DNA of 64,000 nucleotides from Bacteroidaceae bacterium (GTDB taxonomy: Bacteria; Bacteroidota; Bacteroidia; Bacteroidales; Bacteroidaceae). The position numbers and the translations under genes were made by a program. This document shows, in pieces, positions 1 to 64,000 of the stretch. The stretch's first letter is position 1. Each line of letters opens with the position of its first letter. The stretch is taken from assembly GCA_024401215.1 (NCBI GenBank), contig JAKSLL010000005.1, positions 30,387-94,386 on the forward strand, given 5' to 3'. Below the pieces are notes generated by a model that saw nothing but the letters and a program-made list of their open reading frames with translations, was not told the DNA's origin and did not search any database.

Positions 1-177
1 ATGCCTGATGACAATCCTCCTGTTGGAATACTCATGTGCTCAGAGGTTGGTCAGGAGATGGCAGAATACACACTTCTCGACACAAGCGAGGACATCTTCA
101 TCTCAAAATATGAACTAAATATTCCTTCAAAGGAACGTATGACAGAGTTCCTACGCAAGGAGAATGAAGGAATGTAA
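1..177 (+). CDS. DUF1016 (YhcG-type) PDDEXK nuclease, C-terminal fragment
   Basis: The frame is open from the first base of the window and stops at TAA 175-177, so only the last 58 or so residues are visible. The fragment contains DNPPVGILMC, then a YTLLDTSEDIFISKYELNIP stretch, which matches the end of the C-terminal PDDEXK nuclease domain of DUF1016/YhcG proteins. Genes of this family often sit inside type I restriction-modification loci, and hsdS follows 69 bp downstream, so it most likely belongs to the same island and hsdM would be expected further upstream. The ATG at base 1 is probably internal, not a real start. Family assignment rests on a short segment. Confidence 0.7.
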   Translation: MPDDNPPVGILMCSEVGQEMAEYTLLDTSEDIFISKYELNIPSKERMTEFLRKENEGM

Positions 178-180
178 AGA

Positions 181-217
181 CCCTCCCTCAACCCCTCCCG
201 TAAAGGGCGGGGAGTGG
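181..217. repeat. GC-rich imperfect palindrome
   Basis: A C-rich arm (ccctccctcaacccctccc) faces a G-rich arm (gggcggggagtgg) across a short gtaaa loop, in otherwise AT-rich DNA between the DUF1016 gene and hsdS. It resembles the palindrome inside hsdR at 3991-4024 and may be another member of the same dispersed short-repeat class. Confidence 0.5.
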
Positions 218-246
218 AATGTCAAACTAATGAAAGAAAATAAAAG

Positions 247-1392
247 ATGAAAGAAGGTTGGGAATATAAGAAGTTAGGAGAGGTTTGCGAAACCTGTTCT
301 GGAGGTACTCCATCAAAATCTCATCCAGAATATTATGAAAGAGGTACAATTCCTTGGTTGAGGAGTGGTGAGATTTCTCAAGGATTAATATATAAAACGG
401 AATTGTTTATTACAGAAGAAGGATTAAATAAATCTTCTGCAAAAATGATTCCTGTTGACACTGTATCTATTGCAATGTACGGAGCCACAATCGGACAAGT
501 TGGAATAATAAAAACTCCAATGTGTACAAACCAAGCAATCTGCAATATTTTACCCAATGATACCATCTTCCCCCTTTTCTTAAAACTTTTTTTGCAAAGT
601 AAAAAGGAGAAGTTTGTTTCACTAGGAGCTGGTGGTGCTCAACCTAATATTTCACAGAATATCATAAGAGATACATTAATCCCTCTTCCCCCTCTCACCG
701 AGCAGCAATCCATAGTTGCGGAACTTGACAAAATCAATGAGATAATAGATTTGAAGAAGGCACAGTTGAAAGACCTTGACCTTCTTGCTCAATCTATCTT
801 CTATGATATGTTTGGAGACCCTATTGAGAATAGTAAGGGATGGGAAGTGAAGAAGTTGGGAGAGGTATGCGAATACGCAAGAACAAGAACAACCTCTGTC
901 GAGATCACAGTCGACAATTATGTGGGAGTAGATAATTTGCTTCAAAATTGCCAAGGAAAGAAAATCGCTGTAAAAGTTCCAGATAATGTGGGCTTAACTT
1001 TATATAAAGAAGGAGATGTTTTGTTGGGTAATATAAGACCATACCTTAAAAAAATATGGCTTGCGACAAATGAAGGAGCTTGCAATGGAGATGTTCTAAC
1101 AATAAGAGTCTTACCACAAAAAGATAACTTGATACATAGATTGTTCTTATTAAAGAGTTTGTCTACAGATAATTTCTTTGAATACGACAATAAATATGCA
1201 AAGGGGGAAAAGATGCCTAGAGGTGATAAAAAAGAAATAATGAAATATCCTCTTATCCTCCCCCCTCTCTCCCTCCAGCAATCATTTGCGGAGAAGATAC
1301 AAGCAATAGAGTCCCAGAAGTCAGCCATCAAGCAATCATTGGCAGAGGTGGAAACACTCCTTGCCAGCAGAATGGATTATTGGTTCAATTAA
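247..1392 (+). CDS. hsdS: Type I restriction-modification specificity subunit HsdS
   Basis: At 381 residues this has the usual HsdS size and the usual two-half plan. Each half begins with a GWExKKLGEVCE-type motif (residues about 5 and 200), carries a target-recognition domain, and ends with an LPPLxxQQ motif followed by a coiled-coil spacer (about residues 145-190 and 340-375). The repeated start motifs define the two half-sites of the recognised DNA sequence. HsdS acts with HsdM and HsdR to direct methylation and cleavage. The last 60 bp or so of this gene, encoding KQSLAEVETLLASRMDYWF, are duplicated at about 2979-3035 fused to a piece of hsdR. Recognition sequence cannot be predicted from sequence alone. 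Confidence 0.93.
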   Translation: MKEGWEYKKLGEVCETCSGGTPSKSHPEYYERGTIPWLRSGEISQGLIYKTELFITEEGLNKSSAKMIPVDTVSIAMYGATIGQVGIIKTPMCTNQAICNILPNDTIFPLFLKLFLQSKKEKFVSLGAGGAQPNISQNIIRDTLIPLPPLTEQQSIVAELDKINEIIDLKKAQLKDLDLLAQSIFYDMFGDPIENSKGWEVKKLGEVCEYARTRTTSVEITVDNYVGVDNLLQNCQGKKIAVKVPDNVGLTLYKEGDVLLGNIRPYLKKIWLATNEGACNGDVLTIRVLPQKDNLIHRLFLLKSLSTDNFFEYDNKYAKGEKMPRGDKKEIMKYPLILPPLSLQQSFAEKIQAIESQKSAIKQSLAEVETLLASRMDYWFN

Positions 1393-1432
1393 ACTCATAA
1401 AGACCAAGGCGAAGAACAAAAATAGAATCTAT

Positions 1433-2017
1433 ATGAACAGTCAGAATAAAGACATATTAATCAATTTGTTGAATAAGCACAAGGAGTTGGGAATATCAGA
1501 GCAGATAGACTACGAGAAATTCTATCTATATAGCATCATTACCCATTCTACCGCCATCGAAGGGTCAACCGTGACAGAAGTGGAAGCACAGCTGCTGTTT
1601 GATGAAGACATAACATCAAGCAAGCGCACCATGATGGAGCAGATGATGAACCTCGACCTGAAAGCTGATTATATCCAGGCTTTGATTGACACAAGAGAAG
1701 AGGATAACATAGAGATATTCCTCGATTATATGACCGCATTACATTGCAAGCATATACAAGATGATATAGACAAATTCAACGAGTCTGTCGGCTATAATGT
1801 CGGTGATAAGTCAACAGAAAACGTGCAAATCGGCGATAAAAAGGCTGCGATACTGGCATTTATCGCCGACAACCCTAATACAAGAGCAAGTGTTATCGCC
1901 GATTTTATAGGGCTTAAAGCTTCTCGTACCCGTGACTATCTTTCAGAACTAGTAAAAGACGGAAAACTTATCACCAACGGCGCAAATAAAAACAGAACTT
2001 ATAGCATAAAGAAATAG
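1433..2017 (+). CDS. Fic-family protein with the catalytic core deleted
   Basis: The start is set at ATG 1433 because the upstream part of the frame overlaps the hsdS end and does not look like protein. Residues about 35-70 contain THSTAIEGSTVTEVEAQLLF, matching the inhibitory helix region (S-x-x-x-E-G) at the N-terminus of Fic adenylyltransferases. Residues from about 75 onward (YIQALIDTREEDNIEIF) match the segment that follows the core in long Fic proteins, then a winged-helix-like tail. The core with the HPFx(D/E)GNGR motif is absent. The join is in frame at MNLDLKA/DYIQAL, so an in-frame internal deletion is the simplest reading. Fic genes of this type are common beside hsdS in Bacteroidales. 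The product should not transfer AMP. Confidence 0.7.
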   Translation: MNSQNKDILINLLNKHKELGISEQIDYEKFYLYSIITHSTAIEGSTVTEVEAQLLFDEDITSSKRTMMEQMMNLDLKADYIQALIDTREEDNIEIFLDYMTALHCKHIQDDIDKFNESVGYNVGDKSTENVQIGDKKAAILAFIADNPNTRASVIADFIGLKASRTRDYLSELVKDGKLITNGANKNRTYSIKK

Positions 2018-2032
2018 CATCATATTACAATA

Positions 2033-2770
2033 ATGGGCTGAAAGCCCTCAACACCTTAGCCTAGGGCAACGCCCTAGGAAAACGATGTTTATCATCAACA
2101 AACGCCGCAACGCGGCACAACAATGTGGGGCATCGCCCCAATCTACACAACTGAAAAATAAATCGATATGGCACAATCATTATCGCAAGTTTACATACAC
2201 TTGGTATTCCACACCAAAACAATGAATATTCAACGTACGGATCTTGACCGCTTATGGGCGTATGTGGCTGGTGTTGCACGTGGTCAGGGTAGCATGGTAA
2301 CCATAGTAGGCGGTGAACCCGACCATGTTCACATGTTATGTACATTGCCCCGCACAATATCGATTTCCGACTTCGTTGAGGAAGTGAAGCGCAACAGCAG
2401 TCATTGGATTAAATCGTTGTCTGCGAGTTATGCAAAGTTTTCATGGCAACGTGGATATGGAATGTTTTCCGTGAGTCACTCAAAAAAGAATACGGTTGCA
2501 AATTACATCCGTAATCAAGCAGAACATCATAAGAAGATGACATTCCAAGAAGAATACGAACAATGGTTGAAAGAATATGATGTGGAATATGATAATAAAT
2601 ATTTATGGACGGATTGATGGAAAACGGTGTCCGTGAAGGTATTCGTGTAGAAAGGGACGTTGTCCCATATTGTCATTGCCGCGTTGCGGCGATACGATAA
2701 TCCCCTACCTAGGACGCTACCCTACCTAGGACGATGCCCTAGGCTAAGGTGTTAACGGCCTTCAGCCGTA
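2033..2770 (+). mobile_element. IS200/IS605-like element with terminal and internal hairpins
   Basis: A single-transposase element bounded by small hairpins: gggctgaaagccc at 2038-2050 on the left and cggccttcagccg at 2756-2768 on the right. Between the left end and the gene are three further palindromes with GCAACGC-like loops: cctagggcaacgccctagg (2060-2078), gccgcaacgcggc (2104-2116) and ggggcatcgcccc (2127-2139). Matching palindromes lie after the gene near 2680-2745. Subterminal hairpins without inverted terminal repeats are the hallmark of elements moved by Y1 HUH transposases. Exact cleavage sites are not determined. An internally deleted copy follows at 3109-3474. Confidence 0.75.
2168..2617 (+). 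CDS. tnpA: IS200-like Y1 HUH transposase
   Basis: The 149-residue product has the size and motifs of a single-tyrosine HUH transposase. EPDHVHML (about residues 55-62) carries the histidine-hydrophobe-histidine metal site, and VANYIRNQAEHHK (about residues 112-124) carries the nucleophilic tyrosine and following glutamine-rich helix. Such enzymes cut and rejoin single-stranded DNA at hairpins, which fits the palindromes on both sides. The protein appears complete and active. It could also be classed with REP-associated tyrosine transposases, since the neighbouring palindromes are REP-like; I cannot separate the two without a phylogeny. Confidence 0.88.
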   Translation: MAQSLSQVYIHLVFHTKTMNIQRTDLDRLWAYVAGVARGQGSMVTIVGGEPDHVHMLCTLPRTISISDFVEEVKRNSSHWIKSLSASYAKFSWQRGYGMFSVSHSKKNTVANYIRNQAEHHKKMTFQEEYEQWLKEYDVEYDNKYLWTD

Positions 2771-2819
2771 AAATTAACCATATAACCGTACAACCTTATT
2801 ATAATTATATATATAAACA

Positions 2820-3041
2820 ATGAAGAACTTTGACTACCTACATGATATTCCAGAACTTGCTACCCTCTATAAGTTCTGCGATGAAGCGGAATGCTCCCAC
2901 AACACCAATGCCGATGTGTGTGCATTGAACTGCCGTCGCGCCCTCGAATGGCTCATTCGTGCTATCTATGCCATGAAGCAATCATTGGCAGAGGTGGAAA
3001 CACTCCTTGCCAGCAGAATGGATTATTGGTTTGGGCAATAA
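2820..3041 (+). pseudogene. hsdR 5' fragment fused to hsdS 3' fragment
   Basis: The 73-residue frame is a chimera. Residues 1-53 are nearly identical to the first 53 residues of HsdR at 3520 (differences such as FDYLHD versus FSYLQD). Residues 54-72 are identical to the end of HsdS at 1330-1390 (QSLAEVETLLASRMDYWF). The join falls at a shared aagca sequence present in both parent genes, which suggests short-homology recombination. The upstream 60 bp also duplicate the hsdR upstream region. It is a rearrangement scar, with no sign of an independent function. Confidence 0.85.
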
Positions 3042-3042
3042 T

Positions 3043-3062
3043 GGGCTGAAAGCCCTCAACAC
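3043..3062 (+). repeat. Solo left-end hairpin of the IS200-like element
   Basis: The sequence atgggctgaaagccctcaac repeats the left end of the IS (2035 and 3108) directly after the hsdR/hsdS chimera. It is followed by a 32-bp spacer holding two small palindromes (accatatcatggt and one with arms ggtat/atacc), then by the full left end of the deleted copy. The surrounding tttgggcaata is repeated too (3030 and 3095). Confidence 0.7.
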
Positions 3063-3108
3063 CATATCATGGTATCGATATTGATGCATACCGGGTTTGG
3101 GCAATAAT

Positions 3109-3474
3109 GGGCTGAAAGCCCTCAACACCTTAGCCTAGGGCAACGCCCTAGGAAAACGATGTTTATCATCAACAAACGCCGCAACGCGGCACAACAATGT
3201 GGGGCATCGCCCCAATCTACACAACTGAAAAATAAATCGATATGGCACAATCATTATCGCAAGTTTACATACACTTGGTATTCCACACCAAAACAATGAA
3301 TATTCAACGTACGGATCTTGACCGCTTATGGGCGTATGTGGCTGGTGTTGCACGTGGTCAGGGCGTTGTCCCATATTGTCATTGCCGCGTTGCGGCGATA
3401 CGATAATCCCCTACCTAGGACGCTACCCTACCTAGGACGATGCCCTAGGCTAAGGTGTTAACGGCCTTCAGCCG
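3109..3474 (+). mobile_element. Internally deleted, non-autonomous copy of the IS200-like element
   Basis: Both ends match the full element at 2033-2770: the left hairpin, the three GCAACGC-like palindromes, the transposase start, then the right-hand palindromes and the cggccttcagccg hairpin. About 350 bp of the transposase gene and its downstream flank are missing; the join lies at gtcaggg/cgttgtccc near 3360. The 60 bp after the right end, up to the hsdR start, are also nearly identical to those after copy 1, so the copy arose with a duplication of flanking host DNA and not by simple transposition. Confidence 0.82.
3242..3406 (+). pseudogene. Truncated transposase of the deleted IS copy
   Basis: The first 41 residues equal those of the complete transposase at 2168. 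After the deletion join the frame reads 13 unrelated residues from the downstream palindromes and stops at 3404-3406. The HUH histidines and the catalytic tyrosine are both lost. Confidence 0.85.
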
Positions 3475-3519
3475 TAAAATTAACCATATAACCGTACAAC
3501 CTTATTATATATATAAACA

Positions 3520-6500
3520 ATGAAGAATTTCTCCTACCTACAAGATATTCCAGAACTTGCTACCCTCTATAAGTTCTGCGATGAAGCGGAATGCTCTCAC
3601 AACACCAATGCCGATGTGTGTGCATTGAATTGTCGTCGCGCCCTCGAATGGATCATTCGTGCTATCTATGCCATGAAGCATATACATGTAGATAGCAAGG
3701 ACAGCCTCTACACACTGATGTCGAGCGAACCATTCACCGAGTTCCTTGATGACAGCCGACAGATGATGGCGGCTCACTTTGTGAGGAAGGTAGGCAACAA
3801 GGCTGCTCACACTGGTGGCGTGAAAGGTGGTGAGTCGTTCTTCTGTCTGCTGAATCTATATAACCTTGTTGGTGGTGTATTGCTGAAACTTGGTGTTTTG
3901 AAAAACTTGGCACCATTCGACAAGGCATTGATACCTCAGAAGGGAGGAATGTATGTAATACCAGAGGAGACACCTATGATGGTGGCTGAGGGACCCACCC
4001 CGGCCCTCCCTGAGAGGGAGGGGGAGAGCGCAATGCAGCTTCCTAAAGAAATGGACAAGGCTCTGGATTATACAGAGGCTGAGACACGCAAGCTCTTCAT
4101 CGACCTCATGCTTGAAGAAGCAGGCTGGGATGTGCAGAGTGTTGAGGGTGCGCTCGTGCCAAGCAAGGCTTGCATAGAGGTAGAGGTAAACGGAATGCCA
4201 ACAGACAAGGGAATTGGCTATGCTGATTATGTTCTCTTTGGAGCTAATGGCAAACCTCTTGCTGTGGTTGAGGCAAAGCGAACAACAAAAGATCCTGCCA
4301 TTGGCAAGCACCAGGCAGAACTGTATGCCGACTGCCTTGAAAAGCAATATGGCGTAAGACCTGTAATCTACTACACTAACGGATATACCACATACATCAT
4401 AGACGGACTTGGCTACCCTCCAAGACTTCTCTTTGGTTTCCATACAGAGGACGAACTGCAAGTGCTCATTCAGCGCAGGGGCAGACAGCAGATTACTGAC
4501 CTCAAAGTAAAGGACTACATCACTGACCGTGAGTATCAGAAGCGTGCCATAAAGAGCGTGTGCGAACATTTCAATAGCAATCACCGTCGTGGTCTTATCG
4601 TTATGGCAACTGGTACGGGTAAGACTCGTGTGGCAATATCACTCTCTGATGTTCTCATCCGTAATGGTTGGGCAAAGAACATTCTGTTCCTTGCAGACAG
4701 AACGGCACTTGTGAATCAGGCAAAGAAGAACTTTGTGAAGCTGTTGCCCGACTCCACCTATTGCGTGCTGAGTGAGAACAAAGACCCAGACAAGAATGCC
4801 CGCATCATGTTCTCTACCTATCAGACAATGATAAACTACATTGACACTGACGACAAGGAGTTCTCCATTGGTAGGTTTGACCTTATCATTATTGATGAGG
4901 CTCACCGCAGCGTGTTTGGTAAATATACTGCCATCTTCGACTATTTTGACTCGCTCATAGTAGGTCTTACTGCCACTCCGAGGGATGAGGTGGAGAAATC
5001 TACATACGACCTGTTCCAAATGGAGACAGGCGAACCAAACTTTGCATACGAGTTGGAAGAAGCTGTTGAGGATGGTTATCTGGTGGATTACTCTGTTCAG
5101 ACACGCACTACGGATATTCTCAAGAATGGCATCAAGTACAGCAAATTGACCAAGGAAGAGAAGAAACAGATGGAAAGCATCTGGAAGTATGAGGCAGCAA
5201 AGGCTGCAACAGATGTGATTATAATAGATGAGGAAGCAAAGCATAGAGACATAGAAAGCAAGGAAATCTTCAAATACATCTTCAACACGGACACCGTAGA
5301 TAAGGTGATTGTTGATTTGATGGAGAACGGATTGAAAGTGCAGGGTGGGGATTTGATAGGCAAGACTATCATTTTCGGTTATAACCATCAGCACGCAGAC
5401 TTGATTGTCAAGAGGTTCAATGTTCTCTATCCAGAATATGGTGCAGACTTCTGCGTCTTGATAGACAACTATGTGAAGTATGCCCAAGACCTAATCAACA
5501 ACTTTGAGGTGAGGGAGAACCTTCCGCAGATTGCTGTCAGCGTGGATATGCTCGACACAGGTATTGATGTGCCTGATATCCTCAATCTGGTGTTCTTCAA
5601 ACCTATCCATTCCTACATCAAGTTCTGGCAGATGATAGGTCGTGGTACAAGACTGTCGCAAGGAATCTTTGATGATGGTAGTGACAAGAACGGTTTCATC
5701 ATCTTCGACTGGTGTGGCAACTTTGAATACTTTGACAAGCATCCAAAGGGAAAAGAACAACTGACGCAGATATCCCTTACTGAAAGATTGTTCGGCTTGC
5801 AAGTAGATTTGGCAGTAGCACTTCAGCATCAGAAATACCAAGAAGATGAGTTTGCAAAGAAACTGCACGACGACACAAAGAAGCATCTGCACAGTCAGGT
5901 TGTGTCTCTCAATGACCACCATATCTCTGTCCGTCAGAAGTGGCAGTATGTGGATAAATATCGCAAGGAAGAATCGTGGACATACGTCAGCAGTCTTGAT
6001 GCCGTTGAACTGAAAGACAATATAGCTCCATTGGTTGTCTCTGGCATCACTGATGAAGGTGCAAAGAAGTATGATATTCTGCTTACCAATATTGAACTCT
6101 CCTACATAGACGCAGATGTCAATGCTGAGGGAAGCAAGATAAAGGTGGAGCAGATATCACAGGCATTGGAAGAGAAAGCATCCATTCCACAGGTGGCAGC
6201 AAAGATGGATGTCATCAAGGAGGTGGCTGACCATAAGTTCTGGGAGACTGCAACTTTGAGTAGATTGGAGTATGTGCGCAAGGAGATAAGGGAACTGGTG
6301 AAGTTCATACTTGGCACAGACAGCAGAACATTCACCATCAACATAAAGGACACGATGGAAACCATCATCGGAACAGACGTTGTCCTTCCTCGACTGACAT
6401 ACAAGCAGAGAATCATTGATTATCTTGCAAAGAACAAAGACCTGCCTGTCATTCAGAAGATATTCAATTTGGAGAAGTTGTCAGGCAATGAGATTATTGA

Positions 6501-6861
6501 GCTGGAGCGTATCTGCTGGAGAGAACTTGGCACAAAGGAAGAATATGACAAGTATGTGGAGAAAGGTCATTTGCTGTATGGTGATTGTGTGGCAATATTT
6601 ATCCGTTCTATGATAGGTGTGGATAGAATTGTTGCTTTGCAGATGTTCAGCAAATTCCTGAGTGACAACACACTCAACTCCATGCAAGAGGAATACATCA
6701 AGACCATTATATCATACGTCTGTGAGAATGGCGACATCACCACACAGAACCTCATCGAAGACGCTCCCTTCTGCGACTACGACTGGGTAGAAACATTTGG
6801 CGAGAAGTTGATATCGGTGAGGAATTATGTCAACGAAATTCATGAGGTCGTGATTGCCTGA
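3520..6861 (+). CDS. hsdR: Type I restriction enzyme endonuclease/translocase subunit HsdR
   Basis: The 1113-residue protein starts with a DUF4145-like helical domain (about 1-130). Next comes a PDDEXK-like nuclease domain near residues 180-290 (KLFIDLML, then DYVLFGANGKPLAVVEAKR). The superfamily-2 motor has Walker A MATGTGKTRVA (about 362), the DEAH box IIIDEAHRS (about 465) and motif III GLTATPRDE. The C-terminal part matches the EcoEI-type HsdR C-terminal domain. It would cut DNA after ATP-driven translocation when bound to HsdM/HsdS. It lies downstream of the IS remnants and likely lost its original spacing to hsdS through those insertions. Residues 158-168 are encoded by a palindromic repeat. 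Confidence 0.95.
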   Translation: MKNFSYLQDIPELATLYKFCDEAECSHNTNADVCALNCRRALEWIIRAIYAMKHIHVDSKDSLYTLMSSEPFTEFLDDSRQMMAAHFVRKVGNKAAHTGGVKGGESFFCLLNLYNLVGGVLLKLGVLKNLAPFDKALIPQKGGMYVIPEETPMMVAEGPTPALPEREGESAMQLPKEMDKALDYTEAETRKLFIDLMLEEAGWDVQSVEGALVPSKACIEVEVNGMPTDKGIGYADYVLFGANGKPLAVVEAKRTTKDPAIGKHQAELYADCLEKQYGVRPVIYYTNGYTTYIIDGLGYPPRLLFGFHTEDELQVLIQRRGRQQITDLKVKDYITDREYQKRAIKSVCEHFNSNHRRGLIVMATGTGKTRVAISLSDVLIRNGWAKNILFLADRTALVNQAKKNFVKLLPDSTYCVLSENKDPDKNARIMFSTYQTMINYIDTDDKEFSIGRFDLIIIDEAHRSVFGKYTAIFDYFDSLIVGLTATPRDEVEKSTYDLFQMETGEPNFAYELEEAVEDGYLVDYSVQTRTTDILKNGIKYSKLTKEEKKQMESIWKYEAAKAATDVIIIDEEAKHRDIESKEIFKYIFNTDTVDKVIVDLMENGLKVQGGDLIGKTIIFGYNHQHADLIVKRFNVLYPEYGADFCVLIDNYVKYAQDLINNFEVRENLPQIAVSVDMLDTGIDVPDILNLVFFKPIHSYIKFWQMIGRGTRLSQGIFDDGSDKNGFIIFDWCGNFEYFDKHPKGKEQLTQISLTERLFGLQVDLAVALQHQKYQEDEFAKKLHDDTKKHLHSQVVSLNDHHISVRQKWQYVDKYRKEESWTYVSSLDAVELKDNIAPLVVSGITDEGAKKYDILLTNIELSYIDADVNAEGSKIKVEQISQALEEKASIPQVAAKMDVIKEVADHKFWETATLSRLEYVRKEIRELVKFILGTDSRTFTINIKDTMETIIGTDVVLPRLTYKQRIIDYLAKNKDLPVIQKIFNLEKLSGNEIIELERICWRELGTKEEYDKYVEKGHLLYGDCVAIFIRSMIGVDRIVALQMFSKFLSDNTLNSMQEEYIKTIISYVCENGDITTQNLIEDAPFCDYDWVETFGEKLISVRNYVNEIHEVVIA
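3991..4024 (+). repeat. In-frame palindromic repeat inside hsdR
   Basis: The DNA has a near-perfect hairpin (ccctccc-tgag-agggaggg) flanked by cacccc and gggga. It encodes GPTPALPEREGE, a peptide unlike the rest of HsdR, at the linker between the DUF4145-like domain and the nuclease domain. Its length keeps the reading frame. It resembles the GC-rich palindrome at 181-217. Confidence 0.75.
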
Positions 6862-6992
6862 GCATACAATTTATTCTATAATGCTGTCAATTGGTGGCAA
6901 TTTTGTACCTTTTGGCGGAGTGAGAATAAATTGAAATAAAGAAGTTATGGATATTTGTGTAAAAAACTGTAATTTTGTTATTAAAATCTTCT

Positions 6993-7125
6993 AATAAGTA
7001 AGAGGTCAAAATTAGTTTTATAATAGAAATGCGCAATGGTGTTTCAAAAGAGAATATATATATATATATTAAGAACACACCTACGAAGATGAATATATAT
7101 AAATAATTTTGATTATATCTTAGAG
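6993..7125 (+). repeat. Structured miniature repeat, copy 1
   Basis: This 133-bp stretch matches the repeat at 8469-8655 in both halves: the left end gtcaaaattagttttataat, the centre tattaagaacacacctacga, and the right end aaataattttgatta. The ends form an imperfect inverted repeat. It lies between hsdR and the Panacea gene, and lacks about 50 bp of the longer copy. It holds a run of ta dinucleotides. Confidence 0.7.
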
Positions 7126-7142
7126 TTTGCAATTATAGATAA

Positions 7143-7721
7143 ATGAACACACGTAAGATTATACAAGCATTAGCGTTTCTGGCAAGCAAGCAGCCAGATT
7201 ATAAGTTGGACAACATGAAGGCGTACAAGCTCCTTTGGTTGGCTGACAGGTATCAGTTGCGTCGTTGTGGCAGAACAATAACTGGCGACGCATACTATGC
7301 TATGCCTCGTGGTCTTGTGCCTTCTGATGCTAAGTGCTTGCTCGAAAATGAGCCAACAAAGCTACAAAATGAGGAGGGGTATAGAGATAAGTACATACAA
7401 TTGGGCAAAGCCCACACTTACCAAGCTATATGTGAACCAGACCTTGATGAGTTCTCAGAGTCGGACATAGATGCATTGAACAAGGTGCTTGAAGCATACG
7501 GTAATATGAAGGCAGCTGAATTGTCGGAGTTATCTCATCAATTCCCAGAGTGGACTTATTACCAAGATATGCTTGAAGATAAAGAAACGAAGAACTCTTA
7601 TCGTGTGAACATGGACCATTTCTTTGAGTCATGTGATGCCGATAAGTCTGGACTTTTCAATCAGAGAGAGGAGTTGCTTGCGTTAACTCGCGATTTGTAT
7701 CATCAATATAATCGCATCTAA
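7143..7721 (+). CDS. Panacea-domain (DUF4065, SocA-like) antitoxin candidate
   Basis: The 192-residue protein opens with a helix, then DNMKAYKLLWLADRYQLRRCGRTITGDAYYAMPRGLVPSDA (read as separate blocks: KAYKLLWLADRY, then GDAYYAMPRGLVPSD), the signature of the Panacea domain. Panacea proteins act as antitoxins for many unrelated toxins, which are usually encoded next door. The following gene starts only 4 bp after this one stops, so they form a tight pair. Both sit between two copies of a miniature repeat, suggesting a mobile cassette. No DNA-binding domain is evident. Confidence 0.82.
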   Translation: MNTRKIIQALAFLASKQPDYKLDNMKAYKLLWLADRYQLRRCGRTITGDAYYAMPRGLVPSDAKCLLENEPTKLQNEEGYRDKYIQLGKAHTYQAICEPDLDEFSESDIDALNKVLEAYGNMKAAELSELSHQFPEWTYYQDMLEDKETKNSYRVNMDHFFESCDADKSGLFNQREELLALTRDLYHQYNRI

Positions 7722-7725
7722 ACCA

Positions 7726-8154
7726 ATGGAACTACCAGCCAATCTTTTTGGTTCTGTTGCAGAAGAAGGTGACATCTATTTCTTCACTTCTGATTGTCCT
7801 GTTGGTATTGCCGACCACATGCATGTCTGCGTCAAACATGCCAATAAGATTATTCTTCTCTCTACCTGTTCTTCGAAGATAGACACTGCTATGCGTATAG
7901 CTATGTTGCAAGGCTATGACATGAATACCTTTCCAGTGTTCACACAAACGGAAGAGAATAAGTTTCGCAAACCACAGACTTACGTTAATTGCAACAAAGT
8001 TGTGGAACTGACAGAAGAGGAATTCGGAAACTTAGTTAAAACCTGTAAGATTCACAAACTCAGCGGAAATATAGGAAAGATAGGTCTCTCCCTGATTGCC
8101 AAAGGAATCAATCTCAGTCCAGATATTGAGGGTAGAATCAAGAGACTATTCTAA
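7726..8154 (+). CDS. Putative toxin partner of the Panacea antitoxin
   Basis: The 142-residue protein is not one I can assign firmly. Its start GDIYFFTSDCPVGIADHMHV, followed by CVKHANKIILLSTCSSK, looks like a small beta-barrel with alternating strands, roughly in the manner of PemK/MazF-like folds. The C-terminal third is helical with basic residues (KTCKIHKLSGNIGKIGLSLIAKG is split around residues 105-128). Location 4 bp after a Panacea gene is the main reason to call it a toxin. No catalytic motif could be recognised, so fold and activity are open. Confidence 0.5.
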   Translation: MELPANLFGSVAEEGDIYFFTSDCPVGIADHMHVCVKHANKIILLSTCSSKIDTAMRIAMLQGYDMNTFPVFTQTEENKFRKPQTYVNCNKVVELTEEEFGNLVKTCKIHKLSGNIGKIGLSLIAKGINLSPDIEGRIKRLF

Positions 8155-8468
8155 AATAGCATAAAATCGAAGGAAGTGACAGCCAAATTGGTACATAGAT
8201 AAACCTTCTTAAAATGAAGATTGGCTTACGCCGAGCTTCGGTTCAACCAAATTCAACCAAACTTTTCTGTATTTGTTGTTGCTGATGCCGTTTGAAGTCT
8301 GCATAGTGGGGTGTATAGAAAAATACGGATAATCAGCGGAAATATAAAAACATACGGTTACCGCTGAAAATCGCAATAAAAAGTGTCGATAGTCAGCGGA
8401 AACTATGCGTAAAACGTTCTTTTCCGCTGACTATCGACATTTTTATGCTCACAATTGTTTTTGTTTTT
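8155..8468. other. Intergenic stretch with repeated GCGG/CCGC half-sites
   Basis: No gene is visible. Near 8219-8240 is ttggcttacgccgagcttcg, related to the pair of repeats at 62731-62788. From 8330 to 8446 four copies of a cagcggaaa/tttccgctg half-site occur in alternating orientation, ending in the long hairpin listed separately. Confidence 0.55.
8377..8446. repeat. Long hairpin with arms of about 25 bp
   Basis: The left arm aaaaagtgtcgatagtcagc continues gga, and the right arm tccgctgactatcgacattt continues ttat; they pair across a 17-bp loop (ctatgcgtaaaacgttc region) with one or two mismatches. A T-run follows on the right and an A-run precedes on the left, so it could stop transcription in both directions, between the toxin candidate and the minus-strand TMEM43 gene. 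Confidence 0.7.
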
Positions 8469-8655
8469 AAGTAGGTGATCAAAATTAGTTTTATAATAGA
8501 TATACTCTATTTTGATACAGATTACTATCTTCAGCTGAAGGAGCTATGCGGGCATAGTGACTGAAGATGAAGTAGTAAGGTGTGCAAAAGAGAGTATAGA
8601 TATTAAGAACACACCTACGAGGATGAACTTATAAATAATTTTGATTACCTACTTA
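8469..8655. repeat. Structured miniature repeat, copy 2
   Basis: This 187-bp element has inverted ends: left aagtaggtgatcaaaattag against the reverse complement of right ctaatttt-type end (aataattttgattacctact). Inside are hairpins with arms atcttcag/ctgaagat and aggtgtg/cacacct. It is the longer copy of the repeat at 6993-7125. Terminal inverted repeats with no coding capacity fit a miniature inverted-repeat element. Confidence 0.72.
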
Positions 8656-8707
8656 TATGTGAGTTTTGGATTATTTTTATCAGAAACTTATATTACTTGA
8701 TTGCTGA

Positions 8708-9628
8708 TTATTTCTTGTTGAATATGAATAATAAAACTCCGATGACAACTAATACGATGCCAATGATTCGACTGCACCATAACGCTGTGTTGTTTTCCTT
8801 TTCTATATTCTCTATTATCTGAGTTTGTGATTTTATGCCTCTTGAAATGTGAAAAATAGAGTCGCCACTTGCATAATAAGGAACGAATGTGTTGCCAGAC
8901 TGTTTAGCAATGATTGACACTTCGCTTGGAAGAGTGCTTGTGAAGGTGATTTTCATGTCTCCGACGTGAGGACGTTTGGATGTTCCTGTGCCCATAAAAA
9001 TTTTGCCGGTGCTGACTTCTACATTCACCTTCTCTCCGAAGTATCTTTTAATCTGCTCCTTAATTACATTTGCATATTGATCGTCATAATGGAAATTTAC
9101 TGCTTCCAATGAATCCATACCTTCTAAAAGCCTGTCATTCAAATGGTATGCGCCAACACAAACATTCTTAGCTCGTTGCTTCTCGTTTGGTATTTTCATG
9201 TAACAGTAATTCTGATGGCCAAATGATTCATGGAATTCTCCAGAATTGACTGGTTCGGACACCCACACTGTTTTATGACTGTAATCATAGACTGTTTTCT
9301 GGTTGCCCTTATTATCTTTCTCCTGCCACGTATCTTTTTTCTCTACCCATTGATAGTACTGCACGTCTCTGACAAAGCAGAGGGCATTGACATCAATTCC
9401 AAAAATGTTATCTGAGAGAATTTCATCGGTAGTGGCTAATCCATTGATGTGAACAAGCTTTTGTTCGTTTGCAGGATTGACATTGTCGATATTATCTATA
9501 TGAATGATGTTAGCCTTAGCGTCTTTTAGCAGGTTGTTAGCGTTGTTATTGTTGATTTCGCCGAATACGAACATAGCAACGCCTGCAGCAATGCATATAG
9601 TTCCAATTATTACTTTCCAGATTTTCAT
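8708..9628 (-). CDS. TMEM43-like membrane protein
   Basis: The 306-residue protein has one N-terminal membrane helix (about residues 5-23) and one C-terminal helix (about 285-303). The long loop between them begins EQKLVHINGLATTDEILSD and continues NIFGIDVNALCFVRDVQYYQW, the conserved region of the TMEM43/LUMA family known best from animals. Bacterial members have no established function. Topology suggests a mostly periplasmic central domain. It is transcribed away from the Panacea cassette and is followed by the long hairpin at 8377-8446. Confidence 0.78.
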   Translation of the reverse strand: MKIWKVIIGTICIAAGVAMFVFGEINNNNANNLLKDAKANIIHIDNIDNVNPANEQKLVHINGLATTDEILSDNIFGIDVNALCFVRDVQYYQWVEKKDTWQEKDNKGNQKTVYDYSHKTVWVSEPVNSGEFHESFGHQNYCYMKIPNEKQRAKNVCVGAYHLNDRLLEGMDSLEAVNFHYDDQYANVIKEQIKRYFGEKVNVEVSTGKIFMGTGTSKRPHVGDMKITFTSTLPSEVSIIAKQSGNTFVPYYASGDSIFHISRGIKSQTQIIENIEKENNTALWCSRIIGIVLVVIGVLLFIFNKK

Positions 9629-9657
9629 TAGTTTGTGCTGTTTTTAGTTAAATGGTA

Positions 9658-9702
9658 GTTAAAGAGACAAATGCCTGTATAAGGCAAACGTCCCTTTTAC
9701 TC
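9658..9702 (+). repeat. Dispersed intergenic repeat R, copy 1
   Basis: The core gacaaatgcctgtataaggc followed by aaacgtccc and then an actcc tail matches R copies at 10311-10347, 18988-19025 and 32720-32764. It lies between ispF and the TMEM43 gene. Confidence 0.7.
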
Positions 9703-9741
9703 CACTAACAGAACAAGTTGCAACTTGCAAAGTTGAATTTC

Positions 9742-10227
9742 TTAGCTGTCCTTTTGTAGAAGAACGACAGCGTATGCGCTAATGCCTTCCTCTCGTCCTG
9801 TGAAGCCGAGCTTCTCTGTTGTTGTTGCCTTGATGGAAATGTCATCCATGTCAATGCCCATGACACTTGCAAGACATTCCTTCATCTCTTGAATGCGTGG
9901 GTTCATCTTTGGTCGTTCCGCACAAATTGTTGAGTCGATATTGCCAATGCTGTAACCTTTCTCCGCAACGAGTTCGACTGTGCGCTTAAGAAGAATTTTA
10001 GAGTCGATATTTTCAAACTCATTGCCTTTCTTTGGAGGGAAGTGATAGCCTATATCTCTCATGTTGGCAGCGCCAAGTATTGCGTCACAGATGGCATGGA
10101 TAAGCACATCTGCGTCTGAATGACCAAGAAGTCCTTTTGTGTGTTCGAGTTTTATGCCGCCAATCCAAAGGTCACGTCCTTCGACTAACTGGTGGACATC
10201 AAATCCCATTCCTACTCTTATTTTCAT
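9742..10227 (-). CDS. ispF: 2-C-methyl-D-erythritol 2,4-cyclodiphosphate synthase
   Basis: IspF makes the cyclic diphosphate intermediate of the non-mevalonate isoprenoid pathway. From the chosen start (MKIRVGMGFDVHQ) the protein has 161 residues, the normal size. The zinc ligands are visible as D10 and H12 in GFDVH and H44 in DADVLIHA, and the ATTTEKLGFTGREEGI motif near the end is typical. The 28 residues upstream in the open frame overlap the repeat R region and have no family match, so the internal start was preferred. dxr, another step of the pathway, lies 7 kb upstream on the same strand. Confidence 0.95.
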   Translation of the reverse strand: MKIRVGMGFDVHQLVEGRDLWIGGIKLEHTKGLLGHSDADVLIHAICDAILGAANMRDIGYHFPPKKGNEFENIDSKILLKRTVELVAEKGYSIGNIDSTICAERPKMNPRIQEMKECLASVMGIDMDDISIKATTTEKLGFTGREEGISAYAVVLLQKDS

Positions 10228-10257
10228 GATGTTGAATGAGTGTGGTATTATGTTATT

Positions 10258-10378
10258 CAACTTACACTTTGTTGGAGTTAGAGAGGAGTTATCGCTTTGC
10301 TCGGAGTTCAAGAGACGTTTGCCATGTCAGACATTTGTCACTTTAACTACCCTTTAACTCCACAAAAAGTGGAGAGGT
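10258..10378. repeat. Dispersed intergenic repeat R, copy 2 (extended form)
   Basis: The core agagacgtttgccatgtcag then acatttgtcactttaac (10311-10347) is the reverse complement of copies 1 and 4. The match to copy 3 (18912-19076) extends leftward through gaggagttatcgctttgctc and rightward through ccctttaactccac, ending in a ctccac/gtggag hairpin. It occupies almost the whole porV-ispF spacer. Confidence 0.75.
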
Positions 10379-10388
10379 AATTGACTGC

Positions 10389-11639
10389 TTATCTGCGTTT
10401 TTTATATGATTTCTTGCCAAGCAAATCGTTTATGCCATCCATATCAAACGAGAGTGAGAAGCGAAGAGTCTGGTCAAGAGGGTTTGACTGGGCTGTAGAA
10501 ATCACATATCCTGCATCGAGAGCGAATACATTCATCTTGAAGCCAGCACCGACGGTGAAGTATGTACGGTTACCCTTGTTCGGATGCTCATAGTGGTATC
10601 CTGCACGCAGGAAGAACTGGTTGTTATATGCATATTCCATACCAGCACTCCATTGTATCTCTTGCATTTCCTCCTTGAAGCCGTTAGGTGCATCGTTGAA
10701 AGACTTGAACAAACCTGTGATTGCTGATACATTGTAATAGCCTTCGCCCTGAAGGTAGGAGTTGTACATCGAAGAATAGGAACCAGTTTTTATTGCTTCG
10801 TCCCTCTCTTCCTGAGACAGATCTGTCAATTGTGAATTGACATACTGCTTGTATGTTGGCATAGTAGGTACGAGCAGCTTGTTGGCGTCGGCGGCAAATG
10901 TTACTGTGTTGTATTCGTCAATTGGGACGAGCAGCGACAGACCTACACGGAGGTTTGCTGGTATGAACTCAGAAGTGTTGCCATCGTCATAAGAGATTTT
11001 TGAACCTATGTTGCTGACATTGATACCAAAGCCCATCTGACTTTCGTGACCTCCAAGATTGAGGTAACCGTTATGATAGAGAGCGATGTCGGCAGCAAAG
11101 GCAGAACCAGGTCGTGTCTCATCATCGTGGTATGAGAGGTCGGAGTGTATGTAACGGAGAGCTACAGCTGCAGAGAATGTTTCGGAGAGCATACGAGAAT
11201 ATGCAACATCGAATGCCATTTCATAAGGTTTGATAGTCATTGTTTCGTCCTCTGTCCACACCTCACCAAGCGAGAAGTAGCGGAGTGAAGCAGAGAGAGC
11301 GTCATAATCACCAAGGCGGTAGTATCCTGTTACGTTGGCAAGGTCGATGTCCTTGACAAGCTGACGGAGCCAAGGTGTATAGTTGAGTGATACTCCTGCT
11401 TTGCTTATGCAGAAAGGGTATTTAGCAGGGTTCCAGTATTGTGAGTTCACGTCTGGGTCAGTCGCAGCTCCTACATCACCAAGACCTGCAGATCTTGCGT
11501 CAGGTGCGATGTTGAGAGATGTGACAGCATAGTTGACTGGGTTCAACTCATTCCAAGAGTCCTGTGCTGACGCACCAGCTGCTGTTGATAATGTGGCAAC
11601 TAATGCTGCAAAGCGAAGAAAATGGGTGTTGTATTTCAT
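10389..11639 (-). CDS. porV: Type IX secretion outer-membrane protein PorV
   Basis: The 416-residue protein has a signal peptide ending near SAAGASAQ and then the PorV/LptO pattern (SLNIAPDARSAGLGDVGAAT, then SQYWNPAKYPF) of a FadL-like beta-barrel. PorV is the outer-membrane shuttle that carries type IX cargo from the translocon to the PorU sortase. The C-terminus is basic (KKSYKKRR), and the gene lies 108 bp downstream of porU on the same strand, a common arrangement in Bacteroidetes. Confidence 0.93.
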   Translation of the reverse strand: MKYNTHFLRFAALVATLSTAAGASAQDSWNELNPVNYAVTSLNIAPDARSAGLGDVGAATDPDVNSQYWNPAKYPFCISKAGVSLNYTPWLRQLVKDIDLANVTGYYRLGDYDALSASLRYFSLGEVWTEDETMTIKPYEMAFDVAYSRMLSETFSAAVALRYIHSDLSYHDDETRPGSAFAADIALYHNGYLNLGGHESQMGFGINVSNIGSKISYDDGNTSEFIPANLRVGLSLLVPIDEYNTVTFAADANKLLVPTMPTYKQYVNSQLTDLSQEERDEAIKTGSYSSMYNSYLQGEGYYNVSAITGLFKSFNDAPNGFKEEMQEIQWSAGMEYAYNNQFFLRAGYHYEHPNKGNRTYFTVGAGFKMNVFALDAGYVISTAQSNPLDQTLRFSLSFDMDGINDLLGKKSYKKRR

Positions 11640-11747
11640 AAAAAATCAATATTCGTGAAATGTGATGTTTGAGTTTCATTTTTTATCGCATGACAAGATG
11701 ATTTTCATCATACCTGCCTACATTAATATAACGAAGTATGTTATGGA

Positions 11748-14700
11748 TTATTGTGTTATGACAATCTTTTCCTCTTTAGTGGTTATTGTGCCGATAGCAG
11801 CTTCGACGCGCACTTGACGGACATATACACCTTTTGGTAGGTTCTCGCGTGAAGTGCTTACCATTCTGCCAGACATATCGTAGTATCGTGTCTCCTTTAC
11901 GAGTCCCTCATAGACATTGAAGCCGTATGAACTTTCTCCCATATTGTTGAGAGTGTCGAAAGCACGTACTGTGATATTATGTTTGCCAGCAGGCAATGCA
12001 ATAGGTAGCTTGAAAGATATCTCTCCTGATGTGTAGTCGCCAACCTTCTGTTTATAGTAATTGTTAAGATTGAAAGTTGTTGATTCATTATTGTCAATCA
12101 TGGCTACAATATCGTGACCAAGACCATTGCCTGTAGTATTAATGCCGCTTGTGTCGGCAATCGTTATATAGAATGTAGGCTTCTCATCAGCAAAGCTTTG
12201 GCCGTTAAGTGTGAAGCCGTCGTACTTGACCTGTATCTTTGGACCTATAGTGTCAGTGCCCTCTGCCAAAGGAGATGTGCCTCCCACAAGGAAGTCATTA
12301 AACACACCATGTGCTTCTCTGTCTTTTGTTCGGGTGACAGCATGCATGTATATTATTCCTGACTCATTAGAGTAGTTGATGTCGAGCGGTACAGGGAAGG
12401 TGAACTTAAATCTGCCTGATGTGATAGAGTCGCTGCCAGCATATATTTTGCGTGTACGGTCGTAATACTGATAAGGCTTGACATCGTCGCCTGCATTGTT
12501 TTTGCAGATGATAAGTTCTTGGTTGTCAAATATCAGTGGTGAGATTGTGCCATCGTAGCTATTTACTATAGAGTCGTTTTCGTCAACAATCATTCCCTCT
12601 ATGCTGACAGTTTCGCCAGCGGCAATGGTTGGCAGGCTGTCGGACTTTATTTCGTTGCCGTTGAACTTGTCAATCTTAACCTTGTAAACAGGAGTGGCGA
12701 TAGTTATGGCAGGGTCTCCAATAAGCACGTACTGAGCCTTGTTCTTACTGTCTTTGTCGGATATGTATGAACTTGCAGAAACGATGTCATGCTTTGCCTG
12801 GGCAAGGGCTTCGCCGATAGTGTAGCGGTAGCCGTTTGCTTTTGTGGCTAACACATGCGACATGAAATAATTGTTTATTACCCTGTTTTGTGCAGAATAG
12901 ACAGTTCGTGTCGTACCAATGAATCCCATCGCCGCTCCTTGTTTGTTGATGAATGCTTCGACTGCGAGATTCTCCGTGTTCATATCTATAGGGGCGACAT
13001 CGCAGGCTGCTGTAATCCATAATGGTAGTCGTGAAGATGTCCATCCCTTAAAGTCGGAAGTCTTCAGCACTTGTTCGTGAGATAGGCAATATGCCGCACC
13101 ATGACCCGTATAATTCATGATGAGCGCACCTTCCTCCATTGTCTTGTTTATTTCTGCGTAGGCATCTGGGTAACCATTTCCTGTTGCTGTCTGCTGTCGT
13201 GTGTAGCTGTCCCAGAATATGCGTTTGTAATGATAGTCGGGGAATAGCTTCTTTGTGTTGGTCAATACAGCATCGGCATCTTTCATGTGTGTGTTTGTGT
13301 TGCCGTCATCAGCAAGCATGCAGATGGTGTTTTTCCAAGAACCAGCATCTTTGTTGCTTATGTATTGTATGAGCTTGTCAACGACATTCTTTGCATCAGA
13401 AGCAGAAGTGACCGTTATACGTCCCACACCGCAGTCAGGCTTAGTTCTGAGCAGGTCTTTCCCTTTGCCGTCGCTGAGGAATGTGAAATACTCTTCAAGC
13501 ATCCATGAGTTTGTGTGCGACCATGAATTGTCTGACTCATAGCAGAGGAGATAGTCGTCTTGTGAGTGTGATGTGAGTCCTTTAGTGACTAAGCGGTTAT
13601 CCCACATGCAATTGCCAAAAAGCAATATGTTGAGTGACTTCTTGCGAGTAGCGATATCAGCGAAACCATCCTTGTTCTGCTTGTCGTAAATCATCTTCAT
13701 AAATCTGCGGTAAGCTGTTGCGTCGGGTGTGCCAGATGAGAACTCGTTATAGATTTTGTCTGCAGCAATAACTTTGCATTTCAAGCCGTCATATTGAGTG
13801 TGCTTGTCGGCGAGTCGCTGTGCTTGTGCGGTGAGTTTGCCATTAGCAGGTACTATTATCACAAGATTAAGACTGTCGATTGAGTGCAAGTCCTGATTCT
13901 CAACTGAGCATACAAATTCTGGTGATGAGAATGTCGCTGTGGAGTTGAATACTACATAGTTGTCGGTCACTCTTGCATTGTCGGCAGCCACGGTGTAGGT
14001 GTCATTAGCAAGTGTTCCAACAAGTTCACATGTGGATGATGGCGATGTCACATTCCACACTTTTGTATTGACATTTGCCGACTGCACCTGGAAACCAGAC
14101 ACATTGTTTTTGTTAGGTGAGAATGACACAAACTGCGCTTTTGATGAGGTAGGGGTGAGCTTTGCCTCATAGCTTGCTTGTATGTAGTCGAGATGTCCTT
14201 TTGTGCCAGAGTTGCGTTTGTGATCAAGAGTTATATTGAGAGAATTTACCTTCTTGTCATAGAGGGTGTAAACCGCTTCGTTCACTACCGCGTACTCATA
14301 TTCAGCGAGTGAAGTGAAATTCATCGTTCCAACCTTGTCTGTGCCATTATATACAGTGAGGGAAGAATAAGAAGAACCTGCTGCGCCAAACTTGACAGCA
14401 AGTTTCACATCGCCTATAGATGGATTGTCGAATGGTATGGAGTATGCTTTGCGGCTGCCTGCCTCATAGTCATAGCTTTCAAAGAAAGTGCGTCCGCAAT
14501 TTATGAAAGAGAATTCATCTTTCTCATAAAGCGCATGTGCATAATAAGTCTTTTGTACGTATGGCGATGAAGTCTTAGCATCTTTCTGCTCGAGCTTTGC
14601 AGGGGAGTCACTTTCCGTTAGGAAATAATATATGTAGTTGGAATATGGGTTGTTGAAATGCGTGAAAGTCATGCTTTCGCTTTCGTGCTTCCACTGTGTT

Positions 14701-15023
14701 GTTCCGCATGAGTAGAAGAGGAGAGCTCCATCGCTTGCCCTTCTGTATAGAGGAATTTCTGTCAAGTCATCGTCGATGTCCTCGATATATTGTTCCTGAA
14801 GCACAGGCACATTATATCCGTAAAGACTCACTTTGTCTGGGTTGCTGAAGCCCATCTTCTTTAGTGACGATGCTGTCAACTGATACACACCTTCATCTTT
14901 GACGCGTATCTTCACCCATTTGCCTGTCGCAAGTTTAGAGTGACTTGCATAACGCGATTGCGCATTGGCAAATGATGCCAAAGCTATAAGAATGAATAAT
15001 GTGTATAGTTGTTTAATTCTCAT
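11748..15023 (-). CDS. porU: Type IX secretion sortase PorU
   Basis: PorU is a gingipain-fold (C25) cysteine protease at the cell surface that removes the C-terminal signal of type IX cargo and attaches the cargo to lipopolysaccharide. At 1091 residues it has the family size. A signal peptide ends near ANAQ. The catalytic pair is visible as His in NYTGHGAAY (about residue 640) and Cys in ITAACDVAPID (about 673). The C-terminus (YYDMSGRMVSTSRENLPKGV then a TKEEKIVITQ end) is itself a type IX sorting-like domain. Its start overlaps the upstream hydrolase stop by 3-4 bp, so translation is probably coupled. Confidence 0.95.
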   Translation of the reverse strand: MRIKQLYTLFILIALASFANAQSRYASHSKLATGKWVKIRVKDEGVYQLTASSLKKMGFSNPDKVSLYGYNVPVLQEQYIEDIDDDLTEIPLYRRASDGALLFYSCGTTQWKHESESMTFTHFNNPYSNYIYYFLTESDSPAKLEQKDAKTSSPYVQKTYYAHALYEKDEFSFINCGRTFFESYDYEAGSRKAYSIPFDNPSIGDVKLAVKFGAAGSSYSSLTVYNGTDKVGTMNFTSLAEYEYAVVNEAVYTLYDKKVNSLNITLDHKRNSGTKGHLDYIQASYEAKLTPTSSKAQFVSFSPNKNNVSGFQVQSANVNTKVWNVTSPSSTCELVGTLANDTYTVAADNARVTDNYVVFNSTATFSSPEFVCSVENQDLHSIDSLNLVIIVPANGKLTAQAQRLADKHTQYDGLKCKVIAADKIYNEFSSGTPDATAYRRFMKMIYDKQNKDGFADIATRKKSLNILLFGNCMWDNRLVTKGLTSHSQDDYLLCYESDNSWSHTNSWMLEEYFTFLSDGKGKDLLRTKPDCGVGRITVTSASDAKNVVDKLIQYISNKDAGSWKNTICMLADDGNTNTHMKDADAVLTNTKKLFPDYHYKRIFWDSYTRQQTATGNGYPDAYAEINKTMEEGALIMNYTGHGAAYCLSHEQVLKTSDFKGWTSSRLPLWITAACDVAPIDMNTENLAVEAFINKQGAAMGFIGTTRTVYSAQNRVINNYFMSHVLATKANGYRYTIGEALAQAKHDIVSASSYISDKDSKNKAQYVLIGDPAITIATPVYKVKIDKFNGNEIKSDSLPTIAAGETVSIEGMIVDENDSIVNSYDGTISPLIFDNQELIICKNNAGDDVKPYQYYDRTRKIYAGSDSITSGRFKFTFPVPLDINYSNESGIIYMHAVTRTKDREAHGVFNDFLVGGTSPLAEGTDTIGPKIQVKYDGFTLNGQSFADEKPTFYITIADTSGINTTGNGLGHDIVAMIDNNESTTFNLNNYYKQKVGDYTSGEISFKLPIALPAGKHNITVRAFDTLNNMGESSYGFNVYEGLVKETRYYDMSGRMVSTSRENLPKGVYVRQVRVEAAIGTITTKEEKIVITQ

Positions 15024-15652
15024 TTGATTCTTAAATTTAATAATTTCTTGTCTTCAATGTAAGCTTCGATGACATCGCCTTCTTTTACTTGACCTACACC
15101 TACAGGTGTCCCTGTGAAAATAAGGTCGCCAGTCTTTAGAGTGAAGAATTTGGATGCGTATGCTATTATCTGGTCAACAGTGTGAATCATGTCGCCTGTA
15201 TAGCCGTCTTGCTTTCGCTCACCATTCATGTCCATGTGAAAGTGAATGTCTTGTATGCTGGAGCCTAAATCTTCAATCTTAATGAATTTGCCGATAGCGG
15301 CGCTATTGTCGAAGCTCTTGCAGCATTCCCATGGGAGACCTTTCTCGCGTGTCACGTTTTGAAGGTCTCTTGCTGTGAAGTCAATGCCCACAGTTATCTC
15401 GTTATAATAGCGGTGTGCGAAACGCTCACTGATATCCTTGCCTACATGGGCTATCTTCACAACAATCTCTGTCTCATAATCGAAACGTTCGGCAAAGTCT
15501 GGCACAAAGAATGGCTTTCCTGGCTGAATGATGCTTGAGTCGAACTTAGAGAAGAGAACTGGCTGTACATTATTTAACGAATTTTGTTCTTCTTTATTGT
15601 GTAATTCGTCGATATGCGCATGATAATTCATACCGACAGCAAGAATTTTCAT
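15020..15652 (-). CDS. Fumarylacetoacetate hydrolase family protein
   Basis: From MKILAVGMNYHAH the protein has 210 residues. It shows the FAH fold motifs: FDYETEIVVKI with the metal-binding glutamates, GIDFTARDLQ, GLPWECCKSFDNSA, and LKTGDLIFTGTPVGVG near the end. Small members of this family hydrolyse or decarboxylate acylpyruvates such as oxaloacetate; the substrate here cannot be read from sequence. Eleven upstream residues in the frame (MERDFINILGN) lack family similarity, so the internal start was used. It overlaps porU and follows rseP by about 100 bp. Confidence 0.88.
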   Translation of the reverse strand: MKILAVGMNYHAHIDELHNKEEQNSLNNVQPVLFSKFDSSIIQPGKPFFVPDFAERFDYETEIVVKIAHVGKDISERFAHRYYNEITVGIDFTARDLQNVTREKGLPWECCKSFDNSAAIGKFIKIEDLGSSIQDIHFHMDMNGERKQDGYTGDMIHTVDQIIAYASKFFTLKTGDLIFTGTPVGVGQVKEGDVIEAYIEDKKLLNLRIK

Positions 15653-15751
15653 ATTTCCTAATATATTGATAAAGTCCCGCTCCATGATAAGATTATTATG
15701 GATCGGGACTGTTATGTTAAACTATTTATATCAAGCTGATGTCCATTGAAA

Positions 15752-17236
15752 CTAATTTATGCCGAACAGCCTCAGCACATCGTTCATCTGTGCAAGAATC
15801 ATCAGTGCCAATAAGATATACATACCGAAGTATTGGAACACCATGAGGAAATTGTCGCTAAGACGCTTGCGTGTTATAAGCTCGAAGAAAGCAAAAAGCG
15901 CATGTCCGCCGTCAAGGGCAGGAATAGGAAGCACATTCGCAAAGCCGAGAGCTATTGAGAGGAACGCTGTGAGAAGCCAGAATTTCTGCCAGTTCCATAC
16001 ATCAGGGAATATCTTTCCGATGCTGATGAAACCTCCGACTTGCTTTGCACCCTTTTTAGTGAAGACATACTTGAACTGGTCAACATAACTCTTGAGAGTC
16101 TCCCATCCATATTTCACACCAGCAGGGAAGGACTCAAAAAATCCATATTCCTTTGTGGTGATTTTATCTTCATAAAGGTTGGTTGGCATAAGTCCAAACA
16201 TGAAGTCTGGTGTCAATGTTGCGTTCATCTTTACAGTGTCATTGACAACAAGTGATATCTGTCTTGCCTTGAGGCTGTCGCCGAAATTTGCTTTTTCTGG
16301 CAGAGCATTCTTTATTTCTATAATACAGTTCTGGAAGTCGTTATAGTCGTTTATCGCTACACCGTTTACGGATGTTATCTTGTCTGTTTTCTTCAATCCG
16401 AGGTCTTCCGCAGGATAGCCAGCAAGGATGCTGTCGAGCTCGAAAGGAATGCGTATTGCAGCATAAGTTGGAGCTTCAATCATGTCGAGGAGTGACATCT
16501 CAGATGGGAGAGTTATGACATTCTCTTTGCCATCACGGAGTACAGTTACAGTCTTTGAGTTTGAAATATCCTGAAGCACGCTTGTGTTCCAAGAGATAAC
16601 AGCCTTGTCATCGGTCTTGATGATGATGTCGCCATCACGGAATCCGTCTTTCTTCGCCTGCTCAGAGAATTTCATACCATAGCTCATGTCCTCGCTTTTG
16701 ACGTATGTCTCACCCCAAGTGAAAAGTACCATTGAATAAATCACAAAAGCTGTGATAAAGTTCATTATGATACCTCCGAGCATTATTATCAGTCGCTGCC
16801 ATGCAGGTCGAGTGCGGAACTCCCATCTCTCGCCCTTGATGTCTTCTGGCTTGATGAATACGTTTTTCATCATTGATGGGAGGTTCTTCCAGAATGACTT
16901 CTGGCTGTCGTCCTCATTGAATGAAGACTCATCTACCATGCCTGAGATTTTCACATATCCGCCGAGTGGAATCCAGCCAATACCGTATTCTGTACCTTCA
17001 TATTCATATTCTCCATTTTCCTTCTTTTTTGCTGGAGCCTTGCCTGTGAGCTTGCGCCACCAATTAGAATATGTGCTGAAGATGCTGAATTTCCAATCGA
17101 AAAACATGTAGAATTTCTCTACTCTTACCTTAAATATCTTTGCTGCAAGGAAATGTCCTCCTTCATGGAGAACAACAAGAAGCGCAAGAGCAATTATGAG
17201 CTGGAGCGCCTTGATGAGAATGATTTCTATATCCAT
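15752..17236 (-). CDS. rseP: Site-2 membrane metalloprotease RseP
   Basis: RseP cuts anti-sigma factors or signal-peptide remnants within the membrane. The zinc motif HEGGH lies at residues 24-28 in the first membrane helix, and ANVLPIPALDGGHALF near residue 440 provides the third ligand. Two PDZ-like segments lie between about 180 and 350. At 494 residues it is slightly longer than the enterobacterial enzyme; a loop after residue 50 contains KAPAKKKENGEYEYEGTEYG, typical for Bacteroidetes. Its ATG overlaps the dxr stop codon (TAATG). Confidence 0.95.
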   Translation of the reverse strand: MDIEIILIKALQLIIALALLVVLHEGGHFLAAKIFKVRVEKFYMFFDWKFSIFSTYSNWWRKLTGKAPAKKKENGEYEYEGTEYGIGWIPLGGYVKISGMVDESSFNEDDSQKSFWKNLPSMMKNVFIKPEDIKGERWEFRTRPAWQRLIIMLGGIIMNFITAFVIYSMVLFTWGETYVKSEDMSYGMKFSEQAKKDGFRDGDIIIKTDDKAVISWNTSVLQDISNSKTVTVLRDGKENVITLPSEMSLLDMIEAPTYAAIRIPFELDSILAGYPAEDLGLKKTDKITSVNGVAINDYNDFQNCIIEIKNALPEKANFGDSLKARQISLVVNDTVKMNATLTPDFMFGLMPTNLYEDKITTKEYGFFESFPAGVKYGWETLKSYVDQFKYVFTKKGAKQVGGFISIGKIFPDVWNWQKFWLLTAFLSIALGFANVLPIPALDGGHALFAFFELITRKRLSDNFLMVFQYFGMYILLALMILAQMNDVLRLFGIN

Positions 17237-18378
17237 TAAATTAATGTGGAAGCATATTGACGTGCTTCTTTATCTGTTTGTAAATAAGTTTCTAATGTTG
17301 AGTCTGTTGAGAATGGAATCTTGCGCATTGTCTGCTCTATGATTTCTGCTATTCGAGTGTATCCGATTCTGTCGTCTATGAATGCTCGATTTGCTATCTC
17401 GTTTGCAGCATTAACAATGCATGGCATGTTGCCGCCTTGATGTAATGACTCATAAGCGAGAGCGAGACAGCGGAAACGCTCTGTGTCGGGCTTCTCGAAA
17501 GTCAAGTCTTTGAGAGCAAAGAGGTCAAGTCGCTCACCATTCAGCGGCAGTCGCTTAGGGTAGCTGAAAGCGTACTGAATAGGGAGGCGCATGTCAGGTA
17601 CTCCGAGCTGCGCCTTGACAGCTCCGTCTTCAAACTGCACAGCAGAGTGTATTACTGACTGAGGATGCACAACAACCTGTATCTGTTCGGGGCTGACTCC
17701 GAATAGCCATTTTGCCTCTATTACCTCAAACCCCTTGTTCATGAGTGTTGCAGAGTCTATTGTGATTTTTGCTCCCATGTTCCATGTAGGGTGGGCAAGA
17801 GCGTCAGTCTTTGTCACATGTTTAATCTGCTCCTTGTCAAACTTGCGGAAAGGACCGCCGCTGCATGTCAGGAGAATCTTGTCGATCTTATTGCCAGGTT
17901 CCAGACATTGGAAAATTGCTGAATGTTCTGAATCGACAGGAAGGATTGGCACTTGGTATCTGTTTGCAAGATTTGTTATTAAATCTCCAGCAACAACAAG
18001 TGTCTCCTTGTTTGCCAATGCAATGGCTTTCTTTGCCTTGATAGCAGCAATTGTTGGTTTCAAGCCGGCAAAGCCTACCATTGATGCCAATACTATGTCA
18101 ACATTGTCGTCTTGTACGACTTGGCATAGAGCGTCAGCACCAGTATAGACCTTTATCAACTCGCCAGAAAGAGCGTCTTTGACCTTTCTGTAGTGCTCCT
18201 CATTTGCTATAACTACAGCTTCGGGCTTGAATTTCAGAGCTTGCTGAATGAGCAGGTCGGCATTATTGTATGCAGTAAGGACATAGGCTTCATATATGTC
18301 AGAGTGCTGCTCGATGACATCGAGTGCCTGTGTGCCAATGCTGCCTGTTGAGCCTAATATACAAATTTTCTTTTTCAT
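17236..18378 (-). CDS. dxr: 1-deoxy-D-xylulose 5-phosphate reductoisomerase
   Basis: Dxr catalyses the first committed step of the non-mevalonate isoprenoid pathway. The NADPH site GSTGSIGTQALDVI is at the N-terminus, and the metal/substrate motifs LPVDSEHSAIFQCL and IDSATLMNKGFEVIEAKWLF follow. The start was placed at MKKKICILG (18378), one base after the rimM stop, instead of seven codons upstream inside rimM. It is the middle gene of a tight rimM-dxr-rseP run. Confidence 0.96.
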   Translation of the reverse strand: MKKKICILGSTGSIGTQALDVIEQHSDIYEAYVLTAYNNADLLIQQALKFKPEAVVIANEEHYRKVKDALSGELIKVYTGADALCQVVQDDNVDIVLASMVGFAGLKPTIAAIKAKKAIALANKETLVVAGDLITNLANRYQVPILPVDSEHSAIFQCLEPGNKIDKILLTCSGGPFRKFDKEQIKHVTKTDALAHPTWNMGAKITIDSATLMNKGFEVIEAKWLFGVSPEQIQVVVHPQSVIHSAVQFEDGAVKAQLGVPDMRLPIQYAFSYPKRLPLNGERLDLFALKDLTFEKPDTERFRCLALAYESLHQGGNMPCIVNAANEIANRAFIDDRIGYTRIAEIIEQTMRKIPFSTDSTLETYLQTDKEARQYASTLI

Positions 18379-18379
18379 G

Positions 18380-18904
18380 TTATAAGTCGAGTAATCCAAG
18401 TGGGAGGTCCATAATCATGACCTTCTCTTCTTGCTTTATTTCTGAGATAAATTCCTCATGAGCAGGAATCATCACTTCTTCTCCGTTTTCCCTCTCAACG
18501 ATGAAAAGCCAGTTTTCTGTGTTGTCGTCAATGTCTGTGATAGTGCCTATGGTCTTGCCATTGTCACCGTCTATCATCTCGAAACCAATGAAGTAGTTGA
18601 GCGACACCTCGTCTTCACCGAGTTCTTCTTGATATTTCTTCTCGAAATAGACATCGCTGTTCACAAGAAACTGCACGGCCTCTGCGTTGTCAAGGTCTTC
18701 AAACTTCACTAGAGCTGTTGAGTCGCTTCTGAAACGATACTCCTCTATGAAGAAAGGCACAAGGATGCCATCAACCTCGCAGATGAGATAGTCGCTGTCA
18801 GTTGTGTCCCAAACGTCGTCCGTGAATTGAAAGTTTATCTCTCCCTTCAATCCGTGCGCTTTGGTGATTTTGCCAATCAGATATACATCTTCTTTCTTAA
18901 TCAT
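18380..18904 (-). CDS. rimM: 16S rRNA processing protein RimM
   Basis: RimM assists maturation of the 30S ribosomal head domain. The 174-residue protein starts with the RimM N-terminal barrel motif IGKITKAHGLKGEINFQFT and ends with a PRC-barrel domain (NWLFIVERENGEEVMIPAHE, then VMIDLPLGLL-like end MIMDLPLGLLDL). It is separated from murA by repeat R copy 3, so rimM-dxr-rseP may have their own promoter despite the conserved gene order. Confidence 0.95.
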   Translation of the reverse strand: MIKKEDVYLIGKITKAHGLKGEINFQFTDDVWDTTDSDYLICEVDGILVPFFIEEYRFRSDSTALVKFEDLDNAEAVQFLVNSDVYFEKKYQEELGEDEVSLNYFIGFEMIDGDNGKTIGTITDIDDNTENWLFIVERENGEEVMIPAHEEFISEIKQEEKVMIMDLPLGLLDL

Positions 18905-18911
18905 AAATTAC

Positions 18912-19076
18912 TTTATTCAACTTTTGCAAGTTTCAACTTGCTCGTTTTGGGGAGTGAAAGAGGAATTATCGCTTCGCTCGGAATAAAAGAGACGTTTGCC
19001 ATATACGGACATTTGTCACATTAACAACCCATGAACTTCTCTTTAACCACCCTTTAACTCCACCACATGTGGTTGC
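18912..19076. repeat. Dispersed intergenic repeat R, copy 3 (extended form)
   Basis: The core agagacgtttgccatatacg followed by gacatttgtcacattaac lies at 18988-19025. The left part gaggaattatcgcttcgctc and the right part accctttaactccacc match copy 2 at 10258-10378. It fills the murA-rimM spacer and ends with a small ccacatgtgg palindrome. Confidence 0.75.
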
Positions 19077-19082
19077 AGAGTT

Positions 19083-20387
19083 TTATATTCTCTTTATCAC
19101 AGCTCCGAGTGCGGTGAGTCGTCCTTCTATGTCTTCGTATCCACGGTCAATCTGCTCGATATTGCTTATCTTGCTTTCGCCCTTTGCCGACATTGCGGCA
19201 ATGAGCAGGGCGATACCAGCACGGATGTCTGGGCTTGACATGCGCGAACCTCTAAGCTGCAGACGATTGTCGTGACCGTTCACCACAGCTCGGTGCGGGT
19301 CACATAAAATTATCTGTGCGCCCATGTCGATAAGCTTGTCAACAAAGAAAAGACGGCTTTCAAACATTTTCTGATGGATTAGCACGCTTCCTTTTGCCTG
19401 AGTGGCAACAACAAGCATGACACTGAGGAGGTCAGGCGTGAGGCCTGGCCATGGGGCGTCGCTGATAGACATGATGCTGCCGTCCATAAATGACGCAACC
19501 TCATAATGTTCATGTTCAGGAATGTGAATGTCATCACCTATGCGCTCGATTTTTATTCCGAGGCGTGCGAACATATTTGGTATGATGCCAAGATTGTCGA
19601 AGCTGACATTCTTGATTGTGATGTCGCTACCTGTCATTGCTGCCATTCCAATAAAAGAACCGACTTCAATCATATCTGGTAGAATTGTATGCTCTGTGCC
19701 GTGCAGCTCCTCCACGCCTTCAATGGTGAGGAGGTTAGAGCCTACTCCGGAAATCTTTGCTCCCATGGAGTTCAGCATTTTGCAGAGTTGCTGTATGTAA
19801 GGTTCGCATGCTGCATTGTAAATCGTTGTGGTGCCTTTTGCCAGCACAGCTGTCATGACGATATTTGCAGTACCAGTGACAGAAGCCTCATCAAGCAGGA
19901 TGTATTTGCCTTTGAGTTCTGTTGCGTCTATTTCATATACTCCGCAGTTGCTGTTGTAATTGAACTTCGCTCCAAGTTCCTGTATGCCGAGGAAGTGGGT
20001 GTCAAGTCTTCTTCTGCCTATCTGGTCGCCTCCTGGCTTTGCCACGCATGCCTTGTGGAATCTTCCAAGCAGAGGACCGAGAGTCAGGATGCTGCCTCGA
20101 AGAGCAGAGCATTGCTTTACAAACTCCTGGCTGCCAAGGTAGTCGATGTCAAGTTCGTCAGCCTGAAACTTATAGTTGTGAGAGTTGAGTTTTGTGACCT
20201 TCACTCCCATATTGTTGAGCAGCTTGATGAGATTGTTGACATCAAGAATGTTTGGTACATTCTTCATCACCACAGGCTCTGCTGTGAGCAGTATTGCGCT
20301 TATCACCTCAAGGGCTTCGTTCTTTGCTCCTTGAGGAGTAATCTCTCCATGCAGTTTATGACCGCCTTCTATTATAAATGAAGCCAT
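19083..20387 (-). CDS. murA: UDP-N-acetylglucosamine 1-carboxyvinyltransferase
   Basis: MurA transfers enolpyruvate to UDP-GlcNAc, the first committed step of peptidoglycan synthesis. The 434-residue protein shows the family pattern from GGHKLHGEITPQGAKNEAL to GRLTALGAVIKRI. The active-site loop reads KPGGDQIGRRRLDTH: the residue that is cysteine in most MurA enzymes (Cys115 in E. coli) is Asp121 here, encoded by GAC at 20025-20027. That change is known to keep activity while blocking fosfomycin alkylation. It follows the DUF4290 gene by 5 bp. Confidence 0.96.
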   Translation of the reverse strand: MASFIIEGGHKLHGEITPQGAKNEALEVISAILLTAEPVVMKNVPNILDVNNLIKLLNNMGVKVTKLNSHNYKFQADELDIDYLGSQEFVKQCSALRGSILTLGPLLGRFHKACVAKPGGDQIGRRRLDTHFLGIQELGAKFNYNSNCGVYEIDATELKGKYILLDEASVTGTANIVMTAVLAKGTTTIYNAACEPYIQQLCKMLNSMGAKISGVGSNLLTIEGVEELHGTEHTILPDMIEVGSFIGMAAMTGSDITIKNVSFDNLGIIPNMFARLGIKIERIGDDIHIPEHEHYEVASFMDGSIMSISDAPWPGLTPDLLSVMLVVATQAKGSVLIHQKMFESRLFFVDKLIDMGAQIILCDPHRAVVNGHDNRLQLRGSRMSSPDIRAGIALLIAAMSAKGESKISNIEQIDRGYEDIEGRLTALGAVIKRI

Positions 20388-20392
20388 AATCG

Positions 20393-20992
20393 TTACTTCT
20401 TTTTCTTTTTCTTCAAACTTGTTGAAATACGTGTGCTGAGAAGTTCGCCATCGCTGATGAGTGGCTGATTGAGAGTGTCAATGTTCACCCTTCCGTCTGT
20501 GTACTTGGCAAGGTCATCAACAACCTTCTCGTCGCTCATCGAGTCTGTGCTCCAGTTGCACAGGTCTCTCTTCATCTGGTTGGCAAGAAGTAAAGACAAT
20601 TCATCGCGGTCCTTGTCTGCTTTCATTGTGGCAAGATGTTCGGCGAACATCTCCACAATAGAGCCGTAGTTGCGCTTATGTATGTTACGCTTAACGTAAG
20701 GTATTCTTTCTGGGCGCGCATTGACTTGCTCTTGTGTCTCAATTTCCACAGGGTAGTCGATGTCAAGCTTGTATTGAGAGATTGCAGCAAGATGGTTCCA
20801 TAGTTTTTTCTGATAGTCCTCTTCTTTCTCGTCATCCTGTACAGGCACTATAGACATTATTTTTACTATAGTTTTTGCACAGCGAAGGCGCTCCTCTCTG
20901 TCCTCTATTGTAAGACAATAATTTACCATCTGCTGAACACTTCTTCCATATTCAGGCATTTGGAGTTTGTCTCTTTGTGTATTATAATCCAT
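20393..20992 (-). CDS. DUF4290 family protein
   Basis: The 199-residue protein begins MDYNTQRDKLQMPEYGRSVQ, the recognisable start of DUF4290, a family restricted to Bacteroidetes. No catalytic motif, signal peptide or membrane helix is visible, so it is probably a cytoplasmic helical protein. It ends with a lysine-rich run. Genes of this family are regularly found directly upstream of murA, as here with 5 bp between them, which suggests a link to envelope synthesis, but the function is unknown. Confidence 0.88.
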   Translation of the reverse strand: MDYNTQRDKLQMPEYGRSVQQMVNYCLTIEDREERLRCAKTIVKIMSIVPVQDDEKEEDYQKKLWNHLAAISQYKLDIDYPVEIETQEQVNARPERIPYVKRNIHKRNYGSIVEMFAEHLATMKADKDRDELSLLLANQMKRDLCNWSTDSMSDEKVVDDLAKYTDGRVNIDTLNQPLISDGELLSTRISTSLKKKKKK

Positions 20993-21196
20993 AAGATATT
21001 ATTATGTTCATAGTTACGCACTTTGCAATTTCTACCTTTCGATAGTATTGTATTGTTGGCAGATAGCATTATCTGTAGATATGCTTCACGTTTAGTGCGA
21101 CGATATGTATGTGTTTTGCTATGTTATGTAACGTGTGAGAAAATGTTAACGAACTTGCACGCTACGAATAATTATAAGTTATTTTATCCTTGTCAC

Positions 21197-21919
21197 TTAA
21201 ATGAGTTTTTTAGCAACAGTGGCTTGAAACTCCTTCAGATAGTTTGGTTCGAAATAAGCCACATCCTCAAATTCGTCACGAAGGAATTTCATCTCTGCCA
21301 ATGGTGCCATGTTCTTTGCGAGAAGTTTGACATTGTCAAGGAAATGTGCATTAGGATGCTTTATGACGCTTTTGCACTTTTCTGCACCATTGCCGAAGAA
21401 GTATATCGGATGCTTGTCGAGGTGTTCTTTGAATGACATCTCGTCAATAACAACAGGTGCGATGTCCTTCTCTGGCTTGAGGGCTCGAGTGTAGAGGGCG
21501 CAATACACTTCCATTCTGCGAGCGTCGAGCATAGGGCAGAGCAGGGCGTCTTCAGGAAGGTCGTCGTGCACAAGTAGCACAGGCACACAAAGAATCTTCA
21601 AAGTTGGTACGGAAATAAGTTTAAGATTACGAGCGTATGCCACACCCTTGGCCATAGACACACCAATGCGCAAACCTGTGTAGCTACCAGGGCCTTCGCT
21701 GATAGATACTGCGTCGAATGGTATGGCGTGATTGTCTGTGAATGAAATGGCCTCGTCAACCATTACACCAAGTTGTTGTGAGTGATTGCTTGTTCTCTGC
21801 TTGCCAGTCTCATTCTCTAAATTTTCAAGATTGTCTGTCTGGAAAATTGTAGCACCGTCCTGACTTACGGCAACACTGCAAATGTCTGTTGCTGTTTCTA
21901 TATGTAATATTACCGACAT
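21197..21919 (-). CDS. tsaB: tRNA threonylcarbamoyladenosine synthesis protein TsaB
   Basis: TsaB is the scaffold partner of TsaD in making t6A37 of ANN-decoding tRNAs. The 240-residue protein opens with MSVILHIETATDICSVAVSQ, an ASKHA-fold phosphate-loop strand, and contains DAVSISEGPGSYTGLRIGVS, the most conserved TsaB motif. It lacks the metal-binding histidines of TsaD, as expected. A TACATTTG box is seen on the minus strand at 21952-21959, just upstream, although its -33 partner is weak. Confidence 0.95.
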   Translation of the reverse strand: MSVILHIETATDICSVAVSQDGATIFQTDNLENLENETGKQRTSNHSQQLGVMVDEAISFTDNHAIPFDAVSISEGPGSYTGLRIGVSMAKGVAYARNLKLISVPTLKILCVPVLLVHDDLPEDALLCPMLDARRMEVYCALYTRALKPEKDIAPVVIDEMSFKEHLDKHPIYFFGNGAEKCKSVIKHPNAHFLDNVKLLAKNMAPLAEMKFLRDEFEDVAYFEPNYLKEFQATVAKKLI

Positions 21920-21979
21920 GATTCTGTCTTATATTTGTCTTATTTATAATGCAAATGTACGAATTATATTCTAATTGTC

Positions 21980-22009
21980 TTGATTTCAAATGTAAAATTA
22001 TTACTTTTG
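21980..22009 (+). promoter_or_regulatory. Bacteroidetes-type promoter of yicC-gmk
   Basis: TTG at 21980-21982 and TACTTTTG at 22002-22009 are 19 bp apart, matching the TTG/TAnnTTTG promoter of Bacteroidetes. The leader to yicC would be about 60 nt. Confidence 0.65.
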
Positions 22010-22073
22010 TATCGCAATTTAAGTTTTGATGGCTTAAAAACAACAAAACAAAGAACAAAAAAACTTAATAACA

Positions 22074-22964
22074 ATGATACATTCAATGACAGGCTACGGC
22101 AAATGTGTCGTAGAATTTAATGGGAAAAAAATCCATGCAGAGTTGAAATCTCTCAACAGCAAGGCTCTTGACCTCAATACTCGTATTGCTCCTATCTATC
22201 GTGAGAAGGAGATGGAAATCCGTCAGCTCATACAGCAGAATCTTGAACGAGGCAAAGTGGATTTCGTGCTTTGGGTCGAGAAAGAAAATTGTGCCTCTGC
22301 TTCGTCTATCAATACAGAACTTGCTGCAGAGTATTTCCGCCAGATAAAAGAGACATCCAGTATCCTCGGTCTTGATATGAGCGGATCAAATGATGCAAAA
22401 GACTGGATGCATGTTATCCTTCGTATGCCTGATATCATGACTCACTCTGAAATAGAGGAGCTCACTTCTGAGGAGTGGAGCGAGGCTCGCAAGGCTGTTG
22501 ATGGAGCCATTGCAGAACTCATGGAATTCCGCAAGCAGGAGGGACTGGCACTTGCTAAAAAGTTCCAGCAGAATATCGACAACATCCGCACTCTCCTTGC
22601 TTCTATCGAACCATTCGAGAAAGAAAGAACAGAAAAGATTCGCCAGCGAATAATCGATGCTTTGGAACAGAATGTAGGCACAGATTATGATAAGAACCGT
22701 CTCGAACAGGAGATGATTTATTACATCGAAAAGCTTGACATCAATGAGGAAAAACAACGCCTGACAAACCACCTTCTTTATTTTGTTGAGACAATGAATG
22801 AAGGCACTGGACAGGGCAAGAAACTTGGCTTCATAGCACAAGAGATGGGACGTGAAATCAATACTACAGGTTCTAAGTCTAATCAGGCTGAAATGCAGAA
22901 CATTGTGGTTAAGATGAAGGATGAACTTGAACAGATAAAGGAGCAAGTTTTGAATGTAATGTAA
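22074..22964 (+). CDS. yicC: YicC/YloC-family endoribonuclease
   Basis: The 296-residue protein starts with IHSMTGYGKCVVEFNGKKI and ends with TGSKSNQAEMQNIVVKMKDE, the two conserved ends of the YicC family, with the DUF1732 domain at the C-terminus (about residues 210-296). Family members are oligomeric endoribonucleases that act on small RNAs or mRNA in other bacteria. gmk follows 29 bp downstream, a pairing common in many phyla, so the two are likely cotranscribed from the promoter at 21980. Confidence 0.93.
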   Translation: MIHSMTGYGKCVVEFNGKKIHAELKSLNSKALDLNTRIAPIYREKEMEIRQLIQQNLERGKVDFVLWVEKENCASASSINTELAAEYFRQIKETSSILGLDMSGSNDAKDWMHVILRMPDIMTHSEIEELTSEEWSEARKAVDGAIAELMEFRKQEGLALAKKFQQNIDNIRTLLASIEPFEKERTEKIRQRIIDALEQNVGTDYDKNRLEQEMIYYIEKLDINEEKQRLTNHLLYFVETMNEGTGQGKKLGFIAQEMGREINTTGSKSNQAEMQNIVVKMKDELEQIKEQVLNVM

Positions 22965-22993
22965 TCTTTAATACAGTAGTAAATGAAATAAAG

Positions 22994-23611
22994 ATGAAAG
23001 AGGGTAAACTTATAATTTTTGCTGCCCCAAGCGGTAGTGGCAAATCAACAATTATAAATTATATAATGGATGTCTTCAATGGTGAGGATTCTGAAGATGA
23101 ATCACTAAACGAAGAAGAGGGAAGTTCAAAACTTTGTTTTTCAATATCTGCTACTTCACGCGCACCTCGTGGCACAGAAAAGAATGGTGTTGAGTATTTC
23201 TTCCTCACTCCAGAAGAGTTTCGTCAGCGTATAGCGAATAACGAATTCTTAGAGTATGAAGAAGTCTATACAGACAAGTTTTATGGTACTTTGAAGTCTC
23301 AGGTTGACAAGCAACTTTCTGAAGGTGATAATGTGGTGTTTGATGTGGATGTGCATGGCGCAATGAATATAAAGCAGGCCTATGGCAAGCGTGCTTTGAG
23401 CATCTTCATTCAGCCACCAAGCATTGAGGAACTTCGCAGACGTCTCGAAGGTCGTGGAACAGATGCACCAGAGGTTATAGAACAGCGTATAGCTCGTGCA
23501 GAATATGAACTATCCTTTGCTGACAAATTTGATGAAGTTGTCGTTAATGATAATCTTGAGGTTGCTCAGGTGGAAGTGGAATCTATCATTGAGGATTTCC
23601 TTGACGAATAA
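22994..23611 (+). CDS. gmk: Guanylate kinase with an acidic insertion
   Basis: Gmk phosphorylates GMP to GDP. The P-loop APSGSGKSTI is at residues 11-20, and the GMP-binding region SATSRAPRGTEKNGVEYFFL is intact, as is the Gmk-typical SQVDKQLSEGDNVVFDVDVHG. Between the first helix and the GMP domain, residues 31-46 (EDSEDESLNEEEGSSK) form a strongly acidic insertion that other guanylate kinases lack at this spot. All catalytic parts are present, so the enzyme should be active. A strong terminator follows 66 bp downstream. Confidence 0.95.
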   Translation: MKEGKLIIFAAPSGSGKSTIINYIMDVFNGEDSEDESLNEEEGSSKLCFSISATSRAPRGTEKNGVEYFFLTPEEFRQRIANNEFLEYEEVYTDKFYGTLKSQVDKQLSEGDNVVFDVDVHGAMNIKQAYGKRALSIFIQPPSIEELRRRLEGRGTDAPEVIEQRIARAEYELSFADKFDEVVVNDNLEVAQVEVESIIEDFLDE

Positions 23612-23677
23612 TTGACTAAGAGTTAGATAGCATTATTCATACTGTTATTGATTGTGAGTAATGCTAAATTGGTAATT

Positions 23678-23733
23678 GCCGTTTTTAGAGTGTGATTTTA
23701 TCAATCAATTGACACTCTGAAAACGGCTTTTTT
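23678..23733 (+). terminator. Intrinsic terminator after gmk
   Basis: A long stem pairs gccgtttttagagtgt with acactctgaaaacggc, followed by tttttt. It ends the yicC-gmk unit. Confidence 0.9.
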
Positions 23734-24181
23734 GTGTCCAATTGACATCGCCTTTTCATGTGATGTGAATACGTATATTGTGCTCTAAAAACAACACGAG
23801 CTAAGCATCAGATGCTTTCGCTCGTCAAGTATAGATGGTCTGCCTCGTCAAGCATCAATACTTGAAAAGGCATAGTTACTGGTGGTTGCTTCGTGTGTTT
23901 TATATATGTTGTAGTTGCTTGACGTTGAGGTCTTCGAGCTAACGTGTGTTTGCCTCACGAAAATGATACAATTTCTTTGTAACTATCAAATATCGTTGCT
24001 TCTTTATCCCAACAAAGCTAACTTGCGTTGTGGGGTAAAGCTACTTTGCTTTGCGGAAGAAAGCTATCTTATAACTCTCCTTTTGAGATTGCCCCCATAC
24101 TAATGACGGAAATAAAAACAAAGTAATGTGCAGAACTTGACTTTCTGAGTGTTTCTGTTCAATAAAAAACACCTAATCATG
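23734..24181. other. Gene-free stretch with a dispersed repeat
   Basis: No credible gene is seen. Positions 23782-23820 hold tctaaaaacaacacgagcta plus agcatcagatgctttcg, a near match to the reverse complement of 59498-59540. A loose pair of tcgtcaag motifs occurs at about 23822 and 23847. Near 24020-24060 the sequence ggtaaagctactttgctttg resembles the 23-bp tandem units at 59446-59514. Confidence 0.55.
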
Positions 24182-24210
24182 TTGTTGTCTATTAATTTTT
24201 ATTACTTTTG
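24182..24210 (+). promoter_or_regulatory. Bacteroidetes-type promoter of the C11 protease gene
   Basis: TTG at 24182-24184 and TACTTTTG at 24203-24210 are about 18 bp apart; a second TTG three bases later gives an alternative spacing. A further TATCTTTG at 24277-24284 touches the start codon and would give a nearly leaderless transcript. Confidence 0.55.
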
Positions 24211-24285
24211 TACTTGTTATCGTATCATAACGAGGAAACAAAATTTAGGAGTTTTCAATACAGTTGATAGTTATCTTATCTTTGA

Positions 24286-25563
24286 ATGATGAAAAAGCTG
24301 ACTTCATATCTACTTTTAGTAATTATTCTTTTTGTGGTATCTTCTTGCGAAAAGGATGAAATAATGCCTGAGAAACTAAATGACAATTCACGTGTTGTAA
24401 TGATTTATATGGTGGCAGAGAATAGCCTCGGTATTGGTTCTAATTTTGACAAAGATGATATAATAGAAGTGTTGGGTGGGGCGAAATTCATGGCTGATGA
24501 TGAAAAAATTGTGCTTTATCTGGATGATGCAAACAATCCTGCCATCTACACCATTACCAATAAAACTGAAGCTACTTCATTTTCGGAATTAACTCCAGAT
24601 TATTCATACTTAGAAAACCGGAACTCTGCTTCTGGCGAAATGTTGACAGAATTTTTAGATTATGTCAAGACAAACCATTCGGCAGACTCATACGGAATAG
24701 TGCTCTGGTCGCATGCGTCGGGCTGGATTCCATCTGACTATGATGGAGATTATCTGGCTTTCTCAAAAAAAGTTAATAGATCTTTTGGTATAGATAAAGG
24801 AGGGAATTTTGGGTATAATAGTGGGAATAAGATGAGTATTGGTGAACTTCGTGATGCTCTGCGTGGTTTCGGTACAAAAATGGAATTCATTATGTTCGAC
24901 TGCTGTTTCATGCAGTGTGTTGAGGTTGATTATGAACTAAGAGATCTGACAAAATATATAGTGGGTTCAGCAGCAGAAATACCAGCACCAGGTGCAAATT
25001 ATACTACGCTTGTACCAGCTATGTTCTCAAAAGACAACTATGCTGCAGAAATGCCGCTGGCATATTATAATGCTTATACATCAGATGAAGTGTATGGTGC
25101 GTTAATTTCTACTGTCGACTGCAGCAAACTCGAAGCATTGATGGCAGCCACTCAAAATGTGCTCATAATGCATAATGACGAATTGCTCAATATGTCATAC
25201 ATAGAAGTTCTGAACTATTTTGACTATGATAAATGTAGATCTTATAATGCTGTTTACCCTGATTTCTATGATATGAATGGTATATTCAAGAAATTACTTC
25301 CGGAAAATGAATATAAGACTTGGAAGCAATATTTTGACGATGCTGTACCGTTTTCTTGTGCAACTGATTTTTGGAAGTCTGATTATATGCCCCCCCAATC
25401 TAATAAAGTTGATCACGAGCAGTATGGAGGTGTAAGCATGTATGTGCCTTTGACAAAATACACTATTGGGTATTATGCCCCCAAAAATCAGTTCTTCACT
25501 GATGGCTATTACTATTCACAATGGTGCAAGGATGTTTGGAAAGATACTACAAAATCAATGTGA
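24286..25563 (+). CDS. Clostripain-related (C11) cysteine protease lipoprotein
   Basis: A lipoprotein signal ends at the lipobox VVSSC with Cys21. The next residues EKDE fit the surface-export signal K-(D/E)2 described for Bacteroidetes lipoproteins, so the mature protein may face outward. The protease part has the catalytic His in VLWSHASGW (about residue 144) and the Cys in MFDCCFMQCVEV (about 205), with VVMIYMVAENSL at the start of the domain, all typical of peptidase family C11. C11 enzymes cut after basic residues and may self-activate. The ATG at 24289 is an equal alternative start. Target unknown. Confidence 0.88.
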   Translation: MMKKLTSYLLLVIILFVVSSCEKDEIMPEKLNDNSRVVMIYMVAENSLGIGSNFDKDDIIEVLGGAKFMADDEKIVLYLDDANNPAIYTITNKTEATSFSELTPDYSYLENRNSASGEMLTEFLDYVKTNHSADSYGIVLWSHASGWIPSDYDGDYLAFSKKVNRSFGIDKGGNFGYNSGNKMSIGELRDALRGFGTKMEFIMFDCCFMQCVEVDYELRDLTKYIVGSAAEIPAPGANYTTLVPAMFSKDNYAAEMPLAYYNAYTSDEVYGALISTVDCSKLEALMAATQNVLIMHNDELLNMSYIEVLNYFDYDKCRSYNAVYPDFYDMNGIFKKLLPENEYKTWKQYFDDAVPFSCATDFWKSDYMPPQSNKVDHEQYGGVSMYVPLTKYTIGYYAPKNQFFTDGYYYSQWCKDVWKDTTKSM

Positions 25564-25567
25564 CAAA

Positions 25568-25939
25568 TTATTGTCCAATAATGTTTCTTATAATAAACCA
25601 GGCAAAATATAAAATGATGAATGCTATGATTGTATATCGGCTCCAAAGCCATTTGCGTAAGAGGCTTTTTAGGTTGCAGTTGGGTAAGAGCCATTCAATA
25701 AAGAGCAGGATGAAATAGGGTAGGCTTATTGTAAGAAAGATATTGTAGGAGAAAGCCTCTGTGATTCTTCCGTTTAGCAAGGCATGAAGGAAGCGCTGTG
25801 AACCGCACGACGGGCAATCAAGCCCTGTCAGCATTTTCACTGGGCATTTAGGAACATAAATAGATGTGACAGGATCAACAAAAAAATATATTGTTCCTGT
25901 CACAATTATTATGCTTATGATTTTCAGAAGTTTTTTCAA
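25568..25939 (-). CDS. DUF2752 membrane protein
   Basis: The 123-residue protein has about three membrane helices and the DUF2752 signature CPVKMLTGLDCPSCGSQR near residues 32-49, with three cysteines placed CX9CX2C. Bacterial members have no known function. Its start lies one base from the stop of the upstream GYF_2/CD225 gene, so the two are cotranscribed. Its stop is only 4 bp from the convergent C11 gene. Confidence 0.85.
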   Translation of the reverse strand: MKKLLKIISIIIVTGTIYFFVDPVTSIYVPKCPVKMLTGLDCPSCGSQRFLHALLNGRITEAFSYNIFLTISLPYFILLFIEWLLPNCNLKSLLRKWLWSRYTIIAFIILYFAWFIIRNIIGQ

Positions 25940-25940
25940 G

Positions 25941-26435
25941 TTAGAATTTATCAGCTAAAAATGCTGCTAATCCGCAAAAGAAATACAACATTAAGTATAA
26001 CACTACGAATACTATGCCGCTTATTGCTCCCCACATAGACCATTTTTTCGCTTCTTCTGCAGATTTGACGGCAGCTTGATAATCTCCTTTATTATAAAGT
26101 GAGTCAACCTCGCATGCTTTAACTAAAGCTATTATTCCGAAAGGCTGACAACACATCACAAGGCATAATATTGCCCACACTAAGTTGTTGTCAGGTTTTG
26201 CAGGCATATTTTCTGGTGATGCATTTGAAGCACTCTGAGTTTGAGGTGTGAATGGTGGAGGAGTCGAAGACGGAAAATACTCATTCAATTCAGGGACTTT
26301 TCTTGCTGGCATCCAATCTGTCATGCCCTCTGTCCATATTGAAGTTTCGGCTGTTACACCATTGCTGATAAGTTTATCTGCATCGATAGGTCCCTGTTGG
26401 GTTCCATTAGAGTCGATATAATAAAATTTGTTCAT
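25941..26435 (-). CDS. GYF_2 (DUF4339) and CD225/dispanin domain protein
   Basis: Residues 1-50 (FYYIDSNGTQQGPIDADKL, then WTEGMTDWMPARKVPEL) are a GYF_2 domain, a small peptide-binding module. A proline-rich linker (PSSTPPPFTPQTQ) leads to two membrane helices with the CD225 pattern NNLVWAILCLVMCCQPFG at about residues 83-100 and EEAKKWSMWGAISG before the second helix. CD225 is the fold of eukaryotic interferon-induced transmembrane proteins. Together with the DUF2752 gene it forms a two-gene membrane module of unknown role. A CAAAGTTA box at 26514-26521 (TAACTTTG on the minus strand) may be its promoter. Confidence 0.87.
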   Translation of the reverse strand: MNKFYYIDSNGTQQGPIDADKLISNGVTAETSIWTEGMTDWMPARKVPELNEYFPSSTPPPFTPQTQSASNASPENMPAKPDNNLVWAILCLVMCCQPFGIIALVKACEVDSLYNKGDYQAAVKSAEEAKKWSMWGAISGIVFVVLYLMLYFFCGLAAFLADKF

Positions 26436-26620
26436 ATCTTACGGATATAAAGAATATGTTTATTGATTTATGAAAATTTGCTTGACAAAATAAGAAATGT
26501 CATCATTTTTTTGCAAAGTTAGTCAATTTGTTTGAAACAATGTGTTTTGTCAATAAAAAATATTAGACTATATGTGATAAACTGCCTTTTAACTACATAT
26601 CAAGAGGATAATTAGAAAAT

Positions 26621-26652
26621 AAAAATCCCACATCACCATAGATGATGTGGGA
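26621..26652 (-). terminator. Intrinsic terminator after the CMD gene
   Basis: Read on the minus strand, tcccacatcat pairs with atgatgtggga across ctatgg (forward 26626-26652) and is followed by a T-run (forward aaaaa 26621-26625). Confidence 0.85.
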
Positions 26653-26678
26653 GGAATATTTTATTCATGAATAGTCTC

Positions 26679-27455
26679 TTATTCTTCAGGATATGCTTTG
26701 TTTACAGCTGTAAGTGCATTGAGAGTTTTAGGGAAGCCAATGTAAGGAAGCATACCTGTCAATACGGCAACCATCTCCATCTTGCTAATCTTCATATTCT
26801 TGCATCCATAAGCATGACTTTCGAGCTGAGGTTGTGCTACGCCCATTGATGCGATGAGACAGAATGTCACAAGTTCTCTATGCTGCATGTCGATGCCGTT
26901 GCGTGTGTAAAAATCTCCGAAGCAATAGCTCTCAAGGAACTCTACGATGTGCTCCTGTCCCTTTGGACAGTCTTTCTCCATCTGGGCTGCTGTTCCTGCG
27001 CCAAAAATTCCGTCAATCCATTCACGTCCTTTTTCTCTGCGGTTTTCTGGTGTTGTTGTGCCTTGGTCGTCAAGAGGGAGCTTGATGTCATTGTCATCAA
27101 ATACTTCGTTCATGGCAAGAAGGTAGTCAACGACTTTAGAGAAACCGACATAAGGGACAGTCTGGTAAACGACCTCTCTAATCTCTCTTGGTTTAACCCC
27201 CACATTGAGACATGCATCAACGTACACCTTAAACTCGCGCATTGCATTACATCCAATAGTGCTGGCAAGTATGCACATGACTCTTGTCTTCTCAAGCACA
27301 GGGCCTTCGGTGAGCTTTAGAGCCTCGTCGAATGCGAAATTGTCGAAAATCTGAGTGAGTTCAGGATCACTCTTCAAGATATTGAGAGAGTTTCTTTGAG
27401 AGAAAAGTTTGCGGATTTGCTGTTTTGCATGCTCATTGATTTTTACATCTTTCAT
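26679..27455 (-). CDS. Carboxymuconolactone decarboxylase-family protein with two CMD domains
   Basis: The 258-residue protein carries two CMD repeats, at about residues 30-120 (LASTIGCNAMREFKVYVDAC) and 160-250 (LVTFCLIASMGVAQPQLESH, then GCKNMKISKMEMVAVLTGML). CMD proteins range from decarboxylases to AhpD-like thiol antioxidants. The first domain has Cys in IGCNAMREF but no CxxC pair, so an AhpD-type peroxidase partner role is not supported. It stands alone with its own promoter (27560-27589) and terminator. Substrate unknown. Confidence 0.85.
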   Translation of the reverse strand: MKDVKINEHAKQQIRKLFSQRNSLNILKSDPELTQIFDNFAFDEALKLTEGPVLEKTRVMCILASTIGCNAMREFKVYVDACLNVGVKPREIREVVYQTVPYVGFSKVVDYLLAMNEVFDDNDIKLPLDDQGTTTPENRREKGREWIDGIFGAGTAAQMEKDCPKGQEHIVEFLESYCFGDFYTRNGIDMQHRELVTFCLIASMGVAQPQLESHAYGCKNMKISKMEMVAVLTGMLPYIGFPKTLNALTAVNKAYPEE

Positions 27456-27559
27456 GGTAAACTATTTTTTATTGTCCATTATACCTCGACTCGAATTTAA
27501 TGTTTGCTAAGAAATGTGTCAAAGATATTAAATTCGAAAAGGCTGTTATTTGTTGTTTG

Positions 27560-27589
27560 CAAAAGTAATGTTTTTTTTTATTAGTTCAA
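27560..27589 (-). promoter_or_regulatory. Bacteroidetes-type promoter of the CMD gene
   Basis: On the minus strand TTG (forward caa 27587-27589) and TACTTTTG (forward caaaagta 27560-27567) are 19 bp apart. The leader is about 105 nt. Confidence 0.7.
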
Positions 27590-27702
27590 AAAAATGTTAG
27601 TCTTTTTATGTATTTTTGTTGTAATGCGCTCTTTTTCTTTATGTTTTCGATTCGTAGTAAGTGTTTTTGTACATCTTTATATGTTTTAAAATGAAAAAAT
27701 AG

Positions 27703-27710
27703 TATCTTTG
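27703..27710 (+). promoter_or_regulatory. -7 box of the PBP1A gene
   Basis: TATCTTTG fits TAnnTTTG and lies 41 bp before the start codon. The -33 region (tatgttttaa) has no exact TTG. Confidence 0.5.
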
Positions 27711-27751
27711 CACTATATTTTCAACGATAGAAAGAATAATAATAAATAGAT

Positions 27752-30169
27752 ATGAGTTCAAAAGAAACGCTCAATAAGAAGAATGTCAATACAGCCAAAG
27801 GTAAAAAAAATGAAAGCATAGCTGTTGGTTTGGGAATATTCTGGAGTCTTACCGTAGGAATTATCCTGATGATGTTTGTTTGTGTATATGCTATCTCACA
27901 GGGATGGTTTGGAAGTCTTCCGCCTGTATCAGACTTGCAGAATCCTATCAACAAATATGCATCGCGAGTGTATTCATACGACGGGAAACAGATTGGAACA
28001 TGGAGCTATGCAAGTGAGAATCGTGTGATGGTGCCTTATGACTCCCTGCCAGACAATCTTGTTAAAGCGCTTGTTGCAACAGAGGATGTACGTTTTTATG
28101 AACATTCGGGCATTGACGCAAAGGCGTTGGGCCGTGCGGTGGTGAAGCGCCTGATGCTTGGCAACAAGAGTGCCGGTGGCGGTTCTACTATTACTCAGCA
28201 GCTTGCAAAACAGCTCTATTCTGATGTGGCTCACGACACAAAGGGGCGTATGATGCAGAAGCCTATAGAGTGGTTTATTGCTGTGCAGCTTGAGCGTTAC
28301 TATACCAAGGAGGAAATAATCACGATGTATCTTAATTACTTCGACTTCCTTCATAACGCTGTAGGTATCAAAAATGCAGCAAAGACGTATTTCGGCAAGG
28401 ATCCTATCGATTTGTCTCTTGAGGAATGTGCCACACTTGTTGGTATGTGTAAGAATCCTTCGCTTTATAATGCTAAGATTTTCAATGAGAGAAGCCGTGA
28501 ACGCAGAAATGTGGTGCTGTCGCAGATGCACAAGGCTGGCTATCTTACAAAAGCAGAGATGGAGGAGGCACAGGCAAAGCCTCTTGATGTCAGCAATTTC
28601 CATGTTACAACACATAAAGAGGGTTCTGCGCCATATTTCCGTGAATATCTTCGTCGTATCTTGATGGCAAAGAAGCCAGAACGCAGTCAGTATGCTAAAT
28701 GGCAAGAGCAGCAGTTCCTTGATGATTCTGTTGCATGGGAGACCGACCCTGTTTATGGATGGTGTAATAAGAATACAAAGAAAGACGGAACTCCTTATAA
28801 TATCTATACTGATGGCTTGAAGATTTATACTACCGTTGATACTCGTATGCAGGCATACGCAGAAAAGGCGCTGTTCGATCATGTGGCAGGTTATCTTCAG
28901 AAACATTTTGAAGCTGAGATAAAAGGTTCGGCAACAGGACCTTACCGTGGTCTTACTGTTTCAAAGGCGAAGTCAATCATCGATCGCAACATCAGACAAA
29001 GTGAGCGTTGGAGAGCGATGAAGGAAGGAGGGCATCCTGATGAAGAGATTATGGCGTCATTTGACGTGCCTGTTAAGATGACGATATTCAAATATGGCTC
29101 AAGCTATTCAGATGTTATTGAGGATACTGTGACAATGAGCCCTCGTGATTCTGTCATCTATTATAAGAAATTTTTGCGCGGCTCACTCTGTGCTATAGAT
29201 CCTGCAAACGGACAAGTTCGTGCTTATGTGCCGGGCTTGAACTTCGAGCATTTCCAGTATGACAACGTGCTTGGTGGTGGACATCGTCAAGTAGGTTCCA
29301 CTATCAAACCGCTGCTTTACTCTTTGGCGTTTGCACGTTTGGGACTTACTCCTTGCGATGAGATTGATGCGAGTCCAAAGTCTTATGGATCATGGTCGCC
29401 AAGGGGACCTTCTCTGGGAGTTGTTCCTCTCACCAGAGCACTTGCTGCATCAAATAACCATGCATCGGTAGCACTTCTTGACAGGGTGAAACCTCAAAAC
29501 TTTATTGACTTCCTTAAAGATAAGGTGAAAGTCTCAACTTACACATTTGCACCTAACCTTACCATAGCTCTTGGATCAGGTGAGGTCAGTGTTGGTGAGA
29601 TGGCAAGTGCATATACAATATTCCCTGGTTATGGAATCCATTATTCTCCTATGCTTGTCACTCGTATTGAAGATAATGAGGGCAATGAACTTGCAAGTTT
29701 CGCACCAAGAATGAACGAGGCTTTGAACACAAAGGTTGCATATCAGATGCTTCACATGCTTCAAGGTGTTATAAATTCTGGTACTGGTAGAGCTCTTCGC
29801 TATGGTGACTATCAGTTTACTGGTGAGATTGGCGGAAAAACTGGAACTACAAATAATAATTCTGACGGATGGTTTATCGGTTTCACTCCAAAGATTGTGT
29901 GCGCTTGTTGGGTGGGTGGTGACGACCGTGATATCCACTTCGGCAGTATGGCTTTCGGACAAGGTGCAAAAGCTGCTCTCCCTATATGGGGTAAATTCAT
30001 GAAACAGGTATATGCGGATTCTCGTCTCGGAATAAGCCAGAGCGATAAGTTTGAAATACCAGAAGACTTTGACCCATGTGAGAACTCTCTCTCTAAACTC
30101 AAGTCGGCTGAGGATATTATCAATCCGGAAGGTGATTACGATGGAGAGGTTGATGGTGCGTTCTTTTGA
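27752..30169 (+). CDS. Penicillin-binding protein 1A (bifunctional class A PBP)
   Basis: The protein polymerises and cross-links peptidoglycan at the inner membrane. A short cytoplasmic tail is followed by one membrane helix (about residues 28-50). The glycosyltransferase 51 domain has EDVRFYEHSGIDAKALGRA (about 110) and GGGSTITQQLAKQLY. The transpeptidase has the nucleophile motif STIK (about 516), SNN (about 570) and KTGT (about 696). At 805 residues it is of normal size. The acidic C-terminal tail ends with EGDYDGEVDGAFF. It is monocistronic. Confidence 0.95.
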   Translation: MSSKETLNKKNVNTAKGKKNESIAVGLGIFWSLTVGIILMMFVCVYAISQGWFGSLPPVSDLQNPINKYASRVYSYDGKQIGTWSYASENRVMVPYDSLPDNLVKALVATEDVRFYEHSGIDAKALGRAVVKRLMLGNKSAGGGSTITQQLAKQLYSDVAHDTKGRMMQKPIEWFIAVQLERYYTKEEIITMYLNYFDFLHNAVGIKNAAKTYFGKDPIDLSLEECATLVGMCKNPSLYNAKIFNERSRERRNVVLSQMHKAGYLTKAEMEEAQAKPLDVSNFHVTTHKEGSAPYFREYLRRILMAKKPERSQYAKWQEQQFLDDSVAWETDPVYGWCNKNTKKDGTPYNIYTDGLKIYTTVDTRMQAYAEKALFDHVAGYLQKHFEAEIKGSATGPYRGLTVSKAKSIIDRNIRQSERWRAMKEGGHPDEEIMASFDVPVKMTIFKYGSSYSDVIEDTVTMSPRDSVIYYKKFLRGSLCAIDPANGQVRAYVPGLNFEHFQYDNVLGGGHRQVGSTIKPLLYSLAFARLGLTPCDEIDASPKSYGSWSPRGPSLGVVPLTRALAASNNHASVALLDRVKPQNFIDFLKDKVKVSTYTFAPNLTIALGSGEVSVGEMASAYTIFPGYGIHYSPMLVTRIEDNEGNELASFAPRMNEALNTKVAYQMLHMLQGVINSGTGRALRYGDYQFTGEIGGKTGTTNNNSDGWFIGFTPKIVCACWVGGDDRDIHFGSMAFGQGAKAALPIWGKFMKQVYADSRLGISQSDKFEIPEDFDPCENSLSKLKSAEDIINPEGDYDGEVDGAFF

Positions 30170-30183
30170 TGAATAGCATGTTT

Positions 30184-30368
30184 AGTAATGGTAAAATAAT
30201 AACTTCCTAAAGTTTCATAATCAATCAATACCAACAGCTTTGACTTGTCTTTTTGGCTCTTTTGCCCCAATTCATTGGTCATGATGCCCGCATCACTCCC
30301 TCTTCATTAGTACAAAATAGCCTAAAAATACAAGCCAAATCTTCCGAAGTTATTATTTCACCATTACT
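30184..30368. mobile_element. Miniature inverted-repeat element (MITE-like)
   Basis: The ends are inverted repeats of about 28 bp: left agtaatggtaaaataataac then ttcctaaag, right cttccgaagttattatttca then ccattact. The two arms differ at only two or three positions. The 185-bp body has no full gene, but the minus strand carries an ATG frame starting near 30292 that encodes MTNELGQKSQKDKSKLLVLI and runs through the left end, perhaps a remnant of a transposase-associated gene. It fills the PBP1A-kdsB spacer. Confidence 0.75.
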
Positions 30369-30430
30369 TATACAAAAAACAAATGTGTTAGATAAAGCAA
30401 TATTGAATAAAGATTAGATATAGTTTTGCT

Positions 30431-31186
30431 ATGCGATTTATAGGTATTATACCAGCTCGTTATGCTTCTACGCGCTTTCCTGCAAAGCCACTGGCTATAC
30501 TTGGAGGTAAGACTGTGATTGAGCGTGTTTATCGTCAGGTTGAAGGAGTGCTTGACGATGTGGTTGTTGCTACTGATGACAAAAGAATCTTTGACACGGT
30601 AGTGGCTTTTGGTGGTAAGGCTGTGATGACGAGCGTTAACCACAAAAGTGGTACAGACCGAGTGTATGAAGCTTTCACTAAAGTGGGTGAGGGCAATGAT
30701 GTGATTGTTAATATCCAAGGCGATGAACCTTTCATTCAACGTCAGCAGCTTGAGGCGATACGCGGATGCTTTACTGATGATACTGTTGATATAGCAACGC
30801 TTGTTAAGCCTTTCAAGCCAGAAGATGGTTTTGAAGCACTTGAGAATGTTAACTCTCCAAAAGTTGTAGTCAACAAAAATATGGAAGCTCTGTATTTTTC
30901 ACGCAGCATCATACCGTTCACTCGTGGCAAAGATAAGGATACTTGGCTTGCTGGTCATACATATTATAAACATATAGGCTTGTATGCTTATCGTGCTGAT
31001 GTGCTGAAAGAAATAACATCTCTGCCTCAGTCTTCTCTTGAGATAGCAGAGTCGCTGGAGCAGTTACGTTGGCTTGAGAATGGGTATAAGATAAAGGTTG
31101 GTGTTAGTGAAATTGAAACCATAGGAATAGATACTCCAGAGGATTTGAAACGAGCAGAGGAGTTTTTAGCAAACATTAAAGGATGA
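30431..31186 (+). CDS. kdsB: CMP-KDO synthetase
   Basis: KdsB activates 3-deoxy-D-manno-octulosonate with CTP for lipopolysaccharide core synthesis. The 251-residue protein starts MRFIGIIPARYASTRFPAKP with the nucleotide-binding loop, and has VVVATDDKRI and VNIQGDEPFI, the expected metal/CTP motifs, then YKHIGLYAYRADVL. The next gene begins inside its stop codon (ATGA), so the two are translationally coupled. Confidence 0.96.
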   Translation: MRFIGIIPARYASTRFPAKPLAILGGKTVIERVYRQVEGVLDDVVVATDDKRIFDTVVAFGGKAVMTSVNHKSGTDRVYEAFTKVGEGNDVIVNIQGDEPFIQRQQLEAIRGCFTDDTVDIATLVKPFKPEDGFEALENVNSPKVVVNKNMEALYFSRSIIPFTRGKDKDTWLAGHTYYKHIGLYAYRADVLKEITSLPQSSLEIAESLEQLRWLENGYKIKVGVSEIETIGIDTPEDLKRAEEFLANIKG

Positions 31187-32463
31187 AACCAATACTCAAT
31201 AGAATAGTTCCACAGGTCTGCAAACTTCCTGACCCTTATCTTCTTGCCAATGGAGTTGAGATGAATGCTATCCCTCTTCAGACAGAACTTGTGGCAATAA
31301 GCATAATGTTTGGTGGAGGTCAGTGGGTGCAGAATAAAAAGTTGCAAGCGGACTATGCTGTCAATCTTATAAATGCTGGCACAGAGAACATGTCAGCAAG
31401 GATGATAACACAGAAGCTCGACTATTATGGAGTGAGGTTTACTTCTGGAGCAAGCTTGTCTTTCTCTTATGTAAGTCTGACATGTCTGAAGCGTAATCTT
31501 GTTTATGTTCTGCCTATACTATGTGATATAATAAATAATCCACAATACGAACAGCAGCAGCTTGATAACGCCATTGAAGAGGGACTTGTTGCATGGCAGA
31601 TGAGTAATCAGAAAGTTGCTCAAGTTGCTAAACGTAATTTCTATAAATGCCTGTTGGGAGAAGAGCATCCTGGTGCGCAATTCCCTGATGAGAATGACTA
31701 TTTGTCTGTCACGCGTGAAGATTTGCTTGACTATCATAGCAAGTATTTGAATTTGTCTAATGCTGTGCTCTATGTGACAGGCATTGTCGATGATGAGCTG
31801 AACACTCTTTTAAATTCTACAGTAGGGGCAATAAAATGCGATACGCCAAAGATGCTTGTATTGCCGACGGAAAAAATAGCGTCTTTCCCAAACCGACGAG
31901 TTGATGATGAACTGAAAGTGCCATCTGTACAGTCAGGAATAAGACTAGGAAAGGTTCTGCCGGATTGTAATCACGAAGACTATCCAGCTCTGCTTCTGAC
32001 TTCGGTGGTTTTAGGTGGATATTTTGGCAGCAGACTTATGTCGAACATTCGTGAACGATTAGGTTATACCTACGGAATTGGTTCAACTTTCTATCGTATT
32101 CCTAATAATAATATTTTAATTATTGCTACAGAAACTGCTGATGAATATACAGAGCCTTGTATAGAAGAGATAAAGAAAGAGATAGAAGCCTTAAGGACAA
32201 ATCTTGTTGATGAAGAAGAACTGAATAAGGCGAGAAACTATATGTTAGGGCAATTTTGCCGCACAACAGAAACATCTCTGTCATTAAGTTTGCTTCTTAT
32301 GACTCTGCGTACGAGTGGACGTTCATTAAATGCATTTCTTGATGAGCAAAAAAAGGTGCTTGAAGTAACACCTGAAGATTTACAGAGAGTGGCTTTGAAA
32401 TACCTCGATGTAAACTCAATGATGGTCTCTGTTGTTACAGGCGCAAAAGAGGGTGGTGCGTGA
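31183..32463 (+). CDS. M16-family (insulinase-like) protein lacking the zinc motif
   Basis: The 426-residue protein has the two-lobed M16 pattern, including SRLMSNIRERLGYTYGIGST, which is typical of the C-terminal half, and an N-terminal AVNLINAGTENMSARMITQK. The inverted zinc motif HxxEH expected near residue 50 is missing, so it resembles the non-catalytic subunit type of M16 proteins. No signal peptide is visible. It may act with a separate active partner not in this window. It overlaps kdsB by 4 bp and is followed by a strong terminator. Confidence 0.85.
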   Translation: MKPILNRIVPQVCKLPDPYLLANGVEMNAIPLQTELVAISIMFGGGQWVQNKKLQADYAVNLINAGTENMSARMITQKLDYYGVRFTSGASLSFSYVSLTCLKRNLVYVLPILCDIINNPQYEQQQLDNAIEEGLVAWQMSNQKVAQVAKRNFYKCLLGEEHPGAQFPDENDYLSVTREDLLDYHSKYLNLSNAVLYVTGIVDDELNTLLNSTVGAIKCDTPKMLVLPTEKIASFPNRRVDDELKVPSVQSGIRLGKVLPDCNHEDYPALLLTSVVLGGYFGSRLMSNIRERLGYTYGIGSTFYRIPNNNILIIATETADEYTEPCIEEIKKEIEALRTNLVDEEELNKARNYMLGQFCRTTETSLSLSLLLMTLRTSGRSLNAFLDEQKKVLEVTPEDLQRVALKYLDVNSMMVSVVTGAKEGGA

Positions 32464-32531
32464 AAATGCGGTCATACATAGCCTACAACAAGTTTGAGAT
32501 GTAGCATCGACACCTTGTCGAAATTGATTGC

Positions 32532-32576
32532 AAAATCGCAAAATGGGCGTTAAAACGCTTGTTTTGCGATTTTTTG
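32532..32576 (+). terminator. Intrinsic terminator after kdsB-M16
   Basis: aaaatcgcaaaa pairs with ttttgcgatttt around an inner gcgttaaaacgc hairpin, and a T-run follows. It may work in both directions. Confidence 0.88.
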
Positions 32577-32631
32577 TTGTTTGTAACATTAAATAATGTT
32601 AATGATTCTTTCTAATTCAAGATATTAATGT

Positions 32632-32639
32632 TAACTTTG
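32632..32639 (+). promoter_or_regulatory. -7 box for gyrA
   Basis: TAACTTTG fits the TAnnTTTG consensus. The -33 element is not a clear TTG. The transcript would include repeat R copy 4 in a leader of about 170 nt. Confidence 0.5.
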
Positions 32640-32674
32640 TACACATATATATAATATATACAATTTTTGCTTTG

Positions 32675-32764
32675 CTCCACTTGTTGTGGAGTTAAAGTGT
32701 AAAGAGTACTTATATAGTAGTTAAGTGACAAATGTCCGAATATGGCAAGCGTCCCTTTAACTCC
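32675..32764 (+). repeat. Dispersed intergenic repeat R, copy 4
   Basis: A ctccac/gtggag hairpin (32675-32691) precedes the core gttaagtgacaaatgtccga then atatggcaagcgtccc (32720-32764), in the same orientation as copy 1 and ending in tttaactcc. It lies in the gyrA leader. Confidence 0.75.
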
Positions 32765-32812
32765 TTTTCAAGGTTTGTAAAAAACATAACAAAATTCTTA
32801 CATATATAACCA

Positions 32813-35488
32813 ATGGACAATTCAGAAAGAATAATTAAAGTCGACATCAATGAAACGATGCGAACAAGCTACATCGATTACTCGATGTCGGTGATTGTTG
32901 CTCGTGCACTTCCTGATGTTCGTGACGGTTTCAAGCCAGTACATAGACGAATACTCTACCAGATGGGCTTGAATGGCTATACATCAAACAACCCAACTCG
33001 CAAATGCGCCCGTATTGTTGGTGATGTGCTTGGTCACCTTCACCCACATGGCGACTCTTCTGTTTACGGAGCGTTAGTCCGCCTTGCGCAGCCTTGGGCA
33101 ATGCGTTACACTTTAGTGGATGGACAAGGAAACTTCGGTTCTGTTGATGGCGATGGCGCAGCTGCTATGCGTTATACAGAGGCGAGACTCAACAAACTTG
33201 GTGAGGCTATGCTTCAGGATATCGACAAGGAGACTGTAGATATGGTCGATAACTTCGACAATACAATGAAGGAGCCTTCTGTTCTTCCTACACGCATACC
33301 AAACCTTCTTGTCAATGGAGCTACTGGTATTGCCGTAGGTATGGCTACAAATATCCCAACTCACAATCTTAGTGAGGTCATTGATGGATGTGTTGCTTTC
33401 ATTGACAATCCAGAACTCACGAGCCTTGAGCTTATGCAGTACATCAAAGGCCCTGATTTCCCTACTGGTGGCATTATCTGTGGTGTTGATGGTATTCGCG
33501 AAGCGTATGAGACAGGTCGTGGACGTATTGTTGTTCGCTCAAAGACTGAGATTGAAACAGAAGGCGGACATGACAAGATTGTTGTAACAGAGATACCTTA
33601 TAACATCAACAAATCTGAACTCATCAAGAAGATTGCAGCTCTTGTTAGCGACAAGCGTATTGATGGCATCAGCAATGTGAACGACGAGTCAGACCGCGAA
33701 GGTATGCGTATCGTGATAGACGTGAAGCGCGATGCTAATGCTAATGTTGTCCGCAATAAACTCTTTAAGATGACTGATTTGCAAAGCACTTTTGCAGTAA
33801 ACAGCATCGCTATTGTTGACCGCCGACCTAAGCAGCTCACTCTTGCAGACATGATAAAATGTTTCTGCAACCATCGTCATGATGTTACTATCCGTCGTAC
33901 AAAGTTTGAGAAGCGCAAAGCTGAAGAGCGTTCACATATTCTTGAAGGACTCATTATAGCGTGTGACAATATCGACGAGGTGGTTCATATAATCCGAGCA
34001 GCAAGTAATCCGCAGGAAGCAATTGAAAACTTGATGTCACGCTTTGACCTTGATGAAATTCAGGCTCGCGAAATAGTGAACATGCGACTCCGTGCCCTTA
34101 CAGGTCTGGAGCAGACAAAGCTTCACGCTGAATATGACGAATTGCAGAAACTCATCGCTTATCTCGAGCAGATTCTTGTTGATCCGGAACTCTGCAAGAA
34201 GGTGATGAAAGATGAACTTATTGAAGTTAAGGAAAAGTGGGGTGATGAGCGCAAGACAGAGATAGATATTACTGCAAGTGAAAACTTCGATCCTGAGCAG
34301 TTCTATGCTAAGGAGGAGGTTGTGGTAACAGTAAGTCATCTTGGTTATATCAAGAGAACAACACTTACTGAATTCCGCACTCAGGCACGTGGTGGCGTTG
34401 GAGTTAAGGGCGGTAGTGCTCGCGATAAGGACTTCATACAGTATATCCATCCTGCGAACTCTCATAATACAATGATGTTCTTCACTCAGAAGGGTCTTTG
34501 TTTCTGGATGAAGGTTTACAATATCCCAGAAGGTTCTCGAACAGATAAGGGACGAGCAATCCAGAATCTGCTCAATATCGGCTCTGACGATAAGGTTACT
34601 GCATTCATCTGTATAGAGAACATCAATGATGAAGAGTGGGTGAACTCACATAACCTTATCTTCTGTACACGCCAAGGTGTGGTTAAGAAGACTGCTTTTG
34701 TCAACTATTCACGTCCACGTTCAAATGGTCTCATCGCAATCAATCTCAACGAAGGTGATGAAGTTGTTGATGTGCTTCTTACAAGCGGTAAGGACGAGAT
34801 TCTTATTGCAAATCGCAATGGTCGTGCAATACGCTTCAATGAGGCTGCTGTTCGTAATATGGGCCGTGGCGCAACTGGTGTTAAAGCAATCCGTCTCGAT
34901 GAAGATGGAGAGGATGAAGTTGTTGGCATGATTTCTGTGAGCAAGCCAGATGACTATGAGGAAGTGATGGATAAGATTGACGCTATCGAGAATGAAGAAG
35001 AGCGTCAGGCTGCCATCGATGCTCAGATGGAAAAATGGCCAGAGATGCCTACTGTGCTCGTTCTCTCTGAGAAGGGTGTTGGCAAGCGTTCTGCTCTTGA
35101 TGGATACCGCATCACAAATCGTAATGGTAAGGGTGTTAAGACTATCAATATTACAGAAAAGACAGGAAAGCTTGTGGCTCTCAAGAGCGTGACAGAAGAC
35201 AGGGACATCATGATAATCAACAAGAGTGGTGTTACAATTCGTCTTGCTGTTGCTGATATCAAGAAGTCTTCTCGCAATACACAGGGTGTTAAGCTCATAG
35301 ATATTGCTAAGCGTAATGATGTAATCAGTTCTGTCTGTGTAGTTGAACATTATGAAGAGCCAGAGGAAGATGCCGAATATGACGAGAATGGCAATCCAAT
35401 TGCTCCTGCTGATGTGACGCCAGGCGTTGTTGAGGATTCTTCTGACGCTCAGCAGACTACAGAGGAAAACGATTCAAATCAAGAATAA
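32813..35488 (+). CDS. gyrA: DNA gyrase subunit A
   Basis: GyrA breaks and rejoins DNA during supercoiling. The catalytic tyrosine is Tyr121 in AAAMRYTEARL. The C-terminal beta-pinwheel contains the GyrA-box QARGGVGVKGG, which separates it from ParC, and repeated ATRxGxxxR-like blades. At 891 residues it is slightly long because of an acidic tail (YDENGNPIAPADVTPG and beyond). The quinolone region reads HPHGDSSVYGALV: Ser82 matches E. coli Ser83 and Gly86 matches E. coli Asp87. Confidence 0.96.
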   Translation: MDNSERIIKVDINETMRTSYIDYSMSVIVARALPDVRDGFKPVHRRILYQMGLNGYTSNNPTRKCARIVGDVLGHLHPHGDSSVYGALVRLAQPWAMRYTLVDGQGNFGSVDGDGAAAMRYTEARLNKLGEAMLQDIDKETVDMVDNFDNTMKEPSVLPTRIPNLLVNGATGIAVGMATNIPTHNLSEVIDGCVAFIDNPELTSLELMQYIKGPDFPTGGIICGVDGIREAYETGRGRIVVRSKTEIETEGGHDKIVVTEIPYNINKSELIKKIAALVSDKRIDGISNVNDESDREGMRIVIDVKRDANANVVRNKLFKMTDLQSTFAVNSIAIVDRRPKQLTLADMIKCFCNHRHDVTIRRTKFEKRKAEERSHILEGLIIACDNIDEVVHIIRAASNPQEAIENLMSRFDLDEIQAREIVNMRLRALTGLEQTKLHAEYDELQKLIAYLEQILVDPELCKKVMKDELIEVKEKWGDERKTEIDITASENFDPEQFYAKEEVVVTVSHLGYIKRTTLTEFRTQARGGVGVKGGSARDKDFIQYIHPANSHNTMMFFTQKGLCFWMKVYNIPEGSRTDKGRAIQNLLNIGSDDKVTAFICIENINDEEWVNSHNLIFCTRQGVVKKTAFVNYSRPRSNGLIAINLNEGDEVVDVLLTSGKDEILIANRNGRAIRFNEAAVRNMGRGATGVKAIRLDEDGEDEVVGMISVSKPDDYEEVMDKIDAIENEEERQAAIDAQMEKWPEMPTVLVLSEKGVGKRSALDGYRITNRNGKGVKTINITEKTGKLVALKSVTEDRDIMIINKSGVTIRLAVADIKKSSRNTQGVKLIDIAKRNDVISSVCVVEHYEEPEEDAEYDENGNPIAPADVTPGVVEDSSDAQQTTEENDSNQE

Positions 35489-35524
35489 TTTACCAAAAAC
35501 AATAACCTAATATCATTTTTTATT

Positions 35525-36823
35525 ATGAAGAAATTAGCTTTGATTATGGCAGGTCTCCTCTTGGTAGGCGGCGCTGCAAATGCACAGGACAAGGAAGCTA
35601 TTAAAGCTGCTAAGGCTGCACAGAAAGCTGCAGAATCTGCAATGAAGAAGGCAAAGTCAACTTATGAGTTGTCAATAGCGAATCCAAATTATGGAAGAAA
35701 AGAGACAGACTTCACTAAGTTGGAAGGTGCCCGCACTCTTATCAATGAAGCTATAGCTAGTGAATATACAAAGAACAATCCTCAGACTTGGTACACTGCT
35801 GCTGATATCGAACATGAATATTATAAGAAGTATGAGGCGGAGTCAAAAGCAGACGAGTCTGTTGCTCCAATGTATATTGAGTCATCTTCAAGACTCCTCT
35901 CTTACTGTGTTACTGCCGACTCACTCGCTTCGATTTCAACAATGAAGCCAGAAGAGTATAAGCTCAATCATATTAAGTATCAGCCTATTGGTGTGAATGC
36001 TGCTATTCAGGTACTTATGGCTGCTCAGAATTTATCTAACAGTGAAGTAGAGAAGCAGGATGAACTTAAGAATGGTGCTAAATATGCTAAGAAGTTCAAC
36101 CAGGCAATCAATAACTCTTCTCTTTTGAAGGATTTCACAAACGAAAATCTTGAAGATTGGAAGGCTTATGGAAAGGTGTTCTACGCTCAGTCAGTTAACA
36201 ATATCAACGGAACTCCTGAGAATGATGTCGTTGAAGCATACGAAGCTCTTATTGGTACAAAATATGAGAGTGTAGCTTATCAGACTCTTGCAAGCTTCTA
36301 TCGCGAAAAGAATAAGGCTAAGCAGAATGAATATCTTATGAAAGGCCTTCAGTTCCTTCGTGGAAAGGAGGATGGAAAAGCACTTGGATCAAACTTTGCT
36401 ATGATGCTCATGCAGAACTATTTCCAGGACAAGCAGTATGATGATTTCAAGAAGATTGCTGAGATTATCAAGACAGATTTCTCTGATAGCGAATATTGTA
36501 TTAATGCTTACCTCTATGAAGGTCAGATGGAATTTGAGAATGGTAATTATGACAAGGCAAAGGAGGTGTTCCTTACTGCGAATGAGAAGTTCCCAGATGA
36601 GCCAAAAGGTCTTCTTATGGCTGCTCGTTGTGCATGGATGAAAGCAAACTCTACAGGTCAGAAGAAAGCTGATATGGACGAGGCTATCAGCCTTTTCAAA
36701 CAGCTTGAGACAGCTAATCCTTCTGATTCAGACCTTTGGGGTGAGCCTCTTTACATCCTCTACAACAATACTAATCAGCCTAAGCTTGCTGCTAATTACA
36801 AGAAGTATTACAAGGCGCAGTAA
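35525..36823 (+). CDS. Secreted or periplasmic tetratricopeptide-repeat protein
   Basis: A signal peptide ends near AANAQ. An alanine/lysine-rich coiled segment follows (KAAKAAQKAAESAMKKAK). The rest is helical with TPR-like units, clearest near YCINAYLYEGQMEFENGNYD and KAKEVFLTANEKFPDEP (about residues 320-365). TPR proteins of this form are common envelope scaffolds in Bacteroidales, but no partner is known. It follows gyrA by 36 bp and may be cotranscribed; a strong terminator follows. Confidence 0.82.
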   Translation: MKKLALIMAGLLLVGGAANAQDKEAIKAAKAAQKAAESAMKKAKSTYELSIANPNYGRKETDFTKLEGARTLINEAIASEYTKNNPQTWYTAADIEHEYYKKYEAESKADESVAPMYIESSSRLLSYCVTADSLASISTMKPEEYKLNHIKYQPIGVNAAIQVLMAAQNLSNSEVEKQDELKNGAKYAKKFNQAINNSSLLKDFTNENLEDWKAYGKVFYAQSVNNINGTPENDVVEAYEALIGTKYESVAYQTLASFYREKNKAKQNEYLMKGLQFLRGKEDGKALGSNFAMMLMQNYFQDKQYDDFKKIAEIIKTDFSDSEYCINAYLYEGQMEFENGNYDKAKEVFLTANEKFPDEPKGLLMAARCAWMKANSTGQKKADMDEAISLFKQLETANPSDSDLWGEPLYILYNNTNQPKLAANYKKYYKAQ

Positions 36824-36844
36824 TCCTAACAATGTTATATGACA

Positions 36845-36881
36845 AAAAAGCAGGTGCTCAAATCATGAGCACCTGCTTTTT
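36845..36881. terminator. Bidirectional intrinsic terminator
   Basis: aaaaagcaggtgctca pairs with tgagcacctgcttttt across aatca. It lies between the convergent TPR and type IX cargo genes, and can serve both. Confidence 0.92.
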
Positions 36882-36944
36882 GTTTTTAATTAATTGCCTT
36901 AACTCGGGTTGAATCCAAAGTGTTGACTTTGTGTAACAGCAGAT

Positions 36945-37706
36945 TTACTTTACGAGTACCTTCTTGTTGTTGATGATGTAAACACCAGGAGCAAGCTTTG
37001 AACCAGTACGGCCAACCTTTACGCCTGAGAGATTGTAAACATCCCCCTTGCCCTTGTACTCTGAAGCGGATGATATTGCTGTTACATCTTTTGCATCTAT
37101 GTGGTTAGTCTTGAGTGTAGCGAATGTGCCGTCAGACACTGCCACATAGCAGCGTGTGGCATAGAAGCCTGCCTTTACATCGTCAACATTAACGAAAGAA
37201 GCTTCGCTGTTATCCTTTGCGAGTATTCCATAAAGACCTTTAGCCTCCATCTGTTTCTGAGCACTTTCGAACTTAACTTCAACGCCATTGACGCTGAATT
37301 TCTTAGCAGCAGGCTCGTCAGTAATGAATGCTTCTGTTGCCTTGATCACCTTGTTGCCTGTGTCGCCAGTATAATGGAGAATGTAAGGTGTGTTAGCCTT
37401 GATGCCTTCTGCCTTACAGTCTAAAAAGTTGAGTTTGATTTCGGAACCATCCTTTTCAACTCCAGCGAGAGTTTCGAGACGGCAGTCAGAGCCAAACACC
37501 TCGTTTATCTGCTCCTCTGACATCGCGAATGGGAGAGAGATGGTGTTCCATCCATTGAAAACATATCTGTTAACATTTACGTTCACAGTCTTCTTGTTGT
37601 ACTTTATGAGGTCTGTACCTGCATAAGTGCTTAGGTTTAATGTCTGCTGAGCAGAAGCGCTAGCGCATCCAAGAGCGACGGCTGCAATGAGTAGTAATTT
37701 TTTCAT
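36945..37706 (-). CDS. Secreted protein with a type IX sorting-like C-terminal domain
   Basis: A signal peptide ends near ASASAQ. The central part has no fold I can name. The last 35 residues, VYNLSGVKVGRTGSKLAPGV then YIINNKKVLVK, have the (D/Y)xxG, LxxGxYI and KKxxxK pattern of type A C-terminal domains that direct proteins through the type IX system. PorU and PorV in the same window could therefore handle this protein. The segment YVFNGWNTISLPFAMSEEQI resembles Prevotella-type adhesin or surface proteins. It lies 29 bp downstream of fbp on the same strand. Confidence 0.75.
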   Translation of the reverse strand: MKKLLLIAAVALGCASASAQQTLNLSTYAGTDLIKYNKKTVNVNVNRYVFNGWNTISLPFAMSEEQINEVFGSDCRLETLAGVEKDGSEIKLNFLDCKAEGIKANTPYILHYTGDTGNKVIKATEAFITDEPAAKKFSVNGVEVKFESAQKQMEAKGLYGILAKDNSEASFVNVDDVKAGFYATRCYVAVSDGTFATLKTNHIDAKDVTAISSASEYKGKGDVYNLSGVKVGRTGSKLAPGVYIINNKKVLVK

Positions 37707-37735
37707 ACGCTTGTTTTTGGTTATTATGTTATTAC

Positions 37736-39736
37736 TTATTTTTCTTTTATGAATCCATTTCTATAGGCATAAAGCAGTTTCTTGAGGTTCTCTACTTTTG
37801 CTGTGAGTACTTTGCCCTTATCTGTGTCCTTGACGTATATACGCTGACTGTTGAGCTCGACAATTTGAGTGCTGCTCTTAATGTCATCTCCATTAAGGAT
37901 GGCGTCTTCTGCCGATTTGAAAGGCTGATGCTGTACGAGGTCAAGTCCGCGACTGTGAAATGTCAGTGTATATCCTGCTATTCCTGTTTCTGGCTGATAT
38001 GCCTTGGAGAAACCGCCGTCAATGACAAGCAGCTTGCCGTTTGCCTTTATTGGCGTCTCTCCCTTCAATACTTTAACAGGAGTGTGGCCATTGATGATAT
38101 GTCGATGCTTGCCCTCGACTCCAAAGTTGTCGAGAATCATATCAACAACCTTCTCATCATTATTATATGTATAATAGTAGCCTTTTTCTTCTGTGTGAGT
38201 CTTTTTGTCGTTGATGAAATAACGCTCAAATGTCGTCATCTTGTTTTTGTCAAAGAGAGGTGAGTTCTTGCCACACCATAGATACCATATATAATCTCTT
38301 GCAAAGCTCTTCTTTTCCTTTGGCGTGTCCTCGTTAAATGCCTCTCTTACAAGATGGCCAGTTTTTTTCATCAGAGATATGCCTTTGTATTTCTTTCCAA
38401 GTATCTCTACTTCCTTTAATGTGCCGTCTTCGTTGAGAGGTACTGAAGCATGATACATCAGATTGCTGTTGGCAATGGAATACATACACCCGTGCCCGAG
38501 CAGGCATTCTATATGTCTTTGTAGCTTGTCACTTGTGAGGAACGAATGCTGAAGCTTCTTCATGAGGAGTTCTTCTTCCTCGGAAAGGGCGTTAGGGTTA
38601 TCCTTATTTACTGTTGGAAGATATGTGTCCTTGAGATCGTATGCGGTTCCTTCAATCACGCATGTTCCGTTTTCGAAGTTTATATGCTCAAGCATCTTCC
38701 TGTCATCCATCTCAAATTCTGGTCTGCGGCTGATAATCTTAGCTTCTTCCTTGAACTGTATGATGGTGATAGCCTTGTGCATTTGTGCAAGCAATCGGCT
38801 TGTTTTCTTATCGTGATTCTCTTTTGATAATTCGTTTACAGCAAAAGGTTTGCAAGGGTCATCCTTGTATGTCTCCATAGCAAATGTTGCGAGAGGCAGA
38901 AGATTTATTCCATAGCCGTCCTCCAATGTTGCAAGGTTGCCGTATCTCATTGACATGCGCAACACGTTAGCTATACATGCTCTGTTGCCGGCAGCAGCTC
39001 CAAACCATTCTATGTCATGATTTCCCCACACAATGTCGAAATGATGGTAATTGCATAGCGTCTCCATAATAAGATGAGCGCCAGGCCCTCTATCAAAGAT
39101 GTCGCCAAGCAGGTGCAACCTGTCTATAGCTAATCGCTGTATAAGATTGCATATAGAAACGATAAAATGATCGGCTCTTTGTGTGTCGATTATTGTCTGG
39201 ATAATTACATTATAATATTGATGCTTTTGTCCGCCAATTCCACTGTGAGAATCGTGAAGCAGCTCCTCGATAATGTAGCCGAAATCATCAGGCAAGTCTT
39301 TGCGTATCTTGCTTCTGGTATATTTGGAGCTTACCTCTCTTAAAACTTTTATGAGCTGATTAAGGGTGATGACATAATAGTCATTCATGTTTTCCTCCGC
39401 AGCCTTAATGAGTTGCAGTTTTGCCTCTGGGTAGTAGATGAGTGTGCAGAGCTCTTTTTTCTCTGTAAGACGTAATGTCGAACCGAATATCTCCTCCACT
39501 TTTCTCTTTACATATCCCGATGCATTTCTCAGCACATGATTGAATGCTTCACTCTCGCCATGTGGGTCGCTAATGAAGTGCTCAGTAGGTTTAGGAAGGT
39601 TAAGTATGGCTTCAAGATTTATAATCTCACAGCTAGCCTCTGCCACATTAGGGTAGCTTTGGGCGAGAAGTTGCAGATACCTCAAGTCATTCTTGATCTC
39701 TTCCTCTTTTAATATGTTTTGTTCCAATTGTTCCAT
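37736..39736 (-). CDS. fbp: Class III fructose-1,6-bisphosphatase
   Basis: This enzyme performs the last irreversible step of gluconeogenesis. The 666-residue length and motifs HFISDPHGESEAFNHVLRNA, LLGDIFDRGPGAHLIMETL and VWGNHDIEWFGAAAGN identify the metallophosphatase-fold class III type found in Firmicutes and Bacteroidetes. HIINGHTPVKVLKGE near residue 555 is a further metal site. A promoter lies at 39754-39786. Confidence 0.95.
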   Translation of the reverse strand: MEQLEQNILKEEEIKNDLRYLQLLAQSYPNVAEASCEIINLEAILNLPKPTEHFISDPHGESEAFNHVLRNASGYVKRKVEEIFGSTLRLTEKKELCTLIYYPEAKLQLIKAAEENMNDYYVITLNQLIKVLREVSSKYTRSKIRKDLPDDFGYIIEELLHDSHSGIGGQKHQYYNVIIQTIIDTQRADHFIVSICNLIQRLAIDRLHLLGDIFDRGPGAHLIMETLCNYHHFDIVWGNHDIEWFGAAAGNRACIANVLRMSMRYGNLATLEDGYGINLLPLATFAMETYKDDPCKPFAVNELSKENHDKKTSRLLAQMHKAITIIQFKEEAKIISRRPEFEMDDRKMLEHINFENGTCVIEGTAYDLKDTYLPTVNKDNPNALSEEEELLMKKLQHSFLTSDKLQRHIECLLGHGCMYSIANSNLMYHASVPLNEDGTLKEVEILGKKYKGISLMKKTGHLVREAFNEDTPKEKKSFARDYIWYLWCGKNSPLFDKNKMTTFERYFINDKKTHTEEKGYYYTYNNDEKVVDMILDNFGVEGKHRHIINGHTPVKVLKGETPIKANGKLLVIDGGFSKAYQPETGIAGYTLTFHSRGLDLVQHQPFKSAEDAILNGDDIKSSTQIVELNSQRIYVKDTDKGKVLTAKVENLKKLLYAYRNGFIKEK

Positions 39737-39753
39737 CGATTGTTATTACGGCA

Positions 39754-39786
39754 CAAAAGTACTAATTATTTTTTAAACTAACACAA
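39754..39786 (-). promoter_or_regulatory. Bacteroidetes-type promoter of fbp
   Basis: On the minus strand TTG (forward caa 39784-39786) and TACTTTTG (forward caaaagta 39754-39761) are 22 bp apart, close to the start codon, giving a very short leader. Confidence 0.6.
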
Positions 39787-39926
39787 TTCTTTTAAAATTT
39801 ATTATTCACTTACTTTTTTCAAGTTTTTCTTTGTTGAGGTTGTGCATTTTGTTGTTAAAAATGCCATATTGGTGTCAATAGTTTGAATTTTCTATGTTTT
39901 TTGCAAAAAAAAGTCAGCAATTATTG

Positions 39927-39956
39927 TTGTTGTATTAGCAAAATGTTATAACTTTG
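39927..39956 (+). promoter_or_regulatory. Bacteroidetes-type promoter of dapF-dapL
   Basis: TTG at 39927-39929 and TAACTTTG at 39949-39956 are 19 bp apart. The leader is about 55 nt, supporting the downstream start chosen for dapF. Confidence 0.7.
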
Positions 39957-40015
39957 CATTCGAAATCACAAAGGAAGTGATATTGTTATTTAATAATTTC
40001 TCAACAACGAGTAAT

Positions 40016-40846
40016 ATGTCAACAAAGATTAACTTCACAAAGATGCATGGATGCGGCAATAATTATATTTATGTTTATCTGCCAGACAATCCAATTGCTG
40101 ACTTGCAGAAGGCTGCAATAGAGTGGAGCAGACCGAATTTCGGTATTGGAAGTGATGGTCTTATCACCATAGAGAAATCAGATATTGCAGATTTTAAGAT
40201 GAGGATTTTCAACAATGACGGCTCGGAGGCGATGATGTGTGGTAATGGCGTTAGATGCTGCGGCAAATTCGTGCGTGACCATCATCTTACAGAAAAGAAC
40301 ACTGTCACTTTTGAGACTCTTTCAGGAATAAAGATTCTTCAGCTGTTTGAAGATGAAAAGGGTGAGGTCATCTCTGCAAGAGTGGATATGGGCGAGCCAA
40401 TTCTCAACAACAAGAATCAATGTGCCACTCCCGATGGAAGCATGGTGGAGGGTGATGTGAATGGAATGAAAGGTACATTTGTATCTATGGGTAACCCTCA
40501 TGATGTGATATTTGTTGATGACATCAATTCTATTCAGCTTGAAAAGATAGGTAAGGATTTTGAATTTCATCCATTGTTCCCGGAAAGAGTGAACACGGAA
40601 TTTGCTCAGATACTTCCAGATGGTGCCATACGAATGAGAGTGTGGGAGAGAGGGTCTGGTATAACAATGGCTTGCGGCACAGGTGCGTGCGCTACTTCTG
40701 TGGCTGCAACAATAACAAAAAGAACAGGTCGCACAAACACAATAATAATGGACGGAGGTCCTCTGACGATAGAGTGGGGCGATGATAATCACATCTATAT
40801 GACCGGCCCTGCAGCAAAAGTCTTTGATGGACAGATTGACCTCTAA
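40016..40846 (+). CDS. dapF: Diaminopimelate epimerase
   Basis: DapF converts LL- to meso-diaminopimelate for lysine and peptidoglycan. The start was set at [20 protein letters not shown] because the 13 residues upstream lie too close to the promoter and have no match. The two catalytic cysteines are Cys75 in [12 protein letters not shown] and Cys220 in [12 protein letters not shown]. The protein has 276 residues, the usual size. dapL follows 28 bp downstream, so consecutive steps of the aminotransferase variant of the pathway are coexpressed. Confidence 0.96.
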
Positions 40847-40874
40847 AACAACACAAAACAATAAATAACAACAC

Positions 40875-42107
40875 ATGGCTATAGTAAATGAAAATTTTCT
40901 TAAACTCGCTCCTTCATATCTGTTCAGCGACATAGCAAAGAAGGTGGCGGCTTATAAAGAGGCTAATCCTGACAAGAAGATTATCCGTCTTGGTATAGGT
41001 GATGTCACACAGCCTTTGGCTCCTGCTGTAATTGAGGCAATGCATAAAGCTGTCGAGGAGATGGCTTCTGCTGAAACATTCAGAGGATATGGACCTGAAC
41101 AAGGATATGATTTTCTTCAGAAGGCAATCATTGAGAACGACTTCAAACCACGTGGCATAGAACTTGGCGCAGATGAGGTTTTCGTAAATGATGGAGCAAA
41201 GAGCGATACAGGAAACATCGGAGACATCCTCGACAAAGGTAACATTATTGGAGTTACCGATCCTATTTATCCTGTCTATATTGATTCTAATGTAATGGCA
41301 GGTAGGGCAGGAGAGAACATCGACGGTCTTTGGAGCAATATCGTATATATGCCTTGCAATGGAGAGAATGACTTTACACCAGCTCTTCCAACGAAGAAGG
41401 TAGATGTTGTTTATCTCTGCTATCCAAATAATCCAACAGGTACTGTCATCACTCGTGAACAGTTGAAGAAATGGGTTGACTATGCGATAGAGAATGACGT
41501 ACTTATTATGTATGATGCAGCATACGAAGCGTACATTCAGGATGAGACAATACCTCATTCTATATATGAAATACCAGGTGCAAAGAAAGTTGCTATAGAG
41601 TTTCACTCTTATTCTAAGACTGCAGGTTTTACTGGAGCAAGATGTGGTTATACTGTTGTTCCAAAGGAAGTTACTGCAAAGAAGGCTGATGGCGAGAGAG
41701 TTTCACTCAACAAGATATGGCTCCGTCGTCAATGCACAAAGTTCAATGGCACAAGCTATATAACTCAGCGTGGCGCTGAAGCTATTTATTCAGAGGAGGG
41801 CAAAAAGCAGATAAAGGCAACAATTGCTTATTATATGGAGAATGCTCGAATCATGAAAGAAGCGTTTGCTGAGATGGGTGTTAAGACCTATGGAGGTGAG
41901 AATGCTCCTTACATCTGGGTGAAGGCTCCTAAGGGTATGACTTCATGGGAGTTCTTCGACGCTCTTCTGAAAGAGGCGAATGTAGTTGGCACGCCAGGAG
42001 TTGGATTCGGTCCTGCTGGTGAAGGATATTTCCGTTTTACTGCTTTCGGTCAGAAAGAGGACTGCATTGAAGCAATGCAAAGAGTAAAAGACTGGTTGAT
42101 GAAATAA
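40875..42107 (+). CDS. dapL: LL-diaminopimelate aminotransferase
   Basis: DapL makes LL-diaminopimelate directly from tetrahydrodipicolinate with glutamate as donor. The 410-residue fold-type I PLP protein has the LL-DAP class pattern [36 protein letters not shown] and the PLP lysine in [19 protein letters not shown] (about Lys247). The presence of dapL next to dapF shows that this organism uses the aminotransferase route, as in other Bacteroidales. A shorter leader with no clear own promoter suggests cotranscription with dapF. Confidence 0.95.
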
Positions 42108-42192
42108 ATGCGGCATTCTGGAAATGTTGTTTATCATGGTCTAATAAAAAGAAAAAATAATTTTACAATAACTCAATTAAAGTAAAAAGATT

Positions 42193-44382
42193 ATGGCTGC
42201 AAATCTCAGATTTAAAGTTGTAGACGAGGCGTTCAAGAGAGGTCCTGTCACAGTTGAACTTCCAAAACAGCGTCCAAGTGAGTACTTCGGTAAATATGTT
42301 TTCAACAAGCAGAAGATGTTCAAGTATCTCTCTGCTAAGGTTTACAAGAAGATGTGTGATGTCATCGACAATGGCGCACCATTCGACCGTGCAATTGCCG
42401 ACCAGGTGGCAGAAGGTATCAAGACTTGGGCTATTGAGAATGGCGTAACTCACTACACACACTGGTTCCAGCCACTTACTGAAGGTACAGCAGAGAAGCA
42501 TGACGGCTTTGTTGAGCATGACTGGAAAGGTGGTATGGTAGAAGAGTTTGAAGGTAAGCTTCTCGTTCAGCAGGAGCCTGATGCTTCTTCTTTCCCTAAT
42601 GGCGGTATTCGTTCTACATTCGAGGCTCGCGGTTATTCTGCATGGGATCCAACTTCTCCAGTGTTCATCATTGGTGATACTCTTATGATTCCTACAATCT
42701 TCATCTCTTACACAGGTGAGGCTCTCGACTATAAAGTGCCACTCAAGAAGGCTCTTTATGCTGTTGATAAGGCTGCTACAGCTGTAGTTCAGTACTTCAA
42801 CCCTGAGGTTACTAAGGTTGTTTCTAACCTTGGTTGGGAGCAGGAGTACTTCCTTGTAGATGAAGCGCTCTATGCAGCACGTCCTGACCTTGTTATGACA
42901 GGTCGTACACTTATGGGACATGACTCCGCTAAGAACCAGCAGATGGATGACCACTATTTCGGTTCTATTCCTGCTCGTGTTGAGGAATATATGCGTGACA
43001 TTGAAATCCAGGCTCTCGAACTTGGTATCCCTTGCAAGACTCGTCATAATGAGGTTGCGCCTAACCAGTTTGAGCTTGCTCCAATCTTCGAAGAGACAAA
43101 CCTTGCTGTTGACCATAACATGCTTATGATGTCTATCATGAAGCGTGTAGCTCGCAAGCATGGTTTCCGTTGCCTCCTCCATGAGAAGCCATTCAAGGGT
43201 ATCAATGGTTCTGGTAAGCACAATAACTGGTCTCTCTCTACTGACACAGGCATTCTTCTTCACGCACCAGGCAAGACTGCTCTCGACAACCTTCGTTTCG
43301 TGACTTTCACTGTTGAGACACTTAAGGCTGTTTATGATCATAACGGACTTCTCAAGGCTTCAATCATGAGCGCAACTAATGCTCATCGTCTTGGTGCTAA
43401 TGAGGCTCCACCAGCAATCATCTCTTCTTTCCTCGGAAAGACAGTGACTGAACTTCTTGAGCATGTAGAAAAGGCAGATGAGGACGCTCTCAATGTAGCA
43501 GGTAAGACTGCATTCCAGCTTGATCTCCCTTCTATCCCAGAACTTCTCATCGATAATACAGACCGTAACCGTACTTCACCATTCGCCTTCACTGGTAACC
43601 GCTTCGAGTTCCGTGCTGTAGGTTCAGAGGCAAACTGTGCATCAGCAATGCTCACACTTAATGCAGCTGTAGCAGAAGCTCTCATCGACTTCAAGGAACG
43701 TGTTGATGCTCTTATTGCTAAGGGTGAGTCAACAGAGGCTGCTGTTCTTAAGATTGTTCGTGAGGATATTAAGTATATAAAGCCAATCATCTTCAACGGT
43801 AATGGTTATGGTGATGAGTGGAAGGTAGAAGCTGCTAAGCGTGGTCTTGATTGTGAGACATCTGCTCCTATCATCTTCGATAACTACCTCAAGCAGGAGT
43901 CTATCAACATGTTCGAAAAGACTAAGGTTATGACTAAGTTTGAGCTTGAGGCACGTAACGAGATTAAGTGGGAGACTTACACAAAGAAGATTCAGATTGA
44001 GTCACGTATATTTGGTGATCTCTGTCTTAACCATATCATCCCTGTTGTCACTAAGTATCAGTCAATGCTCATTGACAATGTACATAAGGTTATGGGCATC
44101 TTCTCTGGCGAAAAGGCACATGCTATCTCTAAGGAGAACCTCTATATCATCGAGAAGATTTCTGACCATGAGTCATTCATCATCGAGAATGTAGAGAAGA
44201 TGGTTGAAGCTCGTAAGGTTGCAAACAAGATTGAGTCTGAGCGTGAGAAGGCTATCGCTTATCATGACACAGTAGCTCCTCTTCTTGAAGAAATCCGCTA
44301 CCATGTTGACAAGCTTGAGACTATCGTTGATGACGAGGCTTGGCCACTTCCAAAGTATCGTGAGCTCCTCTTCATCCGCTAA
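42193..44382 (+). CDS. Glutamine synthetase type III
   Basis: The enzyme assimilates ammonia into glutamine. At 729 residues it is of the GSIII size, far longer than GSI. It carries GSIII features such as THYTHWFQPLTEGTAEKHDG, FPNGGIRSTFEARGYSAWDP, and the ATP/glutamate motifs KGINGSGKHNNWSLS and NRTSPFAFTGNRFEFRAVGS. The C-terminal helical GSIII domain ends AWPLPKYRELLFIR. Codon choice is strongly biased, as expected for a highly expressed gene. It stands alone and is followed by a terminator. Confidence 0.96.
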   Translation: MAANLRFKVVDEAFKRGPVTVELPKQRPSEYFGKYVFNKQKMFKYLSAKVYKKMCDVIDNGAPFDRAIADQVAEGIKTWAIENGVTHYTHWFQPLTEGTAEKHDGFVEHDWKGGMVEEFEGKLLVQQEPDASSFPNGGIRSTFEARGYSAWDPTSPVFIIGDTLMIPTIFISYTGEALDYKVPLKKALYAVDKAATAVVQYFNPEVTKVVSNLGWEQEYFLVDEALYAARPDLVMTGRTLMGHDSAKNQQMDDHYFGSIPARVEEYMRDIEIQALELGIPCKTRHNEVAPNQFELAPIFEETNLAVDHNMLMMSIMKRVARKHGFRCLLHEKPFKGINGSGKHNNWSLSTDTGILLHAPGKTALDNLRFVTFTVETLKAVYDHNGLLKASIMSATNAHRLGANEAPPAIISSFLGKTVTELLEHVEKADEDALNVAGKTAFQLDLPSIPELLIDNTDRNRTSPFAFTGNRFEFRAVGSEANCASAMLTLNAAVAEALIDFKERVDALIAKGESTEAAVLKIVREDIKYIKPIIFNGNGYGDEWKVEAAKRGLDCETSAPIIFDNYLKQESINMFEKTKVMTKFELEARNEIKWETYTKKIQIESRIFGDLCLNHIIPVVTKYQSMLIDNVHKVMGIFSGEKAHAISKENLYIIEKISDHESFIIENVEKMVEARKVANKIESEREKAIAYHDTVAPLLEEIRYHVDKLETIVDDEAWPLPKYRELLFIR

Positions 44383-44427
44383 TTTAAGCTAAACGAATTA
44401 ATCCACACTGCATCAGCAGTTTATAAT

Positions 44428-44457
44428 AAAAGCCGTCACTCAAAAGTGGCGGCTTTT
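44428..44457 (+). terminator. Intrinsic terminator after glutamine synthetase
   Basis: aaaagccgtcact pairs with agtggcggctttt (one wobble) and a T-run follows. Confidence 0.88.
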
Positions 44458-44543
44458 TTATTGTAATAAAGGATTCCGTATATACAAATCTGTTACTTAT
44501 GATAAGCCTTCATCGTTATTTATTTGTGTTTTCTAGCGGTGAT

Positions 44544-44819
44544 TCAGTACACTCTTTGAGCATTTTTAAAGTCTTCATCAGGACTTTCATGGAAAGAGTC
44601 CAGATTGATGTAGTACATGAGCACAATTCTCACCATTGTTGCCAATCCATAGAAGCTCCACCTGCGATTCAGACTCTGTTGCTGCAGTGTCATGAGCAAA
44701 TTAGCAATCAAGGTGGTCCAAATTTGTATCTTGATAGCATTGCTGCTCTTGCCGTAGAAGTATCTGAGAGAGAAATTCTGCTTGATCTGCTTGAATAGCG
44801 ACTCTATCTGCCATCTGCG
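44544..44819 (-). pseudogene. IS4-type DDE transposase, C-terminal remnant
   Basis: The minus strand encodes 91 residues without a start: RRWQIESLFKQIKQNFSLRY, then FYGKSSNAIKIQIWTTLIAN, ending at a TGA (forward 44544-44546). This is the conserved end of IS4-family transposases, including the YREK-like region glutamate in QIESLFK. The rest of the gene and both IS ends are absent. At its truncated 5' side the sequence passes directly into kinase relic D. Confidence 0.85.
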
Positions 44820-44824
44820 TCTGT

Positions 44825-44855
44825 GGAGGGTGGAGTTGGGCTATAGGTGTTGCAT
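44825..44855 (-). repeat. Kinase gene 5'-end relic D
   Basis: On the minus strand ATGCAACACCTATAGCCCAA continues to CTCCACCCTCC, matching the first 31 bases of the kinase gene that starts at 48592 with two changes. The fifth codon is TAG, so nothing is encoded. Confidence 0.75.
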
Positions 44856-44882
44856 ATTTTTTTCAGAATGATATTCAGTTAA

Positions 44883-45575
44883 TTATTTGCAAATGCTTTT
44901 GAAAATGTCTAATATAATATCAGATCTATCCTCTTCACCGTAAGGCATTGCGCATTCTATCTCTTCCATAATGTTGGGACGTTTACAGAACGACATAAAT
45001 GCTTCAGTCACAAAATTTTTCAGTTCTTTATTCCCTTCTTTATTATATCTTTCGGTGAAGTCTGGACAATAGTTCAGTATGTAAACGACATCCTCAAAAT
45101 CTTTTGATCCTCTCAAATCTATTCCTCCACGCAAAGTTATTGCTTCAAGTTTCGATGCCACAAAATATAAGGCAGACATTATGTAAACGATTCGTCCGTT
45201 GGGAAGGGTGAAAGACACCCTATTTTTTATGCCAGGTTTGTACCACCTATTGGTAAAACCAAGATACTTTTCATCAGTAGGCATTATGTCAACCTCCTCA
45301 CCTTTGTAAAGCCATCTGCATATAACAGTTCCATCTTCTTTGTCTTCCTCAAAATGTTTCTTGCGAAGCATTTCTTCAAACTCCATCTTTTCCTTGAAAG
45401 AAAAGTATTCAACAACACAATCCACATCCATAGTTGGTCTTGGCTCCGTGGCAGCACTATCTGTTGCATACAATTGAGTTACAGAACCTCCAACGTATGT
45501 TACCTTTTCATTAAGATCCTCTAGTCCATCAGCTACATGTTGCAGTCTTTCTATATTACTTTTCTCCATAAGCAT
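44883..45575 (-). CDS. Nucleotidyltransferase-type toxin candidate (AbiEii-like)
   Basis: The 230-residue protein has the nucleotidyltransferase signature GGSVTQLYATD followed by TMDVDCVVEYF with the D-x-D metal pair (about residues 27-53), then SALYFVASKLEAITLRGGID, a helix common to AbiEii/MenT-like proteins. AbiEii toxins modify tRNA or other targets with nucleotides. The upstream gene overlaps by 20 bp and encodes a winged-helix protein, the layout of AbiE-type toxin-antitoxin pairs. Assignment to AbiEii proper is inferred from layout and motif, not from close similarity. Confidence 0.72.
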   Translation of the reverse strand: MLMEKSNIERLQHVADGLEDLNEKVTYVGGSVTQLYATDSAATEPRPTMDVDCVVEYFSFKEKMEFEEMLRKKHFEEDKEDGTVICRWLYKGEEVDIMPTDEKYLGFTNRWYKPGIKNRVSFTLPNGRIVYIMSALYFVASKLEAITLRGGIDLRGSKDFEDVVYILNYCPDFTERYNKEGNKELKNFVTEAFMSFCKRPNIMEEIECAMPYGEEDRSDIILDIFKSICK

Positions 45576-46086
45576 TCAAGAATTTATCAAGTTCTGCAAT
45601 AGCAACTTCTCGTTCTCTTACTCTACCCATACGCAGGGTGTCGATAATGGCAAGCAGTTTGTACAATTCATCATCTTGTCCCACTGCTTCTGGTACAGAA
45701 CTATACAGAGGTTCAATCGACTGTCCGCGCAAGGTTCCTTTTTTATAGGGCCAAACAAAAATCTCACTTCCTCCATTTATTGCTTCCTTAATAGGCGATG
45801 CAGAAACCGCAGTGGGAACTCCTCGTACTATCGCTCCAGGCTGAGCAGGAAAGACATACCTCAATCCATACACAAGGAAGTCTTTCAGCGCAAGCACTTG
45901 AACACGCTTCTTTGACACATCAACAAGACTTGCAATTCTGCACCTCTCCAATGCCTCGGAGATTTCAGAGGCGCTAATTCCAAGAGATACCGCCAAATCC
46001 TTGTTCAGCATATCCACGCCTTCGCTTGTTATCTTTTTCAAGAGTACCACTATGTCCTGTGGTCTCATTCCATTATGTTTTGCCAT
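45556..46086 (-). CDS. Winged-helix antitoxin/repressor candidate
   Basis: The 176-residue protein begins with a helix-turn-helix region (LNKDLAVSLGISASEISEAL, about residues 28-47). A middle segment reads YGLRYVFPAQPGAIVRGVPT, which I have seen in proteins paired with nucleotidyltransferases. It ends with a helical part. It overlaps the toxin candidate by 20 bp. A near-perfect palindrome sits 14 bp before its start over the promoter, as expected if the protein represses its own transcription. Confidence 0.68.
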   Translation of the reverse strand: MAKHNGMRPQDIVVLLKKITSEGVDMLNKDLAVSLGISASEISEALERCRIASLVDVSKKRVQVLALKDFLVYGLRYVFPAQPGAIVRGVPTAVSASPIKEAINGGSEIFVWPYKKGTLRGQSIEPLYSSVPEAVGQDDELYKLLAIIDTLRMGRVREREVAIAELDKFLNAYGEK

Positions 46087-46100
46087 ATACTCATATTGAT

Positions 46101-46148
46101 TTGCGATTCGCGAATTGCAAATTTAGGGCATAAATGACTAATATGCAA
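46101..46148 (-). promoter_or_regulatory. Promoter and palindromic operator of the nucleotidyltransferase module
   Basis: On the minus strand TTG (forward caa 46146-46148) and TAAATTTG (forward 46118-46125) are 20 bp apart. Directly downstream and overlapping the box is the palindrome ttgcgattcgcgaattgcaa (46101-46120), with one mismatch pair. The overlap fits autoregulation. Confidence 0.65.
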
Positions 46149-46244
46149 ATATTTTTAGATATACATAGTACTTTATTCTTGAAATTCATTGAATATTATC
46201 AATTGATCATCAAAACATACAATAGAAGAGCATTTTTTGTATGA

Positions 46245-46334
46245 TTATTTATAATATTTCCCACCTTGTCCGAGCACTTTCTCTGTTTTGTATTTACCAC
46301 TTTGGAGAGTGGAGTTGGGTTGTAGGTGTTGCAT
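46245..46334 (-). pseudogene. Kinase gene 5'-end relic C
   Basis: The minus strand starts MQHLQPNSTLQSGKYKTEKV and continues LGQGG before diverging to KYYK and a stop. The first 25 residues match the kinase at 48592 with three changes. The break occurs inside the glycine-rich loop. It lies between the nucleotidyltransferase module and higB. Confidence 0.8.
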
Positions 46335-46391
46335 TGACTATTAGTTTTCCTTAAAGGTCGTATAAAGATTCACTTGTTTATGAAATTTATG

Positions 46392-46432
46392 TCCACAAAA
46401 TTTGTGGAATTGTGAGATTGTGTATAACTTTG
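46392..46432 (+). promoter_or_regulatory. Promoter and palindromic operator of higBA
   Basis: TTG at 46402-46404 and TAACTTTG at 46425-46432 are 20 bp apart. A perfect palindrome, tccacaaaatttgtgga (46392-46408), covers the -33 element and is a good candidate HigA operator. Confidence 0.7.
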
Positions 46433-46451
46433 TTCTCAAATTTTCACAAAT

Positions 46452-46769
46452 ATGATAGTAGTATTTACTCAAGAATATCTTCAAGAGCTCTACGAATCAG
46501 GACAAGCGAGTGATAAAAAGCACCGCTTCCAACCACAGGTTGTGAAGAAATATGCAAAAGTCATTAACACCTTGAAGAGTGAAAGTGACGTAAACGGGCT
46601 CAACAAATACGGCTCTTTACATTACGAGCATCTTCATGGTGAAAAAGAGGGCATATCATCCGTCCGGGTAAATGATCAATACCGGATTGAGTTCACAGAA
46701 GATACCACAGGGGATAGCACCGTCGCAAACATTTGCAATATAATTGAATTGTCTAATCATTATAAATAA
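46452..46769 (+). CDS. higB: HigB-like RelE-fold toxin
   Basis: The 105-residue protein has the HigB layout: toxin gene first, then antitoxin. HYEHLHGEKEGISSVRVNDQ followed by YRIEFTED is the conserved core of HigB mRNA-cleaving toxins, with the basic and aromatic residues on the last strands. HigB cuts mRNA in the ribosome. higA follows 11 bp downstream. The pair is flanked by kinase 5'-end relics C and B. Confidence 0.86.
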   Translation: MIVVFTQEYLQELYESGQASDKKHRFQPQVVKKYAKVINTLKSESDVNGLNKYGSLHYEHLHGEKEGISSVRVNDQYRIEFTEDTTGDSTVANICNIIELSNHYK

Positions 46770-46780
46770 TATATATATAT

Positions 46781-47125
46781 ATGATACATTTAGAAGGAGT
46801 TAATCCTAATATGATAGCCAACAATCTTACCCCATTCTACGTGACACACCCCGGCGAGGTCTTGAAGGATGAGGTGGAGTGTCGTGGAATCTCCCAACGT
46901 GCATTAGCCGATCAGATAGGGATGTCGTACAAGGCACTTAACGAAATCCTCAATGAGCGTCGCCCTGTCACAATTGAGACTGCCATGCTCTTCGAAGCTG
47001 CCCTCGGCATTAGCGCAAAGACTCTCCTCAATCTTCAGATGGAATACAACATGTCACAGGTGCGCCGTAACAAGACTTTTCTCGACCGCCTGTCGTCTAT
47101 CAGAAAGATCGCTGCGGTACTATAA
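46781..47125 (+). CDS. higA: HigA-like antitoxin
   Basis: The 114-residue protein has the HigA core PFYVTHPGEVLKDEVECRGI and a helix-turn-helix of the XRE type (SQRALADQIGMSYKALNEIL). It neutralises HigB and should repress the promoter at 46392-46432. An alternative start at 46811 (MIANNLTP) is preceded at 11 bp by aaggag; the longer form was kept because the N-terminal MIHLEGVNPNMIANNL pattern is common in related antitoxins. Confidence 0.88.
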   Translation: MIHLEGVNPNMIANNLTPFYVTHPGEVLKDEVECRGISQRALADQIGMSYKALNEILNERRPVTIETAMLFEAALGISAKTLLNLQMEYNMSQVRRNKTFLDRLSSIRKIAAVL

Positions 47126-47195
47126 AGTCAAATCAAGTCAACTATCTTCAACAGAAGTAATGTATTGTTACATACATTCTGTTCACTCAATTAGC

Positions 47196-47306
47196 TTAGT
47201 ATAAGTGCTCTGCAAGGTTGGTTATTCCGAACCCACCTTGTCCGAGCACTTTCTCTATTTTGTATTTACCACCTTGAAGGGTGGAATTAGGTTGTAGGTG
47301 TTGCAT
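47196..47306 (-). pseudogene. Kinase gene 5'-end relic B
   Basis: The minus strand encodes 36 residues, MQHLQPNSTLQGGKYKIEKV then LGQGGFGITNLAEHLY and a stop. The first 33 match the kinase at 48592 with two changes and include the whole glycine-rich loop. The DNA is also highly similar from 47205 to 47306. It lies immediately downstream of higA. Confidence 0.85.
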
Positions 47307-47386
47307 AGATAATTATTGGGTTAAAGAGAATCACGATGCAAGTCTTAATACTTCTTTTTGATGACGTGTTTCTTCGTCCAACACAT

Positions 47387-48592
47387 CTATTTGCATATGA
47401 AGAGTAATAGTAGTATAATTATCATACACCCAAATAGGACTATTCGATTTATCTTTTCATTTCTTTTTTTATTACGTATCTTTTTTTCAATAAACTTTCG
47501 CTCCTTTTCTTCAATCAGATTTGCAACCTTTTCCAACTCTCTTTCCCTGTTCATTTCTTCACGAACTTTTCGCTCCGCTTCTGCTTTTGCACGAGCTTCC
47601 GCCTCTGCTTTTTCTTTTGCAGCCTTGGCTTCTGTCTCTTTGCGTTTTCGTTCCTCTTCTGCATGTTGCATTTCTGGAGTATAGAGAGTAGCTTCGTCAT
47701 CACTATTTACCACAGATGCAGAGCCATTGAGATTGGAGATGAACTCTTCAACGCTATGGGTGCGCTTACGCTTTGACTGCATTGCTGCATCAAGGGCATT
47801 GATGATATTCTGTGATATGTTCTTTGCCTTGAGTTCCTCGGTTGGTAATCCTTCGTCTTGAATGAGCATTGCCTCTGGTGGAGTATTACCAGTAAGCAAT
47901 TTGAATAGTGTTGCTGCGAGGGCATAGACATCGCTTTGAGGAGAGAAAGACTGAACACCTCCGAGCATATACTGCTCGTTAGGTGAATAGCCCTTGCTTA
48001 TTCCTACAGGCGTGGTGGTAGTACCCTCAGATGTTGTAGAATCGTACTGCTTGGCAACGCCGAAGTCGATAACGAAAATCTGTCCATCCTCTTGGCGCTT
48101 CATGATGTTGCCAGGCTTGATGTCGAGATGGTTCATGTTCTTGCTGTGGATGTACGAGAGAGCATCAGCTACATTCTTGATGTATCCAACGGATTCTGCC
48201 TCTGGTATGAATCCACGACGCTTCACCATATCGCTTAGCGACTCACCTTCGATATAGTCCATCACATAATAGGCAGTTCCATTCTCCTCAAAGATGTCAA
48301 GGATACGCACTATGTTTGGATGGTTCAACTTGAATATGGTACGAGCCTCTTTGATAAACTTCACTTTGAAGCGCTCAACAATCTCACGATTACCACTTGT
48401 TCCGATTGTCACATGACTCGTCGCCTCGTCACGGTCACAATACTCCTTGAAGAAAAACTCCTTGATGGCTACCTTGCCATCAAGCATAGTGTTCTCCGCA
48501 AGGTAGGTTATTCCGAACCCACCTTGTCCGAGCACTTTCTTTATTTTGTATTTACCACCTTGAAGGGTGGAGTTGGGTTGTAGGTGTTGCAT
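47387..48592 (-). CDS. Membrane-anchored Ser/Thr protein kinase 1
   Basis: The kinase domain (residues about 15-270) is complete: glycine-rich loop LGQGGFGITYLA (21-32), Lys44 in VAIKEFF, catalytic HLDIKPGN (155-162) and DFG (176-178). A charged coiled coil of E, R, K and A follows (about 300-375), then one C-terminal membrane helix (IVLFGCMIIILLLLFIC). HLD in place of HRD and GYSPNEQY in the activation segment are typical of bacterial kinases in Bacteroidetes. It is the last gene of the signalling cluster. Three truncated copies of its 5' end lie downstream. Confidence 0.92.
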   Translation of the reverse strand: MQHLQPNSTLQGGKYKIKKVLGQGGFGITYLAENTMLDGKVAIKEFFFKEYCDRDEATSHVTIGTSGNREIVERFKVKFIKEARTIFKLNHPNIVRILDIFEENGTAYYVMDYIEGESLSDMVKRRGFIPEAESVGYIKNVADALSYIHSKNMNHLDIKPGNIMKRQEDGQIFVIDFGVAKQYDSTTSEGTTTTPVGISKGYSPNEQYMLGGVQSFSPQSDVYALAATLFKLLTGNTPPEAMLIQDEGLPTEELKAKNISQNIINALDAAMQSKRKRTHSVEEFISNLNGSASVVNSDDEATLYTPEMQHAEEERKRKETEAKAAKEKAEAEARAKAEAERKVREEMNRERELEKVANLIEEKERKFIEKKIRNKKRNEKINRIVLFGCMIIILLLLFICK

Positions 48593-48647
48593 AGGTAAAT
48601 GATTGTTTAGATAGCGGATTAGTTACCTGTCATTTGGTTCTCTGTAA

Positions 48648-49067
48648 TTATTCAATACTATGCAACCACATATCATATTGTGCAATTAGTTGGGATATAT
48701 CATCTTTGAAGTATTTCTCTAGAGTATTCTTTAACTCGGCAAGTTTCTCCATTGATATCTTATCAGCAAAAGTTGAACTATCCACCAAACGAAATCCTTT
48801 ACTGATATTGTTATTATACCAGGTTACAACTCTACCCATATTTAATGGATATTCTTTTTGTGTCAAAACAGACAACACATATATATGTCCATTGTATGAT
48901 TCTTTATGCCTTATCTCCTCTATTGTACAAGTGCCATCAGGATTAATAATCAACTTATCGAACTTGTTACAAGGTTCAAGACTATGTACTATACACATTG
49001 GGCAATTATCCTCATTAATAAGGAAACACATAAAAGTTTTATCTACACTTACTAATTGGTCAGTCAT
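48648..49067 (-). CDS. Hypothetical protein of the signalling cluster
   Basis: I do not recognise this 139-residue protein. It has four cysteines in the first third (CFLINEDNCPMCIVHSLEPC), which could form a metal site, a middle part with beta-strand pattern, and a helical C-terminus (MEKLAELKNTLEKYFKDDIS). No signal peptide or membrane helix is seen. The opposite strand also has an open frame over nearly the same span, but strand and spacing agree better with the neighbouring minus-strand genes. Confidence 0.6.
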   Translation of the reverse strand: MTDQLVSVDKTFMCFLINEDNCPMCIVHSLEPCNKFDKLIINPDGTCTIEEIRHKESYNGHIYVLSVLTQKEYPLNMGRVVTWYNNNISKGFRLVDSSTFADKISMEKLAELKNTLEKYFKDDISQLIAQYDMWLHSIE

Positions 49068-49115
49068 TTTGGATTGCGGTTTTCTTTGATAAAATATAAA
49101 TGCAACATAAATGAG

Positions 49116-50087
49116 CTATGGGATGAGAACTATACGAAACCCAATAGCATATTGTCCTTTAGAAGTGTTTTGATTATCGCGTTTTGTAGATGTGCACAAT
49201 TCTTGCGAATGAAAACAATCCCCTCCACGAGCAATAGGCTCTCTAGAATATTCCCATGCCCAACTTTGGGAGCCATACCTATGACTTCCATAGTCTCCTA
49301 AACACCATTCTAGAGCGTTTCCACTCATATCATAAATACCAAGTTCGTTAGGATTCTTCTGACCTACATTATGAATGGTTCCTCCTGAATTTTCCGAGTA
49401 CCAGCCCACTGCGTTCAAACTGTTGCTTCCACTATACCTACAGCCAAGACTTTTTACACCTCCTCTTGCAGCAAACTCCCATTGTTCCTCTGTAGGAAGA
49501 CGAAATAGTTGACCGGTTAAAGAGTTCAGTTTTGATAAAAAATACAAACATTGCTCTCTACTTACATTAGTTATGGGCAGTTGATTTCCCTTTACGAAAG
49601 ACGGATTATTACCCATAACTTTTTCCCAAAGTTCCTGCGTCACTTCATATTTTCCAATATAGAAACTTGCCAATGTTACCCGAGAAAGCTTCGCACTAGG
49701 TTGATCACACTTGTCACCTTGCTTACCATCGGAGTGGACGTACTTCTCTCCCATAGTGAAAGTATCTCCTTCAACAAATATTACAGGATATGTTTGTCCG
49801 TTGTAACATAAAGCCTTTTGGGCATCATCCCAACGGAGAGCATTGCGTCTTTCGAGTTCAATTCTTTCCTGTTCTTCCTGCTCTTTACGAAGTCGTTCCT
49901 GTTCCTCACGCTCTGCCGCTTCTTTGCGGCGTTGTTCTGCCAATTGACGTTGTCTTGCCGCATTAGCAGAATTATTCTGTTTTTGTTTAGAGACTGCTGT
50001 TTGCTGTTTCTGGTTATTGTTATTGCGTTGTGCATAACTAAAAGAGGAGCACATTAGTAATAGTGCTATTGCGATAATTTGTTTCAT
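49116..50087 (-). CDS. Secreted SUMF1/FGE-fold protein
   Basis: A signal peptide ends near FSYAQ. A glutamine/arginine-rich coiled coil follows (residues about 40-85). The rest is an FGE-sulfatase (SUMF1) domain: ASFYIGKYEVTQELWEKVMG, FRLPTEEQWEFAARGG and GIYDMSGNALEWC. Near the end, ARGGDCFHSQELC carries one cysteine at the conserved second position, while the other is shifted by two residues from the formylglycine-enzyme cysteine, so canonical sulfatase activation is doubtful. SUMF1 domains also occur as binding modules in conflict and signalling systems. One base separates it from the DUF2971 gene. Confidence 0.85.
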   Translation of the reverse strand: MKQIIAIALLLMCSSFSYAQRNNNNQKQQTAVSKQKQNNSANAARQRQLAEQRRKEAAEREEQERLRKEQEEQERIELERRNALRWDDAQKALCYNGQTYPVIFVEGDTFTMGEKYVHSDGKQGDKCDQPSAKLSRVTLASFYIGKYEVTQELWEKVMGNNPSFVKGNQLPITNVSREQCLYFLSKLNSLTGQLFRLPTEEQWEFAARGGVKSLGCRYSGSNSLNAVGWYSENSGGTIHNVGQKNPNELGIYDMSGNALEWCLGDYGSHRYGSQSWAWEYSREPIARGGDCFHSQELCTSTKRDNQNTSKGQYAIGFRIVLIP

Positions 50088-50088
50088 A

Positions 50089-50904
50089 TCATTTGTTGAT
50101 TTTAGGAGTTTTTGTTCTAATTATTGGAACTTCATCATGTTCATAACCGCATTTAGCGAGCCACGTTTCAAGTGTATCCCGAGTCTTCATGATGTCAGAT
50201 ATATCGTGCTGAAATAGCGTGATACCTCTTAGACATTTTGAATCGAAAGTTAACTCTCGATATATTCTTGTCTTACCATTGTTAACCTTGAACTTAACTT
50301 CTGAAACAAAGTTGTTGCTATCTGCCAGAAGAGATTCTCGCTGATTACCATTTGTTAAATCAAAATCTTCAAAATAAGATAAGCGCCATTCATTTTCTAT
50401 CGCATAGTTAGGATGCTTCAAGAACGAACATTTTGCCTTTGCTTCGAAATTTAAGTCTTCACGTTCTCCTGTCAAACGAAAAACATGCTCGTAGGCATTG
50501 GTAACAAAAGAAGTTGTCTGCGATTCTGTCAAATATAATACATCCCCACCTTTGATTTTATCAGATTTTTCCACAGATTCTTGCAATAACATATCTGAAT
50601 CTATATGTAGAACGACTTCTGCGTTGTACAATCTACGCATGGAAAAATCATCGTTCTTTTTACAGAAAGATAATACGTAGGGTCTGCAGTTATAGTCATC
50701 CATGTCAATAAAATCAACACCATTATTTTCTAAGACCTCTTGTGCGACAGCAAAACCATATCCAGAGTCAAATGGATCTTCCATATTATCATAACGACTC
50801 GCATGGAATTTTAATCCATCATTATTAATGATGTTCAATGCTGCAATTAATGAAGTATAGTGATATACAATACCGCATGACATTCCATTATCAAATACTT
50901 TCAT
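50089..50904 (-). CDS. DUF2971 family protein
   Basis: The 271-residue protein contains IVYHYTSLIAALNIINNDGL and HASRYDNMEDPFDSGYGFAV, the N-terminal signature of DUF2971, and AIENEWRLSYFEDFDL, a conserved central motif. DUF2971 proteins are frequent in bacterial accessory islands and have no proven activity. No membrane helix is visible. It overlaps the upstream kinase 2 gene by 4 bp, so its expression is coupled to the kinase. Confidence 0.82.
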   Translation of the reverse strand: MKVFDNGMSCGIVYHYTSLIAALNIINNDGLKFHASRYDNMEDPFDSGYGFAVAQEVLENNGVDFIDMDDYNCRPYVLSFCKKNDDFSMRRLYNAEVVLHIDSDMLLQESVEKSDKIKGGDVLYLTESQTTSFVTNAYEHVFRLTGEREDLNFEAKAKCSFLKHPNYAIENEWRLSYFEDFDLTNGNQRESLLADSNNFVSEVKFKVNNGKTRIYRELTFDSKCLRGITLFQHDISDIMKTRDTLETWLAKCGYEHDEVPIIRTKTPKINK

Positions 50905-52445
50905 CTTAATAGTTTTTTAATGTTACCATTTTTATCATATTCTGTGCCTTCGAATGGCACTCCATCTTTCATTTTGCCAACAAAGTAGGTCCCATCAGTG
51001 CGGGTCAATGTACCTTCAGAATAATAATCGTCTGCAAAACTTCCAACAAAAGTTGCTCCTCCTTTCTCGGTGAATTTACCATCGGCTCCATGCATAAGAC
51101 CATTTTTATAAGGACCAATGTATCTGCCAAACGAATAGACTCCTTCACCTATTCCGTTAGGCAAGCCATCAATTACCTCACCTGTATAAGTATAAGTTTC
51201 GCCTGTTGAGTCCTTGAATTTCTGATTAACCACACGATTGCCATTGATGTTCTCAATTGTTTCAAACTTACTTGCAGCAGAAGAAGCAAAATGATAAATT
51301 GCGAAAATTGCTATTATGGCAAATATTAAAAGAAACAGTTTAACACCAAACCTTTTCTTCTTCTTAACAGGTGGAACTGGTGGAGTAGGAGGGACTGGTG
51401 GAGTAGGAGGGACTGGTGGAGTAGGTGGAACTGGTGGAATAGGTGGAGGAGTTTTCCTATTGCCTCCACCTAAAACCAAAGTGTTGTCATTTTGATCATT
51501 TTCTTTCTTAGCTTTTGTTCCGTCACCTCCTGTTCTTAATGTGCATGATTGAGGGATTGTAGAGAGAAAATCCTTCACGGTTTGCGTGCGTTTATTCACA
51601 TTAGGCAACATCGCTTTTACAACAACATCTATGATATTGCCAGAAATACCAAAAGAATGAAGTTTTCTTGCTATGAGCTCATCATCACTAACGATGTCGG
51701 ACGCTGCAGGAGGTGTTTCACGAGTGAGAAGCTTATATAATGTTGAGCCGAGTGCATACACATCAATAGTTGGACGGAATTCTCCGCTCTTTGCTTGATT
51801 GCTCTGCTCAATTGGAGCATAACCAGGTGTGCCAAGACCTATGGTTGTTGATGTTTCTGGCTGACCATTGCTGCTATAGTGCTTTGAAAGACCGAAGTCT
51901 ATGAGGAAGATGTGACCATCGCTTGCACGGCGCATAATGTTGCCAGGCTTCAAGTCAAGATGTAGGATGTGCTTCTCATCGTGCATATACACTAGAGCTT
52001 TGGACACAGATATAATAATGTCCAAAGCTTCATTTTGTGATAGAGATGTATGCTTGATATAGTCGTTAAGGTTCTCTCCCTCAATATAATCCATCACATA
52101 ATAGTATGTGCCGTTCTCTTCAAAAGAGTCTGTCACACGCACAATGTTAGGATGGTCAAGTTGAGAAAGATTCATTGCCTCTTTTTTGAACTTCTGACCG
52201 TAGTTGTACGAGAGGCTTCCATCACTCATGCCAGAAATACTACCATCATCTCCACGAGTGTTTAGCTCTTTCATGAAGAACTCCTTTATGGCGACCTTAT
52301 GTCCAAGGCTTGTATGTTCGGCAAGATATGTTATGCCGAAGCTTCCTTGACCGAGGAATGTTTCATTGTGCTGCGGTATTATTTCCGAAGCATTTAGTAT
52401 TCTATATGTTCCTCCGCGAAGGAGTGTTCCTGTTTTCAGTTGCAT
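50901..52445 (-). CDS. Membrane Ser/Thr protein kinase 2 with proline linker and MORN repeats
   Basis: The 514-residue protein has a complete kinase domain (LGQGSFGITYLAEH 31-44, Lys54, LHLDLKPGNIM, IDFGLSKHY, GTPGYAPIEQ). After it comes a proline-rich tract of PPVPPT units (about 325-350), a KKKKRFG cluster and one membrane helix (about 358-378). The C-terminal 120 residues hold MORN-like repeats (YTYTGEVIDGLPNGIGEGVY, then GRYIGPYKNGLMHGADG). If the kinase is cytoplasmic, the MORN part lies outside and could sense a ligand or the cell wall. It follows the PP2C gene by 4 bp. Confidence 0.92.
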   Translation of the reverse strand: MQLKTGTLLRGGTYRILNASEIIPQHNETFLGQGSFGITYLAEHTSLGHKVAIKEFFMKELNTRGDDGSISGMSDGSLSYNYGQKFKKEAMNLSQLDHPNIVRVTDSFEENGTYYYVMDYIEGENLNDYIKHTSLSQNEALDIIISVSKALVYMHDEKHILHLDLKPGNIMRRASDGHIFLIDFGLSKHYSSNGQPETSTTIGLGTPGYAPIEQSNQAKSGEFRPTIDVYALGSTLYKLLTRETPPAASDIVSDDELIARKLHSFGISGNIIDVVVKAMLPNVNKRTQTVKDFLSTIPQSCTLRTGGDGTKAKKENDQNDNTLVLGGGNRKTPPPIPPVPPTPPVPPTPPVPPTPPVPPVKKKKRFGVKLFLLIFAIIAIFAIYHFASSAASKFETIENINGNRVVNQKFKDSTGETYTYTGEVIDGLPNGIGEGVYSFGRYIGPYKNGLMHGADGKFTEKGGATFVGSFADDYYSEGTLTRTDGTYFVGKMKDGVPFEGTEYDKNGNIKKLLR

Positions 52446-52449
52446 AGAT

Positions 52450-53712
52450 TCATTGTTTTGATGTTTCTTGTTCTTTGTCCTTATTATCTACTCTTTTCTT
52501 AGTAGGAATAAACTTAGATGCATGAGATTTAGAGTTGTGAGATTCAGAAGTATTTGAGTTTTCTGTTTCTTCATTTTTGATTTCTTCTTCATTTGTTGTC
52601 GAAGGAGCATTCTCCTCTACTGCGGTTTTCTTTGTATCGGCATTATCATCAATAGTTTTTTGAGAACTTTCTTTTGTTGATTCCGAAGTAATAATAACAT
52701 CCTCTTTCTGTTCTGCTTTAATAGAATCAGAATCATTTACTTCTACTGTAGTGTCAGATGGTCGAATGGAGAAATAATAGTAAGCACCTCCTGCGATAGC
52801 AAGAATAAGTAGGACTATTATTGCATAAATAGGAAGTTTGCTTTTCTTTGGTGCTTCCTCCTCAGGATAAATCCAAGTACCCTGATTTTTTTCTGGAGAA
52901 GAAGGGTTGTGGGCAATGATCTGATCTTCTTTCTTTAGGACATCATTCACTTCCTTTATATATATAAGATGTGCAGTGTGGTTGTCCTTATTGTCAGCAG
53001 TAACTTCTCGAAGCATTTCCACTTTCTGCTCATTGGTCGTGTTCTCTTTGGTTATGATGTAAAGAAGGTTCTCGTCAGAGGTTTGCTCCAGCATACCATC
53101 AGAACACATGTAGAAGTAATCGCCTGGCTGAATATCAGTAATGTGAGCTATGTCAGCTTTGCTTCTGCGCTCTTGACATGGCTGCATGGCACGGGTGATG
53201 ACGTTCTTCTGTGGATGATTTTTTGCTTCTTCCTCAGTTATTTCTCCTATCTTTATGAGGTCATTGACAAGAGAGTGGTCACGTGTGCGGAAGACAACGC
53301 GAGCTGGCTCGTCTCCCTTTGTTGGTCGCAACTGATACACACGGCTATCACCTATATGGGCAACAGTTGCACCTTCGCTGTGGAAACAGAGGAAGGTCAT
53401 GGTTGTGCCCATCTTTTTTGCTTCTCCATTATCCTTTGTATCGAGAGCGTCGTATGCCTCTTCAATGGCTTGTAGAAGTAAGTCATCTGATAGTGGCTCG
53501 TTTGTGTTCCAGCGTGATAAGATCGTTTGACTCATCACTTCGCATACTGTTGCAGAAGCAACCTCGCCCTTTTCGTGACCGCCCATGCCATCGCAAAGGA
53601 TGAAGATACGATCTTCTGCTGTGGATTTCTCATAGTTTGGGAATATAGAATCTTCCTGATTCTGACGCTGTCCCAGTTCTTGAATTGAATATGTTAGTAA
53701 TTTGTATTTCAT
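52450..53712 (-). CDS. Membrane PP2C-type Ser/Thr phosphatase
   Basis: The catalytic domain (about residues 5-255) has the PP2C metal motifs RQNQEDSIF, FILCDGMGGHEKGE, AHIGDSRVYQLR and FYMCSDGMLEQ. DNHTAHLIYI replaces the usual DNxTxxxV. One membrane helix (about 295-315) is followed by an acidic Ser/Glu/Thr-rich tail. The enzyme would reverse the action of the two kinases. The orientation places the catalytic domain in the cytoplasm. Its 3' end abuts kinase 2, and its 5' end carries a palindromic element. Confidence 0.93.
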   Translation of the reverse strand: MKYKLLTYSIQELGQRQNQEDSIFPNYEKSTAEDRIFILCDGMGGHEKGEVASATVCEVMSQTILSRWNTNEPLSDDLLLQAIEEAYDALDTKDNGEAKKMGTTMTFLCFHSEGATVAHIGDSRVYQLRPTKGDEPARVVFRTRDHSLVNDLIKIGEITEEEAKNHPQKNVITRAMQPCQERRSKADIAHITDIQPGDYFYMCSDGMLEQTSDENLLYIITKENTTNEQKVEMLREVTADNKDNHTAHLIYIKEVNDVLKKEDQIIAHNPSSPEKNQGTWIYPEEEAPKKSKLPIYAIIVLLILAIAGGAYYYFSIRPSDTTVEVNDSDSIKAEQKEDVIITSESTKESSQKTIDDNADTKKTAVEENAPSTTNEEEIKNEETENSNTSESHNSKSHASKFIPTKKRVDNKDKEQETSKQ

Positions 53713-53716
53713 AGGT

Positions 53717-53836
53717 GCCCCCTCCTTACTCCCCCAAGGGGGAGAGATTTGTCCACTGAGGGGAAGTGGATTTTATATTACTAATTTAAAAGCTTATCTG
53801 GTGGGATCCCCCCCCTTGGGGGAGTTAGAGGGGGCG
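53717..53836. mobile_element. GC-rich inverted-repeat element overlapping the FHA gene stop
   Basis: Inverted ends of about 26 bp pair gccccctccttactccccca plus aggggg on the left with cccccttgggggagttagag plus ggggcg on the right; the arms differ at two or three positions. The 120-bp element lies between two genes of one operon, and its right end supplies the last codons (RPL) and the TAA stop of the FHA gene at 53825. Confidence 0.8.
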
Positions 53837-54388
53837 CTTGAAAGTTAATTCAGTGTAACCAATTTTTATGCGGTCACCGTTGTTGAGGATGAGCTGGTCA
53901 TTTGTCTCAATAAGTGTGCCGTTGAGATACGATGGGTTCTTGCCTGCACCATTGCGAAGAATATGAAGTGTTTGTCCACCTACGTTCTTAACTTCTATGA
54001 TTGCGTGGCTTCTGCTCATGTAACGGTCTTCCACATTTATCTGTACTGATGCACTTGACGTAGTTGCTTTTCTGCCTATAGTATTTACGCCAAAACTTAG
54101 ATTATAAGTTCTCCCAAAGTTATCAACTAGCACTCCTGTATTTGGTTGTGATGGTGACGCCCCAACAAATTGCGTTTCTTCCCCATTTGAGACAGAAGAA
54201 GAGAAACCATATTGTGTTTCTTCATTAGCAATAGTCTGTTTGGGAGCATCAACAATTCTTTGGCACTCACCAACCTTGTGTTTTTCCTTACACACAGGAC
54301 AAGTAAACACTGCGTTGTTTATATTAGGATTGTCTGAAAGAATAAGTATCTTTCCGCACTTAGGACATTTAATCTTTATTTCTGCCAT
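53825..54388 (-). CDS. FHA-domain protein with N-terminal zinc ribbon
   Basis: Residues 1-45 carry two CxxC pairs (IKCPKCGKIL and FTCPVCKEKH), a zinc ribbon. Residues about 95-187 form an FHA domain (VNTIGRKATTSSASVQINVE, YMSRSHAIIEV, NGDRIKIGYTELTF), which binds phosphothreonine. A low-complexity linker separates the two. It would read threonine marks set by the neighbouring kinases. Its last codons fall within the inverted-repeat element. Confidence 0.9.
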   Translation of the reverse strand: MAEIKIKCPKCGKILILSDNPNINNAVFTCPVCKEKHKVGECQRIVDAPKQTIANEETQYGFSSSVSNGEETQFVGASPSQPNTGVLVDNFGRTYNLSFGVNTIGRKATTSSASVQINVEDRYMSRSHAIIEVKNVGGQTLHILRNGAGKNPSYLNGTLIETNDQLILNNGDRIKIGYTELTFKRPL

Positions 54389-54459
54389 GAATCCATTTAT
54401 AATTTATTCATTTACAATTACTATTTTAGTTCAAACAATCGGTGGGGAGGGTAAGTCAT

Positions 54460-55185
54460 CTACCACCTCATCACAGCCATATTATCAGGGAACTTGCCCC
54501 ACATGACAGGATGTTGCTTGTCGTTAGATTCTTTCTTAACCTTAGCGCTGACATAGTTGAACAACTCTTTTGCGGTGATAGTGCGATCCTTGTTCTTATC
54601 TGCCCCTCCACGAAGACCATGCTGTAGGGCGTATGTGAAGAATCCGTTTGTCATCTTTGGCGTCTCGATGCTCATCTCGTTGCTGCGGCATGACAGGAAG
54701 AGCATGATGTTATTACTCATAGAGTTGTATTTTGATGACACTTGCGCTCCATCTCTTATTGCTCCTGAGAAGCAAGCGTCAGCAAATACCATCTTATTCT
54801 TGCTCTTGCATGCAGACATTGACGCACTTACATCGCCGTAACTCAAGAATCCATCATAGCATACGAATCCGCCCTTCACCCCATGCCCGCTGAAAAACAG
54901 CACTACAATGTCATCAGCTGTTGCTTGACCAAACATCTTCTTCATCGCATCCTTCACATTGGCAATAGTGGCTTTCTTGTTCATAAGCAGAATGGTAGAT
55001 GCTTGTTTATTCTCTCGATACAACCATTGCATTGTGGCTGCATCGTTATGTGGAAGGCGAAGGTCATTTTTTGTGCCTGGATAGTCGGACACTCCAACAG
55101 AAACGAGATAAATCTTTGCCTCTGCTATGATAGAGGAAAAAATCATCATCATAAGCAGAAGCAAAGGCTTTAATTTGTTATGCAT
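54460..55185 (-). CDS. Caspase-like (C14) cysteine protease
   Basis: The start at 55185 gives a signal-like N-terminus (HNKLKPLLLLMMMIFSSIIA) and overlaps the upstream stop by 8 bp; an adjacent ATG at 55188 is equivalent. The caspase fold shows AKIYLVSVGVSDYPGTKNDL, the catalytic His in LFFSGHGVKGG and the catalytic Cys in VFADACFSGAIRDG. Secreted caspase-like proteins (metacaspase/orthocaspase type) cut after basic residues. Near the end, GGADKNKDRTITAKELFNYV resembles a calcium-binding loop. It could be an effector controlled by the phospho-signalling genes around it. Confidence 0.88.
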   Translation of the reverse strand: MHNKLKPLLLLMMMIFSSIIAEAKIYLVSVGVSDYPGTKNDLRLPHNDAATMQWLYRENKQASTILLMNKKATIANVKDAMKKMFGQATADDIVVLFFSGHGVKGGFVCYDGFLSYGDVSASMSACKSKNKMVFADACFSGAIRDGAQVSSKYNSMSNNIMLFLSCRSNEMSIETPKMTNGFFTYALQHGLRGGADKNKDRTITAKELFNYVSAKVKKESNDKQHPVMWGKFPDNMAVMRW

Positions 55186-55909
55186 CATAATAAGTGTCAG
55201 CGTCGTTGTTATAGTCAGTTTCATCACTTGCTTCATAAGCAAATGTGTCCTGCTGATCTACTTCTTCTTGTTGTGCAAGGTATGCCTGTTCATATTGCTC
55301 CATACCTATGTGCTGTTCAGAAATATCGTAGATTTCACCTTCATCAAATTGCTGGTTGTGGTCGTGATCTATACCTATAACATCTGCAATTCCATCACCG
55401 TCAGCATCAAGGACGGCAGCGATTTCATCACCATCGGTCAATATAGCCAGTTCTTGATGTGCCCCTCCATCTTCAGTTCGCTCATATACACCAAGAATCT
55501 GCACTTCAGGAACTTCCTCATTACTTGTCTGTACAGAATGAGGTTCTGGTTCTTCTTGAGGCTGTACGATTGGATCTGCACCATTGTTGCCAGAGTAATC
55601 TGGTTCTTCAGGGTTGACTAATACTTCTTCTTTTGTTTCTTGTACAGATGCTGGCCTTACCTCTGCTACAACTTCTTCCTGTGTTTCCTCAGCAGAATCT
55701 TCTTGCTCATCTGCATTCAACATGGTTGCAGCAGCTGCCGATGCTGCTCCACCAGCTGCTCCTCCGAATACTCCAGCTGCGACTGTTGCAGCAACTCGCT
55801 TGCCGTTGTTTTCCTTCTTTTCTGACTTTGGTGCTTCTTCTTTCTTTGTGGTTTCTGTAGCCTTGTTTGCAGTCTGTGGCTGCATGATGATTGTCTCTTC
55901 GTTATTCAT
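55178..55909 (-). CDS. Acidic protein with glycine-rich hydrophobic segment and EF-hand-like loop
   Basis: I cannot assign this 243-residue protein to a named family. A lysine/glutamate-rich N-terminus is followed by a small-residue hydrophobic segment (AAGVFGGAAGGAASAAAA, about residues 41-58) that could span or insert in a membrane as a glycine zipper. Then comes a strongly acidic E/Q/P-rich region. Around residue 170, VLDADGDGIADVIGIDHDHN has a D-x-D-x-D calcium-loop pattern. It overlaps the caspase-like gene by 8 bp and has its own promoter. Confidence 0.7.
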   Translation of the reverse strand: MNNEETIIMQPQTANKATETTKKEEAPKSEKKENNGKRVAATVAAGVFGGAAGGAASAAAATMLNADEQEDSAEETQEEVVAEVRPASVQETKEEVLVNPEEPDYSGNNGADPIVQPQEEPEPHSVQTSNEEVPEVQILGVYERTEDGGAHQELAILTDGDEIAAVLDADGDGIADVIGIDHDHNQQFDEGEIYDISEQHIGMEQYEQAYLAQQEEVDQQDTFAYEASDETDYNNDADTYYDA

Positions 55910-55949
55910 GATTTTATGGTATTAAGTTTGACATTTTTGTTAACTGGTA

Positions 55950-55980
55950 CAAAAGTATGGTGCTTGCGTCTGATGACCAA
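55950..55980 (-). promoter_or_regulatory. Bacteroidetes-type promoter inside the signalling cluster
   Basis: On the minus strand TTG (forward caa 55978-55980) and TACTTTTG (forward caaaagta 55950-55957) are 20 bp apart. The leader to the EF-hand-like gene is about 40 nt. It suggests the cluster is read in at least two units. Confidence 0.7.
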
Positions 55981-56027
55981 ATTTCCCATGCTATGTTGTA
56001 GGAAATGGTGGGATTAGTCCACGAAAT

Positions 56028-56756
56028 TCAATGTGTGTATTTGCAACCGCATGCAGAGCACTGCTTGTTGAATTCTATCGAACGATATGGTACAGAACCA
56101 AATGGTTTGCCGCATGCAGGATTTGGACATTTATATTTGGTCGCAAATTCTTCATCAAGATCATGTATTTTTCGCTGTACTGTATCGGTGTTTTTGCCTT
56201 TCATGAAAAAGTATATTGACATAATTAATGCTGTAACAACACATATCGCACGGAAAACAATAGGTATAGGCAAGAGGCCTAATGCCATGCCAAACATTGA
56301 AACAATGCCTTGAACTCGTTGCTGGTTGCCTTTTTTGGCTGCATCATCCTGAATTGCAAGTTTGCGCTTATCATATTCATCCCATATTGTTTGCAGAGGT
56401 TCTAGCGTGAACGTAGGAGGCTCAGGCTTCTTTTCACTACTATTTGCAGAAGCTATCGGTTTTCCTGTTGCCAATTGCAGAATCTGCAGCAAAGGAACAT
56501 TAAATTTTTCCGAGCCAAGCTGAACCTTGCTTGTCGATGAAATGCCTTTTGAGAATACTTGATTGCCATCCACGTATGTTATATTCTGTTCGCGTAGATT
56601 TTCAATTGACATTTTCTCACCCAGAACCACAATCCTGCAATGCTTGCGGCTAACTGATGTTGGCACACTTCCTGCTGCGCCTATATTGAATTCGCGTCCG
56701 TCTGCAATGCAATGAAGACGACGCGCTCCTTCTTCTCGTCCTATAATGATTTCCAT
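56028..56756 (-). CDS. FHA-like protein with membrane helices and C-terminal zinc ribbon
   Basis: The first 90 residues form an FHA-like domain (IIIGREEGARRLHC, VSRKHCRIVVLGEKMSIENL, TYVDGNQVF). The middle carries two membrane helices (about 155-200: GIVSMFGMALGLLPIPIVF and ICVVTALIMSIYFFMKG). The C-terminus has a four-cysteine zinc ribbon (YKCPNPACGKPFG and QCSACGCKYTH). Domain order is the reverse of the other FHA/zinc-ribbon protein at 53825. It follows the LytTR gene by 5 bp. Confidence 0.85.
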   Translation of the reverse strand: MEIIIGREEGARRLHCIADGREFNIGAAGSVPTSVSRKHCRIVVLGEKMSIENLREQNITYVDGNQVFSKGISSTSKVQLGSEKFNVPLLQILQLATGKPIASANSSEKKPEPPTFTLEPLQTIWDEYDKRKLAIQDDAAKKGNQQRVQGIVSMFGMALGLLPIPIVFRAICVVTALIMSIYFFMKGKNTDTVQRKIHDLDEEFATKYKCPNPACGKPFGSVPYRSIEFNKQCSACGCKYTH

Positions 56757-56761
56757 TTTTA

Positions 56762-57157
56762 TTAGTTGTTATTGTTGAGTTTTTTGCTGTTAGCATGCTG
56801 TATCATCAAATCCTTTAGTTGGCGTAAGGCTACTTTAGACACACCTAACTGAAAAGCAAAATGTACCCCATCAGTTACAGTAATGAACTGACGTAGCACA
56901 TTTATATGATAGATGAAATTGACGTTTATGATAAAACGTTTACCTATTCTGATAAACATGGATGCACGTTCTTTCAAACTTTCAGATATGAAGCGTTGCA
57001 TTTCAGACAGGTTCATGCATACAGACGCTTTGAGCTTGTTTACAAGTACAATATTAGTGTAATTGCCATCACCTTCCATGTAAACAATCTTAGAACAGTC
57101 AAAGCGATGAAGTTCATCACGTGTATTTATATAAAGGTAGTCAGTAGCTGTAGCCAT
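56762..57157 (-). CDS. LytTR-type DNA-binding regulator
   Basis: The 131-residue protein is a LytTR DNA-binding domain with almost nothing else. It shows KIVYMEGDGNYTNIVLVNKL, FIRIGKRFIINVNFIYHINV and the tail VSKVALRQLKDLM. No receiver domain is present, so it is not a standard response regulator. As the first gene of the cluster it may regulate the genes downstream. Confidence 0.88.
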   Translation of the reverse strand: MATATDYLYINTRDELHRFDCSKIVYMEGDGNYTNIVLVNKLKASVCMNLSEMQRFISESLKERASMFIRIGKRFIINVNFIYHINVLRQFITVTDGVHFAFQLGVSKVALRQLKDLMIQHANSKKLNNNN

Positions 57158-57239
57158 GATATTGTCTATCTCATCATTCTGCTGGCTACCTTTGCAGAGT
57201 GTTTCTTTAAAATAAGGTTAGACATATATATATAAATAA

Positions 57240-57545
57240 GCGTGGAGCCCTTTCTGTTGCTTGCTCCACATCATGAGGCTCCGGAAATTGCCTGTCCGTC
57301 GAAGCAAGCAACGTTAGCCCCACGCCGTGTAATATAAATAAACATCCTTTTGACTATCAATGACTTTATAATAAGTGATTGAAGCCAATAAGAAATATAT
57401 ATAATACACCCTTGGGGCGTCACGTTGCTTTGTTTTTGACGGACTCAATTGAAATTTTCCGGATTTCATGATGTCAAAAGCAAAGCGCAGTAAACGCCTT
57501 TTATAATATGTTAGCCCTCCCTGACCTACAACGGCGTGGGGGCAC
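57240..57545. other. Structured non-coding stretch
   Basis: Three inverted repeats nest in this stretch. At 57240-57325 gcgtggagccc...gttgcttgc pairs with gcaagcaac...ccacgc. At 57416-57498 ggcgtcacgttgctttg and tttttgac pair with gtcaaaagcaaagcg and aaacgcc. An outer pair joins ccccacgccgt (57318-57328) with acggcgtgggg (57531-57541). No gene is seen in the 587-bp gap. Confidence 0.6.
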
Positions 57546-57744
57546 TTTTACTATATGTTCTTATTTGAAGCAGAGACTATGTATAAATAGAATCAACAAT
57601 GAACAAATAGTTTTGACAAAAATAGTAAATTCTATTTGGTTTTTTGTTACAAATGCGATTTAAATAGAAAAAGATTGCTTTTTGGGAACTTTTTTGTGTG
57701 AATTTGTGTTTCATTTTTCGTTTTTGTACTTAAATTTACATTGA

Positions 57745-58392
57745 TTACAAACTCGGGTTTGTCTTATAATACTTGCACCATATTTTAAGTTCGCATTCTT
57801 TGCAGAGTGGTCTTTGGGCTTTGCATACATATCTGCCGTGGAGTATGAGCCAGTGGTGTGCTTTGGGGATTATTTCCTCTGGTATGTTTTTGGTTAGCTC
57901 TTTCTCTACAGCAAGTGGGGTGGTGCATTTGTCTGATACGAGTCCCAGTCTATGGCTGACTCTGAACACGTGAGTGTCAACAGCCATGGTGGCTTGGTTG
58001 AACACCACTGACAGCATTACGTTTGCTGTTTTTCTTCCTACGCCGGGAAGGGCAACGAGTGAGTCGAAATCTGACGGCACTTCGCCATTATGTCTTTCAA
58101 CAAGCATTTTAGCCATCTGCACGAGATGTTCAGCTTTGCTGTTTGGGTATGACACGGAGCCGACAATGACTACAACATCCTCTTTGGTTGCTTTGCTTAA
58201 TGATGATGCATCAGGATATGCTGCAAACAAGTGAGGTGTTACCATGTTCACTCTCTTGTCAGTACATTGTGCTGACAGCATAACGGCGCATAGCAGTTCA
58301 AAGGCGTTTCCATATTTCAGTTCCGTCTTAGCGTCAGGCATCGCATTTGTGAAATGCTCAATAAATTGTATGTAGCGTTCTTTCTTTGTCAT
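57745..58392 (-). CDS. nth: Endonuclease III
   Basis: Nth removes oxidised pyrimidines and nicks the abasic site. The helix-hairpin-helix LPGVGRKTANVML carries the catalytic lysine, and MAVDTHVFRVSHRLGL the catalytic aspartate. The C-terminal CKAQRPLCKECELKIWC binds a 4Fe-4S cluster with spacing C-X6-C-X2-C-X5-C. The 215-residue length is normal. Confidence 0.96.
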   Translation of the reverse strand: MTKKERYIQFIEHFTNAMPDAKTELKYGNAFELLCAVMLSAQCTDKRVNMVTPHLFAAYPDASSLSKATKEDVVVIVGSVSYPNSKAEHLVQMAKMLVERHNGEVPSDFDSLVALPGVGRKTANVMLSVVFNQATMAVDTHVFRVSHRLGLVSDKCTTPLAVEKELTKNIPEEIIPKAHHWLILHGRYVCKAQRPLCKECELKIWCKYYKTNPSL

Positions 58393-58403
58393 GTAAACAA
58401 AAT

Positions 58404-58442
58404 GTACAAAAAGAAAAGGGATACAATTTCTTGCATCCCTTG
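58404..58442 (-). terminator. Intrinsic terminator after rpmA
   Basis: On the minus strand aagggat pairs with atccctt around a 12-base loop and is followed by tttctttttgt. Confidence 0.75.
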
Positions 58443-58467
58443 TTTTTTAGTTCTTCTACACGAAGCC

Positions 58468-58740
58468 TTATGCCTCAGCAGGAGCTGCAACTGGCTCGAT
58501 AGATACTGTAGAGCGGTTAAGACGACCACGCTTGAAAACTACTACGCCATCAACGAGAGCGTAAAGTGTGTCATCCTTGCCAATACCTACGTTCTTGCCA
58601 GGATAGTGCTTTGTACCACGCTGACGAACGAGAATGTTGCCAGCCTTAACTGTCTCACCACCGAAGTGCTTAAGTCCGAGTCGTTTTGAGTGTGACTCAC
58701 GGCCGTTCTTTGAACTACCTACACCTTTCTTATGTGCCAT
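58468..58740 (-). CDS. rpmA: 50S ribosomal protein L27
   Basis: The 90-residue protein starts [20 protein letters not shown] without the N-terminal extension that needs cleavage in Firmicutes. It contains [20 protein letters not shown], the conserved L27 core. L27 reaches the peptidyl-transferase centre. It follows rplU by about 106 bp, the usual order. Confidence 0.97.
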
Positions 58741-58846
58741 TTTGAAAAACTGTCTGAATTAATTAGATTAATGAAATTAAGAATGTCCATTCGGACTTTC
58801 GCCTTGTCTTAGCTGAATGCTGAAGAGGAGGGCGAAGAGCATTGTA

Positions 58847-59164
58847 TTAAGCTACGATTGACTTAACAACAACCTGAGTGAACTGCTCACGATGACCTCT
58901 CAACTTGCGGTATCCCTTACGACGACGCTTGTGGAAAACAAGAACCTTGTCACCCTTAACGAGTGGAGATACTACTTCGAGAACTACCTTTGCGCCCTCA
59001 ACAGTTGGAGTGCCAACTTTTACTACACCGTCGTTGTCAACCAACAACACCTTCTCAATTTCAACAGTTGCATTAGCCTCAACATCCTTGATGTGGTGAA
59101 CGAAGAGCTTCTTGCCTTCCTCGATCTTGAACTGCTGACCCTGAATTTCTGCAATTACGTACAT
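58847..59164 (-). CDS. rplU: 50S ribosomal protein L21
   Basis: The 105-residue protein begins [20 protein letters not shown] and ends [20 protein letters not shown] plus a short tail, as in other L21 proteins, which bind 23S rRNA. It is the first gene of the rplU-rpmA unit and has a structured leader at 59192-59238. Confidence 0.97.
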
Positions 59165-59191
59165 TTTTTTTAATTGTTTTTAGGGTTGGAT

Positions 59192-59238
59192 CGGATGGCG
59201 AAACACTCTTAATGTGTTTACTTTTTCTGGCCATTCCG
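59192..59238 (-). promoter_or_regulatory. Structured rplU leader hairpin
   Basis: On the minus strand cggaatggc pairs with gccatccg with a one-base bulge, and an inner stem pairs aaacac with gtgttt across attaaga. The two stems stack with an internal loop, as in ribosomal-protein autoregulatory leaders. It ends 27 bp before the rplU start. Confidence 0.55.
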
Positions 59239-59251
59239 ACATAATCGGCTG

Positions 59252-59281
59252 CAAAGTTACGACTTTAATTGGTCATGACAA
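59252..59281 (-). promoter_or_regulatory. Bacteroidetes-type promoter of rplU-rpmA
   Basis: On the minus strand TTG (forward caa 59279-59281) and TAACTTTG (forward caaagtta 59252-59259) are 19 bp apart. The leader is about 85 nt and contains the hairpin. Confidence 0.72.
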
Positions 59282-59445
59282 AACTTTTCAGCGTTTTTTT
59301 ATTCTCATCTCGTTGATTTTCTTTGTTAAACTTAGTCTTTTTATTATAGGTATGCTGTTGAAACCTATAAATCATACAATTGCCTTTAAGCATTTTAAGA
59401 GAGGCGAAACAACCTCATCATGCGTTGCCTTTTTAAGTCATGTTG

Positions 59446-59514
59446 CTTTACGGGCTAAAGTATATTTACTTTACGGGCTAAAGCATGTTTGCTTTGCGGG
59501 CTAAAGCATCTCAT
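59446..59514. repeat. Three tandem 23-bp units, with dispersed repeat at its right end
   Basis: Three head-to-tail units start ctttacgggctaaagtatat, ctttacgggctaaagcatgt and ctttgcgggctaaagcatct. Each has a small cttta/taaag palindrome. From 59498 to 59540 the sequence matches the reverse complement of 23782-23820 (aacaacacgagcta core). Confidence 0.7.
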
Positions 59515-59554
59515 GGTTAGCTCGTGTTGTTTTCAGAACATTAAATGTGCATTA

Positions 59555-62530
59555 TCAGAATCTTCCTCCGCCACCATTTCCGCCATTATTTCCTCGGCTT
59601 CCACCTCCGTTATTGCGTCCTCCCTCTCTGTTGCCTCTTGAGCCTTCTTGGCGATTTTCTCCATTTGACTGGTTGTCGTAATATCCGCTTTCATATCTTT
59701 GCTGGCGGAGGTTGGCTCTTGCCGCCTTTGTGCCGAAGGTGTTGAATCGTAGAGTGAATGTTGCCATAAAGTATGAGTGTACGCTGTTAGTCTCAGTATC
59801 GCGGCGTGAGTATGCGTTGATAGTGCGGCTTATGTTGCTGCGGCGGTTGAGGATGTCGTACGCTTGTATAGCTATTGTGCCAGCTTTGCGATAGAGGAAG
59901 CGGTATGATATCTGCGCGTTCCATATCAGTTCGTTTGTGTTCATCTCTGCAGATGAATATCCACGACGGCTGCTCATGTTTATGTCTGTATTGTAGCCGA
60001 ATCCGTTGCTGAAGTTGCCTGTGCTTGAGAGTCCGTAATTGAAGTTATAGTAATTATGGTTACTGTTTGGCAGGAGCATGTTGTCTGAGTTGTTCCAGCT
60101 GAGACGTCCGTTAGCTCTTACGTCGATAGTGTTGAGACGAAGGGTGATTGAGAGGTTGCTGTTGATGTTATTTGTCTTAACGGTATTTTTGAGCGTCTCT
60201 CGATTTTGGTACACATACGACACATTCTTATTAAATGAGTAAGAAACTCTCGTGTTGAGTCTCAGTTTCTCCCATCCGAGAGGTGTGCCGAATCCTGCTT
60301 CTGCAGAGCATCGCCAGTCACCGTTGATGTTGACAGGCTGGCTTCGCTGACCACCTGTCTCGATGTTGTATTCCGTCTTCTGTTCGATGGAGTTGATGGT
60401 GTTGCTGAAAGTCAGTCGTCCGTTGATGTTCTGCTTTGTTTCTTCAAAGTAGTTATTGTAGTCAGCCTGGAAGTTATTGTTGAATGAAGGCTTCAAGTCT
60501 GGATTTCCCTCTCTGATATTGAGCGGATTGCTGTTGTCGGTGAGGTTGAAGAGATCAGTCATGTTTGGCTGCTGCGTGTTCCCACGATAGGAGAAATTCA
60601 GCGTGTGTCTGTTGGAGAATCTGAAACGTGCATTAGCAGTTGGCGAGATGCGTGAGAAGTCATGGCTTGCTATGGTGTCAAGTCCTTGGTACTGATACAT
60701 CATCTTTTGGTTCTGTTCTTCAATCCTCACTCCCGCTGTGACATTCATAAGCTGAGTGTTGAGTCTCAGCTGAAGGTCAAGATTATGTGTCTTGTTCACA
60801 TTGTCGGTGTAGCGTGATAGTCGTGTGCTGCGGAATTCCTCTATGTCCATGCCATCAGGGAATCGTCCGTACATTTCATAGAAATTCCATATTTCCTTGC
60901 CTATGGCATCCACTTCGGCAAAGTCATAAGTCTTTCCGTCGCTATGTCTCTTAGAATAATTATATGTGTAATTGATTTGCGCGAAGAGGTTGCGCAATAT
61001 AGGTTCGTTGTATGTGAATCCAACCGAATAGTTGCGGTTGCTGTTCGGGGTGTTGCGCAGGCGGAAAGTTAGGTCGGTGGAGTCGTTGCGTTGGTGGTAG
61101 ATTACATTCGACTGGTTGTAAGCTTTGTTGCTGCTTCCACTCGTTGCTCCGTTGAGTCGGAGGCTGATGTTGCGTCCGTTGTAACCTGTTGGGTTGCTCT
61201 CTCCAAACCAAGGATTGCCGTGTATGTGACGGTTGAGCATAAGTGAGCCACTCCAGTTGTAGTTGGTGCCGTCTGACCAGTTTCGTGATTTGTTATCGTT
61301 GATTTTTATTGAATTGTCGATGTTGTCGAGCTCGTCGAGTGGATTCTTCACTCCGTTCTGATGTGGGTCGTCATTGAATGTGACATTCACATTGCTTGAG
61401 TTGCTTTTTGAGTCGCCGAGTGTGAACTGAGGCTGGAAGAGGAGGGTAGTGATGGAGTCAATCTTCCACTCCACCTTGAATCTTCCTCCATAACTATTGC
61501 TTCTGTTCTCGTTGAGATTGCGACTGTTGCTGAAAGACTGTGCGGTAAAATTCTGCGAACTGTTATATGTTCTCGTGTCTCCCTTTCTATAATTATATGT
61601 GAGATTTCCTCCCACCTCTATTTTGTCTTTGATGGAATATACAAGTCTGCCGCCGTATTGACCTGAAGTGTTATTGCCATTTCCGTTGCCTCTGTTGTCG
61701 TTGCCCACATTGGCTGTAACGGTGGTTTGGAAGTTGTCTCTGAAACTGTTTACCTGTGCCCTCTCCTGGTATTTGCTTTCTGTGCCATAGCCAAGGCCGA
61801 TGTTGCCGTTCCATCCATTCTTGAAACCCTTGCGTATGGTGAGATCCATTACGGTCTCCTCATTCCCGTCATCGACACCTGTTATTCTTGCATTGTCAGA
61901 CTTCCTGTCATAAGTCTTAATTTTTTGTACAATCTCAGCAGGTATGTTCTTCATTGCCATATCTTTGTCATTGCCAAAATATTCTTTTCCTTCAAGCATG
62001 ATTTTTGATACAGTCTTGCCGTTTACCTTGATAGTTCCGTCTTCCACTTCCACTCCAGGCAATTTCTTTACGAGGTCTTCGAGCATGCTTCCTTCTGGTA
62101 CTTTTATTGCATCTGCATTGTACACGAGAGTGTCATCTTTGACCTCCACCTCTTGCAGATTGGCTGTCACAACCGCCTGGGCAAGTTCAACACTTCCAGG
62201 CACCAGCTTTATTGTTCCTACTGTCACATTGATACCAGAACTTGTTGTGATGTTTATTTTCTTATAGAGAGTGTGGTAGCCGATGTAAGATACTTTGAGG
62301 AGGTATGAGCCGACTTTTATGCCCTTGATGGTGAACGAACCATCTTCGTTTGTTGTTCCTCCTGTCACCATCTTTGCTGTGTCGGGTGTCATAACCATTA
62401 CGGTTGACCTCATCAGCCCTTCGCTTGTGTCGTTGTCGATAATCTTGCCTCTAAGTGTCACCTGTGCATAAGTGCATAGTGCCACCATTGTAAATGTGGA
62501 TAGTAAAAGTAATTTTTTCAGAATTGTCAT
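59555..62530 (-). CDS. Outer-membrane beta-barrel protein with carboxypeptidase-regulatory domain
   Basis: The 991-residue protein has a signal peptide ending near CTYAQ. A carboxypeptidase-regulatory-like domain follows (VTLRGKIIDNDTSEGLM, about residues 23-110). Then comes a plug-like segment with DTLVYNADAIKVPEGSMLED and LPGVEVEDGTIKVNGKTVSK, and a long beta-barrel of the OMP_b-brl_3 type. The tail beyond residue 940 is rich in Gly, Arg and Asn and ends in GGGGRF, with terminal Phe as in many outer-membrane barrels. It resembles TonB-dependent receptors but has no SusD partner here. Cargo or substrate is unknown. Confidence 0.88.
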   Translation of the reverse strand: MTILKKLLLLSTFTMVALCTYAQVTLRGKIIDNDTSEGLMRSTVMVMTPDTAKMVTGGTTNEDGSFTIKGIKVGSYLLKVSYIGYHTLYKKINITTSSGINVTVGTIKLVPGSVELAQAVVTANLQEVEVKDDTLVYNADAIKVPEGSMLEDLVKKLPGVEVEDGTIKVNGKTVSKIMLEGKEYFGNDKDMAMKNIPAEIVQKIKTYDRKSDNARITGVDDGNEETVMDLTIRKGFKNGWNGNIGLGYGTESKYQERAQVNSFRDNFQTTVTANVGNDNRGNGNGNNTSGQYGGRLVYSIKDKIEVGGNLTYNYRKGDTRTYNSSQNFTAQSFSNSRNLNENRSNSYGGRFKVEWKIDSITTLLFQPQFTLGDSKSNSSNVNVTFNDDPHQNGVKNPLDELDNIDNSIKINDNKSRNWSDGTNYNWSGSLMLNRHIHGNPWFGESNPTGYNGRNISLRLNGATSGSSNKAYNQSNVIYHQRNDSTDLTFRLRNTPNSNRNYSVGFTYNEPILRNLFAQINYTYNYSKRHSDGKTYDFAEVDAIGKEIWNFYEMYGRFPDGMDIEEFRSTRLSRYTDNVNKTHNLDLQLRLNTQLMNVTAGVRIEEQNQKMMYQYQGLDTIASHDFSRISPTANARFRFSNRHTLNFSYRGNTQQPNMTDLFNLTDNSNPLNIREGNPDLKPSFNNNFQADYNNYFEETKQNINGRLTFSNTINSIEQKTEYNIETGGQRSQPVNINGDWRCSAEAGFGTPLGWEKLRLNTRVSYSFNKNVSYVYQNRETLKNTVKTNNINSNLSITLRLNTIDVRANGRLSWNNSDNMLLPNSNHNYYNFNYGLSSTGNFSNGFGYNTDINMSSRRGYSSAEMNTNELIWNAQISYRFLYRKAGTIAIQAYDILNRRSNISRTINAYSRRDTETNSVHSYFMATFTLRFNTFGTKAARANLRQQRYESGYYDNQSNGENRQEGSRGNREGGRNNGGGSRGNNGGNGGGGRF

Positions 62531-63066
62531 TGTGTCAGTTTGGGGTTAGTTATTTATTCATACGTTTGGCTTTTAATCCTTTTAATGCCTAAGTTTCTGG
62601 TCACAATTATTTTTATAATCAAGAATTAAGAGAATGAGAGAAATTCCATCCGGATGGATTCTCTTGATTCCAATCGTAACGATTTAATTCTGAGTCATAA
62701 AGAACAGTTTGTTTCAAACTGAAAGAAGAAATCTCTAATTTGGCTATGCCGAGCTCTTCGAGGTTCTCTAAATTGGCTACGCCGAGCTGACGGTTCTTGA
62801 TAAATATAAAAATAATTTTGAATACTTACTTAATTATTTATTAGACGTAATATTCGTTCAATGGTTTAAGTGTCATTATGAATTAATTGTTGTCTCATTT
62901 GGCATTTATGCTTCTTTGTCGCTGTGACATCCCTTTATTCTTATTTCATACAAAGTGTGAAAGTATAAAATGACTTCATTAGACCTTCGTTATAATGTCT
63001 ATTTTACAAATCATATCTTATTTGCAAAAAATGTTATGATAATGATGTTGAATTATTGTTGAAAAT
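62531..63066. other. Long gene-free stretch with short repeats
   Basis: No gene is supported. At 62731-62788 two units of tctctaatttggctatgccg plus agct occur 33 bp apart (second unit tctctaaattggctacgccg plus agct). A related ttggcttacgccgagcttcg is at 8219-8240. At 62800-62833 aaaataattttgaatactta resembles the right end of the miniature repeats at 6993 and 8469. Confidence 0.6.
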
Positions 63067-63097
63067 TTGTTTGTTTAATTATATTGTCTTACTTTTG
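63067..63097 (+). promoter_or_regulatory. Bacteroidetes-type promoter of the terminal repeat-protein gene
   Basis: TACTTTTG at 63090-63097 with TTG at 63067-63069 or 63071-63073 (17-20 bp apart). The leader would be about 220 nt. Confidence 0.55.
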
Positions 63098-63325
63098 TAA
63101 GAATTAATTTTATACTTATCGGTTTAGCGTGCCGATTGTTTTAAGCCAAAAAGAGAATTAAGGTTGAATTATAAATGACAAGTTTGTTGTTTTTTAATTA
63201 CCTTTGATTTAATTGAAATAATGTTGTATAGTTTCTCTCCCCTGACTGCGTGAATAGCGTTAGGGAAGGAGTATGTTATATATAATTATGAAATAATAAA
63301 AAAGATAATATAAAAGAAAGCACAA

Positions 63326-64000
63326 ATGAAAGTACTAAAACAATTATCATTAGCATTGTCATTCCTGCTCGCTACGGTTGCTCAAGCTCAGCCCGTGGTA
63401 AAAGTGAATGACAACTCTTACAATGCAAAAGGTATTTCGGTTAGTCCAAGCACCATGACAATTTCATTGATTGGGGATGAATCTCAGGTGATTCCACTTC
63501 AGCATGGTTACAATCTTGATTTCACAATTACTGAGGAAGAGTCTGAAGTTGGAGGTGAAGATGCAGTCTTGCCAACACCTGCACCCCAACATACATGCGA
63601 TGCTGATGCGGTGAGTGCGTTGTGTCTCATTTTGAGTGACGATTCAAAGGTGGCATTCAGTGTTGATCCTGATACTCATCTTGATATATATGACAAAGAG
63701 TATTGGATTGTCTTCCCAGATGAAACAGTGTACAAATATCCCAAATCACAAGTTAAGGCTTTCTGTATAACTAATCCTCACCAGCTTGTTACAGACGCTG
63801 CAGTACCAGCAACATGTACAGAAGCAGGTAAGACAGAGGGTTCACACTGTTCTGTATGCAAGGATACTATTGTTGCTCAAGAAGTTATAGAAGCTCCTGG
63901 TCATATAGTTGTAGTTGACGAGGCAGTACCAGCAACATGTACCGTAGCAGGTAAGACAGAGGGAGCACATTGTTCTGTATGCGAGGAGATTCTTGTTGCT
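63326..64000 (+). CDS. Secreted protein with repeated Cys-containing GKTEG units, partial
   Basis: The frame starts at ATG 63326 and is open to the end of the window (225 codons). A signal peptide ends near TVAQAQ. After about 150 residues of unassigned sequence come at least two repeat units of the form AVPATCTEAGKTEGSHCSVC, spaced about 40 residues apart, each with three cysteines and an EAPGHIVVVDEAVP connector. Such repeats occur in large surface proteins of gut bacteria. The C-terminus, and any type IX sorting domain, lie outside the window. Confidence 0.85.
   Translation, partial: MKVLKQLSLALSFLLATVAQAQPVVKVNDNSYNAKGISVSPSTMTISLIGDESQVIPLQHGYNLDFTITEEESEVGGEDAVLPTPAPQHTCDADAVSALCLILSDDSKVAFSVDPDTHLDIYDKEYWIVFPDETVYKYPKSQVKAFCITNPHQLVTDAAVPATCTEAGKTEGSHCSVCKDTIVAQEVIEAPGHIVVVDEAVPATCTVAGKTEGAHCSVCEEILVA

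Follow-up and report, generated by a model that had tools for sequence, protein, structure and literature searches.

Recombination between Shared Kinase Gene Starts as a Probable Source of Header Relics around Toxin-Antitoxin and Defence Modules in Bacteroidaceae

Integron arrays consist of small cassettes, often toxin-antitoxin (TA) modules, and the repeats between these cassettes can form hairpins. In silent pilin or antigen cassettes, paralogues that have their 5' end in common undergo gene conversion. Integrative elements which insert at the 5' end of a gene restore this gene and leave duplicate gene starts; the relic thereby comes to lie upstream of the restored gene and the element carries an integrase. 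The orphan cassettes of Rhs (and CDI) genes are described as downstream fragments on the same strand which share a stretch with the main gene (522 bp with 95% identity in Salmonella), and this shared stretch lets homologous recombination switch the cargo (PMC3967940). A search of the open-licence literature gave nothing relevant among the papers listed, whether for Bacteroidales clusters of kinase, PP2C, caspase and FHA genes, for truncated copies beside TA modules or for gene conversion within arrays of kinases.

Here, a 64,000-nt stretch of a Bacteroidaceae genome (contig JAKSLL010000005.1, hereafter the window; genome G000, with G002 as its sister genome) was analyzed, in which relics of a kinase gene start lie around small modules. 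The first ~100 nt of the kinase gene, from the ATG to about codon 33, are referred to as the header and a relic header copy as a stub. All genomes used for comparison are assemblies, many of which are fragmented.

Header copies and modules in the window

As outlined in Table 1, three stubs follow the kinase gene of the window. The first-pass annotation had described this threefold downstream recurrence on the same strand from the sequence alone, and a whole-genome search of G000 together with alignment recovered all three copies (E 2.5e-41 for B, 5.7e-26 for C and 3.4e-6 for D) in the order and orientation around higBA and the PDC-M21 pair that it had given. At the threshold of this search G000 yielded no further header copy; a profile search added a single weaker and decayed copy, which lies outside the contig of the window (E 2e-4, at G000:C154:14417-14481). 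The copies were also said to become shorter and more diverged with distance from the kinase. The shortening was confirmed, while a rising divergence was not clearly visible (94, 93 and 91% identity). Stub C is 97.3% identical to a kinase of G002.

Table 1. Features of the kinase locus in the window (positions are those of the window).
Feature	Coordinates	Strand	Basis and remarks
Ser/Thr kinase, full length, 401 aa	47387..48592	-	ORF; Pfam Pkinase E 7e-40; header A at its start
Header A, reference copy, first ~102 nt of kinase	48491..48592	-	alignment/search
Stub B, header copy	47205..47306	-	94.1% over 102 nt; open for 36 codons
Near-perfect hairpin at 3' end of stub B	47203..47251	-	DNA fold z -6.7
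higA antitoxin, convergent with stub B	46781..47125	+	NCBIfam TIGR02607 E 7e-19; Pfam HTH_3
higB toxin, RelE type	46452..46769	+	Pfam PF05015 (HigB-like toxin) E 4e-9
Stub C, header copy	46260..46334	-	93.3% over 75 nt; open for 29 codons
PDC-M21A, first gene of nucleotidyltransferase-type pair	45556..46086	-	PADLOC E 4e-48
PDC-M21B, second gene of nucleotidyltransferase-type pair	44883..45575	-	PADLOC E 7e-50
Stub D, header copy	44824..44855	-	90.6% over 32 nt; stop at codon 5
Transposase-like frame, 3' fragment, fused to stub D	44544..44825	-	identity by eye
Remaining kinase island: second kinase, PP2C, FHA, caspase-like, 243-aa protein, FHA, LytTR	50901..57157	-	

Between the stubs, the four main ORFs encode HigB, HigA, PDC-M21A and PDC-M21B, and none of these is a recombinase. 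A HigB-like toxin and a HigA antitoxin stand in tandem, as in a type II toxin-antitoxin HigBA module. The distance from the start of higB to the ATG of stub C is 117 nt, and that from the end of the PDC-M21B stop codon to stub D is 27 nt. The assembly of G002 exhibits the same order of stub B, higBA and stub C, which makes an assembly artefact unlikely. This unit is 83% conserved between both genomes, with just 18 nt of stub C left in G002; upstream of stub B and beyond these 18 nt the sequences are unrelated.

Stubs across genomes and the length of truncations

Header copies are not local to the window. The first-pass annotation had proposed to look in related genomes for the gene start beside other cargo. 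In all, 19 stubs were examined in 8 genomes of 4 genera, and 14 of them adjoin a toxin-antitoxin- or defence-like module, the module type being assigned by our own reading. Stubs with a recognisable start begin at the ATG and the sequence upstream is unrelated. Some stubs of G001 and G002 lie near apparent housekeeping genes (by eye), and no full kinase with this header was found in the 88% complete assembly of G001; taken together, dispersal beyond tandem recombination is needed. In an empty-site search for remote stubs, homology to G000 stopped about 940 nt before the stub at one locus, and the other locus gave no clean empty site. Between the end of homology and the stub, the former locus carries an AbiEi-like upstream remnant (by eye) and a higBA remnant.

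Three further candidates were rejected. Several stubs have early stops, and the idea that they encode a conserved peptide was therefore dropped. A phage or plasmid vehicle is unsupported, since the stub DNA gave no blastn match in phage and plasmid records and one exact 23-base stub pattern had no match in IMG/VR. Two remote stubs (L043 and L047) have a repeat upstream of them, which turned out to belong to a separate family of intergenic sequence dispersed in the genome.

Ordinary decay, in which tandem kinases were truncated by insertions or deletions and TA modules landed among them by chance, would agree with the tandem kinase arrays that are common in the Bacteroidaceae family examined and with the fusion of stub D to a transposase-like fragment. 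It would also agree with G114. There, a kinase with its nearest body relative in G002 (87% aa) is followed by a stub of another kinase type, and the G002 relative by a full kinase of that type. The lengths of the truncations point the other way. Among 108 reading frames with this gene start in the fetched loci, 15 were shorter than 100 aa and 93 were longer than 349 aa, with none between 100 and 349 aa, and a kinase body followed none of the 19 stubs within 1,500 nt or up to the end of the locus. Because of both results, the stub pattern is not one of gradual decay. Furthermore, neutral relics should not hold 93–97% header identity beside flanking sequence in which any relationship is lost right at the ATG. 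The decay of a tandem array, which the first-pass annotation had offered as one of two origins, is not supported by the measurable truncations, all of which fall within the first 125 nt and lack a body remnant; we regard ordinary decay as unlikely.

The PDC-M21 pair (M21AB) is followed, after the same 3-nt spacer, by a full kinase in G141 (contig C19) and by a stub in G126 (contig C31), and a full kinase can thus occupy a relic position; no header follows M21AB in G385. Full kinases at relic positions next to modules unrelated to the junctions had been named beforehand as the mark of simple gene decay. The former was found at G141:C19, but M21AB ends at the junction and is therefore not unrelated to it.

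Mobilisation of the TA modules by another element of the REP/Y1-transposase or IS type, which would prefer the region just upstream of kinase starts and leave stubs as by-products, appears highly improbable. The motif AGGGACAGGT was indeed commoner than its reversed control (42 versus 16 in five genomes), of the five GGGACAGGT sites present in the 922 kb of loci that were fetched, a set stub-rich by choice, four lay no more than about 600 nt from a stub, and such motifs occur near a Y1 transposase gene in G391. Nevertheless, the motif is absent from the window, the ~3-kb loci of the five Y1 matches in G000–G002 contain no GGGACAGG, and several motif copies, among the matches listed, lie in coding DNA.

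Homogenised headers, a mosaic and header hairpins

Headers and bodies were compared pairwise for 92 kinases from 32 genomes. With bodies under 75% aa taken as diverged and headers with a silent codon identity of at least 0.7 taken as homogenised, 17 of 104 diverged-body pairs within genomes had a homogenised header versus 23 of 3,956 between genomes; closer-body pairs (14 within and 24 between) and 88 between-genome pairs with too few silent codons were set aside. In these 17 pairs, which were chosen for header identity, the nucleotide identity is 0.75–0.94 over codons 0–31, falls to 0.57–0.60 over codons 32–39 and amounts to 0.54–0.79 in later bins, and over the 36 nt upstream it is 0.23–0.44 in 15 of the pairs. 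The body of the window kinase is nearest to a kinase of G056 (80% aa), to which its header has a silent identity of 0.42, whereas its header is nearest to a G002 kinase (silent identity 0.90) with bodies at 56% aa. Where a kinase had a sister within the same genome (88 kinases), the header was own and the body foreign in 18, and 5 showed the reverse. As judged from these identities, the ~100-nt header is homogenised among the kinases of one genome and the bodies are foreign.

A natural case of cassette exchange with a switch inside the header is supported by the alignment of G126 with its sister genome G141. The kinase and M21AB cassette of G126 matches one locus of G141 (C19) with 95% in the kinase domain and 98% in M21AB, against only 83% in the C-terminal part of the kinase and about 70% in the islands otherwise. 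This match lasts until inside the next header, from where on G126 is 96–100% identical to another locus (G141:C4) for about 700 nt; at the switch 32 nt, from ATG-6 to +26, are common to all three sequences. The left edge of the mosaic coincides with a gene start, where kinase-kinase homology begins anyway, and the far end of the segment common to G126 and G141:C4 is not at a header. In a small test, ten high-identity island alignments had 15 ends, two of which fell in header zones, both from the G126 case.

We consider it probable (roughly 0.63) that the cassettes of the kinase/defence island, delimited by headers, are exchanged through homologous recombination from one shared kinase header to another, the relics being headers with non-kinase cargo. 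Repeated recombination at the kinase start, the other origin considered in the first-pass annotation, gains support from the within-genome homogenisation of ~100 nt, the header/body discordance and the one sister-genome switch inside a header; the formation of a new fusion in the shared stretch would agree with the discordance and this mosaic, and no direct event was seen.

Near-perfect hairpins end three stubs (DNA fold z -8.3 for the G002 ortholog of stub B and -8.0 for a stub in G233, besides stub B itself), and the kinases' own hairpins are less perfect (z -4.8, -5.4 and -1.3). Fold-back copying was considered as their source and set aside, since the native kinase has a similar arm in its further course. 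The hairpin stretch, nt 58–108, contains 11 of the 18 stub ends that could be measured. Kinase headers fold more strongly in stub-bearing genomes (7 versus 25, p 0.0007 for the best and 0.007 for the mean per genome; 8 versus 24, p 0.007 and 0.009, with G001, which has stubs, moved to the stub-bearing group), these groups having been set after the ranking was seen. Such features would suit a header acting as a dedicated recombination site, at which a recombinase acts on the folded single strand, like integrases on attC hairpins, and moves header-bounded cassettes. On the other hand, the Pfam scan of ten region proteins revealed no recombinase family, the switch in G126 precedes the hairpin and homogenisation covers the whole ~100 nt. 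Moreover, the hairpin excess over 91 kinases is small, with a mean z of -0.76; at the start of the gene the mean is +0.49, and six windows located beyond the hairpin gave -0.20 to -0.58. A dedicated site of this kind is regarded as quite unlikely.

Proposed exchange between headers and comparison with known systems

For homologous recombination between headers, the ~100-nt 5' header common to the island kinase genes would supply the homology, and crossovers and gene conversion between headers would swap everything between one header and the next, which can be the body of a kinase or else a small module of the toxin-antitoxin or defence type. Relics would then be headers now bearing non-kinase cargo, and the window array could be read as header plus kinase, header plus higBA, header plus M21AB and header plus transposase fragment. 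The recombination would probably be of the RecA type, the header-encoded hairpin may help by breaking or stalling the DNA, and TA cargo may persist because its loss is costly. The first joining of a stub to a TA module would have been an illegitimate joint. Several observations speak against this reading: shared stretches down to 32 nt are short for RecA, there is one clean mosaic only, with the limits at its two edges given above, the stubs of G001 and G002 call for additional dispersal, and M21AB of G385 lacks a following header.

Exchange between headers would offer a testable way for genes of defence and toxin-antitoxin systems to enter a signalling island and turn over there, with a conserved gene start as the anchor. 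It would also account for truncated kinase starts separating unrelated modules in several genera, and the headers would provide a sequence handle with which defence modules so far unknown could be located in gut Bacteroidaceae.

In a more far-reaching and rather unlikely version, Bacteroidaceae would possess a cassette platform dedicated to this purpose. The ~100 nt of coding sequence in the header would double as a hairpin recombination site, and through it a genome would keep loading its regulated kinase/caspase island with new kinases and with modules for toxin-antitoxin and phage defence; docking sites of this system would be the free headers found elsewhere.

Compared with 5'-end integrative elements, the locus shares the duplicate gene starts, but its relics lie downstream of the kinase and none of the ten region proteins scanned with Pfam belongs to an integrase family. 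Integron arrays are similar in that cassettes, often TA, are separated by hairpin-capable repeats; here, in contrast, the repeat is a protein-coding gene start and is homogenised rather than cassette-specific. As in pilin or antigen cassettes, a conserved block anchors the swap of variable downstream parts, whereas no known antigen is present here and the cargo changes protein family. Stubs B, C and D resemble Rhs/CDI orphan cassettes in being homologous to the main gene, downstream of it and on the same strand, while in the Rhs/CDI fragments the shared stretch belongs to the conserved N-terminal region, of which it is a part, and the C-terminal toxin is the gene's own. In the present locus the main gene encodes a Pkinase protein instead of Rhs or CdiA with a C-terminal toxin, homology is limited to the first ~100 nt of the gene, and whole operons unrelated to it, oriented either way, are among the cargo.

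Header copies and their neighbours

The claim that the kinase gene start recurs as three relics was borne out, with E values of 2.5e-41, 5.7e-26 and 3.4e-6, far above chance. Relics B, C and D are copies of the header (the first ~100 nt of the kinase gene) without the kinase body, hereafter stubs; over 102, 75 and 32 nt, respectively, they match the kinase at 94, 93 and 91% identity. Each of them starts with the ATG, and the sequence 5' of it is unrelated among the copies. In the array (Table) higBA lies on the strand opposite to the kinase and the stubs, and the two-gene module was named PDC-M21A/B (M21AB) by PADLOC. Furthermore, a profile search of this genome revealed one more, decayed header copy on a different contig, located between a VWA-type gene and a 3' remnant of higA, an order matching that of stub B and higA.

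Of 399 genomes of the family, 68 have a match to the island kinase (E 1e-20). Matches of island kinases to the PADLOC models PD-T4-6 and mad6 may reflect the kinase domain only. The window belongs to contig G000:C180 of a Bacteroidaceae species assembly, in which two other contigs (G000:C163 and G000:C34) are 98% identical over 1,956 bp and different beyond, suggesting a strain mixture.

Features of the kinase island, the array and related loci
Feature	Location	Content or observation
Kinase island	window, minus strand	LytTR, FHA, 243-aa protein, caspase-like, FHA, PP2C, first kinase, DUF2971, SUMF1-type protein, 139-aa protein, 401-aa kinase
Array 3' of the 401-aa kinase	window	stub B, higBA, stub C, PDC-M21A/B, stub D, transposase-like 3' fragment
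LytTR-FHA-caspase-FHA-PP2C-tandem-kinase island	window 50901-57157	found again in several genera among the fetched loci
Alternating locus of G233	L131:639-4691	kinase, stub, AlbA_2/Schlafen-type gene, second stub (without its start), Lcl_C-type gene
Weak header-like fragment	L042:7290-7360	G002 island, between two genes; lies within an inverted repeat (AAGTCAAATCCAC ... GTGGATTTGACAT)
GGGACAGGT sites near stubs or TA modules	L042:12610, L045:4801, L047:3230, L137:8829
Dispersed intergenic repeat	L043:444-560, L047:1459-1568	terminator-like hairpin; precedes two remote stubs

A header DNA search of the genus matched 5 of 45 genomes; stubs were present in G000 (the window's genome), G001 and G002, and the stretches retrieved from G019 and G039 contain kinases only. 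A kinase N-terminal profile scan of 56 loci, the window among them, retained 119 of 123 matches (4 stub candidates with E > 0.05 were left out) and also unveiled stubs in G114, G126, G141, G233 and G391, which represent three further genera. The examined set comprises 19 stubs, 13 from the genus of the window and 6 from outside it; four of the 19 (stub D, G002 12524, L047 3702 and L102) are absent from the profile-scan list and were entered by hand.

The first-pass annotation had proposed a search of related genomes for the header beside other cargo; 14 of the 19 stubs adjoin a TA- or defence-like module or remnant (ORFs read by eye), or 11 without AAA_14/DUF4143 and AlbA_2 genes. For comparison, as a rough background at least 11 of 68 non-kinase genes directly after a full kinase look TA- or defence-like (M21A 3, HTH_3 2, AAA_14 2, DUF2971 2, AlbA_2 1 and DUF3037 1 among the matches listed, which for Pfam covered 25 of 94 families), 5 of them being stub-linked themselves, and about 19 of 68 with all other PADLOC matches added; this count and that for the stubs are not independent, and classes were assigned by eye. 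Four loci have a higBA unit or remnant next to the start of a following stub (window, G002:C80, G002:C28 and G001:C209), and in all of them higBA points away from that stub. Three of the four M21AB pairs found stop directly before a header, with gaps of 27 nt in the window and 3 nt (TAT) in G126 and G141:C19, and no header follows the pair in G385. The alternation of the window is present in another genus at the G233 locus (Table).

Of five GGGACAGGT sites in the 922 kb of loci fetched, four are close to a stub or TA module, and AGGGACAGGT outnumbers its reversed control by 42 to 16 in five genomes; the motif is possibly a REP-like terminus of TA modules. Pieces of the dispersed intergenic repeat also occur elsewhere in G000, G001 and G002.

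Truncation, homogenisation and folding of the header

Decay of a tandem kinase array, considered earlier as a source of the relics, is disfavoured by the lengths of the reading frames. From 116 frames with a kinase N-terminus 8 run off their locus; the remaining 108 comprise 15 frames below 100 aa, none of 100-349 aa and 93 of at least 350 aa, two short frames exceeding 50 aa only through read-on into neighbouring sequence. No kinase body was detected 3' of any of the 19 stubs (tblastn, E 0.01, 1,500 nt or to the locus end). An end could be measured for 18 stubs, in each case no further than 125 nt from the ATG; the remaining stub, L047 3702, did not align.

Headers are homogenised within genomes. 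Five tandem kinases of G095, from another genus, have starts alike over 76-106 nt at 93-98% DNA identity and are at ordinary paralogue level beyond, except for one pair, a recent duplicate. For 92 kinases of 32 genomes, the silent codon identity of the header reaches 0.7 or more in 17 of 104 within-genome and 23 of 3,956 between-genome pairs with diverged bodies, after exclusion of pairs with closer bodies (14 within, 24 between) or too few silent codons (88 between). The mean profile of the 17 homogenised pairs falls sharply at codon 32; its high in-header level is owed to pair selection, the edge is not. Among 88 kinases with a same-genome sister, 47 have their nearest header and 34 their nearest body within that genome, and 18 kinases combine an own header with a foreign body versus 5 with the reverse. 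Headers and bodies have different relatives, as exemplified by the window kinase, whose nearest header is in G002 and nearest body in G056.

The second half of the header (codons for GQGGFGITYLA) is foldable, and 11 of 18 stub ends fall inside this stretch. Three stubs, namely stub B, its ortholog in G002 and one of G233, have a near-perfect fold (DNA z -6.7, -8.3 and -8.0), which is less strong in the corresponding kinases (-4.8, -5.4 and -1.3). When 91 kinases are taken together, folding exceeds that of synonymous shuffles only slightly (mean z -0.76), compared with -0.20 to -0.58 for six windows further along the gene and +0.49 for the first window. Stub-bearing genomes rank higher in folding (7 vs 25, p 0.0007 and 0.007; with G001 moved to the stub group 8 vs 24, p 0.007 and 0.009), the groups having been chosen after the ranking was seen. 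The hairpin may mark a stretch that is fragile or recombinogenic, may serve in the manner of a terminator, or may be due to chance.

Probable exchange of array contents between loci

The sister genome G002 carries the stub B-higBA-stub C unit at 83% DNA identity to the window (G002:C80). Stub B is preceded by kinase 1 in the window and by a different kinase in G002, and the two differ again past the first 18 nt of stub C; ahead of the array, AbiGi and other kinases in G002 take the place of the DUF2971 and SUMF1-type genes of the window. The neighbouring island (PP2C end and first kinase) is shared at 81% identity. Thus, it is the contents that vary from one header to the next, on an island that persists.

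Loci with and without a module, whose comparison had been proposed for finding precise junctions, were compared in G126 and G141, sister genomes of another genus. The G126 island follows G141:C4 (72% over 3.7 kb) until ~25 nt 5' of a kinase start, beyond which G141:C19 is the matching locus, at 95% in the kinase domain, 83% (with gaps) in the kinase C-terminal part and 98% in M21AB. Starting inside the next header, G126 is 96-100% identical to G141:C4 for ~700 nt (95% over 945 nt); this stretch contains a stub and a small gene, and past it identity drops towards 70%. This right switch lies within 32 nt common to all three loci (ATG-6 to +26), in a header that is a full kinase start in G141:C19 and a stub in G126 and G141:C4. 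Thus, two closely related segments, each common to another G141 locus, abut inside a header. The left edge is weaker evidence, because any alignment of kinases would begin at the start codon, and on its far side the second segment ends away from a header.

Mechanism and relation to known systems

Homologous recombination between headers, which would exchange array contents, is the most likely mechanism, because it accounts for the homogenised headers, the discordance of headers and bodies, the edges of cassettes and the missing intermediate truncations. The earlier suggestion of recombination at the kinase gene start is thereby supported, the G126 switch inside a header included. Header recombination alone does not explain stubs near apparent housekeeping genes (G001, G002) or the first stub-TA joint. 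Against this mechanism, only one clean mosaic was found, and in a general test on a small sample 2 of 15 alignment ends lay at headers, both from this mosaic.

Readings of the array as an integron or an integrative element would call for a recombinase, and none was found among the array proteins scanned. The literature searched yielded no published description of the arrangement. Rhs orphan cassettes are described in PMC3967940 as fragments that have 522 bp in common with the main gene and recombine with it. The architecture of the kinase array would work in a similar way; however, the array is not a member of this system, because its main gene is a kinase and its cargo consists of independent operons.
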